Positions 1 to 64,000 of a stretch of DNA of 64,000 nucleotides are shown here, in pieces. The stretch's first letter is position 1, and each line of letters starts with the position of its first letter. The translations under genes and the position numbers were made by a program. The notes under the pieces are model-generated. The model did not search any database. It was not told the origin of the DNA and saw only the letters and a program-made list of their open reading frames with translations. The DNA is from Flavobacteriales bacterium (GTDB taxonomy: Bacteria > Bacteroidota > Bacteroidia > Flavobacteriales_F > PHOS-HE28), in contig JADZAC010000085.1 of NCBI GenBank assembly GCA_020852835.1, positions 1 to 64,000 of the forward strand. Reading direction: 5' to 3'.

Positions 1-257
<257 letters not shown>

Positions 258-342
258 GATGTAGTGACCGGCTACCGCCCCGATCGCGACCAGGCCCACC
301 GGGCTGCGGCTGATTCGCGCGCTCACCTGGCCGTGCCCGGGG

Positions 343-765
343 TCAGATCAACTTCAGCAGTTGTGCAGGGCTCACCACCTTGATACCCGTAGCCTTTTTG
401 AAGTGCTTGCCGTTGGTGGTACACAAGTGCGTGATGCCCGTTTTGCGTTTGGCGGCGAAGTACTGGCCGGCATCCTCCACGTCGGGCCAACCGCTTTCCA
501 AGGCATTCCGGAACACGGTCTCCGTTTGCTCAACAAGGCTTACCATATCGAGCAGGGCACTGGCGAACTGCACAGCGGCATCCCGGCCCTTTTCCCTTTT
601 TACCATGAAATACAAGTTGCTGAACGTGGTGGGCATGATGTAACCGGTGAACCGCCTCTTTACAAGTGCATCCATCACCAGGCCGCTTTCAACGGGCATG
701 GCTCGCTTCAGCGGGTCCAACAACATGTTCAACGGAATGTTCGTGTCCAGCAATACATGGATCAT
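343..765 (-). CDS. PIN-domain ribonuclease toxin (VapC-like)
   Basis: The protein is 140 residues, a normal length for a single PIN domain. The acidic metal-binding set expected of PIN nucleases can be placed: Asp7 in LLDTN, Glu26, and Asp95/Asp98 in WPDVEDAGQYFAAK, followed by the C-terminal TTNGKHF motif. PIN toxins of this type are Mg-dependent ribonucleases that cut tRNA, rRNA or mRNA and arrest growth until bound by the antitoxin. Its ATG overlaps the stop of the upstream gene (762-1040) by four bases, the usual translational coupling of a toxin-antitoxin operon. The family call rests on the motifs and operon form; the RNA target is unknown. The module lies between an intact gene tail and its decayed copy, which suggests acquisition or rearrangement here. 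Confidence 0.85.
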   Translation of the reverse strand: MIHVLLDTNIPLNMLLDPLKRAMPVESGLVMDALVKRRFTGYIMPTTFSNLYFMVKREKGRDAAVQFASALLDMVSLVEQTETVFRNALESGWPDVEDAGQYFAAKRKTGITHLCTTNGKHFKKATGIKVVSPAQLLKLI

Positions 766-1040
766 TGGGGGCGCGGCGCATGTTTGCGGAGAAGTTCACC
801 CATGCGGTCATCAGCTGTCCAGGCGGTTTTCGGCACATCCGCGAGGAGGCCGGTGAACCGCTTCACGAAATCGCTGAGTTCCTCGGAGGTGTCCTGCTGC
901 TTGTCCAAGGTTTCCGCCAGTTCCTCCACGAGGTCGGAAACGGAGCGCCCACGGCGAGCACCGGCCTTGCGCAGCATGGCCACGTATTTTCTCCGAACGC
1001 TCAAGGTGAGCTTGGTCTTGGGTGAATTGCGCGTTGCCAT
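762..1040 (-). CDS. Antitoxin of the PIN-domain toxin (small ribbon-helix-helix-like protein)
   Basis: The 92-residue protein starts MATRNSPKTKLTLSVRRKY. A basic strand (KLTLSVRRK) followed by a helix (AMLRKAGARRGRSVSDLVEELAETL) is the layout of ribbon-helix-helix DNA-binding antitoxins and of DUF6364-type antitoxins next to PIN toxins. The more acidic C-terminal half (EELSDFVKRFTGLL) would wrap the toxin. I chose the ATG at 1038-1040 because it begins with the DNA-binding strand and sits just below a promoter and palindrome; a longer frame runs up to 1205 but has no family-like sequence there. Antitoxin first, toxin second with a 4-base overlap gives the usual stoichiometric control. The exact family is inferred. 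Confidence 0.8.
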   Translation of the reverse strand: MATRNSPKTKLTLSVRRKYVAMLRKAGARRGRSVSDLVEELAETLDKQQDTSEELSDFVKRFTGLLADVPKTAWTADDRMGELLRKHAPRPQ

Positions 1041-1044
1041 GGAC

Positions 1045-1058
1045 CAAATATACGTATA
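1045..1058 (-). promoter_or_regulatory. Promoter -7 box overlapped by a palindromic operator for the toxin-antitoxin operon
   Basis: On the minus strand 1052-1045 reads TATATTTG, a full match to the Bacteroidota -7 consensus TAnnTTTG. A perfect 10-base palindrome, TATACGTATA, occupies 1049-1058 and overlaps it. The -7 box ends only four bases before the antitoxin ATG (1040), so transcription should start at or next to the start codon, giving a leaderless or nearly leaderless mRNA. I see no -33 TTG at the expected distance. An RHH-type antitoxin bound to the palindrome would occlude the promoter; that step is inference. Confidence 0.55.
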
Positions 1059-1160
1059 GTCCGCTGGGTAGCATACGTGATCCAGGGCGGGGAAACCTCC
1101 AACACCCCCAGTCTCCCATTCTACCTGCTGGCTCCTGTATCGCCTGTGCATCAGATACAC

Positions 1161-1346
1161 CAGCGACCGTCGCCTGAAGGCCATGCTGCACTGGGACGTA
1201 CACAACTACAGCGCCCGCCACGCCTGGGCACGAAATCCAAACGCACAATGGAGCATCAGGGAGGCGATGAAGTGCGCGAGCCGAAGCTGCAGGTTACTTT
1301 GGCCAATGAAGCAGAGGACCATGTGGTCCGGAGAGCTTTGGAATAG
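1161..1346 (+). pseudogene. Truncated, frameshifted copy of the tail of the gene at 1-257
   Basis: Bases 1161-1346 align with 74-257 over their whole length: DRRLKAMLHWDV, then ARNPNAQWSIREAMK, then LQVTLANEAED and the stop. The copy carries two extra bases just after the AMK codons (aagtgcgcgag against aagcgcgag), which throws the last part into another frame, and no matching 5' part exists upstream of 1161. It is therefore the remnant of a tandem paralogue that lost its 5' end, probably when the toxin-antitoxin module or other DNA replaced it. The stop is five bases before the ATG of the next gene. Confidence 0.8.
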
Positions 1347-1350
1347 CCCC

Positions 1351-1950
1351 ATGCAGGCATCAACAGCCGATCCCGAACTGCCCGGATACGTGCGGGAAAA
1401 ACGCACCATTGACCTGGGAAAAGCCAATGGCGTCGCTCTATTGGGGCTACTGCCCATCACCGCAGTTTACGTGCTGCCCTTCTATCTGCTGTGGGGCCAC
1501 CGCTATACATGGGAAGGTGTAAAAGCCTCGCTCGACAACAGCTTGGGCGCCGCCTACGGCGGATGGGCATTGCTCATTTTGTTGGGCGGCATTGTAGTGC
1601 ATGAACTGATCCATGGCATCACGTGGGCCATGTACGCCAAAAGCGGGTTCCGCTCCATCCGCTTTGGTGTGCTGTGGAAGATGCTCACCCCGTACTGCCA
1701 CTGCAAGGAACCATTGCAAGTGCGGCATTACATGATCGGTGCGCTCATGCCGGCGATCATCCTGGGGTTCGCCCCGGCCGTGCTGGCCATGGCCTTGGGC
1801 AGTGCCAAGCTGCTGGCCTTCGCCCTGTTCTTCACCGTGGCCGCCATGGGTGATTTCATGATCATCCAATTGATCCGGAAAGAACCGGCGGGCACCTTGG
1901 TGCTGGACCACCCCAGCGAGGCCGGGTGCTACGTGTTCCGTGCGGGGTAG
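1351..1950 (+). CDS. DUF3267-family membrane metalloprotease-like protein
   Basis: The 199-residue protein starts MQASTADPELPGYVREKRT; the longer frame above it is only the pseudogene. It has an HELIHG motif (an HExxH zinc site, around residue 88) embedded in a hydrophobic segment (LLILLGGIVVHELIHGITWA), plus hydrophobic stretches around residues 30-50, 130-150 and 155-170. This is the DUF3267 arrangement, a group of putative site-2-type zincins in the membrane. Related proteins carry a second ligand region; here HCKEPLQVRHYMIGALMPAI is the likely equivalent. The substrate is unknown. It follows the decayed gene copy at five bases and may once have been cotranscribed with the intact ancestor. 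Confidence 0.75.
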   Translation: MQASTADPELPGYVREKRTIDLGKANGVALLGLLPITAVYVLPFYLLWGHRYTWEGVKASLDNSLGAAYGGWALLILLGGIVVHELIHGITWAMYAKSGFRSIRFGVLWKMLTPYCHCKEPLQVRHYMIGALMPAIILGFAPAVLAMALGSAKLLAFALFFTVAAMGDFMIIQLIRKEPAGTLVLDHPSEAGCYVFRAG

Positions 1951-2468
1951 TCCCGGCTGCTCACAAATTGATCCATCGCCACGGGCCGCCCGCCGCACCG
2001 TTTGGAATTTTGGTTGTACAAGTGACAGCCTGCCGTGTGTCACGCATGGCGCATAAGTGTTGATGCCCGGCCCGTGGATGATGACACAGATCCAACCCAC
2101 CAACTCAAAGCCCGAAATTGATAGTGGCAGGCAAGCGACCAATTGCCACTCCCTGAACGCACGCGACATGTATGACCTTTGGGATCAAGCTTGCTACCGG
2201 TGTTCGCCATGATCCCTCCATTGCACATGGATCACCATTGGGCCGGCACCGGCATTCTGACCTCGACCTTTTGCACTGCAGCCCAGGGAGCATGGCAAAT
2301 GCGAAGAATGCTCCTCCGGAACAACAAGGCTGCTCTGCAACAGCTGCCCAATTTTGGCAGAGGTGTCCGCCCTGTTCCGAAAAAAGTTTGACGGACACCC
2401 AACCCGCTATTGCGGTTCCTCGTGTATGGAGGAAAGCACCAGGAAAAACCCATTGAAGCCATTGACCC
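1951..2468. other. Non-coding stretch, nothing recognised
   Basis: These 518 bases separate the DUF3267 gene from the PKD-type T9SS gene. Reading frames here are short and lack family-like sequence. I see no tRNA, repeat family member or clear TAnnTTTG promoter box. Confidence 0.5.
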
Positions 2469-4298
2469 ATGAAACGACACTTCCGCGCACTCGCGTGCGC
2501 CTGTCCCTTGCTTTTCGCCGCGTTGGCCCATGCCCAAGAATTCGCCGTAACGGTCAACGGCAACGTGGAAGACTGCACACCGGGCCAATCGGTGACAGTG
2601 ATGCTGCTTGCCTCCAGCGGGTCCACCCAGTCTACCGTGGTTTCCACCGGAGCGGATTGTTCGTACAGTGCCGGGTTCACGATCGATTTCACCCCCGGGG
2701 TGGATGCGGGCGTGGTAGTGGCCTCCACCACCTGCGGTGGCGGGGAGGTGACCATGGATTCGGTTCTGTACAACGAACCCTCCGTCTTCTTCCCCGATAC
2801 TGCCGTGCAATTGGACCTGAGCTGTTCACAAGCGAGCGGTTGCCACGCTGTTTTCAGCGTACAACAGGCCATGGGCGGAGGCGTGCTCATTCCTTGGCAG
2901 ATCACCACCACCAACCTGAGCACCGGCAACGGAACGCTGAGCTACAGCTGGTGGATGCCGGACGGCAGCACCAGCACGGCCTTTGAACCTGGATACACCT
3001 TCACGCAAGCTGGGGTGTACGGCATTTGCCTCACCATCACCAATGCGGACAGCAGCTGCACGGATTACCACTGCGACACTGTGGTCGTGGACACCAACGG
3101 CTACATCTCCGCCAACGCCGTCTGGTACGATTGCATGGGCGTGGTGTGGGGGCCGAATACCCCGGGCACAGCTTGCGATGACGGGAACCCGATGACGGAT
3201 TCCACCTATTGGAACGCCGATTGCGCATGCGTGGGCGCCGGTATGATCCTCGATTGCCAGGGCATTCCCGGAGGCAGCGCACTGCCGGGCACCCCCTGCA
3301 CAGTGGCGGGAACCACGATGACCGGGACATGGACCTTGGATTGCGTTTGCGTGGTTGTGGACTCCTGCACGGCCTGCATCAATATCCTGCAAACCGCATC
3401 GTTCGCGGGCTTGTTTACCAGCTGCACTTCCGGCAGCGCCGGCGGGGAAGCCTACCTCTGGGATTTCTCCGATGCCGGTGCGCAACCGGGAGACTCCGTG
3501 GTGCACTCCTTCCCCGGGCCGGGCACCTACACGGTATGCCTGAACGTCACCGACAGCATGGCCGGCACCTGCTCCACCTGCGAAAATGTGGTGGTGGATG
3601 CCGACGGCAACATCAACCCTACGGTGAACATCCCATGCGAGGCGAGTTTCTGGGTGATCCAAGCCTATGACAGCACGGCCGGCGGCATTGAGCCGATCCC
3701 CAATGAGGTGTGGGTATGGAACCTGAGCAGCGGCGGCAACGGCAACTACCAGTTCAGCTGGGATTTCGGCGACGGCACCACCTCCACCGAGGCCTTCCCC
3801 AGCCACACGTACGACGGCCCCGGCCCCTGGCTGCTCTGCCTCACCATGGTTTCCGGTGATACCCTCGCAGGCGGTTGCACGGACATCTACTGCGACAGCG
3901 TGAGCGTGGACGAGAACGGGATCCTGGTCGGCATGGCACCCGTCGGCGGCGGGCACCCCGTTGGGTCCAACGACCGTTCAGGCGGGTTCACGCTCAACGT
4001 GGTGCAGGGCATCGGCTCAGCCATCAGCGAAGTGCCTGCAGTAGCGGACCTGAAGCTCTGGCCCAATCCCGTGGAGGGCATGCTGAACATCTCCTGGAAC
4101 GGCGGCAAAGCAGGTGCAGTACCCGTGGAAGTGATCGCCGCCGATGGGCGAGTGCTGCTGCGCGCAAACCACCGCGTTGCCTCGGGCCAGGCCACCCTGC
4201 TGTTGCCCACCCACCTGCTGGATGCCGGCCTGTACATGGTGCGCATCGGCGATGGGATGCACAGCATCACGCAACGCTTCCTGAAGGTAAACCCGTAA
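2469..4298 (+). CDS. Secreted PKD-domain protein with T9SS type A sorting domain
   Basis: This 609-residue protein has a signal peptide at residues 1-22 (MKRHFRALACACPLLFAALA, cleavage after AHA). Then follow Cys-rich and PKD-like modules: a PKD domain at about 135-207, a CDDGNPMTDSTYWNADCAC linker at about 235-260, a PKD-like domain with WDFSDAG around 310-370, and a third with WDFGDGTTSTEAF around 405-475. The last 80 residues (LKLWPNPVEGMLNIS to the end) are a type A sorting domain with the conserved PNP motif and the DAGLYMVRI strand. It should cross the outer membrane through T9SS and be released or attached to surface glycolipid. PKD folds suggest adhesion or glycan binding; no catalytic domain is visible. 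A signal-like start and lack of alternatives fix the ATG. Confidence 0.88.
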   Translation: MKRHFRALACACPLLFAALAHAQEFAVTVNGNVEDCTPGQSVTVMLLASSGSTQSTVVSTGADCSYSAGFTIDFTPGVDAGVVVASTTCGGGEVTMDSVLYNEPSVFFPDTAVQLDLSCSQASGCHAVFSVQQAMGGGVLIPWQITTTNLSTGNGTLSYSWWMPDGSTSTAFEPGYTFTQAGVYGICLTITNADSSCTDYHCDTVVVDTNGYISANAVWYDCMGVVWGPNTPGTACDDGNPMTDSTYWNADCACVGAGMILDCQGIPGGSALPGTPCTVAGTTMTGTWTLDCVCVVVDSCTACINILQTASFAGLFTSCTSGSAGGEAYLWDFSDAGAQPGDSVVHSFPGPGTYTVCLNVTDSMAGTCSTCENVVVDADGNINPTVNIPCEASFWVIQAYDSTAGGIEPIPNEVWVWNLSSGGNGNYQFSWDFGDGTTSTEAFPSHTYDGPGPWLLCLTMVSGDTLAGGCTDIYCDSVSVDENGILVGMAPVGGGHPVGSNDRSGGFTLNVVQGIGSAISEVPAVADLKLWPNPVEGMLNISWNGGKAGAVPVEVIAADGRVLLRANHRVASGQATLLLPTHLLDAGLYMVRIGDGMHSITQRFLKVNP

Positions 4299-4320
4299 CT
4301 TGGTGAATCCCGTGGAGAGG

Positions 4321-4342
4321 GTGCCCGCAGCCATGCGGGCAC
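4321..4342 (+). other. Hairpin between the T9SS gene and the ECF sigma gene
   Basis: GTGCCCGC at 4321-4328 pairs perfectly with GCGGGCAC at 4335-4342, leaving a six-base loop. It lies 22 bases after the stop of the upstream gene and 17 before the sigma ATG. No T-run follows, so it may be an attenuator or a weak terminator. Confidence 0.4.
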
Positions 4343-4359
4343 CCTTCCGCACATCAACG

Positions 4360-4929
4360 ATGGTACTGCCCGAAAGCTTGATAGCCCGCTGCGCCCGCAG
4401 GGATCGCAAGGCCGAGCATGAGCTGTACCAGGCCCTCTACCCGGTGATGATGTCCATCTGTTCACGCTATGAACGCAACCGGCAGGATGCGGCGGCACGC
4501 ATGAACGAGGGTTTCCTGAAAGTGCTGCTGAACTTGGACAAGCGCCGGCCGGAAGTGCCCTTCGAGGCGTGGGTGCGGCGGGTGATGATCAACACGGTGA
4601 TCGACGGCTTTCGCAAGGATCGGGAGCGCAAAACAATGGAACGGATGGACCTCCCCATGGATATGCAAGCAGGCGCCGAGGTGAACGAGTACCTGCGATG
4701 CATGGAAGCGGACGACTTCGCGGAATTGCTCAGGCATGTGCCGGACACGTCGCGCAAGGTGTTCAACCTGTTTGCCATTGATGGATACAGCCATGCGGAG
4801 ATCGCCACCATGCTGGGCATCAGCACGGGCACCACCAAATGGCACGTGTCGAACGCACGGCAGCTGCTACAGCACGCCATAGCCCAACTGGCCGGTACCA
4901 CCAAGGCCGTAAAGACCGCATTGCCATGA
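4360..4929 (+). CDS. ECF-type RNA polymerase sigma factor
   Basis: With the ATG at 4360 the protein is 189 residues, normal for an ECF sigma; a frame opening at 4300 would add 20 unusual residues across the hairpin. Region 2 is visible in AEHELYQALYPVMMSICSRY and the DNA-contact stretch FEAWVRRVMINTVIDGFRKD. Region 4 is VPDTSRKVFNLFAIDGYSHA followed by EIATMLGISTGTTKWHVSNA, a clear helix-turn-helix. It would direct polymerase to its own promoter set. The next gene overlaps its stop by four bases (ATGA) and begins with a cytoplasmic tail plus one membrane helix, as an anti-sigma would. This arrangement suggests control by sequestration at the inner membrane. Confidence 0.9.
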   Translation: MVLPESLIARCARRDRKAEHELYQALYPVMMSICSRYERNRQDAAARMNEGFLKVLLNLDKRRPEVPFEAWVRRVMINTVIDGFRKDRERKTMERMDLPMDMQAGAEVNEYLRCMEADDFAELLRHVPDTSRKVFNLFAIDGYSHAEIATMLGISTGTTKWHVSNARQLLQHAIAQLAGTTKAVKTALP

Positions 4930-6563
4930 GCATCAACGAGGAATTCGACGAGCTGGCACGGCGCAAGTTGCAGGAGCGCCGCATGCAGTACCAGGAGGCC
5001 GACTGGGAGCAGGCTCGCGTGCTGCTCGACCAACATCGCGGCCGCAGGAGATGGACGCCTTGGGCCTGGGGCGCGGGCCTGTCGCTGCTGGTAGCCGTGG
5101 GCTTCTGGAGGGGCAGTTCGGAAGAGCACCCTGCTGCCGCTTTGGCGGAGCAGGCAAGCACCAGCGCTCCAGCACGCACCATCACCGCACCTGACGTGCT
5201 ACCGCACGGTTCCCCGGATGTCGGTCCCGGCCCCAAGCAACAGGTATCCGACAACGGGATGTCCGGCACGGCGGTATATGAAGCCGATTCCATGGCACCA
5301 ACCCAGGCGGCAGTGCACCATGTTCCCCATGTTGTACAAACCCGTACCGTGGCCAAAGCCTCTCCGTCTTCGCCCAAACCGCCCACCACATTCTCGCGGG
5401 CAACGGTTGATGACGGGCGCACACCCGTTGGTGGCGCTCCGCGGGCGGTACAAAACACAGGAGTTGCAGCTACAAACCGGCAACCCGGTGCAACGTTACC
5501 GGCATCGGCAGATCCCGCCACTGCCCATGGTGCCGGGATCCAGCCGGTAGCTGATGTGCGGGAATTGGCACCTTCCAGTAGCATCGCTTCCGGGGCACCT
5601 CCGGTTGCAGCTCGCCCAACAACCGCGCAAGAAGCCCACCGTGCGGGCATGACCGGTGCGGTGCTTACCTCCTTGGCCCCTGCGCCGTGGGGCGGGGAGC
5701 GCACCGGCGCACCAGCAAAATTGCACCTGGTCGCCAGTGATCCGTCCACAAAGCTGCCAACGGCCTCACCGCTCCCGGCTGCAGCGCCCATAGTGCCGCG
5801 CGAATCACCATGGGAGATCACCGGATCGGGCGGGCTGTTCACCTCCTCGAGCAAATACCGCGGAGGCAACAGTGCCGAGTGGGAGGGAGGCCTGGACCAA
5901 GCGTACAGCGCGGGGTTTGGTGCCGAGCTGATGCATACGGGCCGGAACATCAGCCTGGGCTTCGGACTGCACTACGGCACGTATGCGGAGCGCATGCGGT
6001 TGGATGCTCTTGACGAGCGCTTTACATCATACCAGCAGTACTGGTACTTGGCGGTGATCGACACCAGTATACTGGTGATCACCGACACCCTTCCGGGCAC
6101 ACCGCCCACCTACGCGGGGCAATCGATGAACACCGCGATCCAAGTGCTGGCACAAGGCACGGACACGGTGGTCGACCGGCAGCACATCCGCGATGCGCGC
6201 GACGCGGTGAACCGGGTGAGCTACGTGGAAGTACCGATGCTTGCGGACGTACATGTGGTGCAGGGGCGATGGAGCGTGGGCGTGCGCGGAGGGCCCACCA
6301 TCGGGCTGCTGAGCACGCGGCGCGGAGCGATGCCCAACCGCGCGGGTGACGGCTTCACCCCGTTCAACGGCGTGGCTTTCCGCGATGTGGTGTTGGGCTA
6401 CACGGCCAGGGCGTATGTGCGGTACCGCTTCAATGCGGCGTGGTCCGTTGGGCTGGAACCTGCGCTGCGCGGGCAGTTGCTCAACACCCTAAGCAGCGGC
6501 GACCTGGAACGGCGCTCCGCCGCGAAAGGCATCCTGCTGAGCTTGACATACCGGCTGCGCTGA
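4926..6563 (+). CDS. Membrane-anchored putative anti-sigma protein with C-terminal outer-membrane-barrel-like domain
   Basis: The 545-residue protein has three parts. Residues 1-42 (MSINEEFDELARRKLQERRM, then a WEQARVLLDQHRGRRR stretch) are charged and cytoplasmic-looking. One membrane helix follows at about 43-60 (WAWGAGLSLLVAVGFW). Residues 62-300 are a low-complexity linker rich in Ala, Pro, Thr and Ser. The last 245 residues alternate aromatic and glycine-rich strands (ITGSGGLFTSSSKYRGG, ISLGFGLHYGTYAERM, YTARAYVRYRFNAAWSVGLE) and end LLSLTYRLR, like outer-membrane beta-barrel proteins. The start overlaps the sigma stop, implying a functional pair. Related N-termini ahead of barrel domains occur widely beside Bacteroidota ECF genes, from general knowledge. 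If both ends insert, one chain spans the whole envelope; that topology is inference. Confidence 0.7.
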   Translation: MSINEEFDELARRKLQERRMQYQEADWEQARVLLDQHRGRRRWTPWAWGAGLSLLVAVGFWRGSSEEHPAAALAEQASTSAPARTITAPDVLPHGSPDVGPGPKQQVSDNGMSGTAVYEADSMAPTQAAVHHVPHVVQTRTVAKASPSSPKPPTTFSRATVDDGRTPVGGAPRAVQNTGVAATNRQPGATLPASADPATAHGAGIQPVADVRELAPSSSIASGAPPVAARPTTAQEAHRAGMTGAVLTSLAPAPWGGERTGAPAKLHLVASDPSTKLPTASPLPAAAPIVPRESPWEITGSGGLFTSSSKYRGGNSAEWEGGLDQAYSAGFGAELMHTGRNISLGFGLHYGTYAERMRLDALDERFTSYQQYWYLAVIDTSILVITDTLPGTPPTYAGQSMNTAIQVLAQGTDTVVDRQHIRDARDAVNRVSYVEVPMLADVHVVQGRWSVGVRGGPTIGLLSTRRGAMPNRAGDGFTPFNGVAFRDVVLGYTARAYVRYRFNAAWSVGLEPALRGQLLNTLSSGDLERRSAAKGILLSLTYRLR

Positions 6564-6571
6564 GGGCGGCT

Positions 6572-6847
6572 TCACTCCAGTTCCACACAGAGGTGGCCGT
6601 GGCCGGTAAGGAGCGCCATCACGCGCTCGCGCACGCGATCCTCCGATTCCACCCGCAGGATACGGTCGCAATCCTCCAAGTCGAAGTTCCACCGGCCCCC
6701 GCCGGCGAGCAGCAGGTCCAGCATGGGCCGAAGGACATTTACCTGGGCCGGGCTGTTCACGGATGTCTTGAATACCAGGATGTCCTCAGTGGGCACCTCG
6801 TGCAACGCCTGGGGCGTGCTGTGTTTCTTGTGCATGGCGAAATGCAT
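6572..6847 (-). CDS. Small HMA-like ferredoxin-fold protein lacking the CxxC metal site
   Basis: The likely start is the ATG at 6847 (MHFAMHKKHSTPQ), giving 91 residues; the in-frame ATG at 6835 is an alternative and the upstream extension to 7072 overlaps the neighbour. The core DILVFKTSVNSPAQVNVLRP, then RWNFDLEDCDRILRVES and a final VELE strand fits a beta-alpha-beta-beta-alpha-beta fold like heavy-metal-associated domains, but no CxxC is present. Such short proteins are common in Bacteroidota and unnamed. It is the last gene of a three-gene minus-strand group after an ECF sigma and a membrane protein, 43 bases below the latter. Its role in that module is unknown. Confidence 0.65.
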   Translation of the reverse strand: MHFAMHKKHSTPQALHEVPTEDILVFKTSVNSPAQVNVLRPMLDLLLAGGGRWNFDLEDCDRILRVESEDRVRERVMALLTGHGHLCVELE

Positions 6848-6890
6848 GAGCTTCAACGGGAAAAACGAACGGGAACGTGCAACAGGTTGA

Positions 6891-7313
6891 TCATCCGTGA
6901 TCCTTTCCACGGAACCCGCCGTGGCAGCGCGCCTTCCAGGACTCCTTGTACTTGGCGCGGTCCTCCGTGGCCATGCCTTCCCACGTGGCGCGCCATTCCT
7001 TGCGGCGTTCCTTCCATTGCTCGCGCTCTTCCTCGGAAAGGTTTCTCCACCAGGCCATACGCATGCCGGCATGGCGGCCCTGCGCCCACGGCGGCCCTCC
7101 GTGCCCTCCGCGCCGGCAAGGGAAGCCGCTGAAGAGGATCTTGCAGAGCACCAGCAAGCCCATGGCTTTCCAGTAGGTGAGGGCGGCCCAGCCCGTGAGG
7201 CTGGGGACCACAGCGTTCCAGAGCAGCATCACCACGAGGCTGAAGAGTGCGATGGCGGTGATGGGGACCAACGGGAAAAGCCAGCGAAAGCGGCGGTAGC
7301 GGTTCATGTTCAT
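6891..7313 (-). CDS. Small two-helix membrane protein of an ECF sigma operon
   Basis: The 140-residue protein opens MNMNRYRRFRWLFPLVPITA and has two probable membrane helices, about residues 12-35 and 42-62. A His/Gly-rich turn (RRGGHGGPPWAQGRHAG) follows, then a strongly charged helical tail (WWRNLSEEEREQWKERRKEW and onwards). It lies 14 bases downstream of the ECF sigma gene at 7328-7921, so the pair is surely cotranscribed. A small membrane protein beside an ECF sigma is often its regulator, with the soluble tail binding or sensing. No known anti-sigma zinc motif (HxxxCxxC) is visible, so the regulator role is inference from position. Confidence 0.65.
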   Translation of the reverse strand: MNMNRYRRFRWLFPLVPITAIALFSLVVMLLWNAVVPSLTGWAALTYWKAMGLLVLCKILFSGFPCRRGGHGGPPWAQGRHAGMRMAWWRNLSEEEREQWKERRKEWRATWEGMATEDRAKYKESWKARCHGGFRGKDHG

Positions 7314-7327
7314 GGCGTTTTGCCGGC

Positions 7328-7921
7328 TCAGGGCCGGGTCAGTTCATGGTAGGTGGTTTCCAGGCGTTCGCGCAGGTGTTGCACCGCGTAGCGCTTGCGG
7401 GAAATGATGGTCTTGATGTTCTCGCCCTGTTCCTCGGCGATCTCGCGAAGGGTCTTGTCCTCCAGTTCATTCTGTACAAAAACGAGGCGTTGGCTCTCCG
7501 GCAGTTCAGCCAAGGCTTGTTCCAGCTCCTGCCAGAAGAGGTCGCGCAGCATGCGCAGGTCCGGATCGTCTTCCACGGCCAGCAGCAACTGGCCGAAGCT
7601 GAACTCACCTTCCTCATCCTCCTGCACCATGCCGTCCAGCGCCTCCGTGGTGCCCTTGCGGTAGCGGTCGATGATCTTGTTGCGGGCCACGCGGTACAGC
7701 CAGCCGCTCATCTGCTCAATGGCCTCCACCTCCGGTTGCAGGCTCAGCTGCGCCCACACGTCCTGCAGCAGGTCCTCCGCATCGGCATCGGTAGGTACGC
7801 GGGCGCGGATGAAGCCGAAGAGCGCGCGGCCGTACTGCGCCACCGTTCTGGCGATCCCGCCCTGTTTCCGGGCCACGGCCTGCTCCATCACGTTCGGCTC
7901 CACTTCAACGGTAACGGACAC
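7328..7921 (-). CDS. ECF-type RNA polymerase sigma factor
   Basis: The protein is 197 residues. Region 2 reads RALFGFIRARVPTDADAEDL, then LLQDVWAQL and GWLYRVARNKIIDRYRKG. Region 4 contains LAELPESQRLVFVQNELEDK followed by LREIAEEQGENIKTIISRKR, the helix-turn-helix that reads the -35-like element. Between them is an acidic linker (VQEDEEGEFSFG). It leads a three-gene operon with a small membrane protein and an HMA-like protein. The internal Met12 (MEQAVARK) is an alternative start because residues 1-11 are poorly conserved-looking. It is a different subgroup from the sigma at 4360, and the two lie under 3 kb apart with quite different partner genes. Confidence 0.9.
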   Translation of the reverse strand: MSVTVEVEPNVMEQAVARKQGGIARTVAQYGRALFGFIRARVPTDADAEDLLQDVWAQLSLQPEVEAIEQMSGWLYRVARNKIIDRYRKGTTEALDGMVQEDEEGEFSFGQLLLAVEDDPDLRMLRDLFWQELEQALAELPESQRLVFVQNELEDKTLREIAEEQGENIKTIISRKRYAVQHLRERLETTYHELTRP

Positions 7922-8047
7922 GGGAACGAAATACGCTAATGCTTCCCCTGGCCTTGTTCGGAATTCGTACCAATGGTCGGTTCAAGTGTCCGGTGGAACA
8001 CCCGGGGATCCTTCGCTTCGTTTTACCTTCATTTGCCGAAACTTGCC

Positions 8048-9388
8048 ATGGCCGCAATGTGCAGACAGCTCATCCTCACAACGGCATTGTTGGCCTCCGT
8101 GCCGCTGTGCTGCCAGCCGCAGGCCAATGGGCGCGAACTGGGCTTCGCCGTTTCCACCGCGCAGGACGGCAACATCGTGGAGGCCGTGGCCAAGGCGCAG
8201 GCCGCCTGCATGTCGGTGGTCCACATTTCGGTGGCGTGGAAGGAATTGCGCCCGGCCAACGGGCAATGGAACGCTTCCGTGCTGGGCGATCTGGACCTGA
8301 TCAACACCTTCTTCGCAGCGCTTGGGGTGAAGGTGGAGCTGCAGGTGCAGCTGGTGAACACCGTAGTGAGCGAAGTGCCGGGCGACATTGGTGCGTTGCC
8401 GTACAATGACGCACTGGTGGTGCAGGCCATGCAGGAAACGATGGACACGGTCTTTGCGCACCTGCCCGATGTGGAGCTGGCCGCGCTCAACATCAGCAAC
8501 GAAAGTGACGCGTACTGGGGCACGGATGCCGCACGCTACACGCAGTTTGCGGGTTTCCTTGCCGCAGTGAAGCCGCACGCCAAAGCCCTTTATTCCGCCA
8601 GCCACGCCGGCGACACGCTCAGCGTAGGCACCACCTTCACCTGGGGCGGGTTGACCAACCCGGCGATAGCCCCGTTGTGCCAGATCGCCAACGCCGCAGC
8701 CGACCACATTTCCGCCACCTATTACGGCATTGAGGATGATTTCACCGTGAAGCCGCCCACGGACGTGATCCAAGACCTCGGCATGCTGGACAGCATGCAT
8801 CCCGGCATACACCCCATCCGCCTGGCGGAGATCGGCTATCCCACCGGTGCCCTGTGCGCCGGCAGCGAGCCCTTGCAAAGCCAGTTCGTTGATGCGGTGT
8901 TCACCGCCTGGGACCAGCATTTGGACCGGATCAACTACATGGGCTGGTTTGCGCTCACCGACCTGGACAGCGCCACGGTGGCCGCGCTCGGAACCTACTA
9001 CGGCCTCGCAGAGCCGGTTTTCCTGGAGTACTTGCGCACCCTGGGCCTGCGCACCTGGCCGGGCGGTGGCACCGACAAGATCGCGTACAACACGCTGCTC
9101 TGTGAACTGCAGGTGCGCGGCTTCTGCGCCACAACGTGCATGCTGGGCATTGAGGAACCGGCGATCGAACGGGTGCGCATTGCACCCAATCCCGCGCATG
9201 ACCGGATCAGGGTCACCGTCAGCAACACACGCAGGGGAACATCCGTCCGCTTCCTGGCCATGGACGGCAGGGAGGTGTTGCAGCTTCCGCTCGCACCCGA
9301 ATTGGACGTATCCGCGCTCCCTGCTGGCAGTTACATCGTGCTGGTGCAGGGCGACGCACCTTGCCTGCTGGTGATCGCGGGCCGTTGA
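8048..9388 (+). CDS. Secreted (beta/alpha)8 glycosidase-like protein with T9SS type A sorting domain
   Basis: I start at the ATG at 8048 (MAAMCRQLILTTALLASVPL), which gives a signal peptide; an upstream start at 7973 would bury it. The 446-residue protein has an N-terminal half with TIM-barrel features: HISVAWKELRP near the first strands, LNISNESDAYWG, where the Asn-Glu pair resembles the acid/base of clan A glycosidases, and PIRLAEIGYPTGA, where Glu could be the nucleophile. Residues from about 375 (VRIAPNPAHDRIRV to the end, with LPAGSYIVLVQGD) form a type A sorting domain. It is probably a secreted glycan-active enzyme; the substrate cannot be told. It is divergent from the ECF operon at 7921. 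Confidence 0.75.
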   Translation: MAAMCRQLILTTALLASVPLCCQPQANGRELGFAVSTAQDGNIVEAVAKAQAACMSVVHISVAWKELRPANGQWNASVLGDLDLINTFFAALGVKVELQVQLVNTVVSEVPGDIGALPYNDALVVQAMQETMDTVFAHLPDVELAALNISNESDAYWGTDAARYTQFAGFLAAVKPHAKALYSASHAGDTLSVGTTFTWGGLTNPAIAPLCQIANAAADHISATYYGIEDDFTVKPPTDVIQDLGMLDSMHPGIHPIRLAEIGYPTGALCAGSEPLQSQFVDAVFTAWDQHLDRINYMGWFALTDLDSATVAALGTYYGLAEPVFLEYLRTLGLRTWPGGGTDKIAYNTLLCELQVRGFCATTCMLGIEEPAIERVRIAPNPAHDRIRVTVSNTRRGTSVRFLAMDGREVLQLPLAPELDVSALPAGSYIVLVQGDAPCLLVIAGR

Positions 9389-9405
9389 CCGCTATTACTT
9401 CTTGC

Positions 9406-9445
9406 TTCGCAAACGCAAGAGCACGTTCCGTGCTTGCTTTGCGAA
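9406..9445 (+). terminator. Imperfect hairpin after the glycosidase-like gene
   Basis: TTCGCAAA at 9406-9413 pairs with TTTGCGAA at 9438-9445, and inside it AGCACG pairs with CGTGCT around a TTC loop, with a bulged region between. It starts 17 bases after the stop codon and ends 31 bases before ppa. There is no clear T-run, so termination is inferred from placement. Confidence 0.4.
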
Positions 9446-9476
9446 TGAACTCTTCTGAACAAGCGGCATCAAGCAC

Positions 9477-10004
9477 ATGACGAACCTGGAACTCCTCCCC
9501 GCGCTACTGCCCAACGGCAACGCACAGGCCGTGATCGAGATCCCTGCCGGTACCAGCGATAAGCGGCAGTACAACCCGGCGAACAACACCTTCCCGGTGG
9601 ACCTGCGCCGGGGCGTGCCCCGCCGCATCAAGTTCCTGCCGTACCCGGCCAATTACGGCTTCATCCCGGGCACACGCATGGACAAGGCCCAGGGTGGCGA
9701 TGGTGATGCGCTGGACATCTTCGTGCTCTGTGCGGGCGTGCCCAGCGGCACGGTGCTGGAGGTGGAGCCCATCGGCATCATTGAACTGCTGGACGCGAAT
9801 GAGCGCGATGACAAGGTGATCGCCTTGCCCATTGACCCGGCGCTGCGCACCGTGGAGGCCAGCGACATTCAAGAGCTGCCGCAGGCCGCGCGTGACATCA
9901 TGGTTGCTTGGCTGCTGAACTACGACCCCGAGGACGGCGCGAAGCTGGTGGGCGTGAAGGGCAAGGCCGAGGCCATCGCGGCGATCAGGAGGTGGATGGT
10001 GTGA
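9477..10004 (+). CDS. ppa: Inorganic pyrophosphatase (family I)
   Basis: The 175-residue protein matches the length of bacterial family I enzymes. The signature DGDALDIFVL with the preceding GGD supplies the metal-binding aspartates, and FPVDLRRGVPRRIKFLPYPA and NYGFIPGT are also typical. It hydrolyses pyrophosphate to two phosphates in the cytoplasm and so pulls biosynthetic reactions, including aminoacylation, forward. It converges with pheT, whose stop lies only seven bases away, so the two transcripts must overlap unless terminated inside the genes. The ATG is well placed, since the first strand (TNLELLPALLPNG) follows at once. Confidence 0.93.
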   Translation: MTNLELLPALLPNGNAQAVIEIPAGTSDKRQYNPANNTFPVDLRRGVPRRIKFLPYPANYGFIPGTRMDKAQGGDGDALDIFVLCAGVPSGTVLEVEPIGIIELLDANERDDKVIALPIDPALRTVEASDIQELPQAARDIMVAWLLNYDPEDGAKLVGVKGKAEAIAAIRRWMV

Positions 10005-10010
10005 TCCCGC

Positions 10011-12449
10011 TCACCCCCGCAACTCCGCCCCTGTTTCCTTTTCCAGTGCCTGGCGGATGCGGCCCATGGCCTTCTCCACCTGCTCGTCGGTGAGGGTCTT
10101 CTCCGGATCCTGCAACACGAAGCTCAGCGCATAGCTCTTCTTGCCCGCAGGCAGCTTGTCCCCTTCATACACGTCGAAGAGGCCCACGGACCGCAGCAAC
10201 TTGTGCTCGGCATGGAAGGCGATGCGCTCCAAGGCGGCATACTCCACCGCACCATCAAGCAGCAGGCTCAGGTCGCGGCGCACGGCAGGAAACTTGGCCA
10301 CCTCGCAGTAGGTAACGCTGCCCTTGCGCAGCAGCCCCACCAGTTCCGCATCCCACAACTCGGCGTAGCAAGCGGGTTGGTGCACCTCGAATGCTTTCGC
10401 CACGTCCGGCCTCACTTCGCCCAACAAAGCCAACGTTCGTTTGCCGTACCTGACCTCCACCGCAGTGCCACAAAGGGGATGCTCCACGGCGGCGTATGTA
10501 CTTTGATGGGCCCAGCCAAGCCGCCTCATCAGCAGCTCCACCTCTGCCTTCACATCGGCCAGCTCAACCTGGCGTGCCTTGCCGCGCCAGCTTTCTGTTT
10601 GTTGTTGGCCGGTGACCAGCAGGGCGGTGCGTTCATGCTCCGTGGTCGCGCCATCGGCTTTCACCGCGTACGTGCGTCCCTGTTCAAAGAAGCGCAGATC
10701 GTGTTGCTGCCGTGCCAAGTTGTGCGCGGCGCTTTGCAGCAGGCCGAAGAGCAGGGTGGGGCGAAGCACGTCCAGCTCGGCGCTGAGGGGGTTCTTCAAC
10801 TTCACCAGTTCCTTTTCCTGCGCCGCGCCCAAGGCCACGGTCCGGGCGCCGTTCACCAACGAAGGCGTCATCACCTCACGGTAGCCGCGGGCGGCCAAAT
10901 GTTGCGCCAAGCGCACCCCGACGCCTTCCCCGCTGACCTCGGGGTGCAGCACGGCCGGCAGCTTGAGGCATTCGGGAATGGGCACTTGGTCGAAGCCATG
11001 GATGCGCAGCACCTCTTCCACCAGATCGGCCTCGCGCAGCACGTCCACGCGGTAGGGAGGCACCTGCACGCGCACGCTTTCCGCACCGTGCTGCAACATG
11101 CGGCAGTCCAGCAGCTCCAGGATCCGCACCACGGCTTGCGGGGCAATGGTCACCCCGCAAAGGCGGTCCACCGTAGCAAAGCGCAGCTCAATTTCGGCCC
11201 AGGGGAGCGGTTGGGCCAGATCGAATACCGCCGAGCTGACGCGGGCACCCGCAATTTCCTTCAGCAGCAGCGCAGTACGCTTGATCGCGTACACGGTGAT
11301 CTCCGGGTCCACGCCGCGCTCAAAACGGAATGAGGCATCGGTATTGAGGCCGTGCCTGCGTGCCGTGCGCCGGATGGTGACGGCATCGAAGCAGGCGCTC
11401 TCCAGGAAGATGGCGGTGGTGCTTTCGCCCACCCCGCTGTGGGCACCGCCGAAAACGCCGGCAAGGCAGGCGGCGCGTTCCGCATCGGCGATCACCAGGT
11501 CCTCGGGGTGCAGCACGCGGTCTTTGCCGTCCAAGGTGGTGAGGTGCTCACCGGGGGCGGCTCTTCGCACCACGATCCGCCCGCCGTTGAGCTTGTCGGC
11601 ATCGAAAGCATGGAGGGGCTGGCCCAGTTCGTGCTGCACGAAGTTGGTGACGTCCACCACGTTGTTGATGGGCTTCAGGCCGATGCTTTGCAAGCGTTCC
11701 TGCAACCAGGCAGGCGATGGACCCACCCGGATGTTGGTGAGCGTAAGCCCGGCATATCGCGGGCAAGCAGCGGTGTCACGTACTTCCACCGGAACCGTGC
11801 GCAGGTCATCGTCTTGCCGGAAGGCATCCACGGCAGGCAGCAGCACACGGGCGTTGGCACCGGTGCGCGCCACCAGGGCCGCTACCAGGTCGCGGGCCAC
11901 GCCCCAATGCCCCAGTGCGTCGGAGCGGTTGGGTGTAAGGCCGATCTCGAAAACGGAATCGCTCTTCAATTCCAACTGCGCGGCAGCCGGGGTGCCGATA
12001 ACGGCAACGGGATCCAGCACCATGATGCCGGCGTGGTCAGCGCCCAGTCCCAGCTCATCGGCGGCGCAGATCATACCGTGGCTTTCCACCCCGCGGATCT
12101 TGGCCTTTTTGATCGTGAAGGGCTCGCCGGCGGCCGGATGCAGGGTGGTGCCCACCGTGGCCACAAGCACCTTTTGGCCTGCCGCCACATTGGGTGCGCC
12201 GCACACGATCTGCGATGGGGTGCCTTCCCCGATGTTCACCGAGCACACCTGCAGGCGATCGGCGCCGGGGTGTTTTTCACAACTGAGCACTTCTCCCACC
12301 ACCACACCGGCCAGCATGCCCGGAACGGGTTCCACGGGTTCCACGCTCTCCACCTCCAGGCCGGTGCTGGTGAGTAGGGCCGCCACCTCCCGTGGTGCCA
12401 AGGGGCCTGCATCGGCCAACGTACGGAGCCAGTTCCATGAAATGCGCAT
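10011..12449 (-). CDS. pheT: Phenylalanine-tRNA ligase beta subunit
   Basis: The 812-residue protein has the full domain order of PheT. It has an N-terminal MRISWNWLRTLADAGPL segment, an EMAP/OB-type tRNA-binding domain at about 40-150 (VGEVLSCEKHPGADRLQVC), the B3/4 editing domain around 200-370 (ALGHWGVARDLVAAL and following), the B5 domain around 400-480, the catalytic-like core, and the C-terminal anticodon-binding FDX-ACB domain (CEVAKFPAVRRDLSLLLDGA to the end). With PheS (not in this window) it forms the alpha2-beta2 enzyme charging tRNA-Phe; the B3/4 domain clears mischarged Tyr. The gene stands alone, separated from pheS. Confidence 0.96.
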   Translation of the reverse strand: MRISWNWLRTLADAGPLAPREVAALLTSTGLEVESVEPVEPVPGMLAGVVVGEVLSCEKHPGADRLQVCSVNIGEGTPSQIVCGAPNVAAGQKVLVATVGTTLHPAAGEPFTIKKAKIRGVESHGMICAADELGLGADHAGIMVLDPVAVIGTPAAAQLELKSDSVFEIGLTPNRSDALGHWGVARDLVAALVARTGANARVLLPAVDAFRQDDDLRTVPVEVRDTAACPRYAGLTLTNIRVGPSPAWLQERLQSIGLKPINNVVDVTNFVQHELGQPLHAFDADKLNGGRIVVRRAAPGEHLTTLDGKDRVLHPEDLVIADAERAACLAGVFGGAHSGVGESTTAIFLESACFDAVTIRRTARRHGLNTDASFRFERGVDPEITVYAIKRTALLLKEIAGARVSSAVFDLAQPLPWAEIELRFATVDRLCGVTIAPQAVVRILELLDCRMLQHGAESVRVQVPPYRVDVLREADLVEEVLRIHGFDQVPIPECLKLPAVLHPEVSGEGVGVRLAQHLAARGYREVMTPSLVNGARTVALGAAQEKELVKLKNPLSAELDVLRPTLLFGLLQSAAHNLARQQHDLRFFEQGRTYAVKADGATTEHERTALLVTGQQQTESWRGKARQVELADVKAEVELLMRRLGWAHQSTYAAVEHPLCGTAVEVRYGKRTLALLGEVRPDVAKAFEVHQPACYAELWDAELVGLLRKGSVTYCEVAKFPAVRRDLSLLLDGAVEYAALERIAFHAEHKLLRSVGLFDVYEGDKLPAGKKSYALSFVLQDPEKTLTDEQVEKAMGRIRQALEKETGAELRG

Positions 12450-12468
12450 ACCTCAACGGAATAGTGCG

Positions 12469-12476
12469 CGAAAGTA
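12469..12476 (-). promoter_or_regulatory. Putative -7 box for pheT
   Basis: On the minus strand this reads TACTTTCG, one change from TAnnTTTG. Transcription would start near 12462, about a dozen bases before the pheT ATG. No -33 TTG is seen at the usual spacing. Confidence 0.35.
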
Positions 12477-12908
12477 GCGGCAATCGGCCGATGGTTTCCG
12501 CCAAGTGCTGCGGTCAGCGCGCGGGGAAGCTCTGCCTGACGCGAGAAATGGTGCGACGCCCCGGGGCGGTATTTCGCCAGTGATGGCACGCTGCGTTCTG
12601 TGGCCCGCTTGGGTGCTGCCCGTGGGCGGTTCCGCCCGTGACCCCGGAGCGGGCAAGGGCGATCGCGTCAAGTTCCCCATGCTGTGTGTTATCTGCGATT
12701 GCGGCATTCTTCCGGGCCGGATCCCGGCAGAATTCCTAACCCCGGCGCTGTGTAACACCCATCGAGGGTTCCAATGGCACCACTAGGCTTGGCCCCAGCG
12801 AGGTCGTACATCGTGGCACTTGCGGCAGGGAAGGAGTTCCAGCCCCGGAGGGTGAGGTACAGGTCCCCCTATTCACGCCTTGCGGATGCGCTTGCCCTGG
12901 GCGCATTA
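12477..12908. other. Non-coding stretch upstream of mobile element copy A
   Basis: No convincing gene is seen. The last 24 bases (12885-12908, GATGCGCTTGCCCTGGGCGC and ATTA) repeat almost exactly at 13555-13578. The first part of that repeat looks like the right terminus of another element of the same family facing the left end of copy A. Confidence 0.5.
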
Positions 12909-13066
12909 GGGCAAACGCATCTAATAATTCCTCCTCATGGGCCATTGAGGGTCCATGGATCATCTTGATGATCGTTGGATCTGTCTTTGCACTTGGCGCT
13001 GGATGGCAAGGCCTAAGACCTTCATGATGCAGCTGCTCCTTGGGTGCCTCTTCCAAGGGCCAAAGG

Positions 13067-13115
13067 CCCGCAACATGCAAGCCCATGGCACCGCCATGGG
13101 CTTGCATGTTGCGGG
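13067..13115 (+). repeat. Perfect 23-bp hairpin inside copy A
   Basis: 13067-13089 is the exact inverse of 13093-13115, with a three-base loop ACC. The inner core is CCCATGGCACCGCCATGGG. Copy B has the same hairpin with a few changes, including pairs that would be G:U in RNA. The same core recurs at 13217-13257 with different arms. Confidence 0.85.
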
Positions 13116-13216
13116 TCCGAGCGGGGCTGAAGGCCACGCACATAGGCCAGGTAGACCGGGGCAATGAAAGACAAGGCTCATGATGTTCCGGGCCTACAGC
13201 CCTCTGCCGCATCTAC

Positions 13217-13257
13217 GCACACTTCAGCCCATGGCACCGCCATGGGCTGAAGTGTGC
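13217..13257 (+). repeat. Perfect 19-bp hairpin inside copy A, absent from copy B
   Basis: 13217-13235 is the exact inverse of 13239-13257 around the loop ACC. The core AGCCCATGGCACCGCCATGG is the same as in the hairpin at 13067-13115, but the outer arm (GCACACTTC) is local sequence duplicated in inverted form. Copy B reads straight through from CACACTTCAG to CACGGTGTTGG, so this hairpin was added in copy A. Confidence 0.85.
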
Positions 13258-13338
13258 CGTGCCTTCAGCACGGCATTGGCCATTGTACTGAGCGGGATCA
13301 GCCCAGTTCAAGGCCTATCGGGCGCGCTCATTCAACCA

Positions 13339-13501
13339 AGAGCCTGTTCAGGATCTCTTGAACGAAGGACTCCGTGGCTATTTTTCGTTCAGGCGAAGCC
13401 GGAAAATCATCGCGTAGCGGTGTCTACGGGATCATTTTCCGGTGAAGCAAGGGCGGAAAAGAGACCGGAGGACGAGTTTGAAGAGATCCTAAACAGGCTC
13501 T
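13339..13501 (+). mobile_element. Nested 163-bp inverted-repeat element (MITE-like)
   Basis: The two ends are inverse copies over about 25 bases: the left begins AGAGCCTGTTCAGGATCTC and the right ends GAGATCCTAAACAGGCTCT. A second, inner inverse pair (CCGGAAAATCATC against GATCATTTTCCGG) makes most of the unit foldable. Copy B lacks it at the equivalent place. The flanks are too short to define a target duplication. It has no coding capacity. Ends starting GAGCCTGTT are common in IS5-type elements from general knowledge, so it may be a non-autonomous derivative; that is inference. Confidence 0.6.
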
Positions 13502-13621
13502 AAGGGCCAAGGCATTATTGAGCCAGGTTTGAATGATGGCCGGCCCGTAGTTTAGATGCGCTTGCCTTGGGCGCATTAGCGGATCTGCCGGGCATGTGTA
13601 AATTGGCTCGTTCATCCGCGA

Positions 13622-16600
13622 ATGAGTTGGCGCCCATTTTTTCCGTCACAGGCGTGCGCCATGGTGGCCATGTTGTGGTTGGTGCCAAAGCCCGGGCAAG
13701 CACAACTGACCGCAGATGCGGGCAATGATGTGGTGATCTGCGCAGGCAGCCCGACAACCTTGGGCGGGGCGGCGGCCACCGGAGGCGTGCCACCGTACAC
13801 ATACGCGTGGACGCCGGCGGCGGGCCTGAGCAGTGCTATGGGATTGCATCCCCAGTGCACGGCCACCGCCACCACTACCTACACGCTTACTGCCACGGAT
13901 GCCAACGGCCTCTCCGGTACCAGCCAGGTTACCGTGACGGTCAAGCCGGTGCCCGCGGTCAACCTTGCCTGCACCAATGCCACCAGCTCCATGTACGGCG
14001 GGGTGCTCACCTTCAGCGTGTGCGGATTGGGCGCAAATCCCTACAACTTCGATTTCGTGGATGCCACATCGGCGTTGCCTGGGGCCAGCTATTCGATCAC
14101 ATGGGGAAACGGGCAGAACGGGACCTTCGGAAGCAGTGGTTGGAGCGCCACCGAGCAGTTCCCCTTCGGGCTGAGCACCGGCAGCTATACGGTGCAACAA
14201 CCGGCGCCGAACAACTGCAGCATTACCGTGCCCTTCAATGTGTTCGTGGGGGAGGTGCCCTTGGGCGGCCTCAGCGTGGTGTCCAATTCCTCGGTGTGCA
14301 CCGGCAGTCCGGTCAGTTTTGAGTGGAACAACTTCAGCAGCAACCCGCCGGGCACCCTCTATATCGTGAACTACGGCGATGGGAACATCGATACGTTGCC
14401 GCAGCCTCCACAAGCCGCCTTCGATCACGTCTACACGCAATCCTCCTGTGCCGTGGGAGGCGAGTATACCATCGCGTGGAGCATCACCAACCCCTGCGAT
14501 GTCCGTACCGGTTCCATCAACCAGATCCGGGTGTCGGGCGCGCCGGTGGCGGACTTCACCATCACGCCCAACGACACGGCCTGCGTGAACAGCACCGTGT
14601 ATTTCAATGACATCAGCCAGGGAACGCAGGCGCCGGCATGCGTGGGGCCCAAGCATATCTGGTCCATCAGCCCGGCCACCGGATGGAACGCCGCCGGGGC
14701 GATGGGAAGCACCAACGGCCAACCTGCGGTGCCGGGCGTGTGGACCAGCGGGGCGGCCTCGCTCGGGGTCACCTTCAATACTCCGGGCACCTATACGGTG
14801 ACCGATGTGGCCGGCAACATCTGTTCGGTGGACACGGTGGTGCGCACCATCTGCGTGGAACAACCGCCGCAACCGGCCTTCACCGTATCGGCCACCACGG
14901 GCTGCACCCCGCTGGTGGTGAACACGAACAACACCAGCACCAGCCCCAACAGTTGTTCCACGCGCTACAACTGGAGTGCTGCCGCCAACAGTGCCGCATG
15001 CGGCGGTACGGCCGCTGCAGCATTCAGCGGGGGTACCAACGCAGGCACCTTCGAACCCCAGTTCACCCTCACGGGGGGCGGGAGCTATACCCTGCTTTTG
15101 CAGGCCATCAACAGTTGCGGCACCTACCCCGTAAGCCAGGTGGTGAACGTGGGCGCCCCGCCCCAGGTGGCCTTGAACGCTCCCGGTACCATTTGTGAAG
15201 GGCAGGCCATCAGCCCTGCAGCCACCTTCAATGCCTGCGGCACCCCCATTACCGGTTACTGGTGGAGCACGGCCGGGGGCAACCCCGCCAACAGCAGCTC
15301 ACAGGTGCCGGGGGCGATCACCTACGCGGCCCCGGGCGGCTACACCGTCATAGCCTCGGCGTTTTCCGCATGCAGCTCCGGTATGGCCAGCGTGCCCCTC
15401 ACCGTGGCCCCGTTGCCTGCCGCACCTGTGGTGGGCGGACCCATCACCTTGTGCGTAGGGGAGGACCTCCAGCTTTCCGCGGCACCGGTGCCCGGAGTTA
15501 CCTTCCAGTGGACAGGCCCCAACGGCTTTTCCTCCGCGCTGTCCAACCCCATGATCAACGGGGTGACCGCGGCGGCGCAAGGCACCTACACCGTTACCGC
15601 CATGGCAGGCAGCTGCAGCGGTCCTTCCAGCACTGTGGTTGTAACGGTGAACCCGGCGCCGGTGCTGGGCATCTCACCGGCAAATCCGGCGGTATGCGCC
15701 GGAGATCCCATAACCCTTATGGGCAGCGGCGGGGCAAACTACCAATGGGAGGTGGGCGGTGTGCCGGTGGGCAGCGGTAGCCCGTTCACCTTTTGGCCTT
15801 CGGTAACGGCCACGGTGGTGCTGCACGGTGATGCCAACGGCTGCAGTGCGGCCACCAGCACCTTGCTCACGGTGCACCCGTTGCCTGCCGTGAATGCCGG
15901 GCCGGACCTGGTATTCTGCGAAAGCACGGCACCCCAGGCCTTGTCGTTTTCTCCGCCGGGCGGAACGTGGAGCGGCAGCCCGGATGTGGACAACGCCGGG
16001 AACTTCACTCCCGCAGCCCAAGGAGGGCATAGCCTGGTGTACACGGTGGTCAGTCCACAAGGATGCATCAATTCGGATGTGGTGCAGGTGACCGTGACCG
16101 CTCCTCCACCCCCGGCCAGCGCCGGTGGCGATACCACCATTTGCCTCAACGCGCCCGCCGTGCAGCTCACTGGATCACCCGGCGGTGGAACCTGGAGCGG
16201 AGCCATCACCAGCGGGGGGCTGTTCACCCCGGCCTCCCCGGGCAGCTTTATCGTGAGCTATGCCTTGGGTTCGGGAAGCTGCTCCACCAGCGATCAAGCC
16301 CAAGTCACCGTATTGCCCTTGCCGGTGATCAACCCCGGGGCGGACCAGCAAGTGTGCATCGATGTCCCGCCCTTTGCGCTGAACGCGACACCCGCCGGGG
16401 GTACGTGGAGCGGTGCGGGGACCAGCGGCGGCAGCTTTGACCCGCTGGCAGCAGCTGCCGGCCCGCATCTGCTCCTTTACTCCTTCACCGATGCGAATGG
16501 CTGTGCCAATACCGCAACGCGCACCATCACCGTAAACGCCCTGCCCGCCGTGCAGGCCGGCAATGATGCCACCTTTTGCGACCAGCCCATGGCCCAAACC

Positions 16601-19600
16601 CTCACGGGCTTTGCCCCGCCCGGCGGCACCTGGAGCGGGGCCGGGGTCGCTCCCGGCGGCAGCTTCACGCCCAGTGGCCCGGGCAGCTTCCCGCTCACGT
16701 ACACCTTCACCGATGCCAACGGTTGCACCGCGGCCGATGGCCTCACGGTCACCGTGATCACCATCACCGATCCCGCATCCGCTGGAAATGACACGGCCGT
16801 TTGCGTCAACAGCGGCGCCCTGCAACTGGCCGGAAACCCAGGCGGCGGCATATGGACCGGCCCGCAGGTGGATGCCGCCGGGCTGTTCGATCCCGCAGTG
16901 GACGGGAGCTTCACCCTTACTTACAGCGTGGGCGCCGGCTCGTGCACCACGCAAGACCAAGTGGACATCACCGTGCATGCGTTGCCGGCGATCGTGCTTT
17001 CGGGCTTGGATGATGCCTGCGCGGATGCGCCACCGATCACCTTCGGCGCCACGCCTCCCGGTGGCAGCTGGCAGGGAACGGGCATTACCGATCCCGTGCT
17101 GGGCGTGTTCGATCCCGCGATCAGTGGTGCGGGCAACTTTCCGGTCACCTACACCATCACCGACGCCAATGGCTGCACCAATAGTTTGACACAGGTGATG
17201 GCCGTGCTGACCGTGCCCGCCGCGGCCTTCACCCATGGGCCCATCGCCTGTGCCATGGCGCCGTTCCCATTCACCGGCACAAGCACGGGGGCCACCTCTT
17301 GGAGCTGGGACTTCGGCGACGGGGGCAGTTCCACCCTCGGATCACCGGCCCACGTGTACGCCGACACCGGCACCTATACCGTTACGCTCACCGCGTTCAC
17401 CGGCCTCGGCTGCTCCAGCTCGGCCACGGCAACGGTCACCGTGTGGGAGGGCCCTTCCGTCGGCTTCGACTTTGATCCGGCGCAGGGCTGCGGCCCCTTG
17501 CTGGTCAGCGCCACCAACAACAGTTCGGGGAACGGCCTGAGCTACAGTTGGGATTTCGGCGACGGTTCCACCTCTACGGACCAGCAGCCGCCCCCGCATG
17601 CATTCAGCGCAGGGGTGATGGGCGATACCACCTACGCCATTACGCTCACGGCCGGCAACGTGTGCGGCTCGGTTGATTCCACGGGCTTGGTCACCGTGCA
17701 TCCCGCGCCCACCGCCCTGTTCGGGCCGGACTTCGATGCAGGTTGCTCCCCGTGGCCGGTGACCTTCAGCAACGTCACCGTCGGACAGGCCGACAGTTAT
17801 TTCTGGGACTTCGGTGATGGCACCACCAGCACCACCCCGGACAGCCTGGTGCAGCACACCTACTACGCCAACTCCGCCGACAGCGTGTACACCATCACCC
17901 TGGCCGCCTCCAATGCCTGCGGAAGCGACACGGCCAGCTACACCATCACTACGTTGCCCAACACCATCACAGCCTTCTTCAACACCGATACCACCATCGG
18001 CTGCGTACCGCTCACAGTGAACTTCACCCAGTACAGCATCGGCGTTACCAACTGGCATTGGGACCTCGGGGACGGCAACGTGTCCACCGCGATGAACGTG
18101 AGCCACACCTACTCGACCCCCGGCACCTACACCGCCACGCTGTTCGGCGATAATGGATGCAGCCATGACACCGTGGCCGTGACCATCACCGTGCAGCCTG
18201 CGGCGTTGGCGGATTTCACCATCGGCCCCGGCCTGCACTGCGCCGGTGCGCCGGTGCAATTCACCAACAACAGCCCGTCGCCGGCGGGCGTGCATTGGGA
18301 TTTCGGCGACGGCGGCACCTCCACGCTCACCACGCCCGTGCACGGCTATGCGGCGGCAGGCACCTATAGCGTCACGCTCAGCGTTACGTCCACCCTTGCT
18401 CCTTGCCCGGCGGTGCTCACCCAGCCGGTTACCGTACTGCCCGCACCGGTTGCCGCCATCGTGGCCGACAGCTCCAGTGGCTGCATGCCGCTGGAGGTCC
18501 AGTTCACCAACACCGGAACCAACAGCGATTTCCAACAATGGGAACTCGGTGACGGCAACACGAGCGGCGCCGCCGCGCCGGCGCACACCTTCACGGCCGC
18601 GGGAGCCTACACGGTGCAGTTGGTCGCCGAGCACCTCAATGGCTGCACGGACACCGCAACCACCGTGATCACGGTTTTCCCGCTGCCGCAGAGCGCCTTC
18701 ACCCTGGCGCAGGACCACAGCTGCACCACGCCCGCCACCCTGCAGTTGTTCAGCAATGCCGCAGGAGCCGTGAGCTACAGCTGGGACCTTGGCAACGGTA
18801 GCGCCTCCTTGCTGAACAACCCCGTCGCCGTGTACGATGCGCCCGGCAGCTACACCATCACGCTCAACGTGGCGAACCAGTACGGCTGCACCCACGATAC
18901 CAGCAATGTGTTCGTGGTGCATCCCACGCCACTGGCGGCGTTCCTGGCGCAGCCGCAGCCCGCCTGCGCCGGATACCCCGTGTACTTCCAGAATCTTTCC
19001 GCCAATGCCAATGCCTTCCAATGGTCGTTCGGCGACGGGCAGCAGGCGGATGAAGCCGCCCCCGTGCACGCCTTCCCGGCAGGCAACTACACCGTGATGC
19101 TGATCGCCACGGGTGCGGGCGGTTGCTCCGATACCGCCGTGGTGCCCGGTGCCGTGCAGGTAAACCCCACGCCCATCGCCGCCTTCAGCTATCAACCCAT
19201 GCAAAGCACCTCCTATGCGCTGCAGTTCTTCAACCAGAGCATTGGCGCCACCAGTTGGCTGTGGGATTTCGGCGATGGCCTGTCGTCCACCGCACAGGAG
19301 CCCATGCACCTCTTCCCGGCCGGGCCGGATGACCTCTACCCGTTCTGCCTGGTGGCCAGCAATGACCATGGTTGCACGGACACCCTGTGCCGGTCCGTGG
19401 TGGCGGTGAGCGACCCGGAGGTGTTTGCGCCCAACGCCTTCACGCCGGACCAGGACGGGTTGAACGAATCATTCCGGCCCGTGCTCAACGGCTTTGAGAA
19501 GTGGACCTATGACTTTTACGTGTTCGACCGATGGGGAGAGCAGGTGCACCACACCCGTGACCGCTGGGCTGCATGGGAGGGCAGCTACAACGGCCAGCCC

Positions 19601-19699
19601 GTGAAGAGCGATGTGTACGTGTGGAAGGTGGTGCTGAACCGCGACGGCGATGAGCGCGTGTATTACGGCCACGTGACCGTGGTACGGGGATCGGATTGA
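13622..19699 (+). CDS. Giant adhesin-like surface protein with T9SS type B (gliding-associated) C-terminal domain
   Basis: The 2025-residue protein starts MSWRPFFPSQACAMVAMLWL, an acceptable signal peptide ending near GQAQ. The first half is an array of Ig-like modules, six of which carry a PxGGTWSG motif followed by SFxP and a DANGC strand. From about residue 1195 to 1925 come nine PKD-type repeats with WDFGDG or close variants. The last 95 residues (VFAPNAFTPDQDGLNE, VFDRWGEQVHHT, SDVYVWKV) are the gliding-associated CHU_C/type B sorting domain. Such proteins leave through T9SS and act as long surface adhesins or motility-linked fibres. The internal Met near residue 14 is another possible start. 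It is transcribed alone, just below mobile element copy A. Confidence 0.9.
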   Translation: MSWRPFFPSQACAMVAMLWLVPKPGQAQLTADAGNDVVICAGSPTTLGGAAATGGVPPYTYAWTPAAGLSSAMGLHPQCTATATTTYTLTATDANGLSGTSQVTVTVKPVPAVNLACTNATSSMYGGVLTFSVCGLGANPYNFDFVDATSALPGASYSITWGNGQNGTFGSSGWSATEQFPFGLSTGSYTVQQPAPNNCSITVPFNVFVGEVPLGGLSVVSNSSVCTGSPVSFEWNNFSSNPPGTLYIVNYGDGNIDTLPQPPQAAFDHVYTQSSCAVGGEYTIAWSITNPCDVRTGSINQIRVSGAPVADFTITPNDTACVNSTVYFNDISQGTQAPACVGPKHIWSISPATGWNAAGAMGSTNGQPAVPGVWTSGAASLGVTFNTPGTYTVTDVAGNICSVDTVVRTICVEQPPQPAFTVSATTGCTPLVVNTNNTSTSPNSCSTRYNWSAAANSAACGGTAAAAFSGGTNAGTFEPQFTLTGGGSYTLLLQAINSCGTYPVSQVVNVGAPPQVALNAPGTICEGQAISPAATFNACGTPITGYWWSTAGGNPANSSSQVPGAITYAAPGGYTVIASAFSACSSGMASVPLTVAPLPAAPVVGGPITLCVGEDLQLSAAPVPGVTFQWTGPNGFSSALSNPMINGVTAAAQGTYTVTAMAGSCSGPSSTVVVTVNPAPVLGISPANPAVCAGDPITLMGSGGANYQWEVGGVPVGSGSPFTFWPSVTATVVLHGDANGCSAATSTLLTVHPLPAVNAGPDLVFCESTAPQALSFSPPGGTWSGSPDVDNAGNFTPAAQGGHSLVYTVVSPQGCINSDVVQVTVTAPPPPASAGGDTTICLNAPAVQLTGSPGGGTWSGAITSGGLFTPASPGSFIVSYALGSGSCSTSDQAQVTVLPLPVINPGADQQVCIDVPPFALNATPAGGTWSGAGTSGGSFDPLAAAAGPHLLLYSFTDANGCANTATRTITVNALPAVQAGNDATFCDQPMAQTLTGFAPPGGTWSGAGVAPGGSFTPSGPGSFPLTYTFTDANGCTAADGLTVTVITITDPASAGNDTAVCVNSGALQLAGNPGGGIWTGPQVDAAGLFDPAVDGSFTLTYSVGAGSCTTQDQVDITVHALPAIVLSGLDDACADAPPITFGATPPGGSWQGTGITDPVLGVFDPAISGAGNFPVTYTITDANGCTNSLTQVMAVLTVPAAAFTHGPIACAMAPFPFTGTSTGATSWSWDFGDGGSSTLGSPAHVYADTGTYTVTLTAFTGLGCSSSATATVTVWEGPSVGFDFDPAQGCGPLLVSATNNSSGNGLSYSWDFGDGSTSTDQQPPPHAFSAGVMGDTTYAITLTAGNVCGSVDSTGLVTVHPAPTALFGPDFDAGCSPWPVTFSNVTVGQADSYFWDFGDGTTSTTPDSLVQHTYYANSADSVYTITLAASNACGSDTASYTITTLPNTITAFFNTDTTIGCVPLTVNFTQYSIGVTNWHWDLGDGNVSTAMNVSHTYSTPGTYTATLFGDNGCSHDTVAVTITVQPAALADFTIGPGLHCAGAPVQFTNNSPSPAGVHWDFGDGGTSTLTTPVHGYAAAGTYSVTLSVTSTLAPCPAVLTQPVTVLPAPVAAIVADSSSGCMPLEVQFTNTGTNSDFQQWELGDGNTSGAAAPAHTFTAAGAYTVQLVAEHLNGCTDTATTVITVFPLPQSAFTLAQDHSCTTPATLQLFSNAAGAVSYSWDLGNGSASLLNNPVAVYDAPGSYTITLNVANQYGCTHDTSNVFVVHPTPLAAFLAQPQPACAGYPVYFQNLSANANAFQWSFGDGQQADEAAPVHAFPAGNYTVMLIATGAGGCSDTAVVPGAVQVNPTPIAAFSYQPMQSTSYALQFFNQSIGATSWLWDFGDGLSSTAQEPMHLFPAGPDDLYPFCLVASNDHGCTDTLCRSVVAVSDPEVFAPNAFTPDQDGLNESFRPVLNGFEKWTYDFYVFDRWGEQVHHTRDRWAAWEGSYNGQPVKSDVYVWKVVLNRDGDERVYYGHVTVVRGSD

Positions 19700-19745
19700 A
19701 GCGGCCTTGCCGGATAACTTGCAGCGCCTTCCGGGCCGAAATACC

Positions 19746-21122
19746 ATGGACGAACGCAGGGTCTTCACGCTCTCCCAGGTCAGCACCGCGATCAAGCAAC
19801 GGATCGAGGAAGCCACCGGCGGGCAGGCCTATTGGATCCGGGCGGAGATCGCCGGCCTCAAGGTGAAAAACCATGCCTACTTGGAGCTGGTGGAACACAA
19901 GGGCGGCCAAAAGGTGGCCGTGATGCGCGCCCACATCTGGAACTCCGCCTACCAGCGCATCCGCAGCGAATTGGGGGCCGAGGCGGACAATATCCTCAAG
20001 GACGGCGTGGAGGTGCTCCTTTTGGGGCGGGTGGACTTTCATTTGGTGCACGGGCTGAGCATCAACATAGAGGCGCTCGACCTGGCCTTCAACATCGGGG
20101 AAATGGAGCGGCGCAAGCTGGCCACCATCCGCGCGCTGAAGGAAGATGGCCTGTACAACCGCAACCGCTTCGCGCCCATGCCCATGGTGCTGCAGCGCAT
20201 TGCGCTGGTGGCCTCGGTGGGCTCTGCGGCCTATGCTGATTTTATGCAGCACCTGCAGCACAACGAACGGGGCTACCGCTTCCATGTGCGCGTATTCGGC
20301 TCCGCCGTGCAGGGCGATGGCGCCGCCGCCGAGCTGCGCGCCGCCGTGGGCGCGATCGATCCCCGGCTCTTCGATGCCTTGGTACTGGTCCGGGGCGGTG
20401 GTTCCAAGCTGGACCTCGAACCGTTCAATGATCTGGAACTGGCCCGCTTGGTGGCGGCCTTCCCCAAGCCCGTGCTCACCGGCATCGGGCATGATGTGGA
20501 CACCTCCGTGCTGGACCTCATTGCCAAAGAACCGCACAAAACGCCCACGGCCGTCGCGGATTTCCTGGTGGACAAGGCCTCCGGTTTCGAGATCGCCCTG
20601 ACGAGCATGCTGGACAAAGTGCATGGCCTGGTGCTCGAGGATTTCTCCATGCGCCGGGAGACCTTGAGCGCCTACGCGGAAATGGTCCGCACCAGGCCCG
20701 TGAACCACTGCCAGCTGCAACGCGGCCGCTTGCACACGGCCACCGGGCAACTGGCGCACCGTGTACAGGCCAAGCTGCACACTGAAGGCCAGGTGCTGGA
20801 GAACCACCGCGCCCGCTTGACCACCGATCCGCTGCGTTGGTTGCAGCAGGTGAAGCGGGCCGGTCTCGAAGAGCTTTCGATCAAGCTGGGCCTGGTGGCA
20901 AACAAGCAACTGCAGTTGGTGGCCTTGCAGCTGAAGGGCCTGCGTGAAACCGTGAACCTCCTCGGGCCGCAAGCCACTTTAGCCCGGGGCTTCAGCATTA
21001 CGCGGGCGCAAGGCCAAGCGATCACCGATGCGGGTAACTTGCGGCCTGGTGAGCGGATCACCACCACGTTGGCCAAAGGCACCGTGCACTCCACCGTTGA
21101 ATCCATCGAGCAACATGGCTGA
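19746..21122 (+). CDS. xseA: Exodeoxyribonuclease VII large subunit
   Basis: Starting at the ATG at 19746 (MDERRVFTLSQVSTAIKQRI) the protein is 458 residues. It shows the N-terminal OB fold (YWIRAEIAGLKVKNHAYLEL), the catalytic domain with VRGGGSKLDLEPFNDLELAR and GIGHDVDTSVLDLIA, and a long helical tail ending in LARGFSITRAQGQAI. With XseB it degrades single-stranded DNA to oligonucleotides in repair. The gene overlaps xseB by eight bases, so the subunits are translationally coupled. An upstream start at 19707 exists but adds a non-family extension. A TAACTTGC sequence about 25 bases upstream is a weak -7 candidate. Confidence 0.95.
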   Translation: MDERRVFTLSQVSTAIKQRIEEATGGQAYWIRAEIAGLKVKNHAYLELVEHKGGQKVAVMRAHIWNSAYQRIRSELGAEADNILKDGVEVLLLGRVDFHLVHGLSINIEALDLAFNIGEMERRKLATIRALKEDGLYNRNRFAPMPMVLQRIALVASVGSAAYADFMQHLQHNERGYRFHVRVFGSAVQGDGAAAELRAAVGAIDPRLFDALVLVRGGGSKLDLEPFNDLELARLVAAFPKPVLTGIGHDVDTSVLDLIAKEPHKTPTAVADFLVDKASGFEIALTSMLDKVHGLVLEDFSMRRETLSAYAEMVRTRPVNHCQLQRGRLHTATGQLAHRVQAKLHTEGQVLENHRARLTTDPLRWLQQVKRAGLEELSIKLGLVANKQLQLVALQLKGLRETVNLLGPQATLARGFSITRAQGQAITDAGNLRPGERITTTLAKGTVHSTVESIEQHG

Positions 21123-21318
21123 AAAGCCCCTGACCTACGACAAAGCCTATGCGGAGCTGGAGCAGATCATGACCGACCTGCAGGCGGACAAGATCGGCGT
21201 GGACGAGCTGACCGTGAAGGTGAAGCGCGCAGTGGAGCTGATCACCTTCTGCTCGCAGATGCTGCGCAGCACCGAGGACGAGGTGGGCAAACTGGTGAAG
21301 AAGCTGGGTTTGGCGTGA
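21115..21318 (+). CDS. xseB: Exodeoxyribonuclease VII small subunit
   Basis: The 67-residue protein starts MAEKPLTYDKAYAELEQIMT and continues with LQADKIGVDELTVKVKRAVE and LITFCSQMLRSTEDEVGKLV, the two-helix hairpin typical of XseB. Several copies bind the helical tail of XseA and activate the nuclease. The ATG at 21115 lies within the last codons of xseA (stop 21120-21122). The longer frame beginning at 21028 lies wholly in xseA sequence and is rejected. Length and sequence are fully normal for the family. Confidence 0.95.
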   Translation: MAEKPLTYDKAYAELEQIMTDLQADKIGVDELTVKVKRAVELITFCSQMLRSTEDEVGKLVKKLGLA

Positions 21319-21348
21319 GGCGGTTGCACGATCGTGGCCGGGCCCGGT

Positions 21349-21747
21349 TTATTTCAATCCGGTGTGGATGGCTGTAAGCGTGGCCGTGCTGTCCGTGCGG
21401 AAGTCGCGGAGCGTGGCGGCCAGGTAGTGCACTTGCTGTCCGCGCACGGTGCCGTGCACGTAGTACACCAGGCTGTCCTTGCTGCGGATGCTTTCGCCGA
21501 AGTTGATGTCGCAGCTGTCGATCACGGCCTTGCGCAGGTCGGCCAGTGAGAGGTGCAACGGGGCCAGTTGGGCTTCCGCCTCGGGGGTGGCCTTGATCAG
21601 GGTGCTTTGCAGGCGCAGCTTCACCCGGTGGTTGGGCATCCAGTCGGTGTTGTCCAGCCGGTTGCCGTAGATGCCCCAGGCCAGCAGGCAGCCCAGGCCA
21701 ATGCCGATGCCGAAGAGGTAGAGGCGGCGGGTCAAGGTCATGTGCAA
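21349..21747 (-). CDS. Membrane-anchored DUF4258-like protein
   Basis: The 132-residue protein starts MHMTLTRRLYLFGIGIGLGC with one membrane helix at about 9-27, then WMPNHRVKLRLQSTLIKATP, and a small alpha/beta part (LRKAVIDSCDINFGESIRSK, VYYVHGTVRGQQVHYLAATL). The pattern of anchor, PN-RV motif, DVNF-like strand and two beta strands resembles DUF4258 proteins of flavobacteria. Some of those also sit beside alanine dehydrogenase, as far as I recall. It follows ald on the same strand after about 177 bases. The function is unknown; it probably faces the periplasm. Confidence 0.6.
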   Translation of the reverse strand: MHMTLTRRLYLFGIGIGLGCLLAWGIYGNRLDNTDWMPNHRVKLRLQSTLIKATPEAEAQLAPLHLSLADLRKAVIDSCDINFGESIRSKDSLVYYVHGTVRGQQVHYLAATLRDFRTDSTATLTAIHTGLK

Positions 21748-21860
21748 GGTGAAAAGATGAAGGTGGCGTGTTGTGGGTTGTCAGTTGTGCGTGGTCAGTG
21801 ACCGCTCAACAAGATGGTTGCTCGTTGCTTTCCTGTGCGGAACTGGGATAGCGTCTCCAC

Positions 21861-21888
21861 CTGCCGCCTGCCACCTGCCACCTGCCAA
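21861..21888 (+). repeat. Four tandem 7-bp units (CTGCCac type)
   Basis: CTGCCGC, CTGCCAC, CTGCCAC and CTGCCAA follow each other between the DUF4258-like gene and ald. It is too short and uneven to be a CRISPR or a clear protein site. It may simply be a slippage tract. Confidence 0.5.
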
Positions 21889-21924
21889 CTAACCACTGAA
21901 ATGCAATTTCCTGTGAGCACTCCA

Positions 21925-23145
21925 TCAGAAAGCGGCCAGCAGCATGTCCAGGTCTTTGTACGGCAGGCGGTAGGCCTCGGAGAGGATCTCGCTGGTGAGG
22001 GCGCCGTTGTACAGGTACACGCCTTGGCGCAGGCCGATGTTGCGTTTGATCACATCCTCGAAGCCGCCCATTTCGCCCATGGTGAGCAGGATGGGGGTGA
22101 AGATGTTGGTGAGGGCGTAGGAGGCGGTACGGGGCACGCGGCTGGCGATGTTGGGCACGCAGTAGTGCAGCACGCCGTACTTTTTGTATACCGGGTCGGT
22201 GAGGCTGGTTTGTTCGCTGGTCTCGAAGCAGCCGCCGCGGTCGATGCTCACGTCCACAATGACGCTGCCGGCCTTCATGCGGCCCACGGTGTCCTCGTTC
22301 ACCACCATGGGGGTGCGGCCGTGCTCCGGGCGCAAGGCGCCGATGGCCACATCGGCTTGGATGAGCGCTTCGCGGAGCACATCAGGTTGGATCACACTGG
22401 TCCAGATGCGCTGGCCGAGGATGCTTTGCAGGCGGCGCAGGCGGTAGATGCTTTTGTCGAAGACCTTCACGCTGGCGCCGGCGCCCAGTGCTGCACGGGT
22501 GGCGAATTCGCCCACGGTGCCCGCGCCGATCACCACCACTTCGGCGGGGGCCACCCCGCTGATGCCGCCCAGCATGAGGCCCTGCCCGCCTTTGTCGGTG
22601 CTGAGGTATTCGGCGGCGATCTGTACCGAGGTGTTGCCGGCGATCTCGCCCATGGCCCGGATGATGGGGTAGATGCCCTCACGGTCCTTGATGAAGTCCC
22701 AGGCCACCGCCGTGAGCTTCTTGGCCATCATGCTGCGCAGGGCTTCGCGGTGCTGGGCGCCGGTCTGCAGGGCGGACACCAGGATCTGCTTGTGGTGCAG
22801 CAGGGCGATCTCTTCCTCGGAAGGGGCCGCTACCTTGAGGATCAGGTCGGATTCGAACACTTCGCGGGCATCATCGGCCATGCGGGCACCGGCTTCGCTG
22901 TAGTCGCTGTCCTGGAATTGCGCATTGCCGCCCACCCCGCGTTGCATCACAATGTCGTGGCCGCGGCCGGTGAGCACCGCCACGCTGGCGGGGGTGAGGG
23001 GCACGCGGTGTTCCTGCGGAGTGGTTTCCTTGGGGATGCCGATCAGCAACCGCTTGCCTTTGTGCGCCGCCTCCATGGTTTGTTCCTGGGGGAGCATGGC
23101 CACCTCGCGGGCCAGTTGTTTCAACAGTTCACTGCTGGTGCTCAT
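21925..23145 (-). CDS. ald: Alanine dehydrogenase
   Basis: The ATG at 23145 (MSTSSELLKQLAREVAMLPQ) gives 406 residues. The N-terminal catalytic part has IGIPKETTPQEHRVPLTPAS, which includes the substrate-binding Arg and Lys region. The Rossmann motif is VVIGAGTVGEFATRAALGAG, and DVSIDRGGCFETSEQTSLTD and HYCVPNIASRVPRTASYALT are also conserved. It interconverts L-alanine and pyruvate with NAD and ammonia. The extra ~35-residue N-terminal helix region is typical of Bacteroidota forms. It is the third gene of a minus-strand run with porX and tsaE, 11 bases downstream of tsaE. Confidence 0.93.
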   Translation of the reverse strand: MSTSSELLKQLAREVAMLPQEQTMEAAHKGKRLLIGIPKETTPQEHRVPLTPASVAVLTGRGHDIVMQRGVGGNAQFQDSDYSEAGARMADDAREVFESDLILKVAAPSEEEIALLHHKQILVSALQTGAQHREALRSMMAKKLTAVAWDFIKDREGIYPIIRAMGEIAGNTSVQIAAEYLSTDKGGQGLMLGGISGVAPAEVVVIGAGTVGEFATRAALGAGASVKVFDKSIYRLRRLQSILGQRIWTSVIQPDVLREALIQADVAIGALRPEHGRTPMVVNEDTVGRMKAGSVIVDVSIDRGGCFETSEQTSLTDPVYKKYGVLHYCVPNIASRVPRTASYALTNIFTPILLTMGEMGGFEDVIKRNIGLRQGVYLYNGALTSEILSEAYRLPYKDLDMLLAAF

Positions 23146-23156
23146 GTGCAATGCCC

Positions 23157-23591
23157 TCAGCGGGGCTGAAGTTCGTTGATCCGCAGGCTGCGCCCCCCGT
23201 CGGCGTCCAGGTCCATGGCCACTTCCACGGTGCCCGGCGGATACAGGCCTTGGCCCAGGGCGGGCCATTCCACAAAGCAGTAGTGGCCGCTGTCCAAGTA
23301 CTCGGTAAAGCCGATGCCTTCCAGTTCGTGGGCATGGTTCAACCGGTAGAGGTCGAAGTGGTACACCGGTTCGCCGTTGCGGGCGCGGTATTCGTTCACA
23401 ATGGCGAAGGAGGGGCTGGCCATGCCGGCTTCCACGCCGAGCCTGGTGCAGAGCGCTTTGATCAGGGTGGTCTTTCCCGCACCCAGCGGTCCGTTGAAGG
23501 TGAACACCCGGCTTTGCGGAAAGGCATGCAGCAGGTTTGCGGCTGCCGCCGGTACGTCTTCGGGCCGGTGCAGCGCAAGGAGGGTGCTCAT
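23157..23591 (-). CDS. tsaE: tRNA threonylcarbamoyladenosine biosynthesis ATPase TsaE
   Basis: The ATG at 23591 (MSTLLALHRPEDVPAAAANL) gives 144 residues; a TTG 12 bases upstream is a less likely start. The Walker A motif is FNGPLGAGKTTLIKAL. It is followed by MASPSFAIVNEY, VYHFDLYRL and the C-terminal CFVEWPAL, all standard TsaE motifs. It is the ATPase that works with TsaB and TsaD to complete the t6A modification at position 37 of ANN-decoding tRNAs. It starts eight bases after the porX stop, so the genes are one transcript; TsaB and TsaD are not in the window. Confidence 0.94.
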   Translation of the reverse strand: MSTLLALHRPEDVPAAAANLLHAFPQSRVFTFNGPLGAGKTTLIKALCTRLGVEAGMASPSFAIVNEYRARNGEPVYHFDLYRLNHAHELEGIGFTEYLDSGHYCFVEWPALGQGLYPPGTVEVAMDLDADGGRSLRINELQPR

Positions 23592-23599
23592 CGTGGGGG

Positions 23600-25153
23600 T
23601 CAACGCGGTTTGAGGTAGGCGATGGGCACCAGCATTTCTTCCATGGAGATTCCCCCGTGCTGGAAGGTGTTCCGGTAGAAGTTCACAAAGTGGTTGTAGT
23701 TGTTCGGATAAACGAAATAGAGGTCCTTCTTGGCGAAGATAAAGCTGCTGCTCACATTCATGCGCGGCAGGAAGGCCTGCGCGGGGTCCTTGATGGCCAG
23801 CACTTCCTTGCCTTCGTAGGTGAGGTTGCGGCCGTGCTTGTAGCGCAGGTTGGTGTTGGTGTTGCGGTCGCCCACCACCTTGCTTGGCTGGGTTACCCGC
23901 ACGGTGCCGTGGTCGGTGGTGATCACCACGCGGCCGCCCTTTTCGGCAATGGTCCTCAGGATGTCCAGCAGGGGGCTGTGCCGGAACCAGCTCAGGGTGA
24001 TCGACCGGTAGGCGGCTTCATCCTCGGCCAGTTCGCGGATCACTTCCATTTCCGTGCGGGCATGGCTGAGCATGTCCACGAAGTTGTATACGATGGCGTT
24101 GAAGGGGTTCTCCATCAGGTTGCCCACGGTCTCGGCCAACTTCTTGCCGGCGGCGATGTTGGTGATCTTGTGGTAGCTGGTCTTCACGCGTTTGCCCAAG
24201 CTCTTGAGCTGTTCGTTCATGAACTCCTCCTCGAAGGCGTTCTTGCTGCCTTCGTCATCCTCATTGAGCCATTTCCCGGGATAGCGCTTTTGGATCTCGC
24301 CCGGCATCATGCCCGCAAAGAGCGCGTTGCGTGCATACTGCGTGGCCGTGGGCAGGATGCTGTAGAACTGGCCTTGCTCCTCCACCTTGAAGAAATCGGC
24401 CACGATGGGCTCGATCACCCGCCATTGGTCCAGCCGCAGGTTATCGATGAGCACCAGGAACAGCGGGCCTTGCTTTTCGTCGATCAGCGGCGCCACTTTG
24501 TTCTTGAACACCTGGTGGCTTTGCATGGGCACGTCCTGGCCCTTGTTGTTCACCCAGTCCACGTAGTTTTTTTCCACGAAGCGGCTGAAGAGGTCGTTGG
24601 CCTCGGCCCATTGGCTGCGCAGGATCTCGGTCATGCCCTGGTCCGGGTTGCCGCTCAGCTCCAGTTCCCAGCGCACCAGCTCGTCGTAGAGCTGCATCCA
24701 CTCCTTGGTGCCCAGGCGGTCGCCCAGGCGCATGCCCAGCCTGCCGAATTCCTGCTGGTAGCTGCTGGTGGTCTTCTCGCTCACCAGGCGGCTGCCGTCC
24801 AAATGTTTTTTCAGGGCCAGCAGGATCTGGTTGGGGTTCACCGGTTTGATCAGGTAGTCGCTGATCTTGCTGCCGATGGCCTCCTCCATGATGCTTTCCT
24901 CCTCGCTCTTGGTGATCATGATCACCGGCGTGCGCGGGCTGGCCGCCTTGATGCGCGTGAGCGTTTCCAGCCCGCTGAGGCCGGGCATGTTCTCATCCAG
25001 GAAGACGATGTCGAACTCCGCCTTGCCCACGGCGTCCACCGCATCGAGCCCGTTGTTCACGGTGGTGACGGCATAGCCCTTCTTTTCCAGGAAGAGCACG
25101 TGGGGGCGCAGGAGGTCGATCTCGTCGTCGGCCCATAGGATGGATGCTGCCAT
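23600..25153 (-). CDS. porX: T9SS response regulator PorX (receiver plus PglZ-type phosphatase domain)
   Basis: The ATG at 25153 (MAASILWADDEIDLLRPHVL) gives 517 residues. Residues 1-120 are a receiver domain with acidic pocket DDE at 9-11, the phospho-acceptor Asp in VFLDENMPG and the Lys of YLIKPVNP. A helical region follows, then the alkaline-phosphatase-like PglZ domain with LVLIDNLRLDQWRV, SILPTATQYARNALF, YNFVDMLSHART, VVITTDHGTVRV. PorX is phosphorylated in the PorXY system and controls expression and activity of T9SS; its PglZ domain was shown in relatives to hydrolyse cyclic oligonucleotides. Its sensor PorY is not here. The porX-tsaE-ald order on one strand has eight- and 11-base gaps. 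Confidence 0.95.
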   Translation of the reverse strand: MAASILWADDEIDLLRPHVLFLEKKGYAVTTVNNGLDAVDAVGKAEFDIVFLDENMPGLSGLETLTRIKAASPRTPVIMITKSEEESIMEEAIGSKISDYLIKPVNPNQILLALKKHLDGSRLVSEKTTSSYQQEFGRLGMRLGDRLGTKEWMQLYDELVRWELELSGNPDQGMTEILRSQWAEANDLFSRFVEKNYVDWVNNKGQDVPMQSHQVFKNKVAPLIDEKQGPLFLVLIDNLRLDQWRVIEPIVADFFKVEEQGQFYSILPTATQYARNALFAGMMPGEIQKRYPGKWLNEDDEGSKNAFEEEFMNEQLKSLGKRVKTSYHKITNIAAGKKLAETVGNLMENPFNAIVYNFVDMLSHARTEMEVIRELAEDEAAYRSITLSWFRHSPLLDILRTIAEKGGRVVITTDHGTVRVTQPSKVVGDRNTNTNLRYKHGRNLTYEGKEVLAIKDPAQAFLPRMNVSSSFIFAKKDLYFVYPNNYNHFVNFYRNTFQHGGISMEEMLVPIAYLKPR

Positions 25154-25299
25154 GGTGGTGTTCGGGGTCCCGGTTGGCCGGGTGGGCGCTGTGGTCGTGT
25201 GCATGCAAGGGAAACACGCCCTGCGGGGGAATGTTGCCTTGCTTTTGTTAGAGGGCGTGAAATTATAGGGTGAAGTGCGTAGGGCGTGGTTTGCAGGTA

Positions 25300-25571
25300 G
25301 GACAAACGCATCTAAAGGGCCACCATGGGGCCGCATGCCGCGGAGGGATGTACTGCATCCGGCGATGACCACCGATCGTATGCGGTGTTGGCCCTTCGGC
25401 CCTCGCATGCTGTGCATGCTGTGGAGTGCCGCTTCGCTAATGCTCAGGGCAGTGTATAGTTAAAGCCTGCTTACTAAACGTAAACTGCCCTGGGCGGAGC
25501 CGAAGGGCTGACCTCAAATCCTTGGGCTTCAAATGGATGATAGGGGTCCTTGAATTTTGGTGCGTTAGCCC
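25300..25571 (+). mobile_element. Non-coding inverted-repeat element, copy C (degenerate)
   Basis: The left end GGACAAACGCATCTAAA (25300-25316) matches the family terminus; the right end TTTTGGTGCGTTAGCCC (25555-25571) is its inverse at 13 of 17 positions. TGGTTTGCAGG (25287-25297) and TGGCTTTGCAGG (25572-25583) flank it as an imperfect direct repeat. The interior has its own hairpin, CAGGGCAGT at 25445-25453 against ACTGCCCTG at about 25484-25492. It shares no obvious interior with copies A or B. It fills most of the 612-base gap between the divergent porX and HD-hydrolase genes; no gene is seen there. Confidence 0.5.
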
Positions 25572-25765
25572 TGGCTTTGCAGGGCGCAGTTCGTGAGGCC
25601 GGGTTCGCGGAGTTCCCTGCAGAACTGCGAACCATTCCCTGTGCCCGGCGAACTTTCCTGCAAGCCTCCAGTACATTCGGGCCGGTTCATGGTTCCTTGT
25701 GTAGGTTGAAACTTGGGCTTCGTTCCACTTTGCCCCACGAACCACGAACTTTCCCTGATCACTCC

Positions 25766-26998
25766 ATGAAGATCTTCAACGACCCCGTCTATGGTTTCAT
25801 CAACGTGCCGCACCCCTTGTTGCTGCGCTTGATCGACCACCGGTGGTTCCAGCGCCTGCGCTACATCAAACAGCTCGGGCTTTCGCACCTGGTGTACCCG
25901 GGGGCGCTGCACACCCGCTTCCACCATGCGCTGGGCGCCATGCACCTCATGGGCTTGGCCTTGGAAAGCCTGCGCGGCAAAGGGCATGCGGTATCGGAGG
26001 AGGAGGCCCTTGGCGCCCACGTGGCCATCCTGCTGCACGATATCGGGCACGGCCCCTTCAGCCACGCGCTGGAACACAGCATCGTGGAGGGCATCGGCCA
26101 TGAGGAGGTCGGCGCCTTGGTAATGGATGCCCTGAACGTGGAGTTCAACGGGGCCTTGGACCTGGGCATCCGCATCTTCCGCGACCAGTACCCCAAGCGT
26201 TTCCTGCACCAACTGGTGAGCGGCCAGCTGGACATGGACCGCATGGATTACTTGAACCGCGACAGCTTCTATACCGGAGTGAGCGAAGGGGTGATCGGGG
26301 GCGACCGCATCATCAAGATGCTGCAGGTGGTGAATGACGGGCTGGTGGTGGAGGAGAAGGCCATCTACAGCATCGAGAAGTTCATTGTGGCGCGCCGCCT
26401 GATGTACTGGCAGGTGTACCTGCACAAGACCGTGGTGGCCTGCGAGCAGATGCTGGTGCAAACGCTCCGCCGCGCCAAAGCCCTCGGCCTGCAAGGCGTG
26501 CCGCTCTTCGGCGCTCCGGCGCTGCTGGGCTTCCTGGGGGAACGCCGAGACCGCGATTCCTTCAACGACCCTGCCGTGCTGTCCGACTTCATGCGCCTGG
26601 ACGACCACGACATCATGGGCGCCGTGAAGGTGTGGGCCGATCACCCCGACAAGGTGCTGGCGCGTCTGGCCTCAGACCTGCTGCACCGGCGCACCTTGCG
26701 CATCAAGCTGCGCAACGAACCATGGCCGGCAGCGCAGGTGGAGCGCATCCGGCATGTTTGCGTGGAGGAGCTGGGCGTCACCGCGGAAGAGGCCGGGCTC
26801 TTCGTGCTTGCCGGCAAGGTGGTCAACAATGCATACGACCCCAAGCACGACGGCATCCAGCTGCTGTTCAAGAACGGCAAACTGAAGGACATCGCACAAG
26901 CCAGCGACAACCTCGGCATCGAGGCCATGAGCGGCGCAGTGGAGAAGCACTTCCTGGCTTTTCCCAGAAGCATGGGGAAGGAGTGGTTCGGGAGTTGA
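25766..26998 (+). CDS. HD-superfamily phosphohydrolase (dNTPase-like)
   Basis: The 410-residue protein begins MKIFNDPVYGFINVPHPLLL, as this family does. Motifs in order: FQRLRYIKQLGLSHLVYPGA, the first metal His in HTRFHHALGAMHLM, the HD pair in ILLHDIGHGPFSHALEHS, and LVSGQLDMDRMDYLNRDSFY with the late Asp. This is the SAMHD1/dGTPase-like group, likely hydrolysing a nucleotide triphosphate or related phosphoester; the true substrate is not established. It precedes the lipid A genes, an association often seen in Bacteroidota, though here an SDR gene and 530 non-coding bases intervene. Mobile element copy C ends 195 bases upstream. Confidence 0.88.
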   Translation: MKIFNDPVYGFINVPHPLLLRLIDHRWFQRLRYIKQLGLSHLVYPGALHTRFHHALGAMHLMGLALESLRGKGHAVSEEEALGAHVAILLHDIGHGPFSHALEHSIVEGIGHEEVGALVMDALNVEFNGALDLGIRIFRDQYPKRFLHQLVSGQLDMDRMDYLNRDSFYTGVSEGVIGGDRIIKMLQVVNDGLVVEEKAIYSIEKFIVARRLMYWQVYLHKTVVACEQMLVQTLRRAKALGLQGVPLFGAPALLGFLGERRDRDSFNDPAVLSDFMRLDDHDIMGAVKVWADHPDKVLARLASDLLHRRTLRIKLRNEPWPAAQVERIRHVCVEELGVTAEEAGLFVLAGKVVNNAYDPKHDGIQLLFKNGKLKDIAQASDNLGIEAMSGAVEKHFLAFPRSMGKEWFGS

Positions 26999-27008
26999 AC
27001 TTTGCACC

Positions 27009-27803
27009 ATGCCCGATCCGAAGCAACCCCGCACCATCCTCATCACCGGCGCCACCAGCGGCTTCGGCGAGGCCATGGCCCGCCTCTTTGCGCAGGAAGG
27101 CTGGCGTGTGATCATCACCGGCCGCAGACGCGACCGGCTGGAGGTGCTCAAGCGTGAACTGGAGGGCTTGCATGGCACGGTGGAGGGGGGGGCCGTGGTG
27201 CATGCGCTCCGTTTCGATGTGCGCAACCCTCAGGAGGTGGAGCGGGCCCTGGCCTCACTGCCTGCGGAGTGGAGCACCATGGACGTGCTGGTGAACAACG
27301 CCGGCCTGGCAGCCGGACTGGATCCCATCCAGGACGGACGGCCGGACGACTGGGAGCGCATGCTGGACACCAATGTGAAGGGTCTGTTGTACGTGAGCCG
27401 TGCCGTGATCCCGGGCATGATCGCCCGGGGACAGGGCCACATCATCAACATCGGAAGCACCGCCGGCAAGGAGGTCTATCCCAAGGGCAACGTGTACTGC
27501 GCCACCAAACACGCCGTGGACGCCCTCACCAAAGGCATGCGCATCGACCTGCTGCCGCATGGCATCAAGGTGACGCAAGTGGCGCCGGGCGCGGCCGAGA
27601 CCGAATTCAGCGAGGTGCGGTTCCACGGCGACCGCGACCGGGCCAAGCAGACTTACGCGGGCTTTACCCCGCTCACGGCAAAAGATGTGGCTGCCGTGGT
27701 GTACTTCGCCGCCACGCAGCCGCCGCATGTGTGCCTCAATGACATTGTGGTGACGCCCACGGCACAGGCCAACAGCACGACGATATTCCGGGAGAACGTG
27801 TAG
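27009..27803 (+). CDS. NADP-dependent short-chain dehydrogenase (YdfG-like)
   Basis: The 264-residue protein has the classical SDR layout. The cofactor loop is TGATSGFGEAMARLF, with GRRRDRLE favouring NADP through its arginines. Then come LRFDVRN, LVNNAGLAAGLDP and the catalytic Ser of IINIGSTAGKEVYPKGNVYC, with Tyr-x-x-x-Lys in VYCATKHAVDAL. The sequence is closest in style to YdfG-type 3-hydroxy acid or serine dehydrogenases. It follows the HD gene at 10 bases and is presumably cotranscribed. In many relatives the HD gene is followed directly by lpxD, so this gene looks inserted; that comparison is from memory. Confidence 0.88.
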   Translation: MPDPKQPRTILITGATSGFGEAMARLFAQEGWRVIITGRRRDRLEVLKRELEGLHGTVEGGAVVHALRFDVRNPQEVERALASLPAEWSTMDVLVNNAGLAAGLDPIQDGRPDDWERMLDTNVKGLLYVSRAVIPGMIARGQGHIINIGSTAGKEVYPKGNVYCATKHAVDALTKGMRIDLLPHGIKVTQVAPGAAETEFSEVRFHGDRDRAKQTYAGFTPLTAKDVAAVVYFAATQPPHVCLNDIVVTPTAQANSTTIFRENV

Positions 27804-28333
27804 CTGCGGCTCATGGAACTCCGGATCTACACCATCTACCCATTCAATATCGACCGATCTACTTGCCCTCTTTCCGGATGATTACTCCTCAGGCCAGGTT
27901 CCGTAGGCCCCGCTTCGCAACCTGTTCCGCGTATCGTCCTACGGAAATGCTTCATCCAGCTCGCGGGAGATCGCGGCGCATCTCTTGGCCGACTTTGAAT
28001 GCATTATTGGTATTAGCCCTCTACGGCGGTCAGGAGACCGCCAGGAAGTTTGGTGCCGCAAACGAGCCGTGAAAGTATTTCCACCAGTCGCCCTGCCTGG
28101 TTCTTCCCGCAGCGCACTTTACGGTTGGGCCGGAAGACTTGAATTGACCCTGGCGGGGTCAAACATCGTAGCATTCTCCTGAACAGTGGGCGTTCGACCC
28201 TGACAGGGCCGCACAACATTCCCGGTTTTGGCCATGCCTATTAGAGGCGATAGCCCTGTGGGAGGTATACCGGGCTTGCCATGGTCAATTATCTTCGCAG
28301 GCCCGTAGGGCTTTGGCCAGGCGGGGCACAGCC
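27804..28333. other. Non-coding gap between the SDR gene and lpxD with three hairpins
   Basis: No gene is supported in these 530 bases. A 7-bp hairpin, GGCGGTC/GACCGCC, occupies 28025-28042. Two related hairpins follow: TTGACCC/GGGTCAA at 28144-28162 and CGACCC/GGGCCG at 28195-28211. Their shared CGACCCTG-like core suggests a small dispersed palindromic repeat. A promoter box lies at 28290-28297. Confidence 0.5.
28290..28297 (+). promoter_or_regulatory. Putative -7 box for the lpxD-lpxC/fabZ-lpxA operon
   Basis: TATCTTCG fits TAnnTTYG. Transcription would begin near 28304, 30 bases before the lpxD ATG. The -33 element is not clear. Confidence 0.35.
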
Positions 28334-29395
28334 ATGCAATTCTCAGCCGCACAGATCGCCGAACTCCTGGAAGGGGAGGTGGATGGTGACGCCCAAGTGC
28401 TGGTGAACGACTTGGCCAAGATCGAAGAGGGCAAGCCCGGCACGCTCACCTTTTTGGCCAATCCCAAATACACGGACCTGCTCTACTCCACCGGAGCCAG
28501 CATAGCCGTGGTGGCCCGGGATTTCCAGCCCACCCAACCGCTGCCCAAGCGGCTCACGCTGATCCGCGTGGGCGACCCCCGTGCCTGCTTCAGCCGCCTG
28601 TTGAAGATGAACGAGGGCCTGGTCAGCGACAAGCGAGGCATTGAGCAGCCCAGCTTTGTGAGCCCCAAGGCCAAGGTGGCGGCGGGTGCTTACATCGGTG
28701 CCTTCAGCTACATCGGCGAAGGAGCCGTGATCGAGGAAGGGGCCAAGATCTTTCCCCATTGCACCGTGGGCGATGACGCCCGCATCGGCAAGGGCACCGT
28801 GCTGCACGCCAACGTTACCGTGTACCACCGGTGCATCGTGGGCGCCAACTGCGTGGTCCACAGCGGGGCGGTGATCGGGGCGGACGGCTACGGCTTCACG
28901 GCAAACGCCGCGGGTGAGCAGGAGAAGATGCCCCAGGTGGGCAACGTGATCCTGGAGGACAACGTGGAGATCGGCGCCAACACCACCGTGGACCGCGCCA
29001 CCCTCGGCCACACCATCATCCGCAAGGGCGCCAAGTTGGACAACCTGATCCAGGTGGGCCACAATGTGGAGATCGGCGCCCACACGCTGGTGGTGGCCCA
29101 GACCGGCATTGCCGGCAGCACCCGCATCGGCGACCACTGCGTCATCGGTGGCCAGGTGGGCATCGTAGGCCACCTGCACATCGGCAACCGCGTGAAGGTG
29201 GCCGCCCAGAGCGGGGTCTCCGTGAACCTGCCCGACGACGCCGTGGTGCAGGGCTCACCAGCCTACGCCATAGGCGACTACAAGCGCAGCTATGTGCTGT
29301 TCCGCAACCTGCCCGAGATCACCCAGCAGCTGGACCAACTAAAAAAGGAATTGGACAACCTCAAGGCCACCGGCCGTACCGGGGCACAAGGCTGA
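28334..29395 (+). CDS. lpxD: UDP-3-O-acylglucosamine N-acyltransferase
   Basis: The ATG at 28334 (MQFSAAQIAELLEGEVDGDA) gives 353 residues, normal for LpxD. The N-terminal uridine-binding domain spans about 1-100 (GKPGTLTFLANPKYTDLLYS). A left-handed beta helix of hexapeptide repeats follows, with the catalytic His in VGHNVEIGAH and the family motif GGQVGIVGHLHIG. A C-terminal helix (LPEITQQLDQLKKELDNLKA) completes it. It transfers the second 3-hydroxyacyl chain onto UDP-glucosamine in lipid A synthesis. It leads lpxD, lpxC-fabZ and lpxA, spaced 19 bases and then overlapping. A second LpxD-like gene lies at 36131. Confidence 0.94.
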   Translation: MQFSAAQIAELLEGEVDGDAQVLVNDLAKIEEGKPGTLTFLANPKYTDLLYSTGASIAVVARDFQPTQPLPKRLTLIRVGDPRACFSRLLKMNEGLVSDKRGIEQPSFVSPKAKVAAGAYIGAFSYIGEGAVIEEGAKIFPHCTVGDDARIGKGTVLHANVTVYHRCIVGANCVVHSGAVIGADGYGFTANAAGEQEKMPQVGNVILEDNVEIGANTTVDRATLGHTIIRKGAKLDNLIQVGHNVEIGAHTLVVAQTGIAGSTRIGDHCVIGGQVGIVGHLHIGNRVKVAAQSGVSVNLPDDAVVQGSPAYAIGDYKRSYVLFRNLPEITQQLDQLKKELDNLKATGRTGAQG

Positions 29396-29414
29396 TGTAG
29401 CCCGATATCAACGC

Positions 29415-30869
29415 ATGAGCGACAAGCAACACACTTTGAAGGACAAGGCCCAAGTGAAGGGCGTGGGCCTGCACACCGGTGAGCAGGTCACCCTCACCCT
29501 GTGCCCCGCACCGGCAGGCCATGGCCTGAAGTTCCAGCGCACCGACTTGGAAGGACAGCCGGTGATCGATGCCGACGCCGACCTGGTGGTGAGCACCGCG
29601 CGCGGCACCACCCTCGGCAAGGGCGACGTGAAGGTGAACACCACCGAGCACGTACTGGCCGCACTCTACGCCTTGGGCGTGGACAACTGCCTGATCCAGC
29701 TCAACGGCAGCGAAGTGCCCATCATGGACGGCAGTGCCACGCCTTTCGTGGAGGCCATTGAACAGGCAGGGTTCCAGCAACAGGACGCCCCGCGCAACTG
29801 GTGGGTGCTCAAGGAACCCATCTGGTTCGAGACCGCCGAGCGCGGCACCGAGATGCTCGGCGTGCCCGCCCCGGGCGGCGAATTCCGCCTTACGGTGATG
29901 GTGGACTACAACAGCCCCGTGCTGGGCACCCAGCACGCCAGCATGTACAACAGCGGCGAATTCAAGACCGAGATCGCCCCCTGCCGCACCTTCGTCTTCC
30001 TGCGCGAGGTGGAGCAGCTCGCAAAGGCCGGCCTGATCAAAGGCGGCGACCTGGACAATGCCATCGTGCTGGAGGACCGGGAAGACATCACGCAGGAAGA
30101 CCTGAAGGCACTGGCCAAGAGCATCGGCCGCGAGTACAAGGACGTGGAGGTGCGCCGCAACGGCGTGCTCAACACCACGGACCTCAAATTCCTCAATGAG
30201 CCTGCGCGCCACAAATTGATGGACATCATCGGCGACCTCGCGCTGGTGGGGCGCCCCATCAAAGGGCATATCCTGGCGGCTCGGCCCGGGCACTTCGGCA
30301 ACACCACCTTCGCCAAGCGCATCAAGGACCGCATCCGCGAGGAGGAAAAGGACGAACGCTTCTTCTTCGACCTCACCAAGGAGCCGCTCTTCGACATCAA
30401 TGCCATCTCCAAAATGCTTCCCCACCGCTATCCGTTCCTGCTGGTGGACAAGGTGATGAGCATGGATGCCAACAGCATCGTGGGCGTGAAGAACGTCACC
30501 CTCAACGAGCCCCACTTCACCGGCCACTTCCCGGACAACCCCGTGATGCCCGGCGTGCTGCAGGTGGAAGCCATGGCCCAGGTGGGCGGCATCTTCGCCC
30601 TCAGCCAAGTGCCCGATCCGGAGAACTACACCACCTACTTCCTGAAGACCGACGGCGTGCGCTACCGCCGCAAGGTGATCCCCGGCGATACCCTCGTGTT
30701 CCGCCTCACCCTCATCACCCCCATCCGCCGGGGCATCGTGCACATGAAAGGCATCGGCTATGTGAACGGACAGCCCGCCGTGGAAGCCGAAATGATGGCG
30801 CAGATCGCCCGCGACAAGGCGCCCGCCGAAGCCAAGGCCGAACCCAAGAAGCCCGTGGCACAAGCATGA
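29415..30869 (+). CDS. lpxC/fabZ: Bifunctional LpxC deacetylase / FabZ dehydratase fusion
   Basis: The 484-residue protein is two enzymes in one. Residues 1-310 are UDP-3-O-acyl-N-acetylglucosamine deacetylase: AQVKGVGLHTGEQVTLTL, the zinc His79 in NTTEHVLAAL, and the second zinc segment HKLMDIIGDLAL. Residues about 330-470 are the (3R)-hydroxyacyl-ACP dehydratase: MLPHRYPFLLVDKV with the active-site His and NPVMPGVLQVEAMAQ with the acidic residue's helix. A Lys/Ala/Pro tail ends it. The fusion is characteristic of Bacteroidota and ties the committed step of lipid A synthesis to fatty acid elongation, which compete for hydroxyacyl-ACP. Its stop overlaps the lpxA start by four bases. Confidence 0.96.
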   Translation: MSDKQHTLKDKAQVKGVGLHTGEQVTLTLCPAPAGHGLKFQRTDLEGQPVIDADADLVVSTARGTTLGKGDVKVNTTEHVLAALYALGVDNCLIQLNGSEVPIMDGSATPFVEAIEQAGFQQQDAPRNWWVLKEPIWFETAERGTEMLGVPAPGGEFRLTVMVDYNSPVLGTQHASMYNSGEFKTEIAPCRTFVFLREVEQLAKAGLIKGGDLDNAIVLEDREDITQEDLKALAKSIGREYKDVEVRRNGVLNTTDLKFLNEPARHKLMDIIGDLALVGRPIKGHILAARPGHFGNTTFAKRIKDRIREEEKDERFFFDLTKEPLFDINAISKMLPHRYPFLLVDKVMSMDANSIVGVKNVTLNEPHFTGHFPDNPVMPGVLQVEAMAQVGGIFALSQVPDPENYTTYFLKTDGVRYRRKVIPGDTLVFRLTLITPIRRGIVHMKGIGYVNGQPAVEAEMMAQIARDKAPAEAKAEPKKPVAQA

Positions 30870-31648
30870 GCATCTCCAAGCTGGCCTCCGTCCACCCGGA
30901 CGCACGCATCGGCAAGGATGTGGTCATTGAGCCCTTCACTTCCATTGCCGCCGATGTGGTGATCGGCGAGGGCACCTGGATCGGTCCCAACGCCACCCTC
31001 ATGGACGGTGCCCGCCTGGGCAGGCAATGCCGCATCTTCCCCGGGGCCGTCATCGGCGCCATCCCCCAGGACCTGAAGTTCGCCGGGGAGAAGACCACCG
31101 CCGAAGTGGGCGACCACACCACCGTGCGCGAGTGCGTCACCATCAACCCCGGCACCGCCGACCGCCAGCGCACCGCCGTGGGCAGCCACAGCCTGCTGAT
31201 GGCCTATGTGCACCTGGCGCACGACTGCATCCTGGGCGATCATGTGGTGATCGCCAATAGCGTGAACTTGGCGGGCCACGTCACCATCGGTGATTGGGCC
31301 ATCCTCGAAGGCAATGTGGCCGTGCAGCAGTTTATCCACATCGGCGCGCACAGCTTCATCGCCGGCGCCTCCCTGGTGCGAAAGAACGTGCCGCCGTTCG
31401 TGAAGGCCGCGCGCGAGCCCCTGAGCTTCGTGGGCGTGAACGTGGTGGGCTTGCGCCGCCGTGGCTTCGACGATGCCATGGTGGCACGCATCGAGGACAT
31501 CTACCGCGAGATCTTCGTGCGCAACAGCAACCTGGAACGCGCCCTGCAGAACGTGGAACAGCTCTTCAAAGGAACCCCCGAGCAGCTGCTGATCACGGAG
31601 TTCATCCGCAACAGCCCAAAGGGCATCATGCGCGGGCTGGCCGAGTGA
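30866..31648 (+). CDS. lpxA: Acyl-ACP:UDP-N-acetylglucosamine O-acyltransferase
   Basis: The 260-residue protein is a hexapeptide-repeat left-handed beta helix of standard length. The catalytic His lies in LLMAYVHLAHDCILGDH, and GAIPQDLKFAGEKT and TIGDWAILEGNVAVQQFIHI are conserved. The C-terminal helical part (RRRGFDDAMVARIEDIYREI) makes the trimer contact. It catalyses the first acylation of UDP-GlcNAc, the reversible start of lipid A synthesis. The ATG overlaps the lpxC-fabZ stop (ATGA), so the three lpx genes form one operon. Confidence 0.96.
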   Translation: MSISKLASVHPDARIGKDVVIEPFTSIAADVVIGEGTWIGPNATLMDGARLGRQCRIFPGAVIGAIPQDLKFAGEKTTAEVGDHTTVRECVTINPGTADRQRTAVGSHSLLMAYVHLAHDCILGDHVVIANSVNLAGHVTIGDWAILEGNVAVQQFIHIGAHSFIAGASLVRKNVPPFVKAAREPLSFVGVNVVGLRRRGFDDAMVARIEDIYREIFVRNSNLERALQNVEQLFKGTPEQLLITEFIRNSPKGIMRGLAE

Positions 31649-31759
31649 TCGCGCATGGATATCCATTTACTGCCCGATCAAGCATGGTAGCCGCAGGGTC
31701 TCCTGCCGAAGACCGCTGCGGAAGTGATCCGATGGCTTTGCATGTTGAACGGGGATAAA

Positions 31760-32404
31760 ATGGCCGCAACGCTGAGCGCGGGAATGCAGGTAACATTGAA
31801 TGGCACCGCCAAGCAGTTTGCCCGCGAGAAGGTGTTCCGCCATGCGGACCATGTCTTCGCCGCAGGCAGCCGCACCGCCATTTTAGGGCCGAACGGCAGC
31901 GGGAAAAGCACGCTGCTGCAGGTGGTGGCCGGCGCGCTGGTGCCCACGGCCGGCACGGTTGAACACAGCCTTTCCGGCAAGGTGATCGATCCAGAGCACG
32001 TGTACCGTCACGTGGCCATTGCGGCGCCCTACTTGGGCTTGTATGAGGACCTGCCCTTGCGGCAGGCCATTGCCAACCATGCGCGCTTCAAGCCTTTCCA
32101 TGCGGGCACTTCCGTGCAGGACGTGGCCCGCACAGCCTACTTGGAGCCGCACTTGGAGAAACCCGTGCTGCATTTCAGCAGCGGCATGAAGCAGCGCCTG
32201 AAGCTCGCCTTGGCCATCCTCAGCGATACGCCCTTGCTGCTGCTGGACGAACCCGCCTCCAACCTCGATGCTGAAGGCATTGCCTGGTTCCGCAAGCTGT
32301 TGGAGGGCAACCTCGCTCAACGCACCCTCTTGGTGGCCAGCAACCGGCAGGAGGAGGAGACGTTTGCCTGTACGGAGAGCTTGGAGATCAGCAGGTGGAA
32401 ATAG
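31760..32404 (+). CDS. ABC transporter ATP-binding protein (small, CcmA-like)
   Basis: The 214-residue ATPase begins MAATLSAGMQVTLNGTAKQF; starts at 31724 and 31742 would add a few residues. Motifs: Walker A GPNGSGKSTLLQ, signature FSSGMKQRLKLALAI, Walker B TPLLLLDEPASNLD. The switch histidine is replaced by Asn in LLVASNRQEE, a feature I associate with this Bacteroidota subgroup. No permease lies beside it. The position after lpxA is shared by many relatives, which suggests an envelope task, but the transported substrate is unknown. Confidence 0.85.
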   Translation: MAATLSAGMQVTLNGTAKQFAREKVFRHADHVFAAGSRTAILGPNGSGKSTLLQVVAGALVPTAGTVEHSLSGKVIDPEHVYRHVAIAAPYLGLYEDLPLRQAIANHARFKPFHAGTSVQDVARTAYLEPHLEKPVLHFSSGMKQRLKLALAILSDTPLLLLDEPASNLDAEGIAWFRKLLEGNLAQRTLLVASNRQEEETFACTESLEISRWK

Positions 32405-32438
32405 GATACAGGGTGTGGTTTGTGGTTCGTAGTAGGTA

Positions 32439-32487
32439 GTTCGTAGGGGGCCTTTCCCCTACGCCCTGCGGCCTATGCCCTACGAAC
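32439..32487. terminator. Inverted repeat between convergent genes
   Basis: GTTCGTAGGG (32439-32448) is the exact inverse of CCCTACGAAC (32478-32487); an inner TAGGGG/CCCCTA pairing also exists. It lies at the 3' ends of the ABC ATPase and the oppositely directed flavin reductase, whose stop codon it covers, so it could terminate both. Confidence 0.5.
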
Positions 32488-33055
32488 CCAGCTGCTCCTC
32501 CCGCACCGGCCCCAGCACCTCCGCCCACTTCGCAATGCCGTCCAGCATGCGCGGGGCTGCCTTCACCAGCACCTCGTTCGGCCTGAATACGCCGTCCTCA
32601 CCGATAAAATTCTGAAAGAACGGAATGGGCACCTCGCCCGCCACCGTGAGCTGGACCGCAGTGAGCACGGGCTTCAGCAGGTGCACGGCGCGCAGGCCGC
32701 CGCTCACCCCGCCGTAGCTCACCAAACCCACCGGCTTGTAGTGCCACTCCCGGAACACGAAGTCGATCGCGTTCTTCAGTGGCGCGGAATAGCCGTAGTT
32801 GTACTCCGGCATCACGAAGATGAAGGCGTCCGCACCGTCGATCAACGCGCTCCACGCCTTGGTGTGTTCATGGGTGTACTTGCGCAGGCGCGGGTGGTTC
32901 GGTTCGTCCAGGAACGGCAGGTTCACCTGCTTCAGGTCCACCAGTTCCGTTTCAAAGCGCGCATCGGCCTGGGCCACGGCGGTGATCCACTCGGCCACGG
33001 CAGGCCCTTTGCGCCCGCTGCGGGTGCTGGCCAGGATGATCTTCAGTTTGTACAT
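32480..33055 (-). CDS. NAD(P)H-dependent FMN reductase / flavoprotein
   Basis: The ATG at 33055 (MYKLKIILASTRSGRKGPAV) gives 191 residues; the frame extends to 33124 but the extra 23 residues look random. The phosphate-binding loop STRSGRKG and the later FVMPEYNYGYSAPLKNAIDF are the signature of the NADPH-dependent FMN reductase family (flavodoxin-like fold), as is GLVSYGGVSGGLRAV. These enzymes reduce FMN, quinones or chromate. It is a single gene converging with the ABC ATPase. The physiological substrate cannot be told from the sequence. Confidence 0.87.
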   Translation of the reverse strand: MYKLKIILASTRSGRKGPAVAEWITAVAQADARFETELVDLKQVNLPFLDEPNHPRLRKYTHEHTKAWSALIDGADAFIFVMPEYNYGYSAPLKNAIDFVFREWHYKPVGLVSYGGVSGGLRAVHLLKPVLTAVQLTVAGEVPIPFFQNFIGEDGVFRPNEVLVKAAPRMLDGIAKWAEVLGPVREEQLGS

Positions 33056-33189
33056 GGGGCAAAGGTGTGCAGCAGGTTGCAGAAAGGCATCGGGGTGTGC
33101 CTTGGCCAGTAAGGCCCTGCCCAACTACCGGGCAGTAGGGTTGGAGTTATTGTTAACTTCGATCACTGCCAACCCAAAAACGTACCGCA

Positions 33190-34830
33190 ATGAAACGGCT
33201 TGCTTTAACCATCGTGCTATGTATTCCACTGGTTGCCCAGGCGCAAAGCCAATTGGCGTTGGATACCTCCAGCACGCAGGGTGCCATTGTCATCACCGGC
33301 ACCACCGCTTCCAATGGTGACCACCTGCTGCTGTTGCGCACCAGTGCGGGAATGCGCTTGTGGCGGGCGGAAGCGGACGGTACACCGTTATGGGCGAGGG
33401 AGTTGGGAGGTCCGGGTACGGATCAGATGCACTTGTTGGCCGACAACGAAGGTGGAGTTGTGCTGGTGCGCATATTGCCCTATGAGGTTGTAATTAATGA
33501 AATCGATTTCCTACTGATAGACAGCTTGCGGACATATTGCCAGATTGCCAGGATCGATCAGGATGGAGGCATTGCGTGGCAATACGTGGTTTCCAATGCA
33601 TACGGGTTTGCCACTCCGGAGTTCTTGTCGACGTACCAGATAGACGCCATGGTAGGCGTGGGAACGGACGGGGTGTTCCTGGTGGTTCACGACAAGGCCA
33701 GCTCTAACTCCAGCCAATTGTCCGTGGTGAAGCTGGGGATGGACGGTGAATTGGCATGGGCGCGGTCATTCCAATTTCCTGGTCCAGTACCACACTGGGT
33801 CGCGACCAAGCTGGTGGGGGACAACGCAGGCGGCTTTTACATCAGGGGGTGCTGGTATTGGGGTGCAGTGGATGTGATCGGCCATGTAAGTTCAGATGGC
33901 ACATTGAATTGGTTGAAGCAGGTGAACTACATCAGTGGCGACATGGCCCAAGAGGAGAGCGTGCAGGCTGCCGTCATGGCCGATGGCTCCTTGATGAACG
34001 TGGGCAGGATGCTGGTCCCAGGACATGATTACCTCGCCACGTACCGCATGGACCTGCAGGGAAGTATTGTGGACGCCGATTTCTACACGCACCCTCCGGG
34101 TTACGGGCCCACCATCTTCGGCTTGGGGCAACGGACGGACGGTACCGTGCTCATTTCCATGGATTCCCTGGTGGTAAAAGTCGCCGATGATGGCGGGTTG
34201 CTTGATGCCACGGTGATGAACAGCCATGTGGAAGGCGATCAACGCAACACCTTTCACCCGGTACGGATGAATGTCCGCCCGGAAGGGGCTGTCTTCTCCG
34301 GGGTGCTGAGCAATGTGCATGTGGACCTTGGCTTAACACGGTATTGGCCCGCTATACGGACCATCGAGCCGGGCAGCTCCGCATGCCATGTATCGGCCAT
34401 TGACCTTGAGCATGTGGTCGTCCCCACGGAACTCTACGAGGTGGAAGAGGTGGGCAGCTTCGTGGAACAATCCGCGCATGTCACCATGCTGGAAAGTGCC
34501 ATCACCAGTTCCGGCGGTGTGCTGTTGCCCACGCTAGGCCTTTGTGCCCTGATGATACCTGCCAGCTTGGATGACCTGGCGGGGGCATTTCCGGACGACC
34601 TGCTGAACACCGTGGCCCAACAGGGGGAGCCGTTCCGCTTTGCCACCCCGCAAGCGCGGCAGATCAGCGCGCTGGATGCGGCCGGGCGTTTGGTAATTGC
34701 ACCCCGGATCCTCCCGGCAGGCGCAGCACAACTGGCCACCGATGGATGGAGCCCCGGCCTGTATTTGCTGCGCATCTCCAACACCGACGGCAGCTCCCAA
34801 AGAGCCTGCCGGGTGGTGGTGGCACCTTGA
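33190..34830 (+). CDS. Secreted protein with beta-propeller-like repeats and a degenerate T9SS type A tail
   Basis: The 546-residue protein has a clean signal peptide (MKRLALTIVLCIPLVAQAQS, cleavage after AQA). The body contains repeated strands of the type GVFLVVHDKAS..LSVVKLGMDGELAWARSF and GGIAWQYVV, resembling propeller blades or the delta-60 repeats of T9SS cargos. No catalytic motif is seen. The last 70 residues (FRFATPQARQISALDAAGRL, SPGLYLLRISNTDGSSQRAC) have the final strands of a type A sorting domain, but the usual PNP motif is missing. A TAACTTCG box at 33154-33161 lies 28 bases before the ATG. It is a single transcription unit followed by mobile element copy B. Confidence 0.7.
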   Translation: MKRLALTIVLCIPLVAQAQSQLALDTSSTQGAIVITGTTASNGDHLLLLRTSAGMRLWRAEADGTPLWARELGGPGTDQMHLLADNEGGVVLVRILPYEVVINEIDFLLIDSLRTYCQIARIDQDGGIAWQYVVSNAYGFATPEFLSTYQIDAMVGVGTDGVFLVVHDKASSNSSQLSVVKLGMDGELAWARSFQFPGPVPHWVATKLVGDNAGGFYIRGCWYWGAVDVIGHVSSDGTLNWLKQVNYISGDMAQEESVQAAVMADGSLMNVGRMLVPGHDYLATYRMDLQGSIVDADFYTHPPGYGPTIFGLGQRTDGTVLISMDSLVVKVADDGGLLDATVMNSHVEGDQRNTFHPVRMNVRPEGAVFSGVLSNVHVDLGLTRYWPAIRTIEPGSSACHVSAIDLEHVVVPTELYEVEEVGSFVEQSAHVTMLESAITSSGGVLLPTLGLCALMIPASLDDLAGAFPDDLLNTVAQQGEPFRFATPQARQISALDAAGRLVIAPRILPAGAAQLATDGWSPGLYLLRISNTDGSSQRACRVVVAP

Positions 34831-34962
34831 GTGCGGCATACCAACTCATGGGGCGCATCGGGCGGCCGATGCCGCCTCTCGTAGCTTGGAAAACCGTACG
34901 AAGCTGCTTCGTGTCCATGCATGGAGGGTGGGGGAGACGCGCGGGTATTGGCCGTGCCAGTT

Positions 34963-35413
34963 AAGCAAACGCATCCAATAGATCTTCCTCATGGGCCATT
35001 GAGGGTCCATGGATCATCTTGATGATCGTTGGATCTGTCTTTGCACTTCGCTGGGTGGCAAGGCCGAAGACCTGCCTGGTGCAGCTGCTCCGTGGGCACC
35101 GCTTCACAGGGCCAAAGGCCCGCGACATGCAAGCCCATGACATCGCCATGGGCTTGTATGTTGCGGGTCCGAGCGGGGCTGAAGGCCGCGCACATGGGCC
35201 AGGTAGATCGAGGCACTGAAAAACAAGGCTCATGATGTTTCGGGCCTACAGCCCTCTTACTTATCTACGCACACTTCAGCACGGTGTTGGCCGTTGTACT
35301 GAACGGGATAAGGCCAGTTCAAAGCCGATCGGGCGCGCTCATTCAACTACAAGCCACCCATCATTGAGCCAGGTTTGAAATAGGGCCGGCCTATAGCATA
35401 GATGCGTTTGCCC
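34963..35413 (+). mobile_element. Non-coding inverted-repeat element, copy B
   Basis: The left end AAGCAAACGCATCCAAT (34963-34979) and right end ATAGATGCGTTTGCCC (35398-35413) are inverse to each other. Outside them TGGCCGTGCCAGTT (34949-34962) and TGGTCGTGCCGGCT (35414-35427) agree at 11 of 14 positions, an aged target duplication. The interior matches copy A over most of its length but lacks the second hairpin and the 163-base insert. The hairpin with core CCCATGACATCGCCATGGG is slightly eroded. On the minus strand a short frame ends MAHEEDLLDAFA at a stop formed by the terminus itself. The element ends 62 bases before efp and touches its promoter. The rest of 34831-35474 holds no gene. Confidence 0.75.
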
Positions 35414-35426
35414 TGGTCGTGCCGGC

Positions 35427-35455
35427 TTGCCGTTTTCCCCACGTGGTTACCTTCG
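35427..35455 (+). promoter_or_regulatory. Promoter of efp
   Basis: TTG at 35427-35429 and TACCTTCG at 35448-35455 are separated by 18 bases, the Bacteroidota -33/-7 layout with a TAnnTTCG box. Transcription should start near 35462, 13 bases before the efp ATG. The distal flank repeat of mobile element copy B ends at 35427, so the insertion stops at the edge of the promoter. Confidence 0.55.
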
Positions 35456-35474
35456 CGCCTCATTTTTCCGCAAC

Positions 35475-36038
35475 ATGGCCAATACAGGAGACGTCAGCGT
35501 AGGTTCCTTCATCCGTTTCAACAACGACATCTGCCAGGTGGTGGAGTGGTTGCACCGCACCCCGGGCAACCTCCGCGCCTTCTACCAGGGCAAGATGCGC
35601 AACCTGCGCACGGGCAAGCTCCTGGAGCACCGCTTCCGCAGCGGCGAGAACATGGAGGTGCTCCGCGTGGAAGTCAGCGATTTCCAGTACCTCTTCCGCG
35701 AAGGCGACCACCTGGTGTGCATGGATACCGGGAGCTACGAACAGTTCCACGTGCCTGTGGAGCTCTTCGGCGATGCCTTGGGCCTGATGAAGGAGGAGAT
35801 GATGGTGCAGGTGGGCTTCGAGAGCGGCACGCCCATCTTGGCACGCCCCCCGAAGATCGTGGAACTGGCCGTGACCTACACGGAGACCGTGGTGAAGGGC
35901 GACACCAGCAACAAGGTGATGAAGGCCGCCACCTTGGAAACCGGGCAGGAGGTGCAAGTGCCCTCCTTCGTGGAGATCGGCACCGTGGTGCGCATTGACA
36001 CCGAAAGCGGGGAGTACCTCGACCGGGTGAAGAAGTAG
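35475..36038 (+). CDS. efp: Translation elongation factor P
   Basis: The 187-residue protein has the three EF-P domains: the KOW-like domain I (MANTGDVSVGSFIRFNNDIC), domain II (RVEVSDFQYLFREGDHLVCM) and domain III (VVKGDTSNKVMKAATLETGQ, VRIDTESGEYLDRVKK). EF-P binds between the P and E sites and relieves stalling at proline runs. In the domain I loop the sequence is HRTPGNLRAFYQ: Asn32 takes the place of the modified Lys34 of E. coli (PGKGQAF), and Arg34 sits two positions later. No modification enzyme gene (EpmA, EarP or similar) is in the window. A clear promoter lies 20 bases upstream. Confidence 0.93.
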   Translation: MANTGDVSVGSFIRFNNDICQVVEWLHRTPGNLRAFYQGKMRNLRTGKLLEHRFRSGENMEVLRVEVSDFQYLFREGDHLVCMDTGSYEQFHVPVELFGDALGLMKEEMMVQVGFESGTPILARPPKIVELAVTYTETVVKGDTSNKVMKAATLETGQEVQVPSFVEIGTVVRIDTESGEYLDRVKK

Positions 36039-36061
36039 CCTGTTCTTCATCCCGCAGGCCG

Positions 36062-36090
36062 TTGCCATGCACCGGCTGCGGCTACATTTG
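36062..36090 (+). promoter_or_regulatory. Promoter of the second lpxD-like gene
   Basis: TTG at 36062-36064, an 18-base spacer and TACATTTG at 36083-36090 match the Bacteroidota consensus. The start would be near 36097, about 34 bases before the ATG at 36131. It begins 24 bases after the efp stop, so this gene and the phosphatase gene after it have their own promoter. Confidence 0.6.
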
Positions 36091-36130
36091 CTGCCACCGG
36101 CCTTTTTTGGGCCAGGTGCAGCATTGCCCC

Positions 36131-37057
36131 ATGGAGTTGAAGGAACCTCGCACAGCGGCTGCCATGGCCGAGATCGTTGGTGCACGGGTGCTGGGCAACA
36201 TCCGGCGCATGGTGACCGGCATCAATGAGATCAACCGCGTGCAGGCCGGCGACCTCGTCTTCGTGGACCACCCCAAGTACTACGCCAAAGCCCTGAACAG
36301 CGCGGCCACCACCATCCTCATCGACAAGGCCGATGTGGAGATCCCCGAGGGCAAGGCCATTTTGGTAAGCGAAGACCCCTGCCGCGACTACAACCTGCTG
36401 GTGCGGCAATTCATGTTGCCGTTGGAATGGCCCGAGGCCGCGCCACGGGTCGGTAGCGGTACCGTGGTCCACCCATCGGTGGCCATGGGTTCCAATGTGT
36501 GCATCGGCGAGGGCTGCACCATCATGCCGGGCGTGGTGATCTACCCCAACACCACCATCGGCCACCGCGTGATCATCCATGCCAATGCAGTGATCGGCGG
36601 GGATGGTTTCTACTACAAGAAGCGGGCGGGCGGCTATGAGAAGATGGTGACGGCCGGCTGCGTGGTGATCGAAGATGATGTGGAGATCGGCGCCGGCACC
36701 ACCATCGATCGTGGGGTGAGCGCCGATACGCGCATCGGCGCCGGCACCAAGATCGACAACCAGGTGCAGATCGGCCATGATACGCTCATCGGCAAACACT
36801 GCCTGATCGCGGCCCAAGTGGGCATTGCCGGTGCCTGCGTCGTGGGCGACAATGTCACCCTCTGGGGGCAGGTGGGCGTGCCCAGCAAGCTCACCATCGG
36901 CGCGGGCGCCGTGGTGCTGGGCCAAAGCGGGTTGATCGGCAACCTGGAAGGCGGCAAGACCTACTTCGGGTCGCCTGCCGGGGAATGGAAGCAGAAAATG
37001 CGCGAAGCCGCCAGCCTGAGCAGGTTGCCCGCCATGATCAAAGGTTGGAAGGATTGA
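36131..37057 (+). CDS. Second LpxD-like hexapeptide acyltransferase
   Basis: The 308-residue protein has an LpxD-like N-terminal domain (INRVQAGDLVFVDHPKYYAK) and a left-handed beta helix (VVHPSVAMGSNVCIGEGCTI and on), with the putative catalytic His in VQIGHDTLIGKHCL. It is shorter than the first LpxD (353) and its C-terminus (GEWKQKMREAASLSRLPAMI) differs. Such paralogues next to efp are common in Bacteroidota. They may add a different acyl chain to lipid A or act on another nucleotide sugar; this is inference. Three bases separate it from the next gene, so the two are cotranscribed. Confidence 0.85.
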   Translation: MELKEPRTAAAMAEIVGARVLGNIRRMVTGINEINRVQAGDLVFVDHPKYYAKALNSAATTILIDKADVEIPEGKAILVSEDPCRDYNLLVRQFMLPLEWPEAAPRVGSGTVVHPSVAMGSNVCIGEGCTIMPGVVIYPNTTIGHRVIIHANAVIGGDGFYYKKRAGGYEKMVTAGCVVIEDDVEIGAGTTIDRGVSADTRIGAGTKIDNQVQIGHDTLIGKHCLIAAQVGIAGACVVGDNVTLWGQVGVPSKLTIGAGAVVLGQSGLIGNLEGGKTYFGSPAGEWKQKMREAASLSRLPAMIKGWKD

Positions 37058-37060
37058 GCC

Positions 37061-38287
37061 ATGCAACGCCTGGAACGCCTTACCGAACGCCTCAACCTGA
37101 AGGAGTTCCAGCTACGTGCCCTGTTGGACATCACCAAGGCCATCAACAACAACGAGCCCAAGGAGCAATTGCTCAAGCTCTATTCGGACATCATCCACAA
37201 CGAGCTCGGCGTTCAACGGCTGAAGTATTTCGAGAATACCGACCATTGGACCTGCCCCATATCCTTGGGTGATTCGCTGCGGGACCTCGAGCAGGAGGTT
37301 GCCCGCTACATGCAGGTGCCGCGCGACATCGAGTTCATCGGTTCGGAGAACGGCATCGGCTTGGGCCGCTATGATATCGCGATCCCCGTTTTCCACCGCA
37401 ACAAACCGCTGGCCTTGCTGCTGATCGGTGATGTGGACAACGTGGACCAGCGCATGAGCCCCACGGTGAAGCACCTCAACTTCTTCCAGACCATCACCAA
37501 CTTGATCGCGGTGGCCTTGGAGAACAAGCGCCTGTCCAAGCGGGCCCTGGCCCAGGAACGCAATCGCCGCGAGCTGGAGCTGGCCGCCGAAATGCAGCAG
37601 ATGCTGGTGCCCAAGGACCTGCCCGGCGATGGGCGCTTTCTTGCTGCGGGCCGCTACCAGCCGCACCACCAGGTGGGCGGGGACTATTACGATGTGTTCA
37701 AAACGGGCACCGACCAATGGGTGCTCTGCGTGGCCGACGTGAGCGGCAAGGGCATAGCCGCCGCGTTGCTCATGTCCAACTTCCAGGCAACGTTGCGGGC
37801 ATTCATGCAGCGGGGCACCTGCCAGCTGGACGAACTGGTGCGCGAGCTGAACTCCAATGTGCACGAGCGGGCCCGCGGGGAGCGTTTCATCACCTTGTTC
37901 CTGGGCCGGGTAGACTTGGCCACAGGCACCATGGAGTACGTCAACGCAGGGCATAATCCACCCCTGTTGGCGGCGGCGGGCGGGGAGCTGAACGAGCTGA
38001 TGGACGGGTCCATCGCGTTGGGCATGCTCAAGGAACTGCCCTTTGTGCAGGTAGGCCGGGCCAACGTGCGCGAGGGGTTGCTGCTGTGCTACACAGACGG
38101 ACTGGTGGAGCAGGAGAATGCCCAAGGGGAGGCCTTCGATGTTTCTTCCGTGCGCAAGGTGATGGAGATCCTTTCCGGTGCGGTGCCGGAGGAGGTGAAC
38201 GAAGCGTTGATGGCCAATTTCGAGAGCCACCGGGGAAGCCAGCCTTACTTGGATGACCTCGCCTTGCTGACCTGCAGGTTCCGTTGA
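37061..38287 (+). CDS. SpoIIE/RsbU-type PP2C phosphatase with N-terminal sensor region
   Basis: The 408-residue protein starts MQRLERLTERLNLKEFQLRA. Residues 1-165 form a GAF-like or helical sensor region without membrane segments. A short coiled coil (ALAQERNRRELELAAEMQQM) precedes the SpoIIE phosphatase domain, whose metal-binding sites are visible: HHQVGGDYYDVF, CVADVSGKGIAAAL, EYVNAGHNPPLL, LLCYTDGLVEQENA, PYLDDLALLTCRFR. In RsbU-like systems this domain dephosphorylates an anti-sigma antagonist. No partner kinase or STAS protein is nearby. It sits three bases after the LpxD-like gene. Its last 43 bases overlap the 3' end of the oppositely directed wzy-like gene. Confidence 0.88.
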   Translation: MQRLERLTERLNLKEFQLRALLDITKAINNNEPKEQLLKLYSDIIHNELGVQRLKYFENTDHWTCPISLGDSLRDLEQEVARYMQVPRDIEFIGSENGIGLGRYDIAIPVFHRNKPLALLLIGDVDNVDQRMSPTVKHLNFFQTITNLIAVALENKRLSKRALAQERNRRELELAAEMQQMLVPKDLPGDGRFLAAGRYQPHHQVGGDYYDVFKTGTDQWVLCVADVSGKGIAAALLMSNFQATLRAFMQRGTCQLDELVRELNSNVHERARGERFITLFLGRVDLATGTMEYVNAGHNPPLLAAAGGELNELMDGSIALGMLKELPFVQVGRANVREGLLLCYTDGLVEQENAQGEAFDVSSVRKVMEILSGAVPEEVNEALMANFESHRGSQPYLDDLALLTCRFR

Positions 38288-39711
38288 TCGGGCTGCATGC
38301 GGTGTTTTAGGTCCAGCACCACGATCACGGCCGCAAAGCCCCAGAACGGCACGCTGGCCTTGTCCAGATCGAGGTAGTTGTTCAGCAGCCCGTGCACGAA
38401 ATAGGAGACCAGCCCCAGGAAGGCCGCACCCACCAGGCGCCGGTCCTCACCATCGGCCAGCTTGGACCAGAGGCGCACGGCAGTCCAAGAGATGGTGCCC
38501 ACCACCAGCAGCACCAGCAATAGCCCCGGCAGGCCCTGCTCGGCCAGCGGGCCCAGGAATTCGCTGTGGGCGTTGCCCACCAGGCCGAAATTGGTGCTGA
38601 TGATGGTACGGTCGCGCGCGGCTTGGAACGGGGCATACTGGAACATGTAGGTGCCGGGGCCCCAGCCCGTCACCGGCTTCTCCTCGAACATGCGCAAGGC
38701 CGAGTTCCAGCGGTTGATGCGTTCCAGGTTGCTTGCGTCCGAGCGGATGTTGCTGATGGAGCTTACGTGCTGGGCCAGGTCATCATGGCTTTCCGCCTGG
38801 TTGCGCCCCATGGCAATGGTGATCTGTTCCATGTTGGCCCACACCAGGCCGCCGGCCACGGTCGCCGCGATGCCTACGGCCCAGGCCGGGATGCGCAGGC
38901 GCATGATGGCGAACACGGCTGCTGCCCCCGCCACGCCCAGCCAGGCCGCCCGGGTATAGGAGAACACCAGGCCGGTAAGCAGCAGCAGGAACGCCATCAG
39001 GGCCAGGCTGCGGCGGGTGCGCGAGTAGCTGCCAAGGCCCGCGGCCATGATGGTGAAGGGAATGAGGAAGGCGATGATGGCACCGTAGCTGGTGTGGTCC
39101 TTGAAGAAAGGGGACATCACCCAGTGTGCGGGGTCTTCGGCAAAACCGTAACGCGCGTGCTGCACCAAGGTGTATGCCACAACCAAGGAGAGGCCGGCAG
39201 TGAAGCACCAGAAGAAGCGGTGGATGTTGCGCGGATCGCTGAAGATGCGCGCGGCCAGGAAATACATGGTGCAGACGAACCAGAGGCGGGCCGTGAGGTA
39301 TTTCACCGATACCATGGGCATGCTGCTGGGCAGTGTGCAAATGGCCATCCAGGCCAGTTGCAGCAGAATGGCCACGGTTACCGGATGCCGCCAGATCTGC
39401 GGATCCACTACCCGGCCTTCCAGGGCCAGCTTCAATAGGAAGAGCAGCATCAAGGCCACCATGAGCGGCTCGGTGGGCACGGCGATCCCGATGCCGCCCA
39501 GGTCCAACTGTTCCAAGTTCACCGAGAGCGGCGTGGCGAACACGATGAAAAGCAGCAGCTTGTCGGTGGCGGCCACCAAGGCCCACGCCACCAGCAAGGC
39601 CGCTGGCAGCAGGTTCAGCCAGAACAGGTCATGGGCGATCAGCAGCGCATTGAGCACCGTGAACACCACGCACACCGCAGGGATCCAGTAGGTCTTCAAG
39701 GCGCGCACCAT
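38245..39711 (-). CDS. O-antigen ligase/polymerase-like membrane protein (Wzy_C)
   Basis: The 488-residue protein has about 12 hydrophobic segments. A large loop near residues 310-400 contains NIRSDASNLERINRWNSALR, EEKPVTGWGPGTYMF and GNAHSEFLGPLAEQGLPG, the Wzy_C/WaaL signature with the Arg-rich and His regions. Such proteins polymerise O units or ligate finished glycan to lipid A core. As the last gene of a wzx, wzz, wzz operon, polymerase is more likely than ligase, but the two cannot be separated by sequence alone. Its 3' end overlaps the phosphatase gene by 43 bases, an uncommon degree of convergence. Confidence 0.82.
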   Translation of the reverse strand: MVRALKTYWIPAVCVVFTVLNALLIAHDLFWLNLLPAALLVAWALVAATDKLLLFIVFATPLSVNLEQLDLGGIGIAVPTEPLMVALMLLFLLKLALEGRVVDPQIWRHPVTVAILLQLAWMAICTLPSSMPMVSVKYLTARLWFVCTMYFLAARIFSDPRNIHRFFWCFTAGLSLVVAYTLVQHARYGFAEDPAHWVMSPFFKDHTSYGAIIAFLIPFTIMAAGLGSYSRTRRSLALMAFLLLLTGLVFSYTRAAWLGVAGAAAVFAIMRLRIPAWAVGIAATVAGGLVWANMEQITIAMGRNQAESHDDLAQHVSSISNIRSDASNLERINRWNSALRMFEEKPVTGWGPGTYMFQYAPFQAARDRTIISTNFGLVGNAHSEFLGPLAEQGLPGLLLVLLVVGTISWTAVRLWSKLADGEDRRLVGAAFLGLVSYFVHGLLNNYLDLDKASVPFWGFAAVIVVLDLKHRMQPDQRNLQVSKARSSK

Positions 39712-39728
39712 GGCTGGGCTCCCGGGGC

Positions 39729-40682
39729 TTAGGCCTTCGGGCGGTTTTGTTCGCGCAGGAACACCAGGATGTAGCAGAGCAACACGGCCGCAACCACGCT
39801 GGTGGCCACGATCAACCAGCGCACCGGGTACACCTTCTTGTCGGCTACTTCCGGGTACACCACCAGGTTCGTGTAGGTAAGCTCCTTGTTGACGTCCAGC
39901 AGGGCTTGGCGTTCCTTTTCCTGCAACAGGCCGTATTCCTCCACCAGCAGTTCGTTCAACAGGGTGAGGCGGAGGAATTCGCCGCCGTGGTCTTCCAGGC
40001 CCCGGAGCCGCTCCTCCATGGCCAGCTTGGCCTGGCCCGCGTTGGCTGCCAGCGCACGGGCATAGCCCTTGGAGAACTCCTCGGTCTGGGCCGTGTAGTC
40101 CAGCAAGCCGTGGGCTTTGCGCAGCGTGTCCAACCGGGTTTCCACGCTGTCCATCCGTTCACGGGTGTTGGCTGCGCCCAAGCGGAACACCTCCAGCAGT
40201 TCCGCCGAGCTGTGCCGTTGCAGGCGCCGTGCCAGCAGGTTGGCCTGCCGCAGCACTTCCAGCGCCATGTCCCGCGCCAGTACCGGGTCCTCATCGGTTA
40301 CCTGCAGGTCCACGCTTTCGTAGCGCGTTTTGTTGATGGACACGCGCTCGCGGTACATGCCGTATAGGGCGGCATGCCCCTCGCTGGCGGCCGTGTCGAT
40401 CCGGTAGTGGTCGGCCAGGTTGAAGCGGGCGATAACGCTGTCGCGGATGCTGTTGCTTTCCAGCAGCTGCAGCAATTGGTCCGCACGGGTCTCAATGGAG
40501 TAGCTGTTCAAGTTCACGGGGTACACCACGGCTTGCGACCGGTAGCGGGGCTTGATGAACGCCGGGCCGCTCAGTACCGCTGAAATGGCGATGGCCAGGG
40601 CGGTCACGCCTGCAAAGAGCCGCCAGTGGCGCTGGACCAAGGCCAGGGTGGGCCTGAAGTGGAGGGGCGCGGGCTCATGCAT
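39729..40682 (-). CDS. Wzz-like chain-length determinant (second copy)
   Basis: The 317-residue protein has an N-terminal helix at about 22-42 (LFAGVTALAIAISAVLSGPA), a long periplasmic part rich in heptad-like helices, and a C-terminal membrane helix (VRWLIVATSVVAAVLLCYIL) preceded by the Pro-rich KVYPVRW motif. That is the layout of Wzz/PCP proteins, here without the cytoplasmic tyrosine kinase. It overlaps the preceding Wzz-like gene by eight bases. The two share the pattern YRSxxxxYPV/FPA near the start and YPVRWLxVAxS near the end but are diverged. It presumably sets modal glycan length together with its partner. Confidence 0.82.
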   Translation of the reverse strand: MHEPAPLHFRPTLALVQRHWRLFAGVTALAIAISAVLSGPAFIKPRYRSQAVVYPVNLNSYSIETRADQLLQLLESNSIRDSVIARFNLADHYRIDTAASEGHAALYGMYRERVSINKTRYESVDLQVTDEDPVLARDMALEVLRQANLLARRLQRHSSAELLEVFRLGAANTRERMDSVETRLDTLRKAHGLLDYTAQTEEFSKGYARALAANAGQAKLAMEERLRGLEDHGGEFLRLTLLNELLVEEYGLLQEKERQALLDVNKELTYTNLVVYPEVADKKVYPVRWLIVATSVVAAVLLCYILVFLREQNRPKA

Positions 40683-41694
40683 GGGATTCCTGGATCTTGC
40701 GGATGTTTTCCTGGGCCACGATGAGCACCAGGGAGATCACCACCGCACTGATCATGCTGATGGCCACCACCAGCCAGCGCACCGGCCAGCTCTTGCGGTC
40801 GGCAGGGTATGCCTGGCTAACGGTGAACTTGTGAGGCAGGTCGCTGTCCAGGTCGGCCTTGGCCTGTTCGAGCTTCATGTTCAGCACGCTCAACCGCTTC
40901 ACTTCGTTGAACTGCCTGTCCTGTAGTTGAACGTATGCCCCGCCGTACTTGGCCAAGATCGCGAAGCGCCGCTCGAACTCGTCAATGGCACGCTTATCGC
41001 CTTTTACAATGGCCGCGCCGAGGTATTCGTTGTAGCGTTCGCTCTGGGTGTGGTAGTCCTGTACTCCCAGCGACCGCAGCACCTCCATGCTGTCGCCGAT
41101 CTGCGCGATCTCCGCGCGAAGGGCATCCACGCTCTCCTTCACGATGCGGTAGCCCTTGGCGGCGCGCTCGTGGGCCATCTCATTCCATACACTGTCCGCT
41201 TGGGCGCTCATGAAGTTGGCCATGTCGGCGGCCCGTTGCGGGTCTTTGTCGGTGACTTCCACGCGCACGCTGCCGAACTTGGTGTATTCGAACATCACGT
41301 GGCTCTCATAGGCATCGCGCAGCTCGGAGCGCTTGTGCGGGCTTTCGGGATCGATCCGGTACACTTCCATCAGCCCGAAGCGGGCGGCCGTGCGGTCGCG
41401 CACTTGGTCGGAGTGCAGGATCTGCAGCAGCTGTTCGGCATCCTCCTCATCACCCAAGGCCAAAATGTCGTCCCGCCCGGTAGATTGTTCGTTGAGCAGC
41501 GCCTTGGATACGCTGTTGGTGATCGCGGGGAACAGGATCACCTCGCTCCGGTAGAGCGGTGTGATGACGAAGGCCGCCACAATGCCGGCCACCAGCCCCA
41601 ACAGGGCCATGCCCACAATGAAGCGCCGGCGGGCCCAAAGAAATAGGACGAGGTCGAAGGAGGCGCCGTTCGCCTGGGATGCTTCGTTGGCCAT
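40675..41694 (-). CDS. Wzz-like chain-length determinant (first copy)
   Basis: The 339-residue protein has an N-terminal helix at about 24-46 (FIVGMALLGLVAGIVAAFVI), then TPLYRSEVILFPAITNS as in Wzz domains, long helices with RVEVTDKDPQRAADMANFMS, and a C-terminal helix (WLVVAISMISAVVISLVLIV) after KSWPVRW. It has no kinase domain. It stands between wzx (47 bases upstream) and the second Wzz-like gene (8-base overlap). Two tandem short PCP proteins in one operon suggest a hetero-oligomer or separate control of two products; that is inference. Confidence 0.83.
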   Translation of the reverse strand: MANEASQANGASFDLVLFLWARRRFIVGMALLGLVAGIVAAFVITPLYRSEVILFPAITNSVSKALLNEQSTGRDDILALGDEEDAEQLLQILHSDQVRDRTAARFGLMEVYRIDPESPHKRSELRDAYESHVMFEYTKFGSVRVEVTDKDPQRAADMANFMSAQADSVWNEMAHERAAKGYRIVKESVDALRAEIAQIGDSMEVLRSLGVQDYHTQSERYNEYLGAAIVKGDKRAIDEFERRFAILAKYGGAYVQLQDRQFNEVKRLSVLNMKLEQAKADLDSDLPHKFTVSQAYPADRKSWPVRWLVVAISMISAVVISLVLIVAQENIRKIQESHA

Positions 41695-41740
41695 ACAGGA
41701 ATGTTCTGGTTGGAATTAGGGTGGGCTAAAGTAGCCCGGT

Positions 41741-43189
41741 TCACGCTTCCATGCGGCGCTGTAGCAACAGTTGCAGGCTGCGCAGGGGTACCAGTCCCGT
41801 GCCCAAGGCGCCCACCGCACCCAGGCCGGCCACGGCGGCCACTGCGGGGAGCAGCGCCACGCCCCTTGCCAAGAGCAGCCAGGACACCGCGGCCAGCAGC
41901 AGTGCATAGGCCAGCAGGCCCAGCACCGGGGCCAGGCCGGCTTTCAGGCGGTAGCGTTTGGCTGCAACGGCCACCTGCGCCCCGGCCATCAGGCCCTGGG
42001 TGATGAAACTGGCCCAGGCCGCCCCCAACGCGTGGTACCGCGGGATGAGCACCAGGTTGAGGCCGATGTTGAGCACCATGGCGGAGGCGGCCAGCCGGTT
42101 CAGCGTTTTCAAGTCGCCGCTGGCCGTGAGCAGCGTGCCGAAGATGTAGGAAATGCACACCCATACGAAGCACCAGATCAGCACCGCGAAGGCCGGCGCT
42201 GAAAGCTCCGTGTGCTCGTGGTAGCGCAGGTCCATGATCTGCTGCGCCCGCATGCTGCCCACCACCGCAACGGCCACGGTGCCCGCCAATACCAACCGCA
42301 GGGCCATGCCCGTGAGGGGCCCCACATCCTCCTGCTGCTTGAGCATGCGGCTGTACATGGGCAGCAGCAGCCCCGCCAGCAGGAACCCCAGCATGTTGAA
42401 GGCCTCGAAGAAGCGGAAGCCTTGGGCGTAAATGCCCGCCTGAAGCGCGCCATCGGGCAGCATACGTTCCAGCATGATGGAGTCCGTGCGGTAGTAGAAG
42501 CTCATCAGCAGCACCAGCAGCGCAAAAGGAAAGCTCTGCCGCAGGATGCTGCGGGTGAGGGCAGGGTTCCACTTGGGGCGCAGCCCGCCGGCATGCCGGA
42601 CCACCAGCAGCAAGGCCACCAATGCGGTGATGCCGTAGGCCGCAGTCTGTGCCCAAGCGAACCAGGCAATGGGGAAGGGGCGGGGAGAAGTACCTCCCCA
42701 CAACAGCCAGGCGCAAATGCCGATCAGCAGCACCCGGTCCAGCACGGAGAGCAGGCTGTCCTGTGCGAAGCGTTGGGAACCGGACACGTTGCTGCGCAGA
42801 TACAAGATGGTGGCCACCAGTATTTGGTTCAGCGCCAGGATGGCCAACAGCTCGAGTTGCCCGCCCCGGTAGCCCAGCAACCAGCCCGCTCCGAAAATGG
42901 CCATGGCGTACAGCACCCCCAGCAGGCCCCGTGCCACCAGGATGCCGCTCACGTGCTTGCGCATCAGTTGGGTGTGTTGCGCAATGTGCCGCGTGTTCCA
43001 GTTGGTGATCCCCAGGTCCAGCACGATGTTCAGCAAGAAGGTCAAGCTCAGCAACGCCGCATAGCTCCCGTAGGCTGCCGTGCCGGCACGCACCTGCACC
43101 TCCGCATCGATGCCGAAGATGTAGAAGGGCTTCACCAGCAGGTTCAGCGCCAATACCAACGCCAGGTTGGTGAGGAATTTGCGTCGCAT
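41741..43189 (-). CDS. Wzx-like polysaccharide flippase
   Basis: The ATG at 43189 (MRRKFLTNLALVLALNLLVK) gives 482 residues; the frame reaches 43285 but the extra 32 residues carry no membrane-protein character. About 14 hydrophobic helices run through the protein in the MATE/Wzx pattern, with charged residues inside helices (YYRTDSIMLERMLPDGALQA) and a LIPRYHALGAAWASFITQGL motif usual in the MVF/PST family. It should flip lipid-linked glycan units across the inner membrane. It is the first gene of the wzx-wzz-wzz-wzy operon and is divergent from the GT4 gene, with about 140 bases between them. Confidence 0.88.
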   Translation of the reverse strand: MRRKFLTNLALVLALNLLVKPFYIFGIDAEVQVRAGTAAYGSYAALLSLTFLLNIVLDLGITNWNTRHIAQHTQLMRKHVSGILVARGLLGVLYAMAIFGAGWLLGYRGGQLELLAILALNQILVATILYLRSNVSGSQRFAQDSLLSVLDRVLLIGICAWLLWGGTSPRPFPIAWFAWAQTAAYGITALVALLLVVRHAGGLRPKWNPALTRSILRQSFPFALLVLLMSFYYRTDSIMLERMLPDGALQAGIYAQGFRFFEAFNMLGFLLAGLLLPMYSRMLKQQEDVGPLTGMALRLVLAGTVAVAVVGSMRAQQIMDLRYHEHTELSAPAFAVLIWCFVWVCISYIFGTLLTASGDLKTLNRLAASAMVLNIGLNLVLIPRYHALGAAWASFITQGLMAGAQVAVAAKRYRLKAGLAPVLGLLAYALLLAAVSWLLLARGVALLPAVAAVAGLGAVGALGTGLVPLRSLQLLLQRRMEA

Positions 43190-43329
43190 CCGCGCCGAAA
43201 GATCGGGAGAGTTGGGGAGTCTTGGTCCTGAAGTCGTAAGCCATGAAGTCCAGAGTCCTGGATGATCGACAGAATGACTGACCAACTTTCGGCCGCCATA
43301 CTTCCGCTATTCCTCACCTTTGCCTTCCC

Positions 43330-44460
43330 ATGCGCATCGCCGTGAACACCCGCCTGCTGTTGCCCGGAAAGCTGGAAGGAATCGGTTGGTTCACCCAGGA
43401 AACCCTCAGCCGGATCACTGCTGCGCATCCGGAGCACCAGTTCATCTATTGCTTCGACCGGCCATACGACGCGCGCTTCATCCACGCGGCCAACGTCACC
43501 CCCGTGGTACTGCCGCCGCCCACGCGCCACCCCTTGCTCTACCGCGTTTGGTTCAACCGGGTGCTGCCTTGGGCGCTGAGCAGGCACCGTGCAGACCTCT
43601 TCCTCTCGCCCGACGGCTACCTGAGCCTGCGCACGGCCGTGCCCCAATTGCCGGTGATGCACGACCTCAATTTCGAGCATTTCCCCGAGGACCTCCCGCC
43701 GGCGTACAGCCGCTGGTATCGCACCTACTTCCCCCGGTTTGCCCGGAAAGCCGCACGCATCGTCACCGTTTCGGAATTCTCCAAGCAGGACATCATGGCC
43801 ACCTACGGCATCGCCGGGGAGAAGATCGACGTGGTGCACAACGGCATCAGCAGCATCTATCGGCCCTTGGTCGGGGCGGAACAAGGCAAGGCCCGCCAGC
43901 GCCTCACCGGCGGGGCGCCTTACTTCGTCTGCATCGGGTCCCTGCACCCCCGCAAGAACATCGCGCGCCTGCTGGACGCCTTCGATCGGTTCACTGCTTC
44001 CGAGCCTGAGGCCCGGTTGGTGGTGGTGGGCGAGGCCTTCTGGTGGGACCAGCGCATGAAGGAAGCCATGGCCCGCCTGCGCCACAAGGACCGGGTGGTC
44101 TTTACCGGTCGCCTGGGCCAGGAGGAGCTGCACGCCGTGCTGGGTGATGCCCGGGCACTGGCCTTCGTGTCCTATTTCGAGGGCTTCGGCATCCCCGTGG
44201 CCGAGGCCATGCAGTGCGGGGTGCCCGTGCTCGCCGCCAAGGCCACCAGCCTGCCCGAAGTGGCCGGCGAGGCCGCTATCTATTGCGATCCCTTCAGCGT
44301 GGAAAGCATCTCGGAGGCCATGCAACGCCTTTGGAACGACCACCACCTCCGTGAGCAACTGGCCGCAAGGGGTCTGGAGCGCGCTGCCGCCTTCACCTGG
44401 GACCGTACGGCGGAAGGGCTGTGGCGGAGCGTGGAAAAGGTGTTTGCAACGACCGGGTGA
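43330..44460 (+). CDS. GT4-family glycosyltransferase
   Basis: The 376-residue protein starts MRIAVNTRLLLPGKLEGIGW and has the GT-B fold. The nucleotide-sugar half shows YFVCIGSLHPRKNIARLLDA, ARLVVVGEAFWWDQ and the Glu-x7-Glu motif EGFGIPVAEAMQCGVPVLAA. It adds a hexose, often mannose or similar, from an activated donor to an acceptor glycan. The divergent arrangement with wzx and the shared polysaccharide setting point to O-antigen or capsule synthesis, but donor and acceptor are unknown. A CACCTTTG stretch just upstream is a weak promoter candidate. Confidence 0.9.
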   Translation: MRIAVNTRLLLPGKLEGIGWFTQETLSRITAAHPEHQFIYCFDRPYDARFIHAANVTPVVLPPPTRHPLLYRVWFNRVLPWALSRHRADLFLSPDGYLSLRTAVPQLPVMHDLNFEHFPEDLPPAYSRWYRTYFPRFARKAARIVTVSEFSKQDIMATYGIAGEKIDVVHNGISSIYRPLVGAEQGKARQRLTGGAPYFVCIGSLHPRKNIARLLDAFDRFTASEPEARLVVVGEAFWWDQRMKEAMARLRHKDRVVFTGRLGQEELHAVLGDARALAFVSYFEGFGIPVAEAMQCGVPVLAAKATSLPEVAGEAAIYCDPFSVESISEAMQRLWNDHHLREQLAARGLERAAAFTWDRTAEGLWRSVEKVFATTG

Positions 44461-44694
44461 TGCCGTGTAGTATTCCTTTCCGGCCACGGATACGCAGCTG
44501 GTTACCGCAGAGCAAAGCGCAGAAACGGCTGTATAGCAGTGGGTATGGGTCACTTCGGTGCCTCGTCATGCTGGAAAAGAACAAGCACATCGCTTGATCA
44601 TGAATGCCGAAATGATATGAGCCAGGGCTCGTCCCGCCCGCGTTGCTGCGTATTGCCTTCCGAATGCATCATCCACACTCGTGATCTCTGCGGC

Positions 44695-46209
44695 TCATGG
44701 CATCACGACCAACCTCCCCACAGCCCCTGCTGCCGGACCTCCCGCAGCGGAGCCTGCGAGGGTGGGCTGTACCCGCACCACATACGTGCCCGGGGCCAAT
44801 ACCCCCGGAGCCAAGGTGGAGCTGCTACTTCCTGCAGGCCACGCCTCGCTCAGTACCACCCGCCCGCTGGCATCGTGTACGGTGAGCGTGGCCCGCTTGG
44901 GCACCTCGCCTACGGAAAGCTGCACCGCCCCGCAGTGGCTGGGGTTGGGCGCGATCTGCAACGTGGCGGGCTGTGCCGACTGCTCGTTGATACCCACGTT
45001 CAAGCCATGCAAGCGGCTAACGAACCGCTGCAGGGTATCGTTGGTGGTGCCATCGTCGTAGCCGTTGTAGGCGCCCCAAATGTAGTAGCTGCCATCAGGC
45101 GCACGTTTGATGCCTGAAATGACCCGATAGTAAATGGTTCCATTTCCTGGTTGAAAGAGGTATCCACCGCAACCATTTCCGGAAAAATAAGTATCCATCA
45201 AGTTGCCGGTCGAGTTGATCAATGTGATTCCACCGCGCGGATTGCCATCCACCGTACCGAAATTGCCTGTCACGATCAGTTGATCATCCGACAATGGGTG
45301 AATTGTGCGCACAATTCCCTCGGGTGGATTGTTTGGGTACACCTGATTGATGTCCCTGTATTTGGCCGTGTTGTTGAAGGTGGGATCTAAGGAGCCATCG
45401 GGCATGAAGCGCACCAGGTTTAGCGTGTCCGCAATGCCCGTGATCCGGAAATTACCCCCGGCATAGACCTTGCCATCCGGCAGCGGCAGAAAACCATAGG
45501 CTTCCCCCCACCACACATGGGCCTGGAAGCTGCTGTCCAGGGAGCCATCGGCATTGAAGCGGATGATGTTGCTGGCCTGGTGGCCATCCCAGATGCCGGT
45601 GCTGCCCGATCCGATGAACTGGCCATTGGGCAGGGGGCTGAAAACATTCAGGCTTCCGGCGCAGGTGCGGGGGGACGCGGTAGTGTCCAGATAACCCTCA
45701 TTGGTCAAGAATGCCAGGCAGGAAAGGCCTAGGTAGTCATGATCATCGTCATAAAGATTCTGTACGCCACTTATCATGATCCGGCCATCCGGACGGACAT
45801 AATAATCTCCGGCTTGCAACACGTGGACATTATCGTTCTGGGCAAAATGGAAGCTTGTATCCAAACTGCCATCTTGAAAGATCCTGCAAATGCCATCGCC
45901 TGCTTGGGAATAGACCTTATCATCCACCAATGTGATTTTTCCAGCCACACAAGCAGGTGGCCAGGAAAGATCTCGGCTACCGTCATGGTTCAGCAATAGA
46001 TTGGGCAATGTGTATGGCGGTGCTGCCGTGCCTATCATTCCGGCGACGAGCACCTTGCCGTCTTCCCGAGGCAGCAGCGAGGTCACATACCAACCATTAA
46101 TCTGCGTTTGGAAGCTTGGGTCCAGGTCGAAGGGCTGCTGCGCAGCAGCCACCGTGGCGGCCCCGGGGGCCGCCACGGTTAGCATGCAGATGAGCAAGTG
46201 CCGCGTCAT
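44695..46209 (-). CDS. Secreted delta-60-repeat (beta-propeller) protein with T9SS type A sorting domain
   Basis: The 504-residue protein has a signal peptide (MTRHLLICMLTVAAPGAATV, cleavage near AAAQ). The body consists of repeats of the delta-60 type: DGKVLVAGMIGT, RIFQDGSLDTSFHF, RFNADGSLDSSF, DGKVYAGGNFRITG, RFMPDGSLDPTFNN, each close to 55-60 residues and predicted to be propeller blades. The end is a type A sorting domain (LQIAPNPSHCGAVQLSVGEV, GVLAPGTYVVRVQ), followed by an unusual Ala/Gly-rich stretch before the final VGRLVVMP. It follows the large gene at 46206 by a 4-base overlap, so the two are cotranscribed. Confidence 0.87.
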   Translation of the reverse strand: MTRHLLICMLTVAAPGAATVAAAQQPFDLDPSFQTQINGWYVTSLLPREDGKVLVAGMIGTAAPPYTLPNLLLNHDGSRDLSWPPACVAGKITLVDDKVYSQAGDGICRIFQDGSLDTSFHFAQNDNVHVLQAGDYYVRPDGRIMISGVQNLYDDDHDYLGLSCLAFLTNEGYLDTTASPRTCAGSLNVFSPLPNGQFIGSGSTGIWDGHQASNIIRFNADGSLDSSFQAHVWWGEAYGFLPLPDGKVYAGGNFRITGIADTLNLVRFMPDGSLDPTFNNTAKYRDINQVYPNNPPEGIVRTIHPLSDDQLIVTGNFGTVDGNPRGGITLINSTGNLMDTYFSGNGCGGYLFQPGNGTIYYRVISGIKRAPDGSYYIWGAYNGYDDGTTNDTLQRFVSRLHGLNVGINEQSAQPATLQIAPNPSHCGAVQLSVGEVPKRATLTVHDASGRVVLSEAWPAGSSSSTLAPGVLAPGTYVVRVQPTLAGSAAGGPAAGAVGRLVVMP

Positions 46210-49200
46210 GGCTTCACCACCACCTTGGCGGTACCTAGGGTGGCGTCAGCGTTGCGCAGTTCCACGGTGTACGCGCCGGGCAGCACCGGCCGCGTGTCCC
46301 AGAGCTGCTGGCCCTTGGTATTGAACAAGGGGAAACGCTGCAGCTCCCTTCCGGTAAGGTCGCGCACAAGCAAGCAGGCGCGGTCCAGGGTTGTGTGCAT
46401 GTCCCAGGCCAGGGTGGCAAAGCTGCTGGCCGGGTTGGGATAGACGGACAGCGCCGGGGATGCTGCCGCCACCGGATCCGTGGTGATGTAGTGCAGGGAG
46501 CGCGGTGTCATAGCATCCCCGCCGGTGAGGGACGGGCGGCAGATGCCGTAGCCGAAGCAGAGCAGGTTGCTGATGCCGGAAGCCGCGCGGTCGTGTGCAT
46601 CGCCCATCATGGCCTGCAAGGCGGCCACCTGGCTGCTGTCCAGGCCGGTGCCCGCGCGGTTGCTGTCCGGCAGGTTTTGCAGGAAGGCGATCAGGTCCAA
46701 CATACGCTGTTGCTCCTGCTGCTCCGGCACGGAGAGCTCGTGCTCCAGGCTGATGGAATCCACGGCGGCCGTGGCGGCGGCGTAATAGCCCTGCTCCATG
46801 CGCGTGAAGGCCTCGGCATAGCGCGCGGCGATGCTTTTCAACTGCTGCCAGGTGGCGGCCACGCTGTCCAGGGGCACGCCGGTGGTATCGGCGCGGTACA
46901 GTTGCACCAAGGTGCAGGCAGCCTGGCCCATCTGCGCACTGTGCTGTCCCATTTCGCCCAGCAGCACATCGCGGTAGCTGCTCTGGTCCCAACTGGCCAC
47001 CACCATTACCACCAGGTAGTCCGGCAGGGGGTGGCCGCTCTCGTTCTGCAGCCAGTTCAGGAAGCCCTGGCTGCGCGTGGCACCGGGGTTGGCGGTGAGC
47101 ACCTCGGTGAGCATGGCATCGGGCATGATGTCCTTCAGCACCGCCTTGCGCAGGGCCGTCACGCTCAGGTTGGGGCTCTTGCCCATCAGGTAGTCGTGCA
47201 AGGCCCAGGCATCCTGCGGCCAGCTCTCCTCGATCTCCTCCACCACCTCGTCCGTGTTGCCGTCATCGATCAGGTTCTCGTAGAGGTAGGCCGTGTTGCC
47301 GTAGGCCAACTTTTCATCCGTGATCAGGGCGTTCAGTTCATCGGGGTCTTGGGGGTCCGCAATGGTGATGAACTTGCTTGCGCAGTTGTTGATCGGAATG
47401 GTGAGCACGTTGTGCGGTACCAGCCCATGCGGCCCCACCGTGTAGTTGATCGGCACATAGGGCGACACATTTCGGCCCCAATACTGGATGGGGTCGTTGG
47501 TGGTGGTCACCTTGAAGTCCAGGTTTGCGGAGGCGAGGGGCCATTCATCGAAGCTGTTGTCCGCCGGCCGGTTGGGCGAGCCTTGGTTCAGGCGGATGGT
47601 GTGTTCATTTTGATTCCCGGGATCCGAAGTTACCAGTCTGCACCAGAAGTCGTTATTGCAATCATCGGCTTGGTTGCAGAGGAACTGCAGGCCCTTGGTG
47701 GAGGTGAAGCCGGCCACGGTGGAGGCGCAGATGCCCTCGCCGATGAAGCCGCTCTCCAAGCCTGTGGCGTGGTTGCGGAACACGATGTCGTTGTAATCCA
47801 TGCTGTAGCCGATCACGATGCCCTCGGTCTGCGTATGCGGCCCGTCCTGCACCAGGGTATTGTCGTCCACGGTGAAGCCTGAGCTGTTGACGCTGTAGAT
47901 GCCACGGTAGGCTCCTTGCCAGTACAGTTCATCCGGATTTGTCAATGCCACTTCGCGCTCCCCCAGCTTGAAATTGCATTGCTTCACCACATAGCCGTTG
48001 ATGGTGTTGGCGTACACGCCGCAGACGTTGCTCTCAAAGCGGGCCTGTTTCACCTCGAAGTTGCGGTCGGTGGTTACCTTGCGTGCATCAATGCCGTGGT
48101 CCATTCCGATGAAGCGGGAAGGATGCAGGTAGGGCGGAAGGCAGGGTGGTGGGGTGCCGGGAGGCAAGGAGCAGCTGGCTATCACGCTGAAGTTGGCATC
48201 CAAGCTATAGATGCCTTGGCCCAATTGGAGGCTGTTCAATTCGGTGGTGCGCAGGTTCTGGAAGGTGCATGCAATGAAGCGGATGCCATCCACCTTCCAC
48301 AGTTTGGCGTGTGCCAGGAAGTCGATGGTGGCCGGGTATTGGGCGTCCACGGTGAAGGTGGTGCTTACCAAGGTGCTGCGGTTGGCGATATGCATGCCGT
48401 TGCCGGCGATGAAATTCTGGTAAGGCCAGAAGTCCACGCCCACCTTGCAATTGAGGAAGGTGCTGCCCGTGGCGTTGAGGATGCCGCCAGCCGCTTTTTG
48501 GCCCAGCAGAACCCCGGTGAGCGCATCCTTGATGGTGCTGGCGTTGAGCACCAAGCGGCCTTGGTCCGCCGGAAAGCTTGACGTGCCTTGTGCGTACAGG
48601 GGCTTGCCCAATACCACCACGCCTTCCCAGCGGGATGGGGCGCATTGGCTGCCTTCCAAGGTGCAATTGTCGAATTGAACGAACGCACCGGCCTTGATGA
48701 GCAGTTTGGCATCGGGGGCAAAGCGCCAGTCCATGCCCTGCACGTAGAGTCGGGCACCGGCTTCCACCACAAAGTCCTCGGTGAAGAAGACGTGGCTGGC
48801 GTTGGGCAGGGTCAGCGGATTGTTCGCTGGTGTCCAGGCTGTGCTGTACGTATTGATCCCCGTGTAGGTATACGCATGGCTGCCTTCCGGCACCATTTCG
48901 TTCACCGCGCAGCAAAGGTTGGTCCCTTGGTTCGTTAGCTGCTGGTCCCGGTAGTTCTGCCGGTCCATCAGGTAATGGTTGAAGGGCGTGCCCGGGGTGT
49001 TGGACAACACGGAATTCGGGGGTGCGGCCACCGGCCCGCCCGGAACGGTGAGGGTGTAGGTCCAGGTCAGGCTGGCAGGGTTCTCGATGTTGTTGAGGCA
49101 GCCCATGCCGGTGGCAGAGGGGTAGTACATGGACCATCCGTTGCCGTTGGGTCCTTTGTTGCAGGCAATCTGGCCGTTCCCGTAGGCGCTCATGCCGGTA

Positions 49201-50365
49201 AGGCCAAGCTCGGTCACCAGGTCATGCACGGTGTAGGCGGGGTCCAGCATGTCCACGTAGCCGATGTAGGGTTGGGTGGCTTGGGAAAAGTACAGGTATC
49301 GGCCGCTGGGGCTGAACGCAATACCATGCACGGTGCCGATGCCTTGGTGCGTACCCGTGAGGTCCGTATTGATGGAGGCCAGCACCACGTCCGAAACCTG
49401 GTTGCCGGTGAAGCTGACCTGCGAGACTTCGATGGAAACGTTGAAGGATGAAGCCGGATACAGATCGGAATTGATCGTTCGGGCCAGGCGTACCACATTG
49501 TCCGGGCTGGTTTTTGCCACCGCGATACCTCCGGACCAATGCAAGATGTCATCGGCGGAACTGTTCCCGAAGGTCCGGAATACCTGCAGGTTTGATATGC
49601 CATTGGCGCTGATGGTGGCGTATTTGAAGCTGCTGGCCGTTTGCACGAACAGGGTGCGTGGTTCACCGTTGGCGGGGCCGTCCAAGATGCACAGGTGGGC
49701 GTTCTTGGAGCGGGTGGCCGTGTTGCCGGTGCTGCCCAGGTGGCAGGTGCTGGGCAGGTCCAATTGCGGGAGCGTGATGCCTGGGGTAGATCCCTGCATC
49801 TGTTGGTCCATCACGGGCTGGCCTTGTACATCCACCAGGTCCCACACCGCTCCCAAACGCCCGGGGAAGAACGGGTTGGGTTTGGCAAGGTCCAGGATGG
49901 AGTAACCCAGCGCACTGTAATTCCCGGCCTTGTTCCCGCCGATGATGTAGTACTTGTCGCAGGTTCCGGGCACGGGGGTGATGAGGATCTCCTGCAGCCC
50001 TTTCACCAGGCAATTGCGGCAATTCTGCGGATCCGCATCGTTGTCGGCCATCAGGTAGCCCGCATGGTCGTAGATGTTGCCGTCCTGCACGAAAAAGAGC
50101 AGTTGGCCATTTGCGTCGTATTGCGCGTTCTCACTGTACTGGGCGGTTTGGCCATGATAGCGCCAAGTGCCGGGGTCCGTGGGCAATTGGTCGGCGATGG
50201 CCTGCACCCCGCCGGTGTTGAAGTCCAGCAACTGCCCGGAGCCGGAGTTTACCCACAAGTTATCTTGTGCCATCAGCAAACCCGCGCCCACCAAGTGGTT
50301 CAGCGGGGGGTGGGGGCTACGAAAGCCGCTACCAGCAAGGGTTTCAGAAGGTCTGTCGTTTTCAT
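46206..50365 (-). CDS. Very large secreted protein with T9SS type A sorting domain; frameshift in the signal peptide region
   Basis: The main frame (46206-50294) encodes 1362 residues. Reading 5' from it, an ATG at 50365 begins MKTTDLLKPLLVAAFVAPTP in another frame, which is the expected signal peptide start; it stops at 50300-50302. One added C in the C5AC6 tract (plus strand G6TG5, 50305-50316) would join the two and give about 1386 residues ending the signal with LVGAGLLMAQ. The frame therefore depends on that tract. The protein has an N-terminal propeller-like part (about 30-440), a right-handed beta-helix-like centre (about 500-900), an alpha-helical region (about 1000-1280), and a type A sorting domain (LSVYPNPASSFATL to the end). 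A near-consensus promoter lies upstream. Its function is unknown. Confidence 0.75.
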
Positions 50366-50395
50366 TTATATGGATTTTGGTGTGTAGGTCTGCTC

Positions 50396-50426
50396 CGAAC
50401 TTAATGGTAATTTTTGCGAAAGCAAA
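50396..50426 (-). promoter_or_regulatory. Promoter of the large T9SS gene
   Basis: On the minus strand TTTG (50426-50423), 19 bases and TAAGTTCG (50403-50396) form a near-perfect Bacteroidota -33/-7 promoter. Transcription would start near 50389, about 24 bases before the ATG at 50365, which supports that ATG as the true start of the frameshifted gene. Confidence 0.6.
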
Positions 50427-50482
50427 TTATTGTGAAGTCTGACATGTAGGAGGATATACACATCCACCGGGGTGTTGGAGCA

Positions 50483-50712
50483 GGGCAAACGTATCTAAAT
50501 CGCTGTATTTGCCGGAAGCTTTTAGAAGGAATTGCTCTATGTTCTTGTTGTAAGGGGCTTCGGCTCCGCTCAGCCCAGTGTGCGCTTTAACGACAATTGA
50601 AAAGAGAAACTGGGCTGAGCGGAGCCGAAGCCCCAACGACGATCACTCACAAGCCGCTTGCAGTATCAGGTCCCCAGGGCATGGGTGGCCTACAATTTTA
50701 AAGCGTTTGCCC
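50483..50712 (+). mobile_element. Non-coding inverted-repeat element, copy D (best preserved ends)
   Basis: The left end GGGCAAACGTATCTAAAT (50483-50500) is mirrored by the right end ATTTTAAAGCGTTTGCCC (50695-50712). The 14 bases GGGGTGTTGGAGCA lie directly outside both ends (50469-50482 and 50713-50726) without a mismatch, an intact target duplication. Inside is a perfect 26-bp inverted repeat (50554-50579 against 50609-50634, starting GGGGCTTCGGCTCCGCTC) around a 29-base spacer. There is no coding capacity. Apart from the termini it shares no interior with copies A and B. It lies 50 bases upstream of the rnhB ATG. Confidence 0.8.
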
Positions 50713-50761
50713 GGGGTGTTGGAGCACTGCATCAACCGTTGTGGAGTACCCTTGTGCCACC

Positions 50762-51349
50762 ATGCCCCGCCTCGCCCCGTTCTACACCCCTGGGCTCCTG
50801 GAAGCCGGCTGCGATGAGGCCGGTCGCGGGTGCCTTGCCGGGCCGGTGGTGGCCGCCGCAGTGGTGTTGCCGCCACGGGTGCGCCTGCCCGGCCTGGACG
50901 ATTCCAAGAAGCTCACGGCCGACGGCCGTGAACGCCTCCGTCCGCTGATCGAGCAGCATGCGCTGACCTGGTGCGTGGGCATCGCCTCGGTGGATGAGAT
51001 CGACCGCATGAACATCCTCCAGGCCGCCTTCCTCGCCATGCACCGTGCCATTGCCGGGCTGGCCCTGCGCCCCCAGCAGTTGCTGATCGACGGCAACCGC
51101 TTCAACCCATACGAGGACGTGCCGCACCGGTGCATCATCCAGGGCGATGCCAAGTACCGCAGCATCGCCGCCGCCTCGGTGCTGGCCAAGACCTGTCGCG
51201 ATGCCGTGATGGCCGACCTGCACGAGCAGCACCCGGCCTACCGTTGGATCGTGAACAAGGGCTATCCCACCGCCGACCACCGCGCTGCCATTGCGGAACA
51301 CGGTCCCTGCGTGCATCACCGCACCAGCTTCACGCTGCTGCCCGTTTAG
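50762..51349 (+). CDS. rnhB: Ribonuclease HII
   Basis: The ATG at 50762 (MPRLAPFYTPGLLEAGCDEA) gives 195 residues. The catalytic Asp-Glu pair is in CDEAGRGCLAGPVVAAAV, with DDSKKLT, and the later Asp residues in QLLIDGNRFNP and GDAKYRSIAAASVLAKTCRD; NKGYPTADHRAAI ends the core. It removes single ribonucleotides and RNA primers from DNA. Seven extra codons upstream (frame from 50741) are not needed. The promoter region is squeezed between the right flank repeat of mobile element copy D (ending 50726) and the ATG. Confidence 0.95.
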   Translation: MPRLAPFYTPGLLEAGCDEAGRGCLAGPVVAAAVVLPPRVRLPGLDDSKKLTADGRERLRPLIEQHALTWCVGIASVDEIDRMNILQAAFLAMHRAIAGLALRPQQLLIDGNRFNPYEDVPHRCIIQGDAKYRSIAAASVLAKTCRDAVMADLHEQHPAYRWIVNKGYPTADHRAAIAEHGPCVHHRTSFTLLPV

Positions 51350-51454
51350 CTTCAGCGATCTCGCTCGGCGCACCCTGATGCACATTGCCTTGTGCGAAAG
51401 CGCCTGTAGGCCATGGCCGTATCCCGCGCGCCGCGCCGCAATTTTGGACGCACC

Positions 51455-54010
51455 ATGCGCCGTACCCTTGTAGTACTCGTGCTGCTCGCCATTGTGGGAG
51501 CCGTGGCCTGGTGGCTGATCACTTGGAAGCAGGTTGCCTACTCCGCAGTCGACCCGTGGAGCGCCGTCCCCGCCGATGCCGTGGCCGTGCTGGAAGTACC
51601 GGAACCCTTTGCCAACTGGGAACGGTTTACCGGCACCAGCCAGTTCTGGGGCGACCTGGAGGGCAAGCCCGCCTTTGCCGCCATTGATACCGTGCTGCGC
51701 CGCTTGGCCCGCGCGGGCATGGCACAGCATGCCGCACGGCAACGGCTGCTGTTGAGCTGGCACGCACCCGAAGGCAACGACCAGGTGCCTCTGCTGGCAT
51801 GGCCGCTGGAGCCTTCGGCCGGTGCGTTGGAAGCTTTGTCGAAGGCTTTTGGCGCGCCGCTCGATGCAGCCTTGTGGAAGGGTGTGCGCCAACAAATGCC
51901 TGCCGATAGTGCGTTTCCGGCGCTGGTGGTGGGCTGGGGCCGGGGCTTGTTGCTGATAGGCACCCATGCTGCTTCCGTGGAGGCTGCCATGAACGCCGGA
52001 GATCCCGCACCCAGTGCCTTGTTCAACACCGCCCGCAAAAGCCTCAGCGCCGGGGCCGATGCCCACCTGCTGGTCCGCGCCAACTTCTTTTCACAACTGC
52101 TGCAAACCGACGACCAGCCCATCTTTCCTGGTGAAGCCCCGGTGGAAGGTTGGTTGGCCTTGGACGTGCGCCTGCGCCCGGATGCCGTACTGATGAACGG
52201 CCTGCTTTTTCCCGAAAGCCAAAGCCCGGCCACTGCGGCCATGCGGGGCCAGCCGCCGTCGGCCCCGTCGATCTTGCGCGTACTTCCGGCCTCCGTGGCC
52301 CAGTTGCGCCAATTGGAGGTGGACGATGCGGGGCGCTTGGTGCAGACCATTGCCGGATCAGCCCCGGATGATGGGCTTTTCCGTGCATACGCCGCTTGGG
52401 TGAAGGGGGGCATTGGCGTGGCCCGTGATGCCGACAGCGCCAGTTGGGCCGTGCTGGGCACCAACGACCCGGAGGGAGCGGCCGCCGCCCTGCGTTCCCG
52501 CTGCCCCGATGGCGGTTGCCCGGCCACGGAGTACCGCGGAGTGACCATTGCCCGCATGGCCGATGCCGCAGCGCTCCCCGCCTTGTTCGGCAAGGCGTTC
52601 ACGGAGTTCCACCAGCCTCTTTGGGCCGTGTTGGGCGACCATGTGGTGTGCAGCAGCACCCCCGCCGGCATGCGTGCTGCAGTGGATGCCTGGGTGGACC
52701 GCAATGCACTGGCACTCGACCCCCGCACCGGCGATTTCTTCGGGCGCTTCAGCTCCAAAGCCGTATTTACCTGGTGGGTGGACGTGCCGCAGGCCTACCC
52801 CCGTGCCATGGGCCTCCGGGCCGATCTGCAACGCACCATGGGCGCGGCCATCCTGCAGCTGGCACCGCGCAACGACGGGAACTTCACCATCACTTGCTGC
52901 CTGCAACATGCCCCCACCGGCAAACAGACCACCGGCGCCCTGTGGACCACTGCCATGCCCGCGCCGCTGGCCATGCCCCCGGTGCTGGTGGAGGACTACC
53001 TCAGCAAAACCCAACAGGTGTTCGTGCAGGACCGCGACGACCGCGTCAGCCTGATCAGCTGCACCGGAAAGGTGCTCTGGCAGCGCCAGCTGGATGGGCC
53101 CCTGCTGGGCGGGGTGCACCAGATCGACCGCTACCGCAACGACAAGCTCCAGTTCCTGTTCAACACGGCCCGCAAGGTGTACCTCATCGACCGCCTCGGG
53201 CGCGATGTGGAAGGGTTTCCCGTGGTGCTGAAAGTCCCCGCCAGTACCGCGCTCAGCGTGTTCGACTACGAGGGGAAGAGGGATTACCGCATTGTGCTTC
53301 CATTGGAAAACCGCACCCTGCTGAACTTGGCCGCGGACGGGCTACCGGTGAAAGGATGGGAACCGAAGAAAATGGCCGGCAACGCCTTATCGCCCGTGCA
53401 GCACGTGCGTATCAAGGGCAAGGACTACCTGGTGGTGGTGCAGGCCAACGGCTCCATCGCCGTGCTGGACCGCCGTGGCGAAACGCGCTTCGAACCACGC
53501 CTTCGGCTCGCCGCAATTCAGCATTTCCTCGGGGGCGAAGAAGCGATGGACATCGCTGACCGGCGCATGATCTGGGCAGACAGTTCGGGAGGCGTGTTCA
53601 GCGGCAGCCTGGCGGGCCAGGTGGATACCCTCTCGCCCGCGGCCAGTGGCACCGCGGCCTTGTTCACACCCGGCGGCGATGCGCGCCACGGCGTGCTGCG
53701 CACCATGGCCTCTACCCTCACCGCCGAGGTGGATGGTGCACTGCGTTTCCGCGTGAACTACCCCGAAGCTCCCGGTGCAGAGGCCTTCCCGCTGGACCTG
53801 GGCCCGCTGGGGGGCGCCATCGGCCTGGTGCTGCCCGAGCAGGACCAGCTTCGCCTCTACGACATGGAGGGAAACCTTTGGCCGGGCTTCCCCCTGAAAG
53901 GCGCCGTACAGTTCAGCATCGCCGATATCAACCGCGATGGGGTGCCCGAGGTGATCACCGCCGATCGGCTGGGCGTGGTCACCGTGTTCGCCCTGCCTGC
54001 CGCGCCTTGA
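51455..54010 (+). CDS. Large membrane-anchored protein with C-terminal propeller-like repeats (DUF3352-like)
   Basis: From the ATG at 51455 (MRRTLVVLVLLAIVGAVAWW) the protein is 851 residues with one N-terminal membrane helix at about 4-22; a start at 51413 is also possible. Residues 25-500 form an alpha/beta region with VPADAVAVLEVPEPFANWER near the start, which resembles DUF3352-type proteins. From about 510 the chain shows repeated strands such as QQVFVQDRDDRVSLISCTGK, VLWQRQLDGPLLGG, KVYLIDRLGRDVEGFPVVLK, NGSIAVLDRRGETRF, typical of PQQ-like propellers. It probably faces the periplasm. It follows rnhB, as I recall for relatives. Its function is unknown. The 3' end overlaps the next gene on the other strand by 32 bases. 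Confidence 0.7.
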   Translation: MRRTLVVLVLLAIVGAVAWWLITWKQVAYSAVDPWSAVPADAVAVLEVPEPFANWERFTGTSQFWGDLEGKPAFAAIDTVLRRLARAGMAQHAARQRLLLSWHAPEGNDQVPLLAWPLEPSAGALEALSKAFGAPLDAALWKGVRQQMPADSAFPALVVGWGRGLLLIGTHAASVEAAMNAGDPAPSALFNTARKSLSAGADAHLLVRANFFSQLLQTDDQPIFPGEAPVEGWLALDVRLRPDAVLMNGLLFPESQSPATAAMRGQPPSAPSILRVLPASVAQLRQLEVDDAGRLVQTIAGSAPDDGLFRAYAAWVKGGIGVARDADSASWAVLGTNDPEGAAAALRSRCPDGGCPATEYRGVTIARMADAAALPALFGKAFTEFHQPLWAVLGDHVVCSSTPAGMRAAVDAWVDRNALALDPRTGDFFGRFSSKAVFTWWVDVPQAYPRAMGLRADLQRTMGAAILQLAPRNDGNFTITCCLQHAPTGKQTTGALWTTAMPAPLAMPPVLVEDYLSKTQQVFVQDRDDRVSLISCTGKVLWQRQLDGPLLGGVHQIDRYRNDKLQFLFNTARKVYLIDRLGRDVEGFPVVLKVPASTALSVFDYEGKRDYRIVLPLENRTLLNLAADGLPVKGWEPKKMAGNALSPVQHVRIKGKDYLVVVQANGSIAVLDRRGETRFEPRLRLAAIQHFLGGEEAMDIADRRMIWADSSGGVFSGSLAGQVDTLSPAASGTAALFTPGGDARHGVLRTMASTLTAEVDGALRFRVNYPEAPGAEAFPLDLGPLGGAIGLVLPEQDQLRLYDMEGNLWPGFPLKGAVQFSIADINRDGVPEVITADRLGVVTVFALPAAP

Positions 54011-55172
54011 TCCGCCTTGCACGGATCGCCGTGGACATTAGCTCATAGCCCTTGAGCGAAACGCCCAGGGTGATGAACAGCCCCGGTACAAGCATCCGGA
54101 AGCCATAGTTGGCCAGCTGGGCCACCGCGATCAGCACCACGTGGAACGTCAGCATGAAGCCCGCCAGCACCACGTCCATCCCGCCCATGCGGCCTGCTCG
54201 CTGCAACTGGTGCCGGAAGTAGATCAGGGTGCCCAGGGCCATCAGCACCCAATGCGGGCGAATGGCGTAGTCGGGTTCGAGCACGTTCAGGAAGCCGCAA
54301 CAGAACAGGATGTTCTTCAGGTAATAGGTGCAGAAGGCGACAGGTTCATCCAGCAGTGTATACTGGTTCCACCCGAAAGGGGACTGTTGGAAGATCCTTC
54401 CGTCCGGCAGGGTGGAGGCCGTTCCGGTGACCCAATAGTTCCGTAGCGCCAGTAGGAGGGCAACTGCCAACAGGGCGATACTGTACGAGCCCGCTTCCAC
54501 GGGTGATCTCCTCCGGGCAACAACGGCCCACCACGCCACCACCACCATGAACACGGCGAACATGGCGAGGTTCGGCCGGGTAAGCACCGCCAGGCCCAGC
54601 GTGGTTCCGCACAGCGCGGCGGTTACCGGTGCATGGCGTTTGCCACGCCACCAATGCTTCCATTGCAGCAGGAAGAGCGGCACCAGGAACAGGGCCAGGT
54701 TCTCGCTCAGCAGGCGGAAGGTGTAGTACTTGTACACGTCCACCACAGCGATCAGTAGGAGGCCGAACAGCAGCAACGGTCGCAACCACCCCGTGAGCAG
54801 GTCGCGGAACAGGGCATAGGACAAGCCCATGGCAAGGCCCAACAGTGCGGCCTGGGCCATGTACACGAAGCCGAGGCTGCCACCGGAAACCGCCAGGCAG
54901 CCCGCCACGAAGTAGGCGTAGAGGAACCCGGCGGGCTGTGTGTAATTGCCTTCCACCACAGGCAGGAGCAACCCGTTGCGCAGGATGTCCTGTGCATACG
55001 CCGCATAGCTGTTCCAGTCATCGGTGCCCACCACCAGGTCGCCGATGGCGGTAGGGTCCGGGCCCACCCGAAGGGCTGCAGCAAAGGTGAAGGCCAGCAT
55101 ACCGGCCAGTGTGATCGCCACGGGGCGGTCCAGTTGGCGGTACCATACCAAGCGGGTCGGGGCCATGTGCAT
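53979..55172 (-). CDS. Multi-pass membrane glycosyltransferase-like protein (GT-C type)
   Basis: I place the start at 55172 (MHMAPTRLVWYRQLDRPVAI), giving 397 residues; the ATG at 55166 is an alternative and the frame up to 55481 runs through the fhs region. There are about ten membrane helices. The first external loop has GTDDWNSYAAYAQDILRNGL, with acidic and aromatic residues in the place where GT39/GT83-type enzymes hold their catalytic Asp. RLLSENLALFLVPLFLLQWK and VLTRPNLAMFAVFMVVVAW fit this group too. Such proteins use polyprenyl-phosphate sugars. The acceptor is unknown, and another membrane role is possible. Its 3' end overlaps the neighbouring gene by 32 bases. Confidence 0.7.
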   Translation of the reverse strand: MHMAPTRLVWYRQLDRPVAITLAGMLAFTFAAALRVGPDPTAIGDLVVGTDDWNSYAAYAQDILRNGLLLPVVEGNYTQPAGFLYAYFVAGCLAVSGGSLGFVYMAQAALLGLAMGLSYALFRDLLTGWLRPLLLFGLLLIAVVDVYKYYTFRLLSENLALFLVPLFLLQWKHWWRGKRHAPVTAALCGTTLGLAVLTRPNLAMFAVFMVVVAWWAVVARRRSPVEAGSYSIALLAVALLLALRNYWVTGTASTLPDGRIFQQSPFGWNQYTLLDEPVAFCTYYLKNILFCCGFLNVLEPDYAIRPHWVLMALGTLIYFRHQLQRAGRMGGMDVVLAGFMLTFHVVLIAVAQLANYGFRMLVPGLFITLGVSLKGYELMSTAIRARRIKARQAGRTR

Positions 55173-55386
55173 GCAGGAGGGCAAGGGTAGGGCATTTTTT
55201 CCCGGCTGGAGCCCGGGCTGCAGCCCGTATTGCGGCGGGGTGCCACGGCCACGGGGTGCCCCGGTCCCCGCCGGGCCGTTGCTCAGGTCTTGGTCGCCGG
55301 CTCCAAGCTTCCCGGCATACATTGAGCGGCCTCCTTGCCGGGATCGCCCCGCTTGCCTTCCTTCGCCCAACGAACCGAACAACCAT

Positions 55387-57069
55387 ATGGCATTCCCCTC
55401 CGACCTCGAGATCGCCCAGAAGGCCACCCTGAAACCCATCACTGCCATCGGCGAAAAACTCGGCATCAGTGCCGAGCGCATGGAGAACTACGGCCGCTAC
55501 AAGGCCAAGCTCCCCTTGGACCTGATCGATGAAGCCAAGGTGAAGAAGAGCAAGCTCATCCTGGTCACCGCCCTTTCGCCCACTCCGGCCGGAGAAGGAA
55601 AAACCACCACCACCGTTGGCCTGGTGGAAGGGCTGAACAAGGTCGGCAAGAAGGCCATGGCCGTGCTGCGCGAACCCTCGCTCGGGCCAGTCTTCGGCAT
55701 GAAAGGCGGCGCTGCCGGAGGCGGCTATGCCCAAGTGCTCCCCATGGAGGACATCAACCTGCACTTCACCGGCGATTTCGCGGCCATCGAGAAGGCCAAC
55801 AACCTGCTGGCCGCCCTGATCGACAATAACCTGCAGAGCAAAACGAAGAACCTGCAGATCGATGCCCGCACCATCGCGTGGAAACGCGTGATGGACATGA
55901 ACGACCGCGCCCTGCGCGACATCGTCATCGGCTTGGGCGGAACCGGCAACGGCATTCCCCGGCAGGACGGCTTCAACATCACCGCCGCCAGCGAGGTGAT
56001 GGCCATCCTCTGCTTGGCCACGGGTTATGAAGACCTGAAGAAGCGTCTGGGCAACATCTTCGTGGGCAACAGCCACAACCCGGACAAGAAATACATCTAC
56101 GCCCGCGACCTCAACGCGCAGGGCGCCATGGCGCTGCTGCTGAAGGATGCCATCAAGCCCAACCTGGTGCAGACCATGGAAGGCAACCCCGCCATCCTGC
56201 ACGGCGGGCCCTTCGCCAACATCGCCCAAGGCGTCAACAGCGTGCTGGGCACCAAGATGGGCCTGAGCTTGGCCGACTACGTGGTCACCGAGGCAGGTTT
56301 CGGCGCGGACCTCGGCGCGGAGAAATTCTACGACATCAAGTGCCGCGCTGCGGGGATCGAACCGCACGCCACCGTGATCGTGGCCACCATCCGCGCATTG
56401 CGCTACCAAGGTGGTGCACCCATCAAAGAGGTGAACGATGCCTCCGTGGAACGGGTCACCAAGGGCATGGCCAACCTGATGCGCCACCTGGAGAACACCG
56501 CCAAGTTCGGCATGAAGGCCGTAGTGGCCATCAACCACTTCCCCACGGACACTGCCGAAGAGATCAAGGTGGTGCAGGACATGTGCCGCGAGCTGGGTGT
56601 GGAGGCCGTGCTGGCGAAGGGCTTCGCACAGGGCGGCGCCGGCATGACCGACCTGGCCGAGGCCGTGGTGCGCGTGGTGGAGAAAGGCGAGTCGAAGTTC
56701 AAGCTCCTGTACGACCTGGAGCAGCCCATCGAAAAGAAGGTGGAGATCATTGCCAAGGAGATCTACCGGGCCAAAAGCGTGAAGTACAGCGAGGGCGCCC
56801 GAACCATGCTGCGCCGCATTCACAACCTGGGCTTGGACCACCTGCCGGTCTGCATCGCCAAAACGCAATACAGCTTCAGCGACGACCCCACCAAGCTGGG
56901 TGCTGCCAGCGACCACGAGATCACCGTGAACGACATCGAGATCGCCGCAGGTGCAGGCTTCGTGGTGCCCATCCTCGGTAAAATGATGCGCATGCCCGGC
57001 CTGCCCGAAGTGCCCGCCAGCGAACACATGGACATCGACGCCAACGGCGTGGTGACGGGCTTGAGCTGA
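55387..57069 (+). CDS. fhs: Formate-tetrahydrofolate ligase
   Basis: The ATG at 55387 (MAFPSDLEIAQKATLKPITA) gives 560 residues, the usual length. Motifs are the ATP loop LSPTPAGEGKTTTTVGLVEG, REPSLGPVFGMKGGAAGGGY, PMEDINLHFTGDFAAIEKAN, FGADLGAEKFYDIKC, and the C-terminal GAGFVVPILGKMMRMPGLPE. It joins formate to tetrahydrofolate with ATP, supplying 10-formyl-THF for purine synthesis or, in reverse, energy from C1 units. The longer frame from 55024 is not real, as it lies in the divergent gene. It is divergent from the membrane protein gene and followed by a strong hairpin. Confidence 0.96.
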   Translation: MAFPSDLEIAQKATLKPITAIGEKLGISAERMENYGRYKAKLPLDLIDEAKVKKSKLILVTALSPTPAGEGKTTTTVGLVEGLNKVGKKAMAVLREPSLGPVFGMKGGAAGGGYAQVLPMEDINLHFTGDFAAIEKANNLLAALIDNNLQSKTKNLQIDARTIAWKRVMDMNDRALRDIVIGLGGTGNGIPRQDGFNITAASEVMAILCLATGYEDLKKRLGNIFVGNSHNPDKKYIYARDLNAQGAMALLLKDAIKPNLVQTMEGNPAILHGGPFANIAQGVNSVLGTKMGLSLADYVVTEAGFGADLGAEKFYDIKCRAAGIEPHATVIVATIRALRYQGGAPIKEVNDASVERVTKGMANLMRHLENTAKFGMKAVVAINHFPTDTAEEIKVVQDMCRELGVEAVLAKGFAQGGAGMTDLAEAVVRVVEKGESKFKLLYDLEQPIEKKVEIIAKEIYRAKSVKYSEGARTMLRRIHNLGLDHLPVCIAKTQYSFSDDPTKLGAASDHEITVNDIEIAAGAGFVVPILGKMMRMPGLPEVPASEHMDIDANGVVTGLS

Positions 57070-57087
57070 CCGGTGCAACCACCCATA

Positions 57088-57119
57088 CGAAGGGGCCGCC
57101 CGCAAGGACGGCCCCTTCG
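57088..57119. terminator. Perfect 11-bp hairpin between fhs and the next gene
   Basis: CGAAGGGGCCG (57088-57098) is the exact inverse of CGGCCCCTTCG (57109-57119), with a ten-base loop. It lies 18 bases after the fhs stop and 19 bases before the stop of the convergent T9SS gene, so it can serve both. No T-run follows. Confidence 0.65.
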
Positions 57120-57138
57120 CCATTGGTACGTCGGCCGC

Positions 57139-58134
57139 TTACTGCACCACCAGCCGCTTGACGCCTTGGTTGCCCTTGGCATCCGTTACGCGGACCTGGT
57201 AGAGACCGGGGGTAAGCCGTGCAAGATCCAGGTCATGGCGCGTGATCGCACCGTTGGAGCGTAGCTGGTCCACGACCACCACGCGGCCCGTGCCATCGGT
57301 CACCTCCAGGGTGATGGTGCCGCCGGGACTGCCGAACACCACGGACACCTGGTCCGTGGCCGGGTTGGGGAAGACGTCCAGCCCGATGGTGTTGCGCAGG
57401 GCTTCCTGGATGCCCACGCTCGCTTCGTCCAACCAGGTCGCGTAGGTCTGCGGGGTGGAGGCGCTGCTGGTCAGGTTGCTCAATTGCACCAGGGCCATGT
57501 GCACCCCGGGTTTGTAGTAGTAGTAGTTCACGGCATCGTAGTTCACGGTCATCAGGCCGCCGATGTTGTCGGTGTATACCTGATGGAGCTTCACGCGCAG
57601 CACGTTGCTGATGGTGCCATAGGGGGTGATCAACGTGCCGCTCCCGTCGGCCAGGCCCGTGCTGGTACCACTACGGGCAACGGGGAAACCGCCGCTGGTG
57701 AAATTGGAGCTCCAGCTGTCCGTCCAAGTGGTGTTGAGGGCGCAGGGATACTTCATGATCTGCTCCGGATCCTGGTACACCAGACTGATCGAGAGCGCAT
57801 AGGCGCCAACGTTCTCCAATCCTGTAACACTATTCTTCAGGAAGAGGTATGCGCCACCGCCGGCATCAAACGCCACGGTCGCCCCGGTGAAAGCGGCGCC
57901 GTTTGGCGCGGCTGTCGGCATCACGCCCGTGGTGGTCAAGGTCTCATCGGTCTGCAGGGCCGCGAAATTCCAGGTCTGGCCTGCCCCTGCGGGTCCTGGG
58001 TCCATGTAGTCCGATTGGTGTTGGATGAACTCATCACCTACTACAGGGCCATTGTTGCCTTGGTCCAGTGTTTGTGCGGTGGTGCAGATGCCGATCAGGA
58101 ACATCGGAATGGTGGCTGTGTATCGTATCGTCAT
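57139..58134 (-). CDS. Secreted protein with T9SS type A sorting domain
   Basis: From the ATG at 58134 (MTIRYTATIPMFLIGICTTA) the protein is 331 residues, with a signal peptide ending near TTAQT. The frame reaches 58404 but the extra part is not protein-like. The body (about 25-250) starts DQGNNGPVVGDEFIQHQSDY and is rich in Gly, Thr and aromatic strands, with no enzyme motif I can name. The last 80 residues (IGLDVFPNPATDQVSVVFGS, LARLTPGLYQVRVTDAKGNQ) are a type A sorting domain. CAATAGTA near 58165 (TACTATTG on the minus strand) is a weak -7 candidate. Confidence 0.83.
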   Translation of the reverse strand: MTIRYTATIPMFLIGICTTAQTLDQGNNGPVVGDEFIQHQSDYMDPGPAGAGQTWNFAALQTDETLTTTGVMPTAAPNGAAFTGATVAFDAGGGAYLFLKNSVTGLENVGAYALSISLVYQDPEQIMKYPCALNTTWTDSWSSNFTSGGFPVARSGTSTGLADGSGTLITPYGTISNVLRVKLHQVYTDNIGGLMTVNYDAVNYYYYKPGVHMALVQLSNLTSSASTPQTYATWLDEASVGIQEALRNTIGLDVFPNPATDQVSVVFGSPGGTITLEVTDGTGRVVVVDQLRSNGAITRHDLDLARLTPGLYQVRVTDAKGNQGVKRLVVQ

Positions 58135-58481
58135 GGAGCGGTCGGTTTGGTGCTTGTGGTGCAATAGTATGTAAGAGTCATTGGAACGTCCAGGTTGATG
58201 CTTGTTGATCAGCAATTGGTAACGGTCGTTCCGCGGCAAGAAGCGGTACTGGGGAATCGGTTCATCCGTTTGTTTGCCGTTTGGATGGCACATGGTTGCA
58301 TGGCCAAGGCATCCTTTTCCTGCGGCAAGTGGTTGCCCACAATGGATCCGCAGCGTGGGAAGGTTGTGTGCTTGAACCACCGGTGAAGCGAGGGCGCACT
58401 CCAAAATTGTTGATCGGCGTTCGACATCCCGGGCCCTGACACTTACCTTCAGGCCATCGAACCTTCCAAAACAACCTAGCC
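58135..58481. other. Intergenic region between divergent genes
   Basis: These 347 bases hold the upstream regions of the T9SS gene at 57139-58134 and the small gene at 58482. TTACCTTCA about 30 bases before the latter ATG resembles the -7 box (TACCTTCA). I see no further gene or repeat. Confidence 0.4.
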
Positions 58482-58727
58482 ATGAACATCACCTTCAATG
58501 AGCTGCGCGACATCAAGGACCGCTTGCCGGACGGGAGCATCCACCGCATCGCCAAGGAGCTGGACCTGAACGTGGAAACGGTCTGGAACTATTTCGGGGG
58601 ATACAGCCACCCTAATGGGAGATCCATGGGGGTGCACATGGAAGAAGGCCCGGGCGGGGGCATCGTGGCCTTGGATGATACCCGCATCCTGGACATTGCC
58701 CGGCGCATGCTGAAGGAGCAGGTGTAG
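58482..58727 (+). CDS. Small conserved protein with a helix-turn-helix-like N-terminus
   Basis: The 81-residue protein reads MNITFNELRDIKDRLPDGSI, then HRIAKELDLNVETVWNYFGG, which has the form of a helix-turn-helix (the RIAKELDLNVETV segment). A second conserved part is SMGVHMEEGPGGGIVALDDT and a final helix ILDIARRMLKEQV. Short proteins of this exact form occur widely in Bacteroidota without a name. A role as DNA-binding or nucleoid-associated protein is inference from the HTH-like part. It is a single gene, with no operon partner. Confidence 0.75.
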   Translation: MNITFNELRDIKDRLPDGSIHRIAKELDLNVETVWNYFGGYSHPNGRSMGVHMEEGPGGGIVALDDTRILDIARRMLKEQV

Positions 58728-58784
58728 GCCTGCCCGGTATCGCGGAGGATGAAAGCGCGCCGGGCACAAGCCCGGATGGGATGT

Positions 58785-59978
58785 TTATTGCTCCGTTACT
58801 CGGAATTCCACTCGCCGGTTGAGGGCGCGGTTGGCCTCGCTGCTGTTGGCCACCAGCGGCTTGCTCTTGCCGTAGCCCCGTGAGGTGATGCGTTCCTGTT
58901 CCACCTTCCGCCCCCGCAGGAAGTCCACTACGGCCTGGGCTCGGGCCTCGCTCAGTTGCTGGTTGAACTCCGCGCTGCCCACATCGTCGGTGTGGCCTTC
59001 CACTTCGATCCGCATTTGCGGGTAGTCGATCAGCATGTCGGCCAGTTGGTCCAGTTCCTGTGTGCTTTCCGGGGTGAGCGTGGCTTTGCCGAACTCAAAC
59101 CCGATGTTGTCCAGGCGGATGCGTTTGCCCACGGGCGGCGGCTCAATGCGCGGCAAGGGAATTTCCTTGGTGCTGGCGTGGTCGGCCACCACCACCTTGG
59201 GCGCGGGAGCAATGCTCTGCTTGGGCCGGGGCGTGGGTTCGGCACCGCTTGGTGCAATGCGCACGCTGACGTCATCAATGAAGTAGTAGGCGCCGCGATC
59301 GCCCGATTCCATCTGCTCAAAGGCAGTGGCCTCGTCGCTGTAAAAATTGCCGATCAGCAGGTAGCGCTCATCACCCACGGCTTCCACCACACCGGCCACC
59401 CTGCGCCAGCGCCCGCCCTTCACCACCACTTCGGCGTTCACCTGCGGCGTGAAGTAGAGCGGCAGGTTGTTGCGGGTGCTCACCGGCACGGGGGAAAGAA
59501 AGAGGCCGATGTTGCTGCTGGCATGCTCACTGAAATTGGCTTGGCGCACCCAGCATTCCACCACGTAGCGCGTGCCGGCCTGCAACGGATCGGGCAACAT
59601 CACCTGCAGATATTCATGCCACCACGTGGGGGTGTTGCCCTTGCCGCGCACCTTGATCCCCGCCATGGCCTTACCCCCGCGGGGCGCAGCCTTGCCGCCG
59701 GTGCGTTTGGCCGGGTGGCTCCAGCAGTCGCGGTCGGCTTCGGTGGTATACAGGTCGGGCGTGGTGGCCGTGGGCGAATTCCAGGCCACCATCACCTCCT
59801 CGCCGAACTTGCGGCCTTGCTGGGTCCAACCGCAGGGAATGCGCTGGTACTGCTCAAAGCCCGGGTTGGGCACCAAGTTGGGCATGGTGTCGTGCTGGAG
59901 CTGCCGTTGGAACACGTCTTGTGCCTGGGCCACGCCGCTGGCCAGCAGCAGCAAGGGGAATAGCATCGTCCGGTACAT
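58785..59978 (-). CDS. OmpA-family outer-membrane protein with N-terminal beta-sandwich
   Basis: The 397-residue protein starts MYRTMLFPLLLLASGVAQAQ, a clear signal peptide. Residues 30-240 form a carbohydrate-binding-like jelly roll (NLVPNPGFEQYQRIPCGW, YYFIDDVSVRIAPSGAEP at the end), followed by a Pro-rich linker. Residues about 285-397 are the OmpA peptidoglycan-binding domain: DNIGFEFGKATLTPESTQEL, RIEVEGHTDDVGSAEFNQQL, LSEARAQAVVDFLRG, and final NRALNRRVEFRVTEQ. It should tie the outer membrane to the cell wall. No barrel is present, so it is probably periplasmic or attached by a lipid or partner; no lipobox is seen. It stands alone. Confidence 0.85.
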   Translation of the reverse strand: MYRTMLFPLLLLASGVAQAQDVFQRQLQHDTMPNLVPNPGFEQYQRIPCGWTQQGRKFGEEVMVAWNSPTATTPDLYTTEADRDCWSHPAKRTGGKAAPRGGKAMAGIKVRGKGNTPTWWHEYLQVMLPDPLQAGTRYVVECWVRQANFSEHASSNIGLFLSPVPVSTRNNLPLYFTPQVNAEVVVKGGRWRRVAGVVEAVGDERYLLIGNFYSDEATAFEQMESGDRGAYYFIDDVSVRIAPSGAEPTPRPKQSIAPAPKVVVADHASTKEIPLPRIEPPPVGKRIRLDNIGFEFGKATLTPESTQELDQLADMLIDYPQMRIEVEGHTDDVGSAEFNQQLSEARAQAVVDFLRGRKVEQERITSRGYGKSKPLVANSSEANRALNRRVEFRVTEQ

Positions 59979-60086
59979 GCCGCGAAACTACCGGCACGGT
60001 GCGTGGGCGCGGAACCGGACAGCCCCTCTTCCATCAACGATCATCCCGCGGCAACGGTTGAAAACCCCGGTTTATCCTGTTGTTGT

Positions 60087-60668
60087 TCAGCCCTTGGAAG
60101 GGATGCAATGCGTCATCCAGTTGTGGATCATGCGCGGACCTTCGGGCGTCAGCACGCTTTCCGGGTGGAACTGCACGGCCCATGCGGGAAATTGCCGGTG
60201 GCGCACGGCCATGATGGTGCCTTCCGCGCTGGTGGCAATGACTTGCAATTCAGCCGGCAGCCGGGCAGGGTTTGCCGCCCAGCTGTGGTAGAGCCCGGCT
60301 TGGAAGGGCCTGCCGAGATCGGCGAACAAGGGATCGGCAGGCAGGACCGCTGTGCAGTCCACGGCCACGCCGTGGCGCACGCTGGGCAGATTGATCAGCC
60401 CGCCGCCGCATGCTTCCACGAGGGCCTGCAACCCCAGGCATACGCCCAGCAGGGGATGCGTGGGCAGCAGCCGTTGCACCAGCTCGGGCATGATCCCCGC
60501 TTCCGAAGGCAATCCGGGGCCGGGGGAAAGCACGATCCGGTCATACTCGGAAGCTTCCTCCACGGTGATGGCATCGTTGCGCCGCACGTGCACTTCGGCC
60601 CAAGGCTGAAGCAGGTGCACCAAGTTCCAGGTGAAACTGTCGTAATTGTCCAAGAGCAGCAGGCGCAT
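60087..60668 (-). CDS. Class I glutamine amidotransferase, TrpG/PabA type
   Basis: The ATG at 60668 (MRLLLLDNYDSFTWNLVHLL) gives 193 residues, the normal length for anthranilate or aminodeoxychorismate synthase component II. DNYDSFTWNLVH, VLSPGPGLPSEAG, the nucleophile Cys in LLGVCLGLQALVEACGG, and the His-Glu pair of AWAVQFHPESVLTPEG are all present. The usual CLGHQ is CLGLQ here, with His replaced by Leu beside the nucleophile. It supplies ammonia to a chorismate-using partner, but no TrpE or PabB gene is in the window, so Trp and folate roles cannot be told apart. The frame up to 61130 is an extension without family sequence. Confidence 0.88.
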   Translation of the reverse strand: MRLLLLDNYDSFTWNLVHLLQPWAEVHVRRNDAITVEEASEYDRIVLSPGPGLPSEAGIMPELVQRLLPTHPLLGVCLGLQALVEACGGGLINLPSVRHGVAVDCTAVLPADPLFADLGRPFQAGLYHSWAANPARLPAELQVIATSAEGTIMAVRHRQFPAWAVQFHPESVLTPEGPRMIHNWMTHCIPSKG

Positions 60669-61207
60669 CAGGGGCGGGGCGCGCGTAGCGGGGAATTTGC
60701 GTTGCGGAAGTTGGGGCAGGAATTGGCCATGACATGCTGCCAGCCCAAAGAAAATGCGGAACGGCCGAACGGCGCGGGCCTTTGTGGCCATGCCGGGCTG
60801 GAATTGTGGCGCAGCTTGCGCTGTTCCAGCGCTCGCGCACGATATTTCCGGCCGGGCTGCAGGAATTCCGCGGGGAAGAACCTGAGAGTTATCAGTTTGT
60901 TTGCAGTGCAGGCAACCACGTTGTGGAAATTGCGTATTAACGGCAACGCCCGACCCGCGAACACACCCATGCCCCGTTGGTACCGCCGCGTAATAAGGAT
61001 TTTTCTCATGTTGCCGGAGGTAGCGTGCCGCGTCTTCACGGCCCGGGGCGCGGTGGGTATGCACTGGCCGCCCCGGAACGGGAGCGCCGCGTGTGGCGGC
61101 CCCGGTGAAGCAGGTCGCCAAGGATCCCAAGCCGGTGCGAGATCCGGCAGTACCGGTCGGGTGCAGGAGGTACTTTTACCGCCGTGTCTGCTTAATATTG
61201 AATAACC
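60669..61207. other. Non-coding stretch upstream of trpG/pabA-like and DUF1800 genes
   Basis: These 539 bases hold only frames without family-like sequence. Short GC-rich self-complementary pieces occur (for example GCGCAGCTTGCGC near 60815) but nothing I would name. They contain the upstream regions of both divergent genes. Confidence 0.45.
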
Positions 61208-62869
61208 ATGCCTGTGCAGCCCTATTCCGGCCCGTTCGGCAAGCCCGAGTTGCGCCATTTGTTGCGTCGTACGTTGTTCGGCGCCAGCCCTGCGGACATG
61301 GCCCATTTCGACGGTATGTCCTTGGATGACGTGGTCAACGAGCTGCTGGCCTTCACCAACAACACCACCCCGCCGATCAAGGCGTATGTGGAGGACAATG
61401 GCACGGGAGTGTACAGCCCGGCACTGATCGACCCGGTGGTGCCCTTCGGGGAACCATGGATCAACTATGTGCGCTTGTTGGGCAGCCCGCCGAACCCGAT
61501 CCCCAAGCGCAACGAGAGCTTGCAGTATTGGTGGGTGGGCCAGTTGGTGCACCAGGAACGCAACCTGCGCGAAAAGCTCACCTTGTTCTGGGCCAACCAC
61601 ATGCCCATCCAGTTCTCTATTGTCTTCATGCCCGAGAGCAGCTACTGGTATTGCCAGATGCTGCGCGACGGCTGCAAGGGCAACGTGCGCGACCTGTTGG
61701 TGCAATTGGCCAAGGACGGGGCCATGTTGATCTACCTGAACGGCATCTACAACATGGCCAGTGCACCGGACGAGAATTTCGGCCGTGAGGTCATGGAGCT
61801 CTTTACCTTGGGCGTTGACAGCGGCTACACACAGGATGATGTCGCCGCCGCAGCGCGCGTGTTCACGGGCTGGACGGTGACCGAATGGTCGGGCATGACG
61901 CGCATTCTGCCCACGGTGGTCTTCGACCCCAACATGCACGACCAGAACGATAAGCAGTTCAGCTCCTTCTTCAACGATACCGTGATCCAGGGCCAGGGCG
62001 GTGCCAACGGGGGCAGCTTGGAGATCGAGGCCTTCATGGACATGGTCTTCGCCAATGAAACCAGTTCCAAGTTCATTGTGCGCGAGCTGTACCGCTGGTT
62101 TGTGCGCACCGATGTGGCCCCGGAGGTGGAAACCGACCTGATCGAGCCTTTGGCCCAGTTGTTCCGCGATTACACCAGTTCGCCCAACCAAATGGAGGTG
62201 GTGCTCAAGACGCTGCTTACCAGCGATCATTTTTTCAGCGCAGATGTACGGGGCTGCATGGTGAAAAACCCGGTGGACATGACCATCGGGCTGATCCGCT
62301 CCACAGGAATGCCCATGCCCACCCCGGATCATTTCGAGGCCCAGTACAATGTGTGGAGCAAACTGCAGATCATGATGGCCGATGCTTCGCAATCCATCGG
62401 GGAGCCCCCCAATGTGGCGGGCTGGCCGGCCTATTACCAGGCCCCCTTGTACGACCTGCTGTGGATGGACAGTGCCACCACGGCCAAGCGCAAGGTGATC
62501 TTCGAGCGGATCGGTGTCACGGGCATGGTCACCCCCATGGAACTATACACGGTGGCGGACCGGGGCCTGATGTTCAAGATCAACTATGTGGACATGGTGG
62601 CCCAGTACCAGGACCCCGCTGACCCCAACGCACTGGTGCAGGAGGCGGCGGACATGTTCTTCGGCGTGGCGGTTTCCCCAACGGTGCTCGGCCAGTTGAA
62701 GACCCAGTACCTGCTGCAAGGCCAAGTGTCGGATTACTACTGGACCTCGGCCTACAATACCTATGTGGCCGATCCCGCCACTACGGACCCTACGGCATCC
62801 CAGGTTCCTGCCATGCTCCAATCCTTGTTCCAAGCCATGTTCCAGGCTGCCGAATTCCAACTTCACTGA
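61208..62869 (+). CDS. DUF1800-family protein
   Basis: The 553-residue protein starts MPVQPYSGPFGKPELRHLLR and has the DUF1800 hallmarks: HLLRRTLFGASPADMAHF near the start, REKLTLFWANHMPIQFSIVF, ENFGREVMELFTLGVDSGYT followed by DVAAAARVFTGWTV, and PPNVAGWPAYYQAPLYDLLW. It lacks an obvious signal peptide, unlike many homologues. DUF1800 proteins are nearly always paired with DUF1501 proteins, as here (7-base gap), and the role of the pair is not known. The ATG is the first in frame after 60 upstream non-coding bases. Confidence 0.9.
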   Translation: MPVQPYSGPFGKPELRHLLRRTLFGASPADMAHFDGMSLDDVVNELLAFTNNTTPPIKAYVEDNGTGVYSPALIDPVVPFGEPWINYVRLLGSPPNPIPKRNESLQYWWVGQLVHQERNLREKLTLFWANHMPIQFSIVFMPESSYWYCQMLRDGCKGNVRDLLVQLAKDGAMLIYLNGIYNMASAPDENFGREVMELFTLGVDSGYTQDDVAAAARVFTGWTVTEWSGMTRILPTVVFDPNMHDQNDKQFSSFFNDTVIQGQGGANGGSLEIEAFMDMVFANETSSKFIVRELYRWFVRTDVAPEVETDLIEPLAQLFRDYTSSPNQMEVVLKTLLTSDHFFSADVRGCMVKNPVDMTIGLIRSTGMPMPTPDHFEAQYNVWSKLQIMMADASQSIGEPPNVAGWPAYYQAPLYDLLWMDSATTAKRKVIFERIGVTGMVTPMELYTVADRGLMFKINYVDMVAQYQDPADPNALVQEAADMFFGVAVSPTVLGQLKTQYLLQGQVSDYYWTSAYNTYVADPATTDPTASQVPAMLQSLFQAMFQAAEFQLH

Positions 62870-62876
62870 CCACATC

Positions 62877-64000
62877 ATGAACCGCAGGAGCTTTCTTCGT
62901 ACTTCAGCGCTGGCCTCAGTAGGTGGCCTGGTGCTGCGCGGGTGGGCCAAACCCGCCCTGGCACCTTACCTGAAGGCGGCCTCCAATGGCGATCGCGTGC
63001 TGGTAGTGGTACAGCTGTTCGGAGGCAATGACGGGCTGAACACGGTGATCCCGCTGGACCAGTACAGCCTGCTCTCGGGGATGCGAAGCAACATCCTCAT
63101 TCCCGAGGCTTCCACGCTGGCCCTGCAAGGTACCGGCGGTGCCACTGCCCTGCACCCGTCGCTCACGGGCTTCCAGCAGCTTTGGGATGAAGGCAAGCTG
63201 GGCATTGTGCAGAGCGTGGGTTATCCCGATCCCAACCTCTCCCACTTCCGGTCCACCGATATTTGGGAAACCGGCTCCAGCGGCAACCAACTGCTCACCG
63301 ACGGGTGGTTGGGCCGATACTTGGGCACGCTCTATCCGGATTTCCCCACGGGCTATCCGAACGTGGACGTGCCGGACCCCATCGCCATCCGCGTGGGCGG
63401 AAACGTGAGCTTGGGCCTGCAGGCGCACGGCGTGGCCATGGCCACTGCGGTGAACAACACCGAGGACGTGCTGAACCTGGCCGGCAACATGTTCATCGAT
63501 CCGGTGCTGCCCGGTTGCAGCGGCGACAAGCTGGACTTCATCCGCAACGTACAGCGGCAAACCGACCTTTACGGGGATGTGATCGAGGCCGCGGCCGCAG
63601 ACGTGACCTGCGTGCACAGTTCGCTGTACCCCACGGGGTCCCAGCCTGGGGCCACGTTGGCCAATGCACTGAAGATCGTGGCCAGCCTGATCTGCGGCGG
63701 GTTGGGCACGCGGATCTACTGGGTGAGCGATACCGGGTTTGATACCCACTCGCAGCAAGTGGTCAACGGCAACCCCTTGCAAGGGGCCCACGCCAACCTG
63801 CTCAAGGGGGTGGGTGATGCGATCTATGCTTTCCAGGACGACCTCCAGCAACTGGGCATTGCCGATCGCGTGCTGGGCATGACCTTCAGCGAGTTCGGGC
63901 GCCGCATCAAGAGCAACAACTCGCTGGGCACCGACCACGGTGCGGCGGCACCGATGTTCTTCTTCGGCGACCACGTGCAGCCGGGCATCCTGGGCACCAA
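62877..64000 (+). CDS. DUF1501-family protein (3' end beyond window)
   Basis: The frame opens at 62877 and is still open at the window edge after 374 codons. The N-terminus MNRRSFLRTSALASVGGLVL is a Tat-type signal with the twin Arg motif NRRSFL, suggesting folded export. Then VLVVVQLFGGNDGLNTVIPL, a DUF1501 motif related to alkaline-phosphatase-like folds, LHPSLTGFQQLWDEGKLGIV, and VGYPDPNLSHFRSTDIWETG. The later part has WVSDTGFDTHSQQV and MTFSEFGRRIKSNNSLGTDH with GAAAPMFFFG, giving His and Asp residues where the family would bind metal. It partners the DUF1800 gene seven bases upstream. Confidence 0.9.
   Translation, partial: MNRRSFLRTSALASVGGLVLRGWAKPALAPYLKAASNGDRVLVVVQLFGGNDGLNTVIPLDQYSLLSGMRSNILIPEASTLALQGTGGATALHPSLTGFQQLWDEGKLGIVQSVGYPDPNLSHFRSTDIWETGSSGNQLLTDGWLGRYLGTLYPDFPTGYPNVDVPDPIAIRVGGNVSLGLQAHGVAMATAVNNTEDVLNLAGNMFIDPVLPGCSGDKLDFIRNVQRQTDLYGDVIEAAAADVTCVHSSLYPTGSQPGATLANALKIVASLICGGLGTRIYWVSDTGFDTHSQQVVNGNPLQGAHANLLKGVGDAIYAFQDDLQQLGIADRVLGMTFSEFGRRIKSNNSLGTDHGAAAPMFFFGDHVQPGILGT

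Follow-up and report, generated by a model that had tools for sequence, protein, structure and literature searches.

In the 64-kb window, by which we mean the whole stretch of DNA analysed, part of a 96-contig draft genome of 3.44 Mb, two perfect hairpins are located between pheT (minus strand, 10011-12449) and the gene (13622-19699) for a PKD-repeat protein of 2025 aa that has a type IX secretion signal. Their arms of 23 bp (13067-13089/13093-13115) and 19 bp (13217-13235/13239-13257) are 100% paired around the loop ACC and have a common core, as the original prediction held, the shared stretch amounting to 23 nt (AGCCCATGGCACCGCCATGGGCT, at 13080-13102 and 13226-13248). Folded as single-stranded DNA, the left hairpin reaches -32.1 kcal/mol (z about -10.9) and the right hairpin -24.7 kcal/mol (z about -10.5), with none of 200 shuffles as stable in either case, and the pairing of the outer 15 bp (left) and 11 bp (right) past an 8-bp core is far above chance. 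An intrinsic terminator was ruled out, as a T-run is absent after either window hairpin, and an integron attC site was dropped, the R'/R'' core pairs not being seen by eye.

Both hairpins belong to outward-facing copies of a single motif, Acido-Lenti-1 (RF01687), which together measure 217 bp end to end (Table 1). The right-hand unit lies above the gathering score of 37 bits and is the sole Rfam match in the window, and the mirror unit, found in a genome-wide search, falls under that cut-off; about ten further good copies were identified in the same search. The search for the core that had been suggested as a check returned 6 perfect matches and numerous close ones across the genome, so it is not unique to this site. 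A complete unit would comprise a short hairpin, a free 5' spacer of about 24 nt, the 8-bp core hairpin, a conserved 3' linker of about 11 nt (CTGGTAT-type) and another short hairpin, and there is strong structure covariation in the core and the short hairpins.

Table 1. Features of the hairpin locus and of the related element copy in the window.
Feature	Positions	Strand	Details
Left target-site duplicate TGGGCGCATTA	12898-12908		Same 11 bp at 13568-13578
TIR element, copy A, with both hairpins inside	12909-13567	+	659 bp including nested repeat; ends GGGCAAACGCATCTAA (12909-12924) and inverse (13552-13567)
Left Acido-Lenti-1 unit (hairpin core, linker, short hairpin)	13056-13100	-	RF01687 32.7 bits; R1 53.6 bits
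Left short hairpin GGGCCAAAGGCCC	13057-13069	-	Sequence; place in RF01687/R1 match; extended arm overlaps
Left long hairpin	13067-13115		Core of 8 bp at 13082-13100; outer arms of 15 bp, self-complementary
Short hairpin GGGGCTGAAGGCC, spacer side of left unit	13123-13135		Sequence; same as outer short hairpin of other units
Short hairpin GGGCCTACAGCCC, spacer side of right unit	13190-13202		Sequence; matches place of GGGCCTTCAGCCC in Terriglobus units
Right long hairpin	13217-13257		Core at 13228-13246, with outer arms of 11 bp
Direct repeat CTTCAG, 5' copy	13222-13227	+	Deletion end point in copy B
Right Acido-Lenti-1 unit	13228-13272	+	RF01687 38.8 bits; R1 54.0 bits
Right short hairpin CGTGCCTTCAGCACG	13258-13272	+	ssDNA fold
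Direct repeat CTTCAG, 3' copy	13263-13268	+	41 bp between repeat starts absent from copy B
Nested palindromic repeat in element	13339-13501		Inverted arms 13339-13362/13478-13501; alignment
Right target-site duplicate TGGGCGCATTA	13568-13578		Same 11 bp at 12898-12908
Element, copy B	34963-35413	+	Left hairpin (35119-35167) decayed; right hairpin lost by deletion at 35270-35279

The hairpin pair lies within a longer repeat, of which blastn and alignment identified at least nine copies (A, B, C24, C44, C54, C5, C42, C38 and C39). Homologous copies start and stop at the ends of copy A, with unrelated flanks, and the element is MITE-like, having a TIR (GGGCAAACGCATC), a target-site duplication in copies A and C44 (GGCCGCAACGGC in the latter) and no transposase inside. 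A palindrome of 163 bp with arms AGAGCCTGTTCAGGATCTCTTGAA and their inverse is nested in A and C24, occurs in part in C44 and is absent in B, a distribution suggesting that element copies exchanged segments or that B lost the repeat. We additionally identified two shorter elements with GGGCAAACGCATC-type ends in the window, at 25300-25571 and 50483-50712, the latter with a clear direct repeat (GGGGTGTTGGAGCA) on both sides, and the family with such ends has many more copies across the genome.

Three genes in this genome encode TnpA_Y1 proteins of the Y---Q--HH type. Their products (147-151 aa) have the HuH motif DHVH and the motifs YIDGQEEHH, YIDNQEEHH and YINNQEEHH, match NF033573, and show the features that define subclass 1.2 (DH[IV]H, Y---Q--HH, about 148 aa; PMC6006769). 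The predicted TnpA fold was nearest to the TnpA of ISDra2 and IS608 in a fold search, the E. coli RAYT 4er8 ranking slightly lower, and a phmmer search against PDB sequences returned no match. Two of the three genes, both subclass 1.2-like (C21:44052-44504 and C1:19281-19730), are flanked by long hairpins like those in the window. Across 45 congeneric genomes, tnpA relatives of at least 49% identity mostly have adjoining long hairpins, several of which combine a CCCATGGC-type core with different arms; long hairpins were not found near congeneric tnpA genes of about 47% identity or less, nor near the third tnpA (C4), indicating that the association is confined to one clade. One congener (G022) has units and lacks tnpA in its draft assembly. 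The third, more distant subclass 1.2-type gene (L061, G000:C4, contig positions 11741-12172) has short hairpins of another family (GACCCTGAAGGGGTCGCACA) on its flanks, and other subclass 1.2 clades may have their own repeats. At contig positions of about 44750-44950 in L059 (G000:C21), two tandem half units stop mid-hairpin (..GCATACCAACCCAT then CGTTC..), resembling a palindrome severed in the middle.

We investigated how far the nine positions flanking the core on either side pair with one another, taking arms exchanged between hairpins as the control. Within the genome itself, 6.68 of 9 flanking positions were paired, compared with 3.80 ± 0.24 in this control, bearing out the expectation of perfect arms of different sequence at many sites, and in other genomes of the genus the values were 4.19 versus 2.67 ± 0.39. 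For 172 distinct units from other phyla, pairing reached 1.61 of 9 (swapped-arm control 1.77), with none above 5 and the first flanking position paired in just 2%; stems of at least 11 bp were almost absent outside Flavobacteriales, because the ancestral stem is of 8 bp. The linker is the conserved side, reading CTGGTAT or CTGGGAT in 100 of the 172 units, and the spacer is therefore usually the copied side.

Individual element copies differ in how far their arms correspond. In A, C24 and C44 the spacer complements the linker arm exactly (CTTGCATGTTGCGGG in A and C24), in C42, C38 and C5 it matches the linker only partly (..GCACGGG, with CTTGCA--GCACGGG in C42 and C38), and C54 shows the reverse conversion, its linker arm fitting the spacer and both arms being 2 nt shorter. 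The 3-nt loop is either ACC or its inverse GGT at the same place, and CTG or CAG in the hairpin pair flanking the C1 tnpA. The small hairpin of C42 is inverted as well; loop orientation is fixed in other phyla (90 GTT vs 1 AAC). Homogenised arms together with an inverted loop, both of which are found here, form the signature of template switching between inverted repeats as outlined in PMC8604942. The original prediction that the stems grew by template switching is thus largely supported by the converted arms and inverted loops, from which we infer the copying mechanism. As element copies exchange segments, the order and number of arm conversions are uncertain and event counts approximate.

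The long stems could instead be maintained by selection, if a longer hairpin were required by this lineage's TnpA, or by some other protein, and substitutions in one arm were compensated on the other. Such a need would be consistent with the covariation in the core and short hairpins and with the extended hairpin that lies 37-50 bp past the stop codon of the nearest tnpA genes in the genus; however, the upstream hairpins of these same genes are often not extended, and stepwise compensation poorly explains multi-base conversions with a matched length change, as in C54, loops that are exact inverses, or the partly paired state of the intermediates C42, C38 and C5. We consider this explanation clearly the less probable one, while noting that selection for a longer stem and template switching may act together.

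To place the units in a wider context, we used 80 homologous tnpA loci from public genomes of Verrucomicrobia, Acidobacteria, Lentisphaerae, Planctomycetes and other phyla, and R1, a broader motif model than RF01687 with rough E-values. There were 181 R1 matches in these loci, 155 of them within 1 kb of tnpA, corresponding to 1.03 per kb within this distance versus 0.054 per kb beyond it (about 19 times denser); the training set of R1 consisted partly of units near tnpA, and the Rfam model alone shows an equal pattern, with 20 of its 25 matches at its own cut-off within 700 bp of tnpA. Sixty of the 80 loci have a unit within 1 kb, and in the other 20 an R1 match within this distance was not found at the threshold used. 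Outward pairs directly around tnpA occur in 29 loci, with units clustered at around -45 to -65 and +43 to +62, most of them about 55 nt from the start and stop codons. Subclass 1.2 TnpA_Y1 had been described as being without REP or terminal hairpin structures (PMC6006769); the 60 loci contradict this description rather than the motif-based membership of the gene, suggesting that subclass 1.2 has REPs after all, in an unfamiliar form. Across 198 Bacteroidota genomes, the R1 motif and a close tnpA occur together in 11 (Fisher p = 5e-11), with exceptions in both directions: 5 of the 16 genomes with a close tnpA lack R1 matches, and 5 with matches lack tnpA. In Terriglobus albidus, the units share the sequence TATAG..CGGGCCTTCAGCCCT, variable spacer, core, linker, ..GCGCT, and conservation ends right after the last short hairpin (..GCGCT).

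Acido-Lenti-1 is a candidate sRNA in Rfam (PMC2864571) and is given a lower-case 'y' under 'RNA?' by Weinberg et al.; with its strong structure covariation, it might be a real small or cis-acting RNA whose nearness to tnpA reflects regulation of that gene. This seems unlikely to us, as the units face outwards on both sides of tnpA, are dispersed (at least 149 in T. albidus) and form doublets of the same polarity (29 of 29 close pairs outward among the 111 T. albidus matches listed), and thus suit DNA ends better than one RNA gene; moreover, the window hairpins, with no trailing T-run, are not intrinsic terminators. Acido-Lenti-1 copies in Tannerella forsythia, which lie downstream of protease genes and have been proposed as their regulators (PMC13298647), may perhaps be just transposase-linked repeats.

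Finally, copy B lacks the second hairpin, CACACTTCAG at 35270-35279 being followed directly by CACGG, and had been taken for the state before insertion. The right hairpin is present in seven of the nine element copies, including the most divergent (C39), and absent in B and C38; the backbone tree groups B with A and C24 (100% support) and places C38 elsewhere, so that it is not the sister of B, and the junctions in both hairpin-less copies lie at short direct repeats (CTTCAG/CTTCAG in B, TTCCAG/TTCAG in C38). Copy B is therefore a deletion, its hairpin lost between the CTTCAG repeats, and two deletions at palindrome-flanking short direct repeats explain B and C38 better than seven insertions at the same point. 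The idea that the 19-base core moves alone into sites like that of copy B, and then grows its arms from local sequence, draws on the variation of arms between sites and on the likeness of copy B to an unoccupied site whose 6-bp duplicate would be CTTCAG, but is very improbable given the shared position of the hairpin in even the deepest copy and the conservation of the adjoining linker and short hairpin across phyla, so that the core comes with them as the centre of a larger unit inside the TIR element.

We propose that each window hairpin forms the middle stem of a REP-like single-stranded DNA unit, that such units flank and are probably served by subclass 1.2 TnpA_Y1, and that their spacer has been overwritten by template switching in this lineage, a reading to which we assign a probability of about 0.72. 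The two outward-facing units would constitute a REPIN-like doublet, carried in a MITE-like TIR element that is itself copied around the genome, and TnpA would probably bind and recognise the units and spread them in trans. During replication, the nascent strand may fold at the core palindrome, copy the opposite arm and then switch back, replacing the spacer beside the core with a copy of the linker, or sometimes the reverse, which would yield perfect stems of 16-23 bp that differ in sequence and sometimes have an inverted loop. It is conceivable, if doubtful, that arm copying is part of the life cycle of the element, with TnpA opening or holding the single-stranded hairpin, the spacer being resynthesised from the linker and the ends rewritten as perfect stems; speculatively, the extended stems might then hide a linker read by TnpA and switch the unit off.

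This reading gives a likely identity to Acido-Lenti-1, which has been an Rfam 'sRNA' without an assigned function since 2010 and which recent genome papers still speculate to be a regulator (e.g. PMC13298647), and candidate DNA partners to a TnpA subclass described without them. The hairpins also form a natural series, from 8-bp stems through half-converted ones to perfect 23-bp stems with inverted loops, that lets template switching at bacterial palindromes be dated and tested.

The units resemble several known systems in part. Relative to Rfam Acido-Lenti-1, the two-hairpin layout is identical and the unit at 13228-13272 exceeds the gathering threshold, whereas the first stem extends from 8 bp to up to 23 bp in this genus and the evidence favours a DNA repeat of a transposase system. 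Homogenised arms, an inverted loop and multi-base changes are shared with quasi-palindrome template-switch mutagenesis, as outlined in PMC8604942 and PMC3820800, although here the process would be repeated on dispersed bacterial repeats and lengthen the stem past its original foot. The IS200/IS605 elements IS608 and ISDra2 have the same TnpA sequence family and predicted fold, and subterminal hairpins near both gene ends; unlike their same-strand left and right ends, which move with their own tnpA, the units here are mutually inverted, and few tnpA copies accompany many hairpin copies. The REP/REPIN systems of RAYT (TnpA_REP; REPtrons) likewise have hairpins on both sides of a single-domain HuH-Y1 gene, dispersed in trans and in inverted doublets, as in the 29 outward-pair loci and the T. 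albidus doublets, and the CT after each hairpin here is the common REP cleavage dinucleotide (PMC8266576). They differ in that the GTAG/GTGG tetranucleotide is absent directly 5' of the hairpin foot here, the units having TATAG/ATG-type linkers before the short hairpin, in the three-hairpin unit, and in a transposase of subclass 1.2, reported without REPs (PMC6006769). The unit thus appears to behave like a REP/REPIN system for subclass 1.2, with putative cleavage and joining by TnpA.
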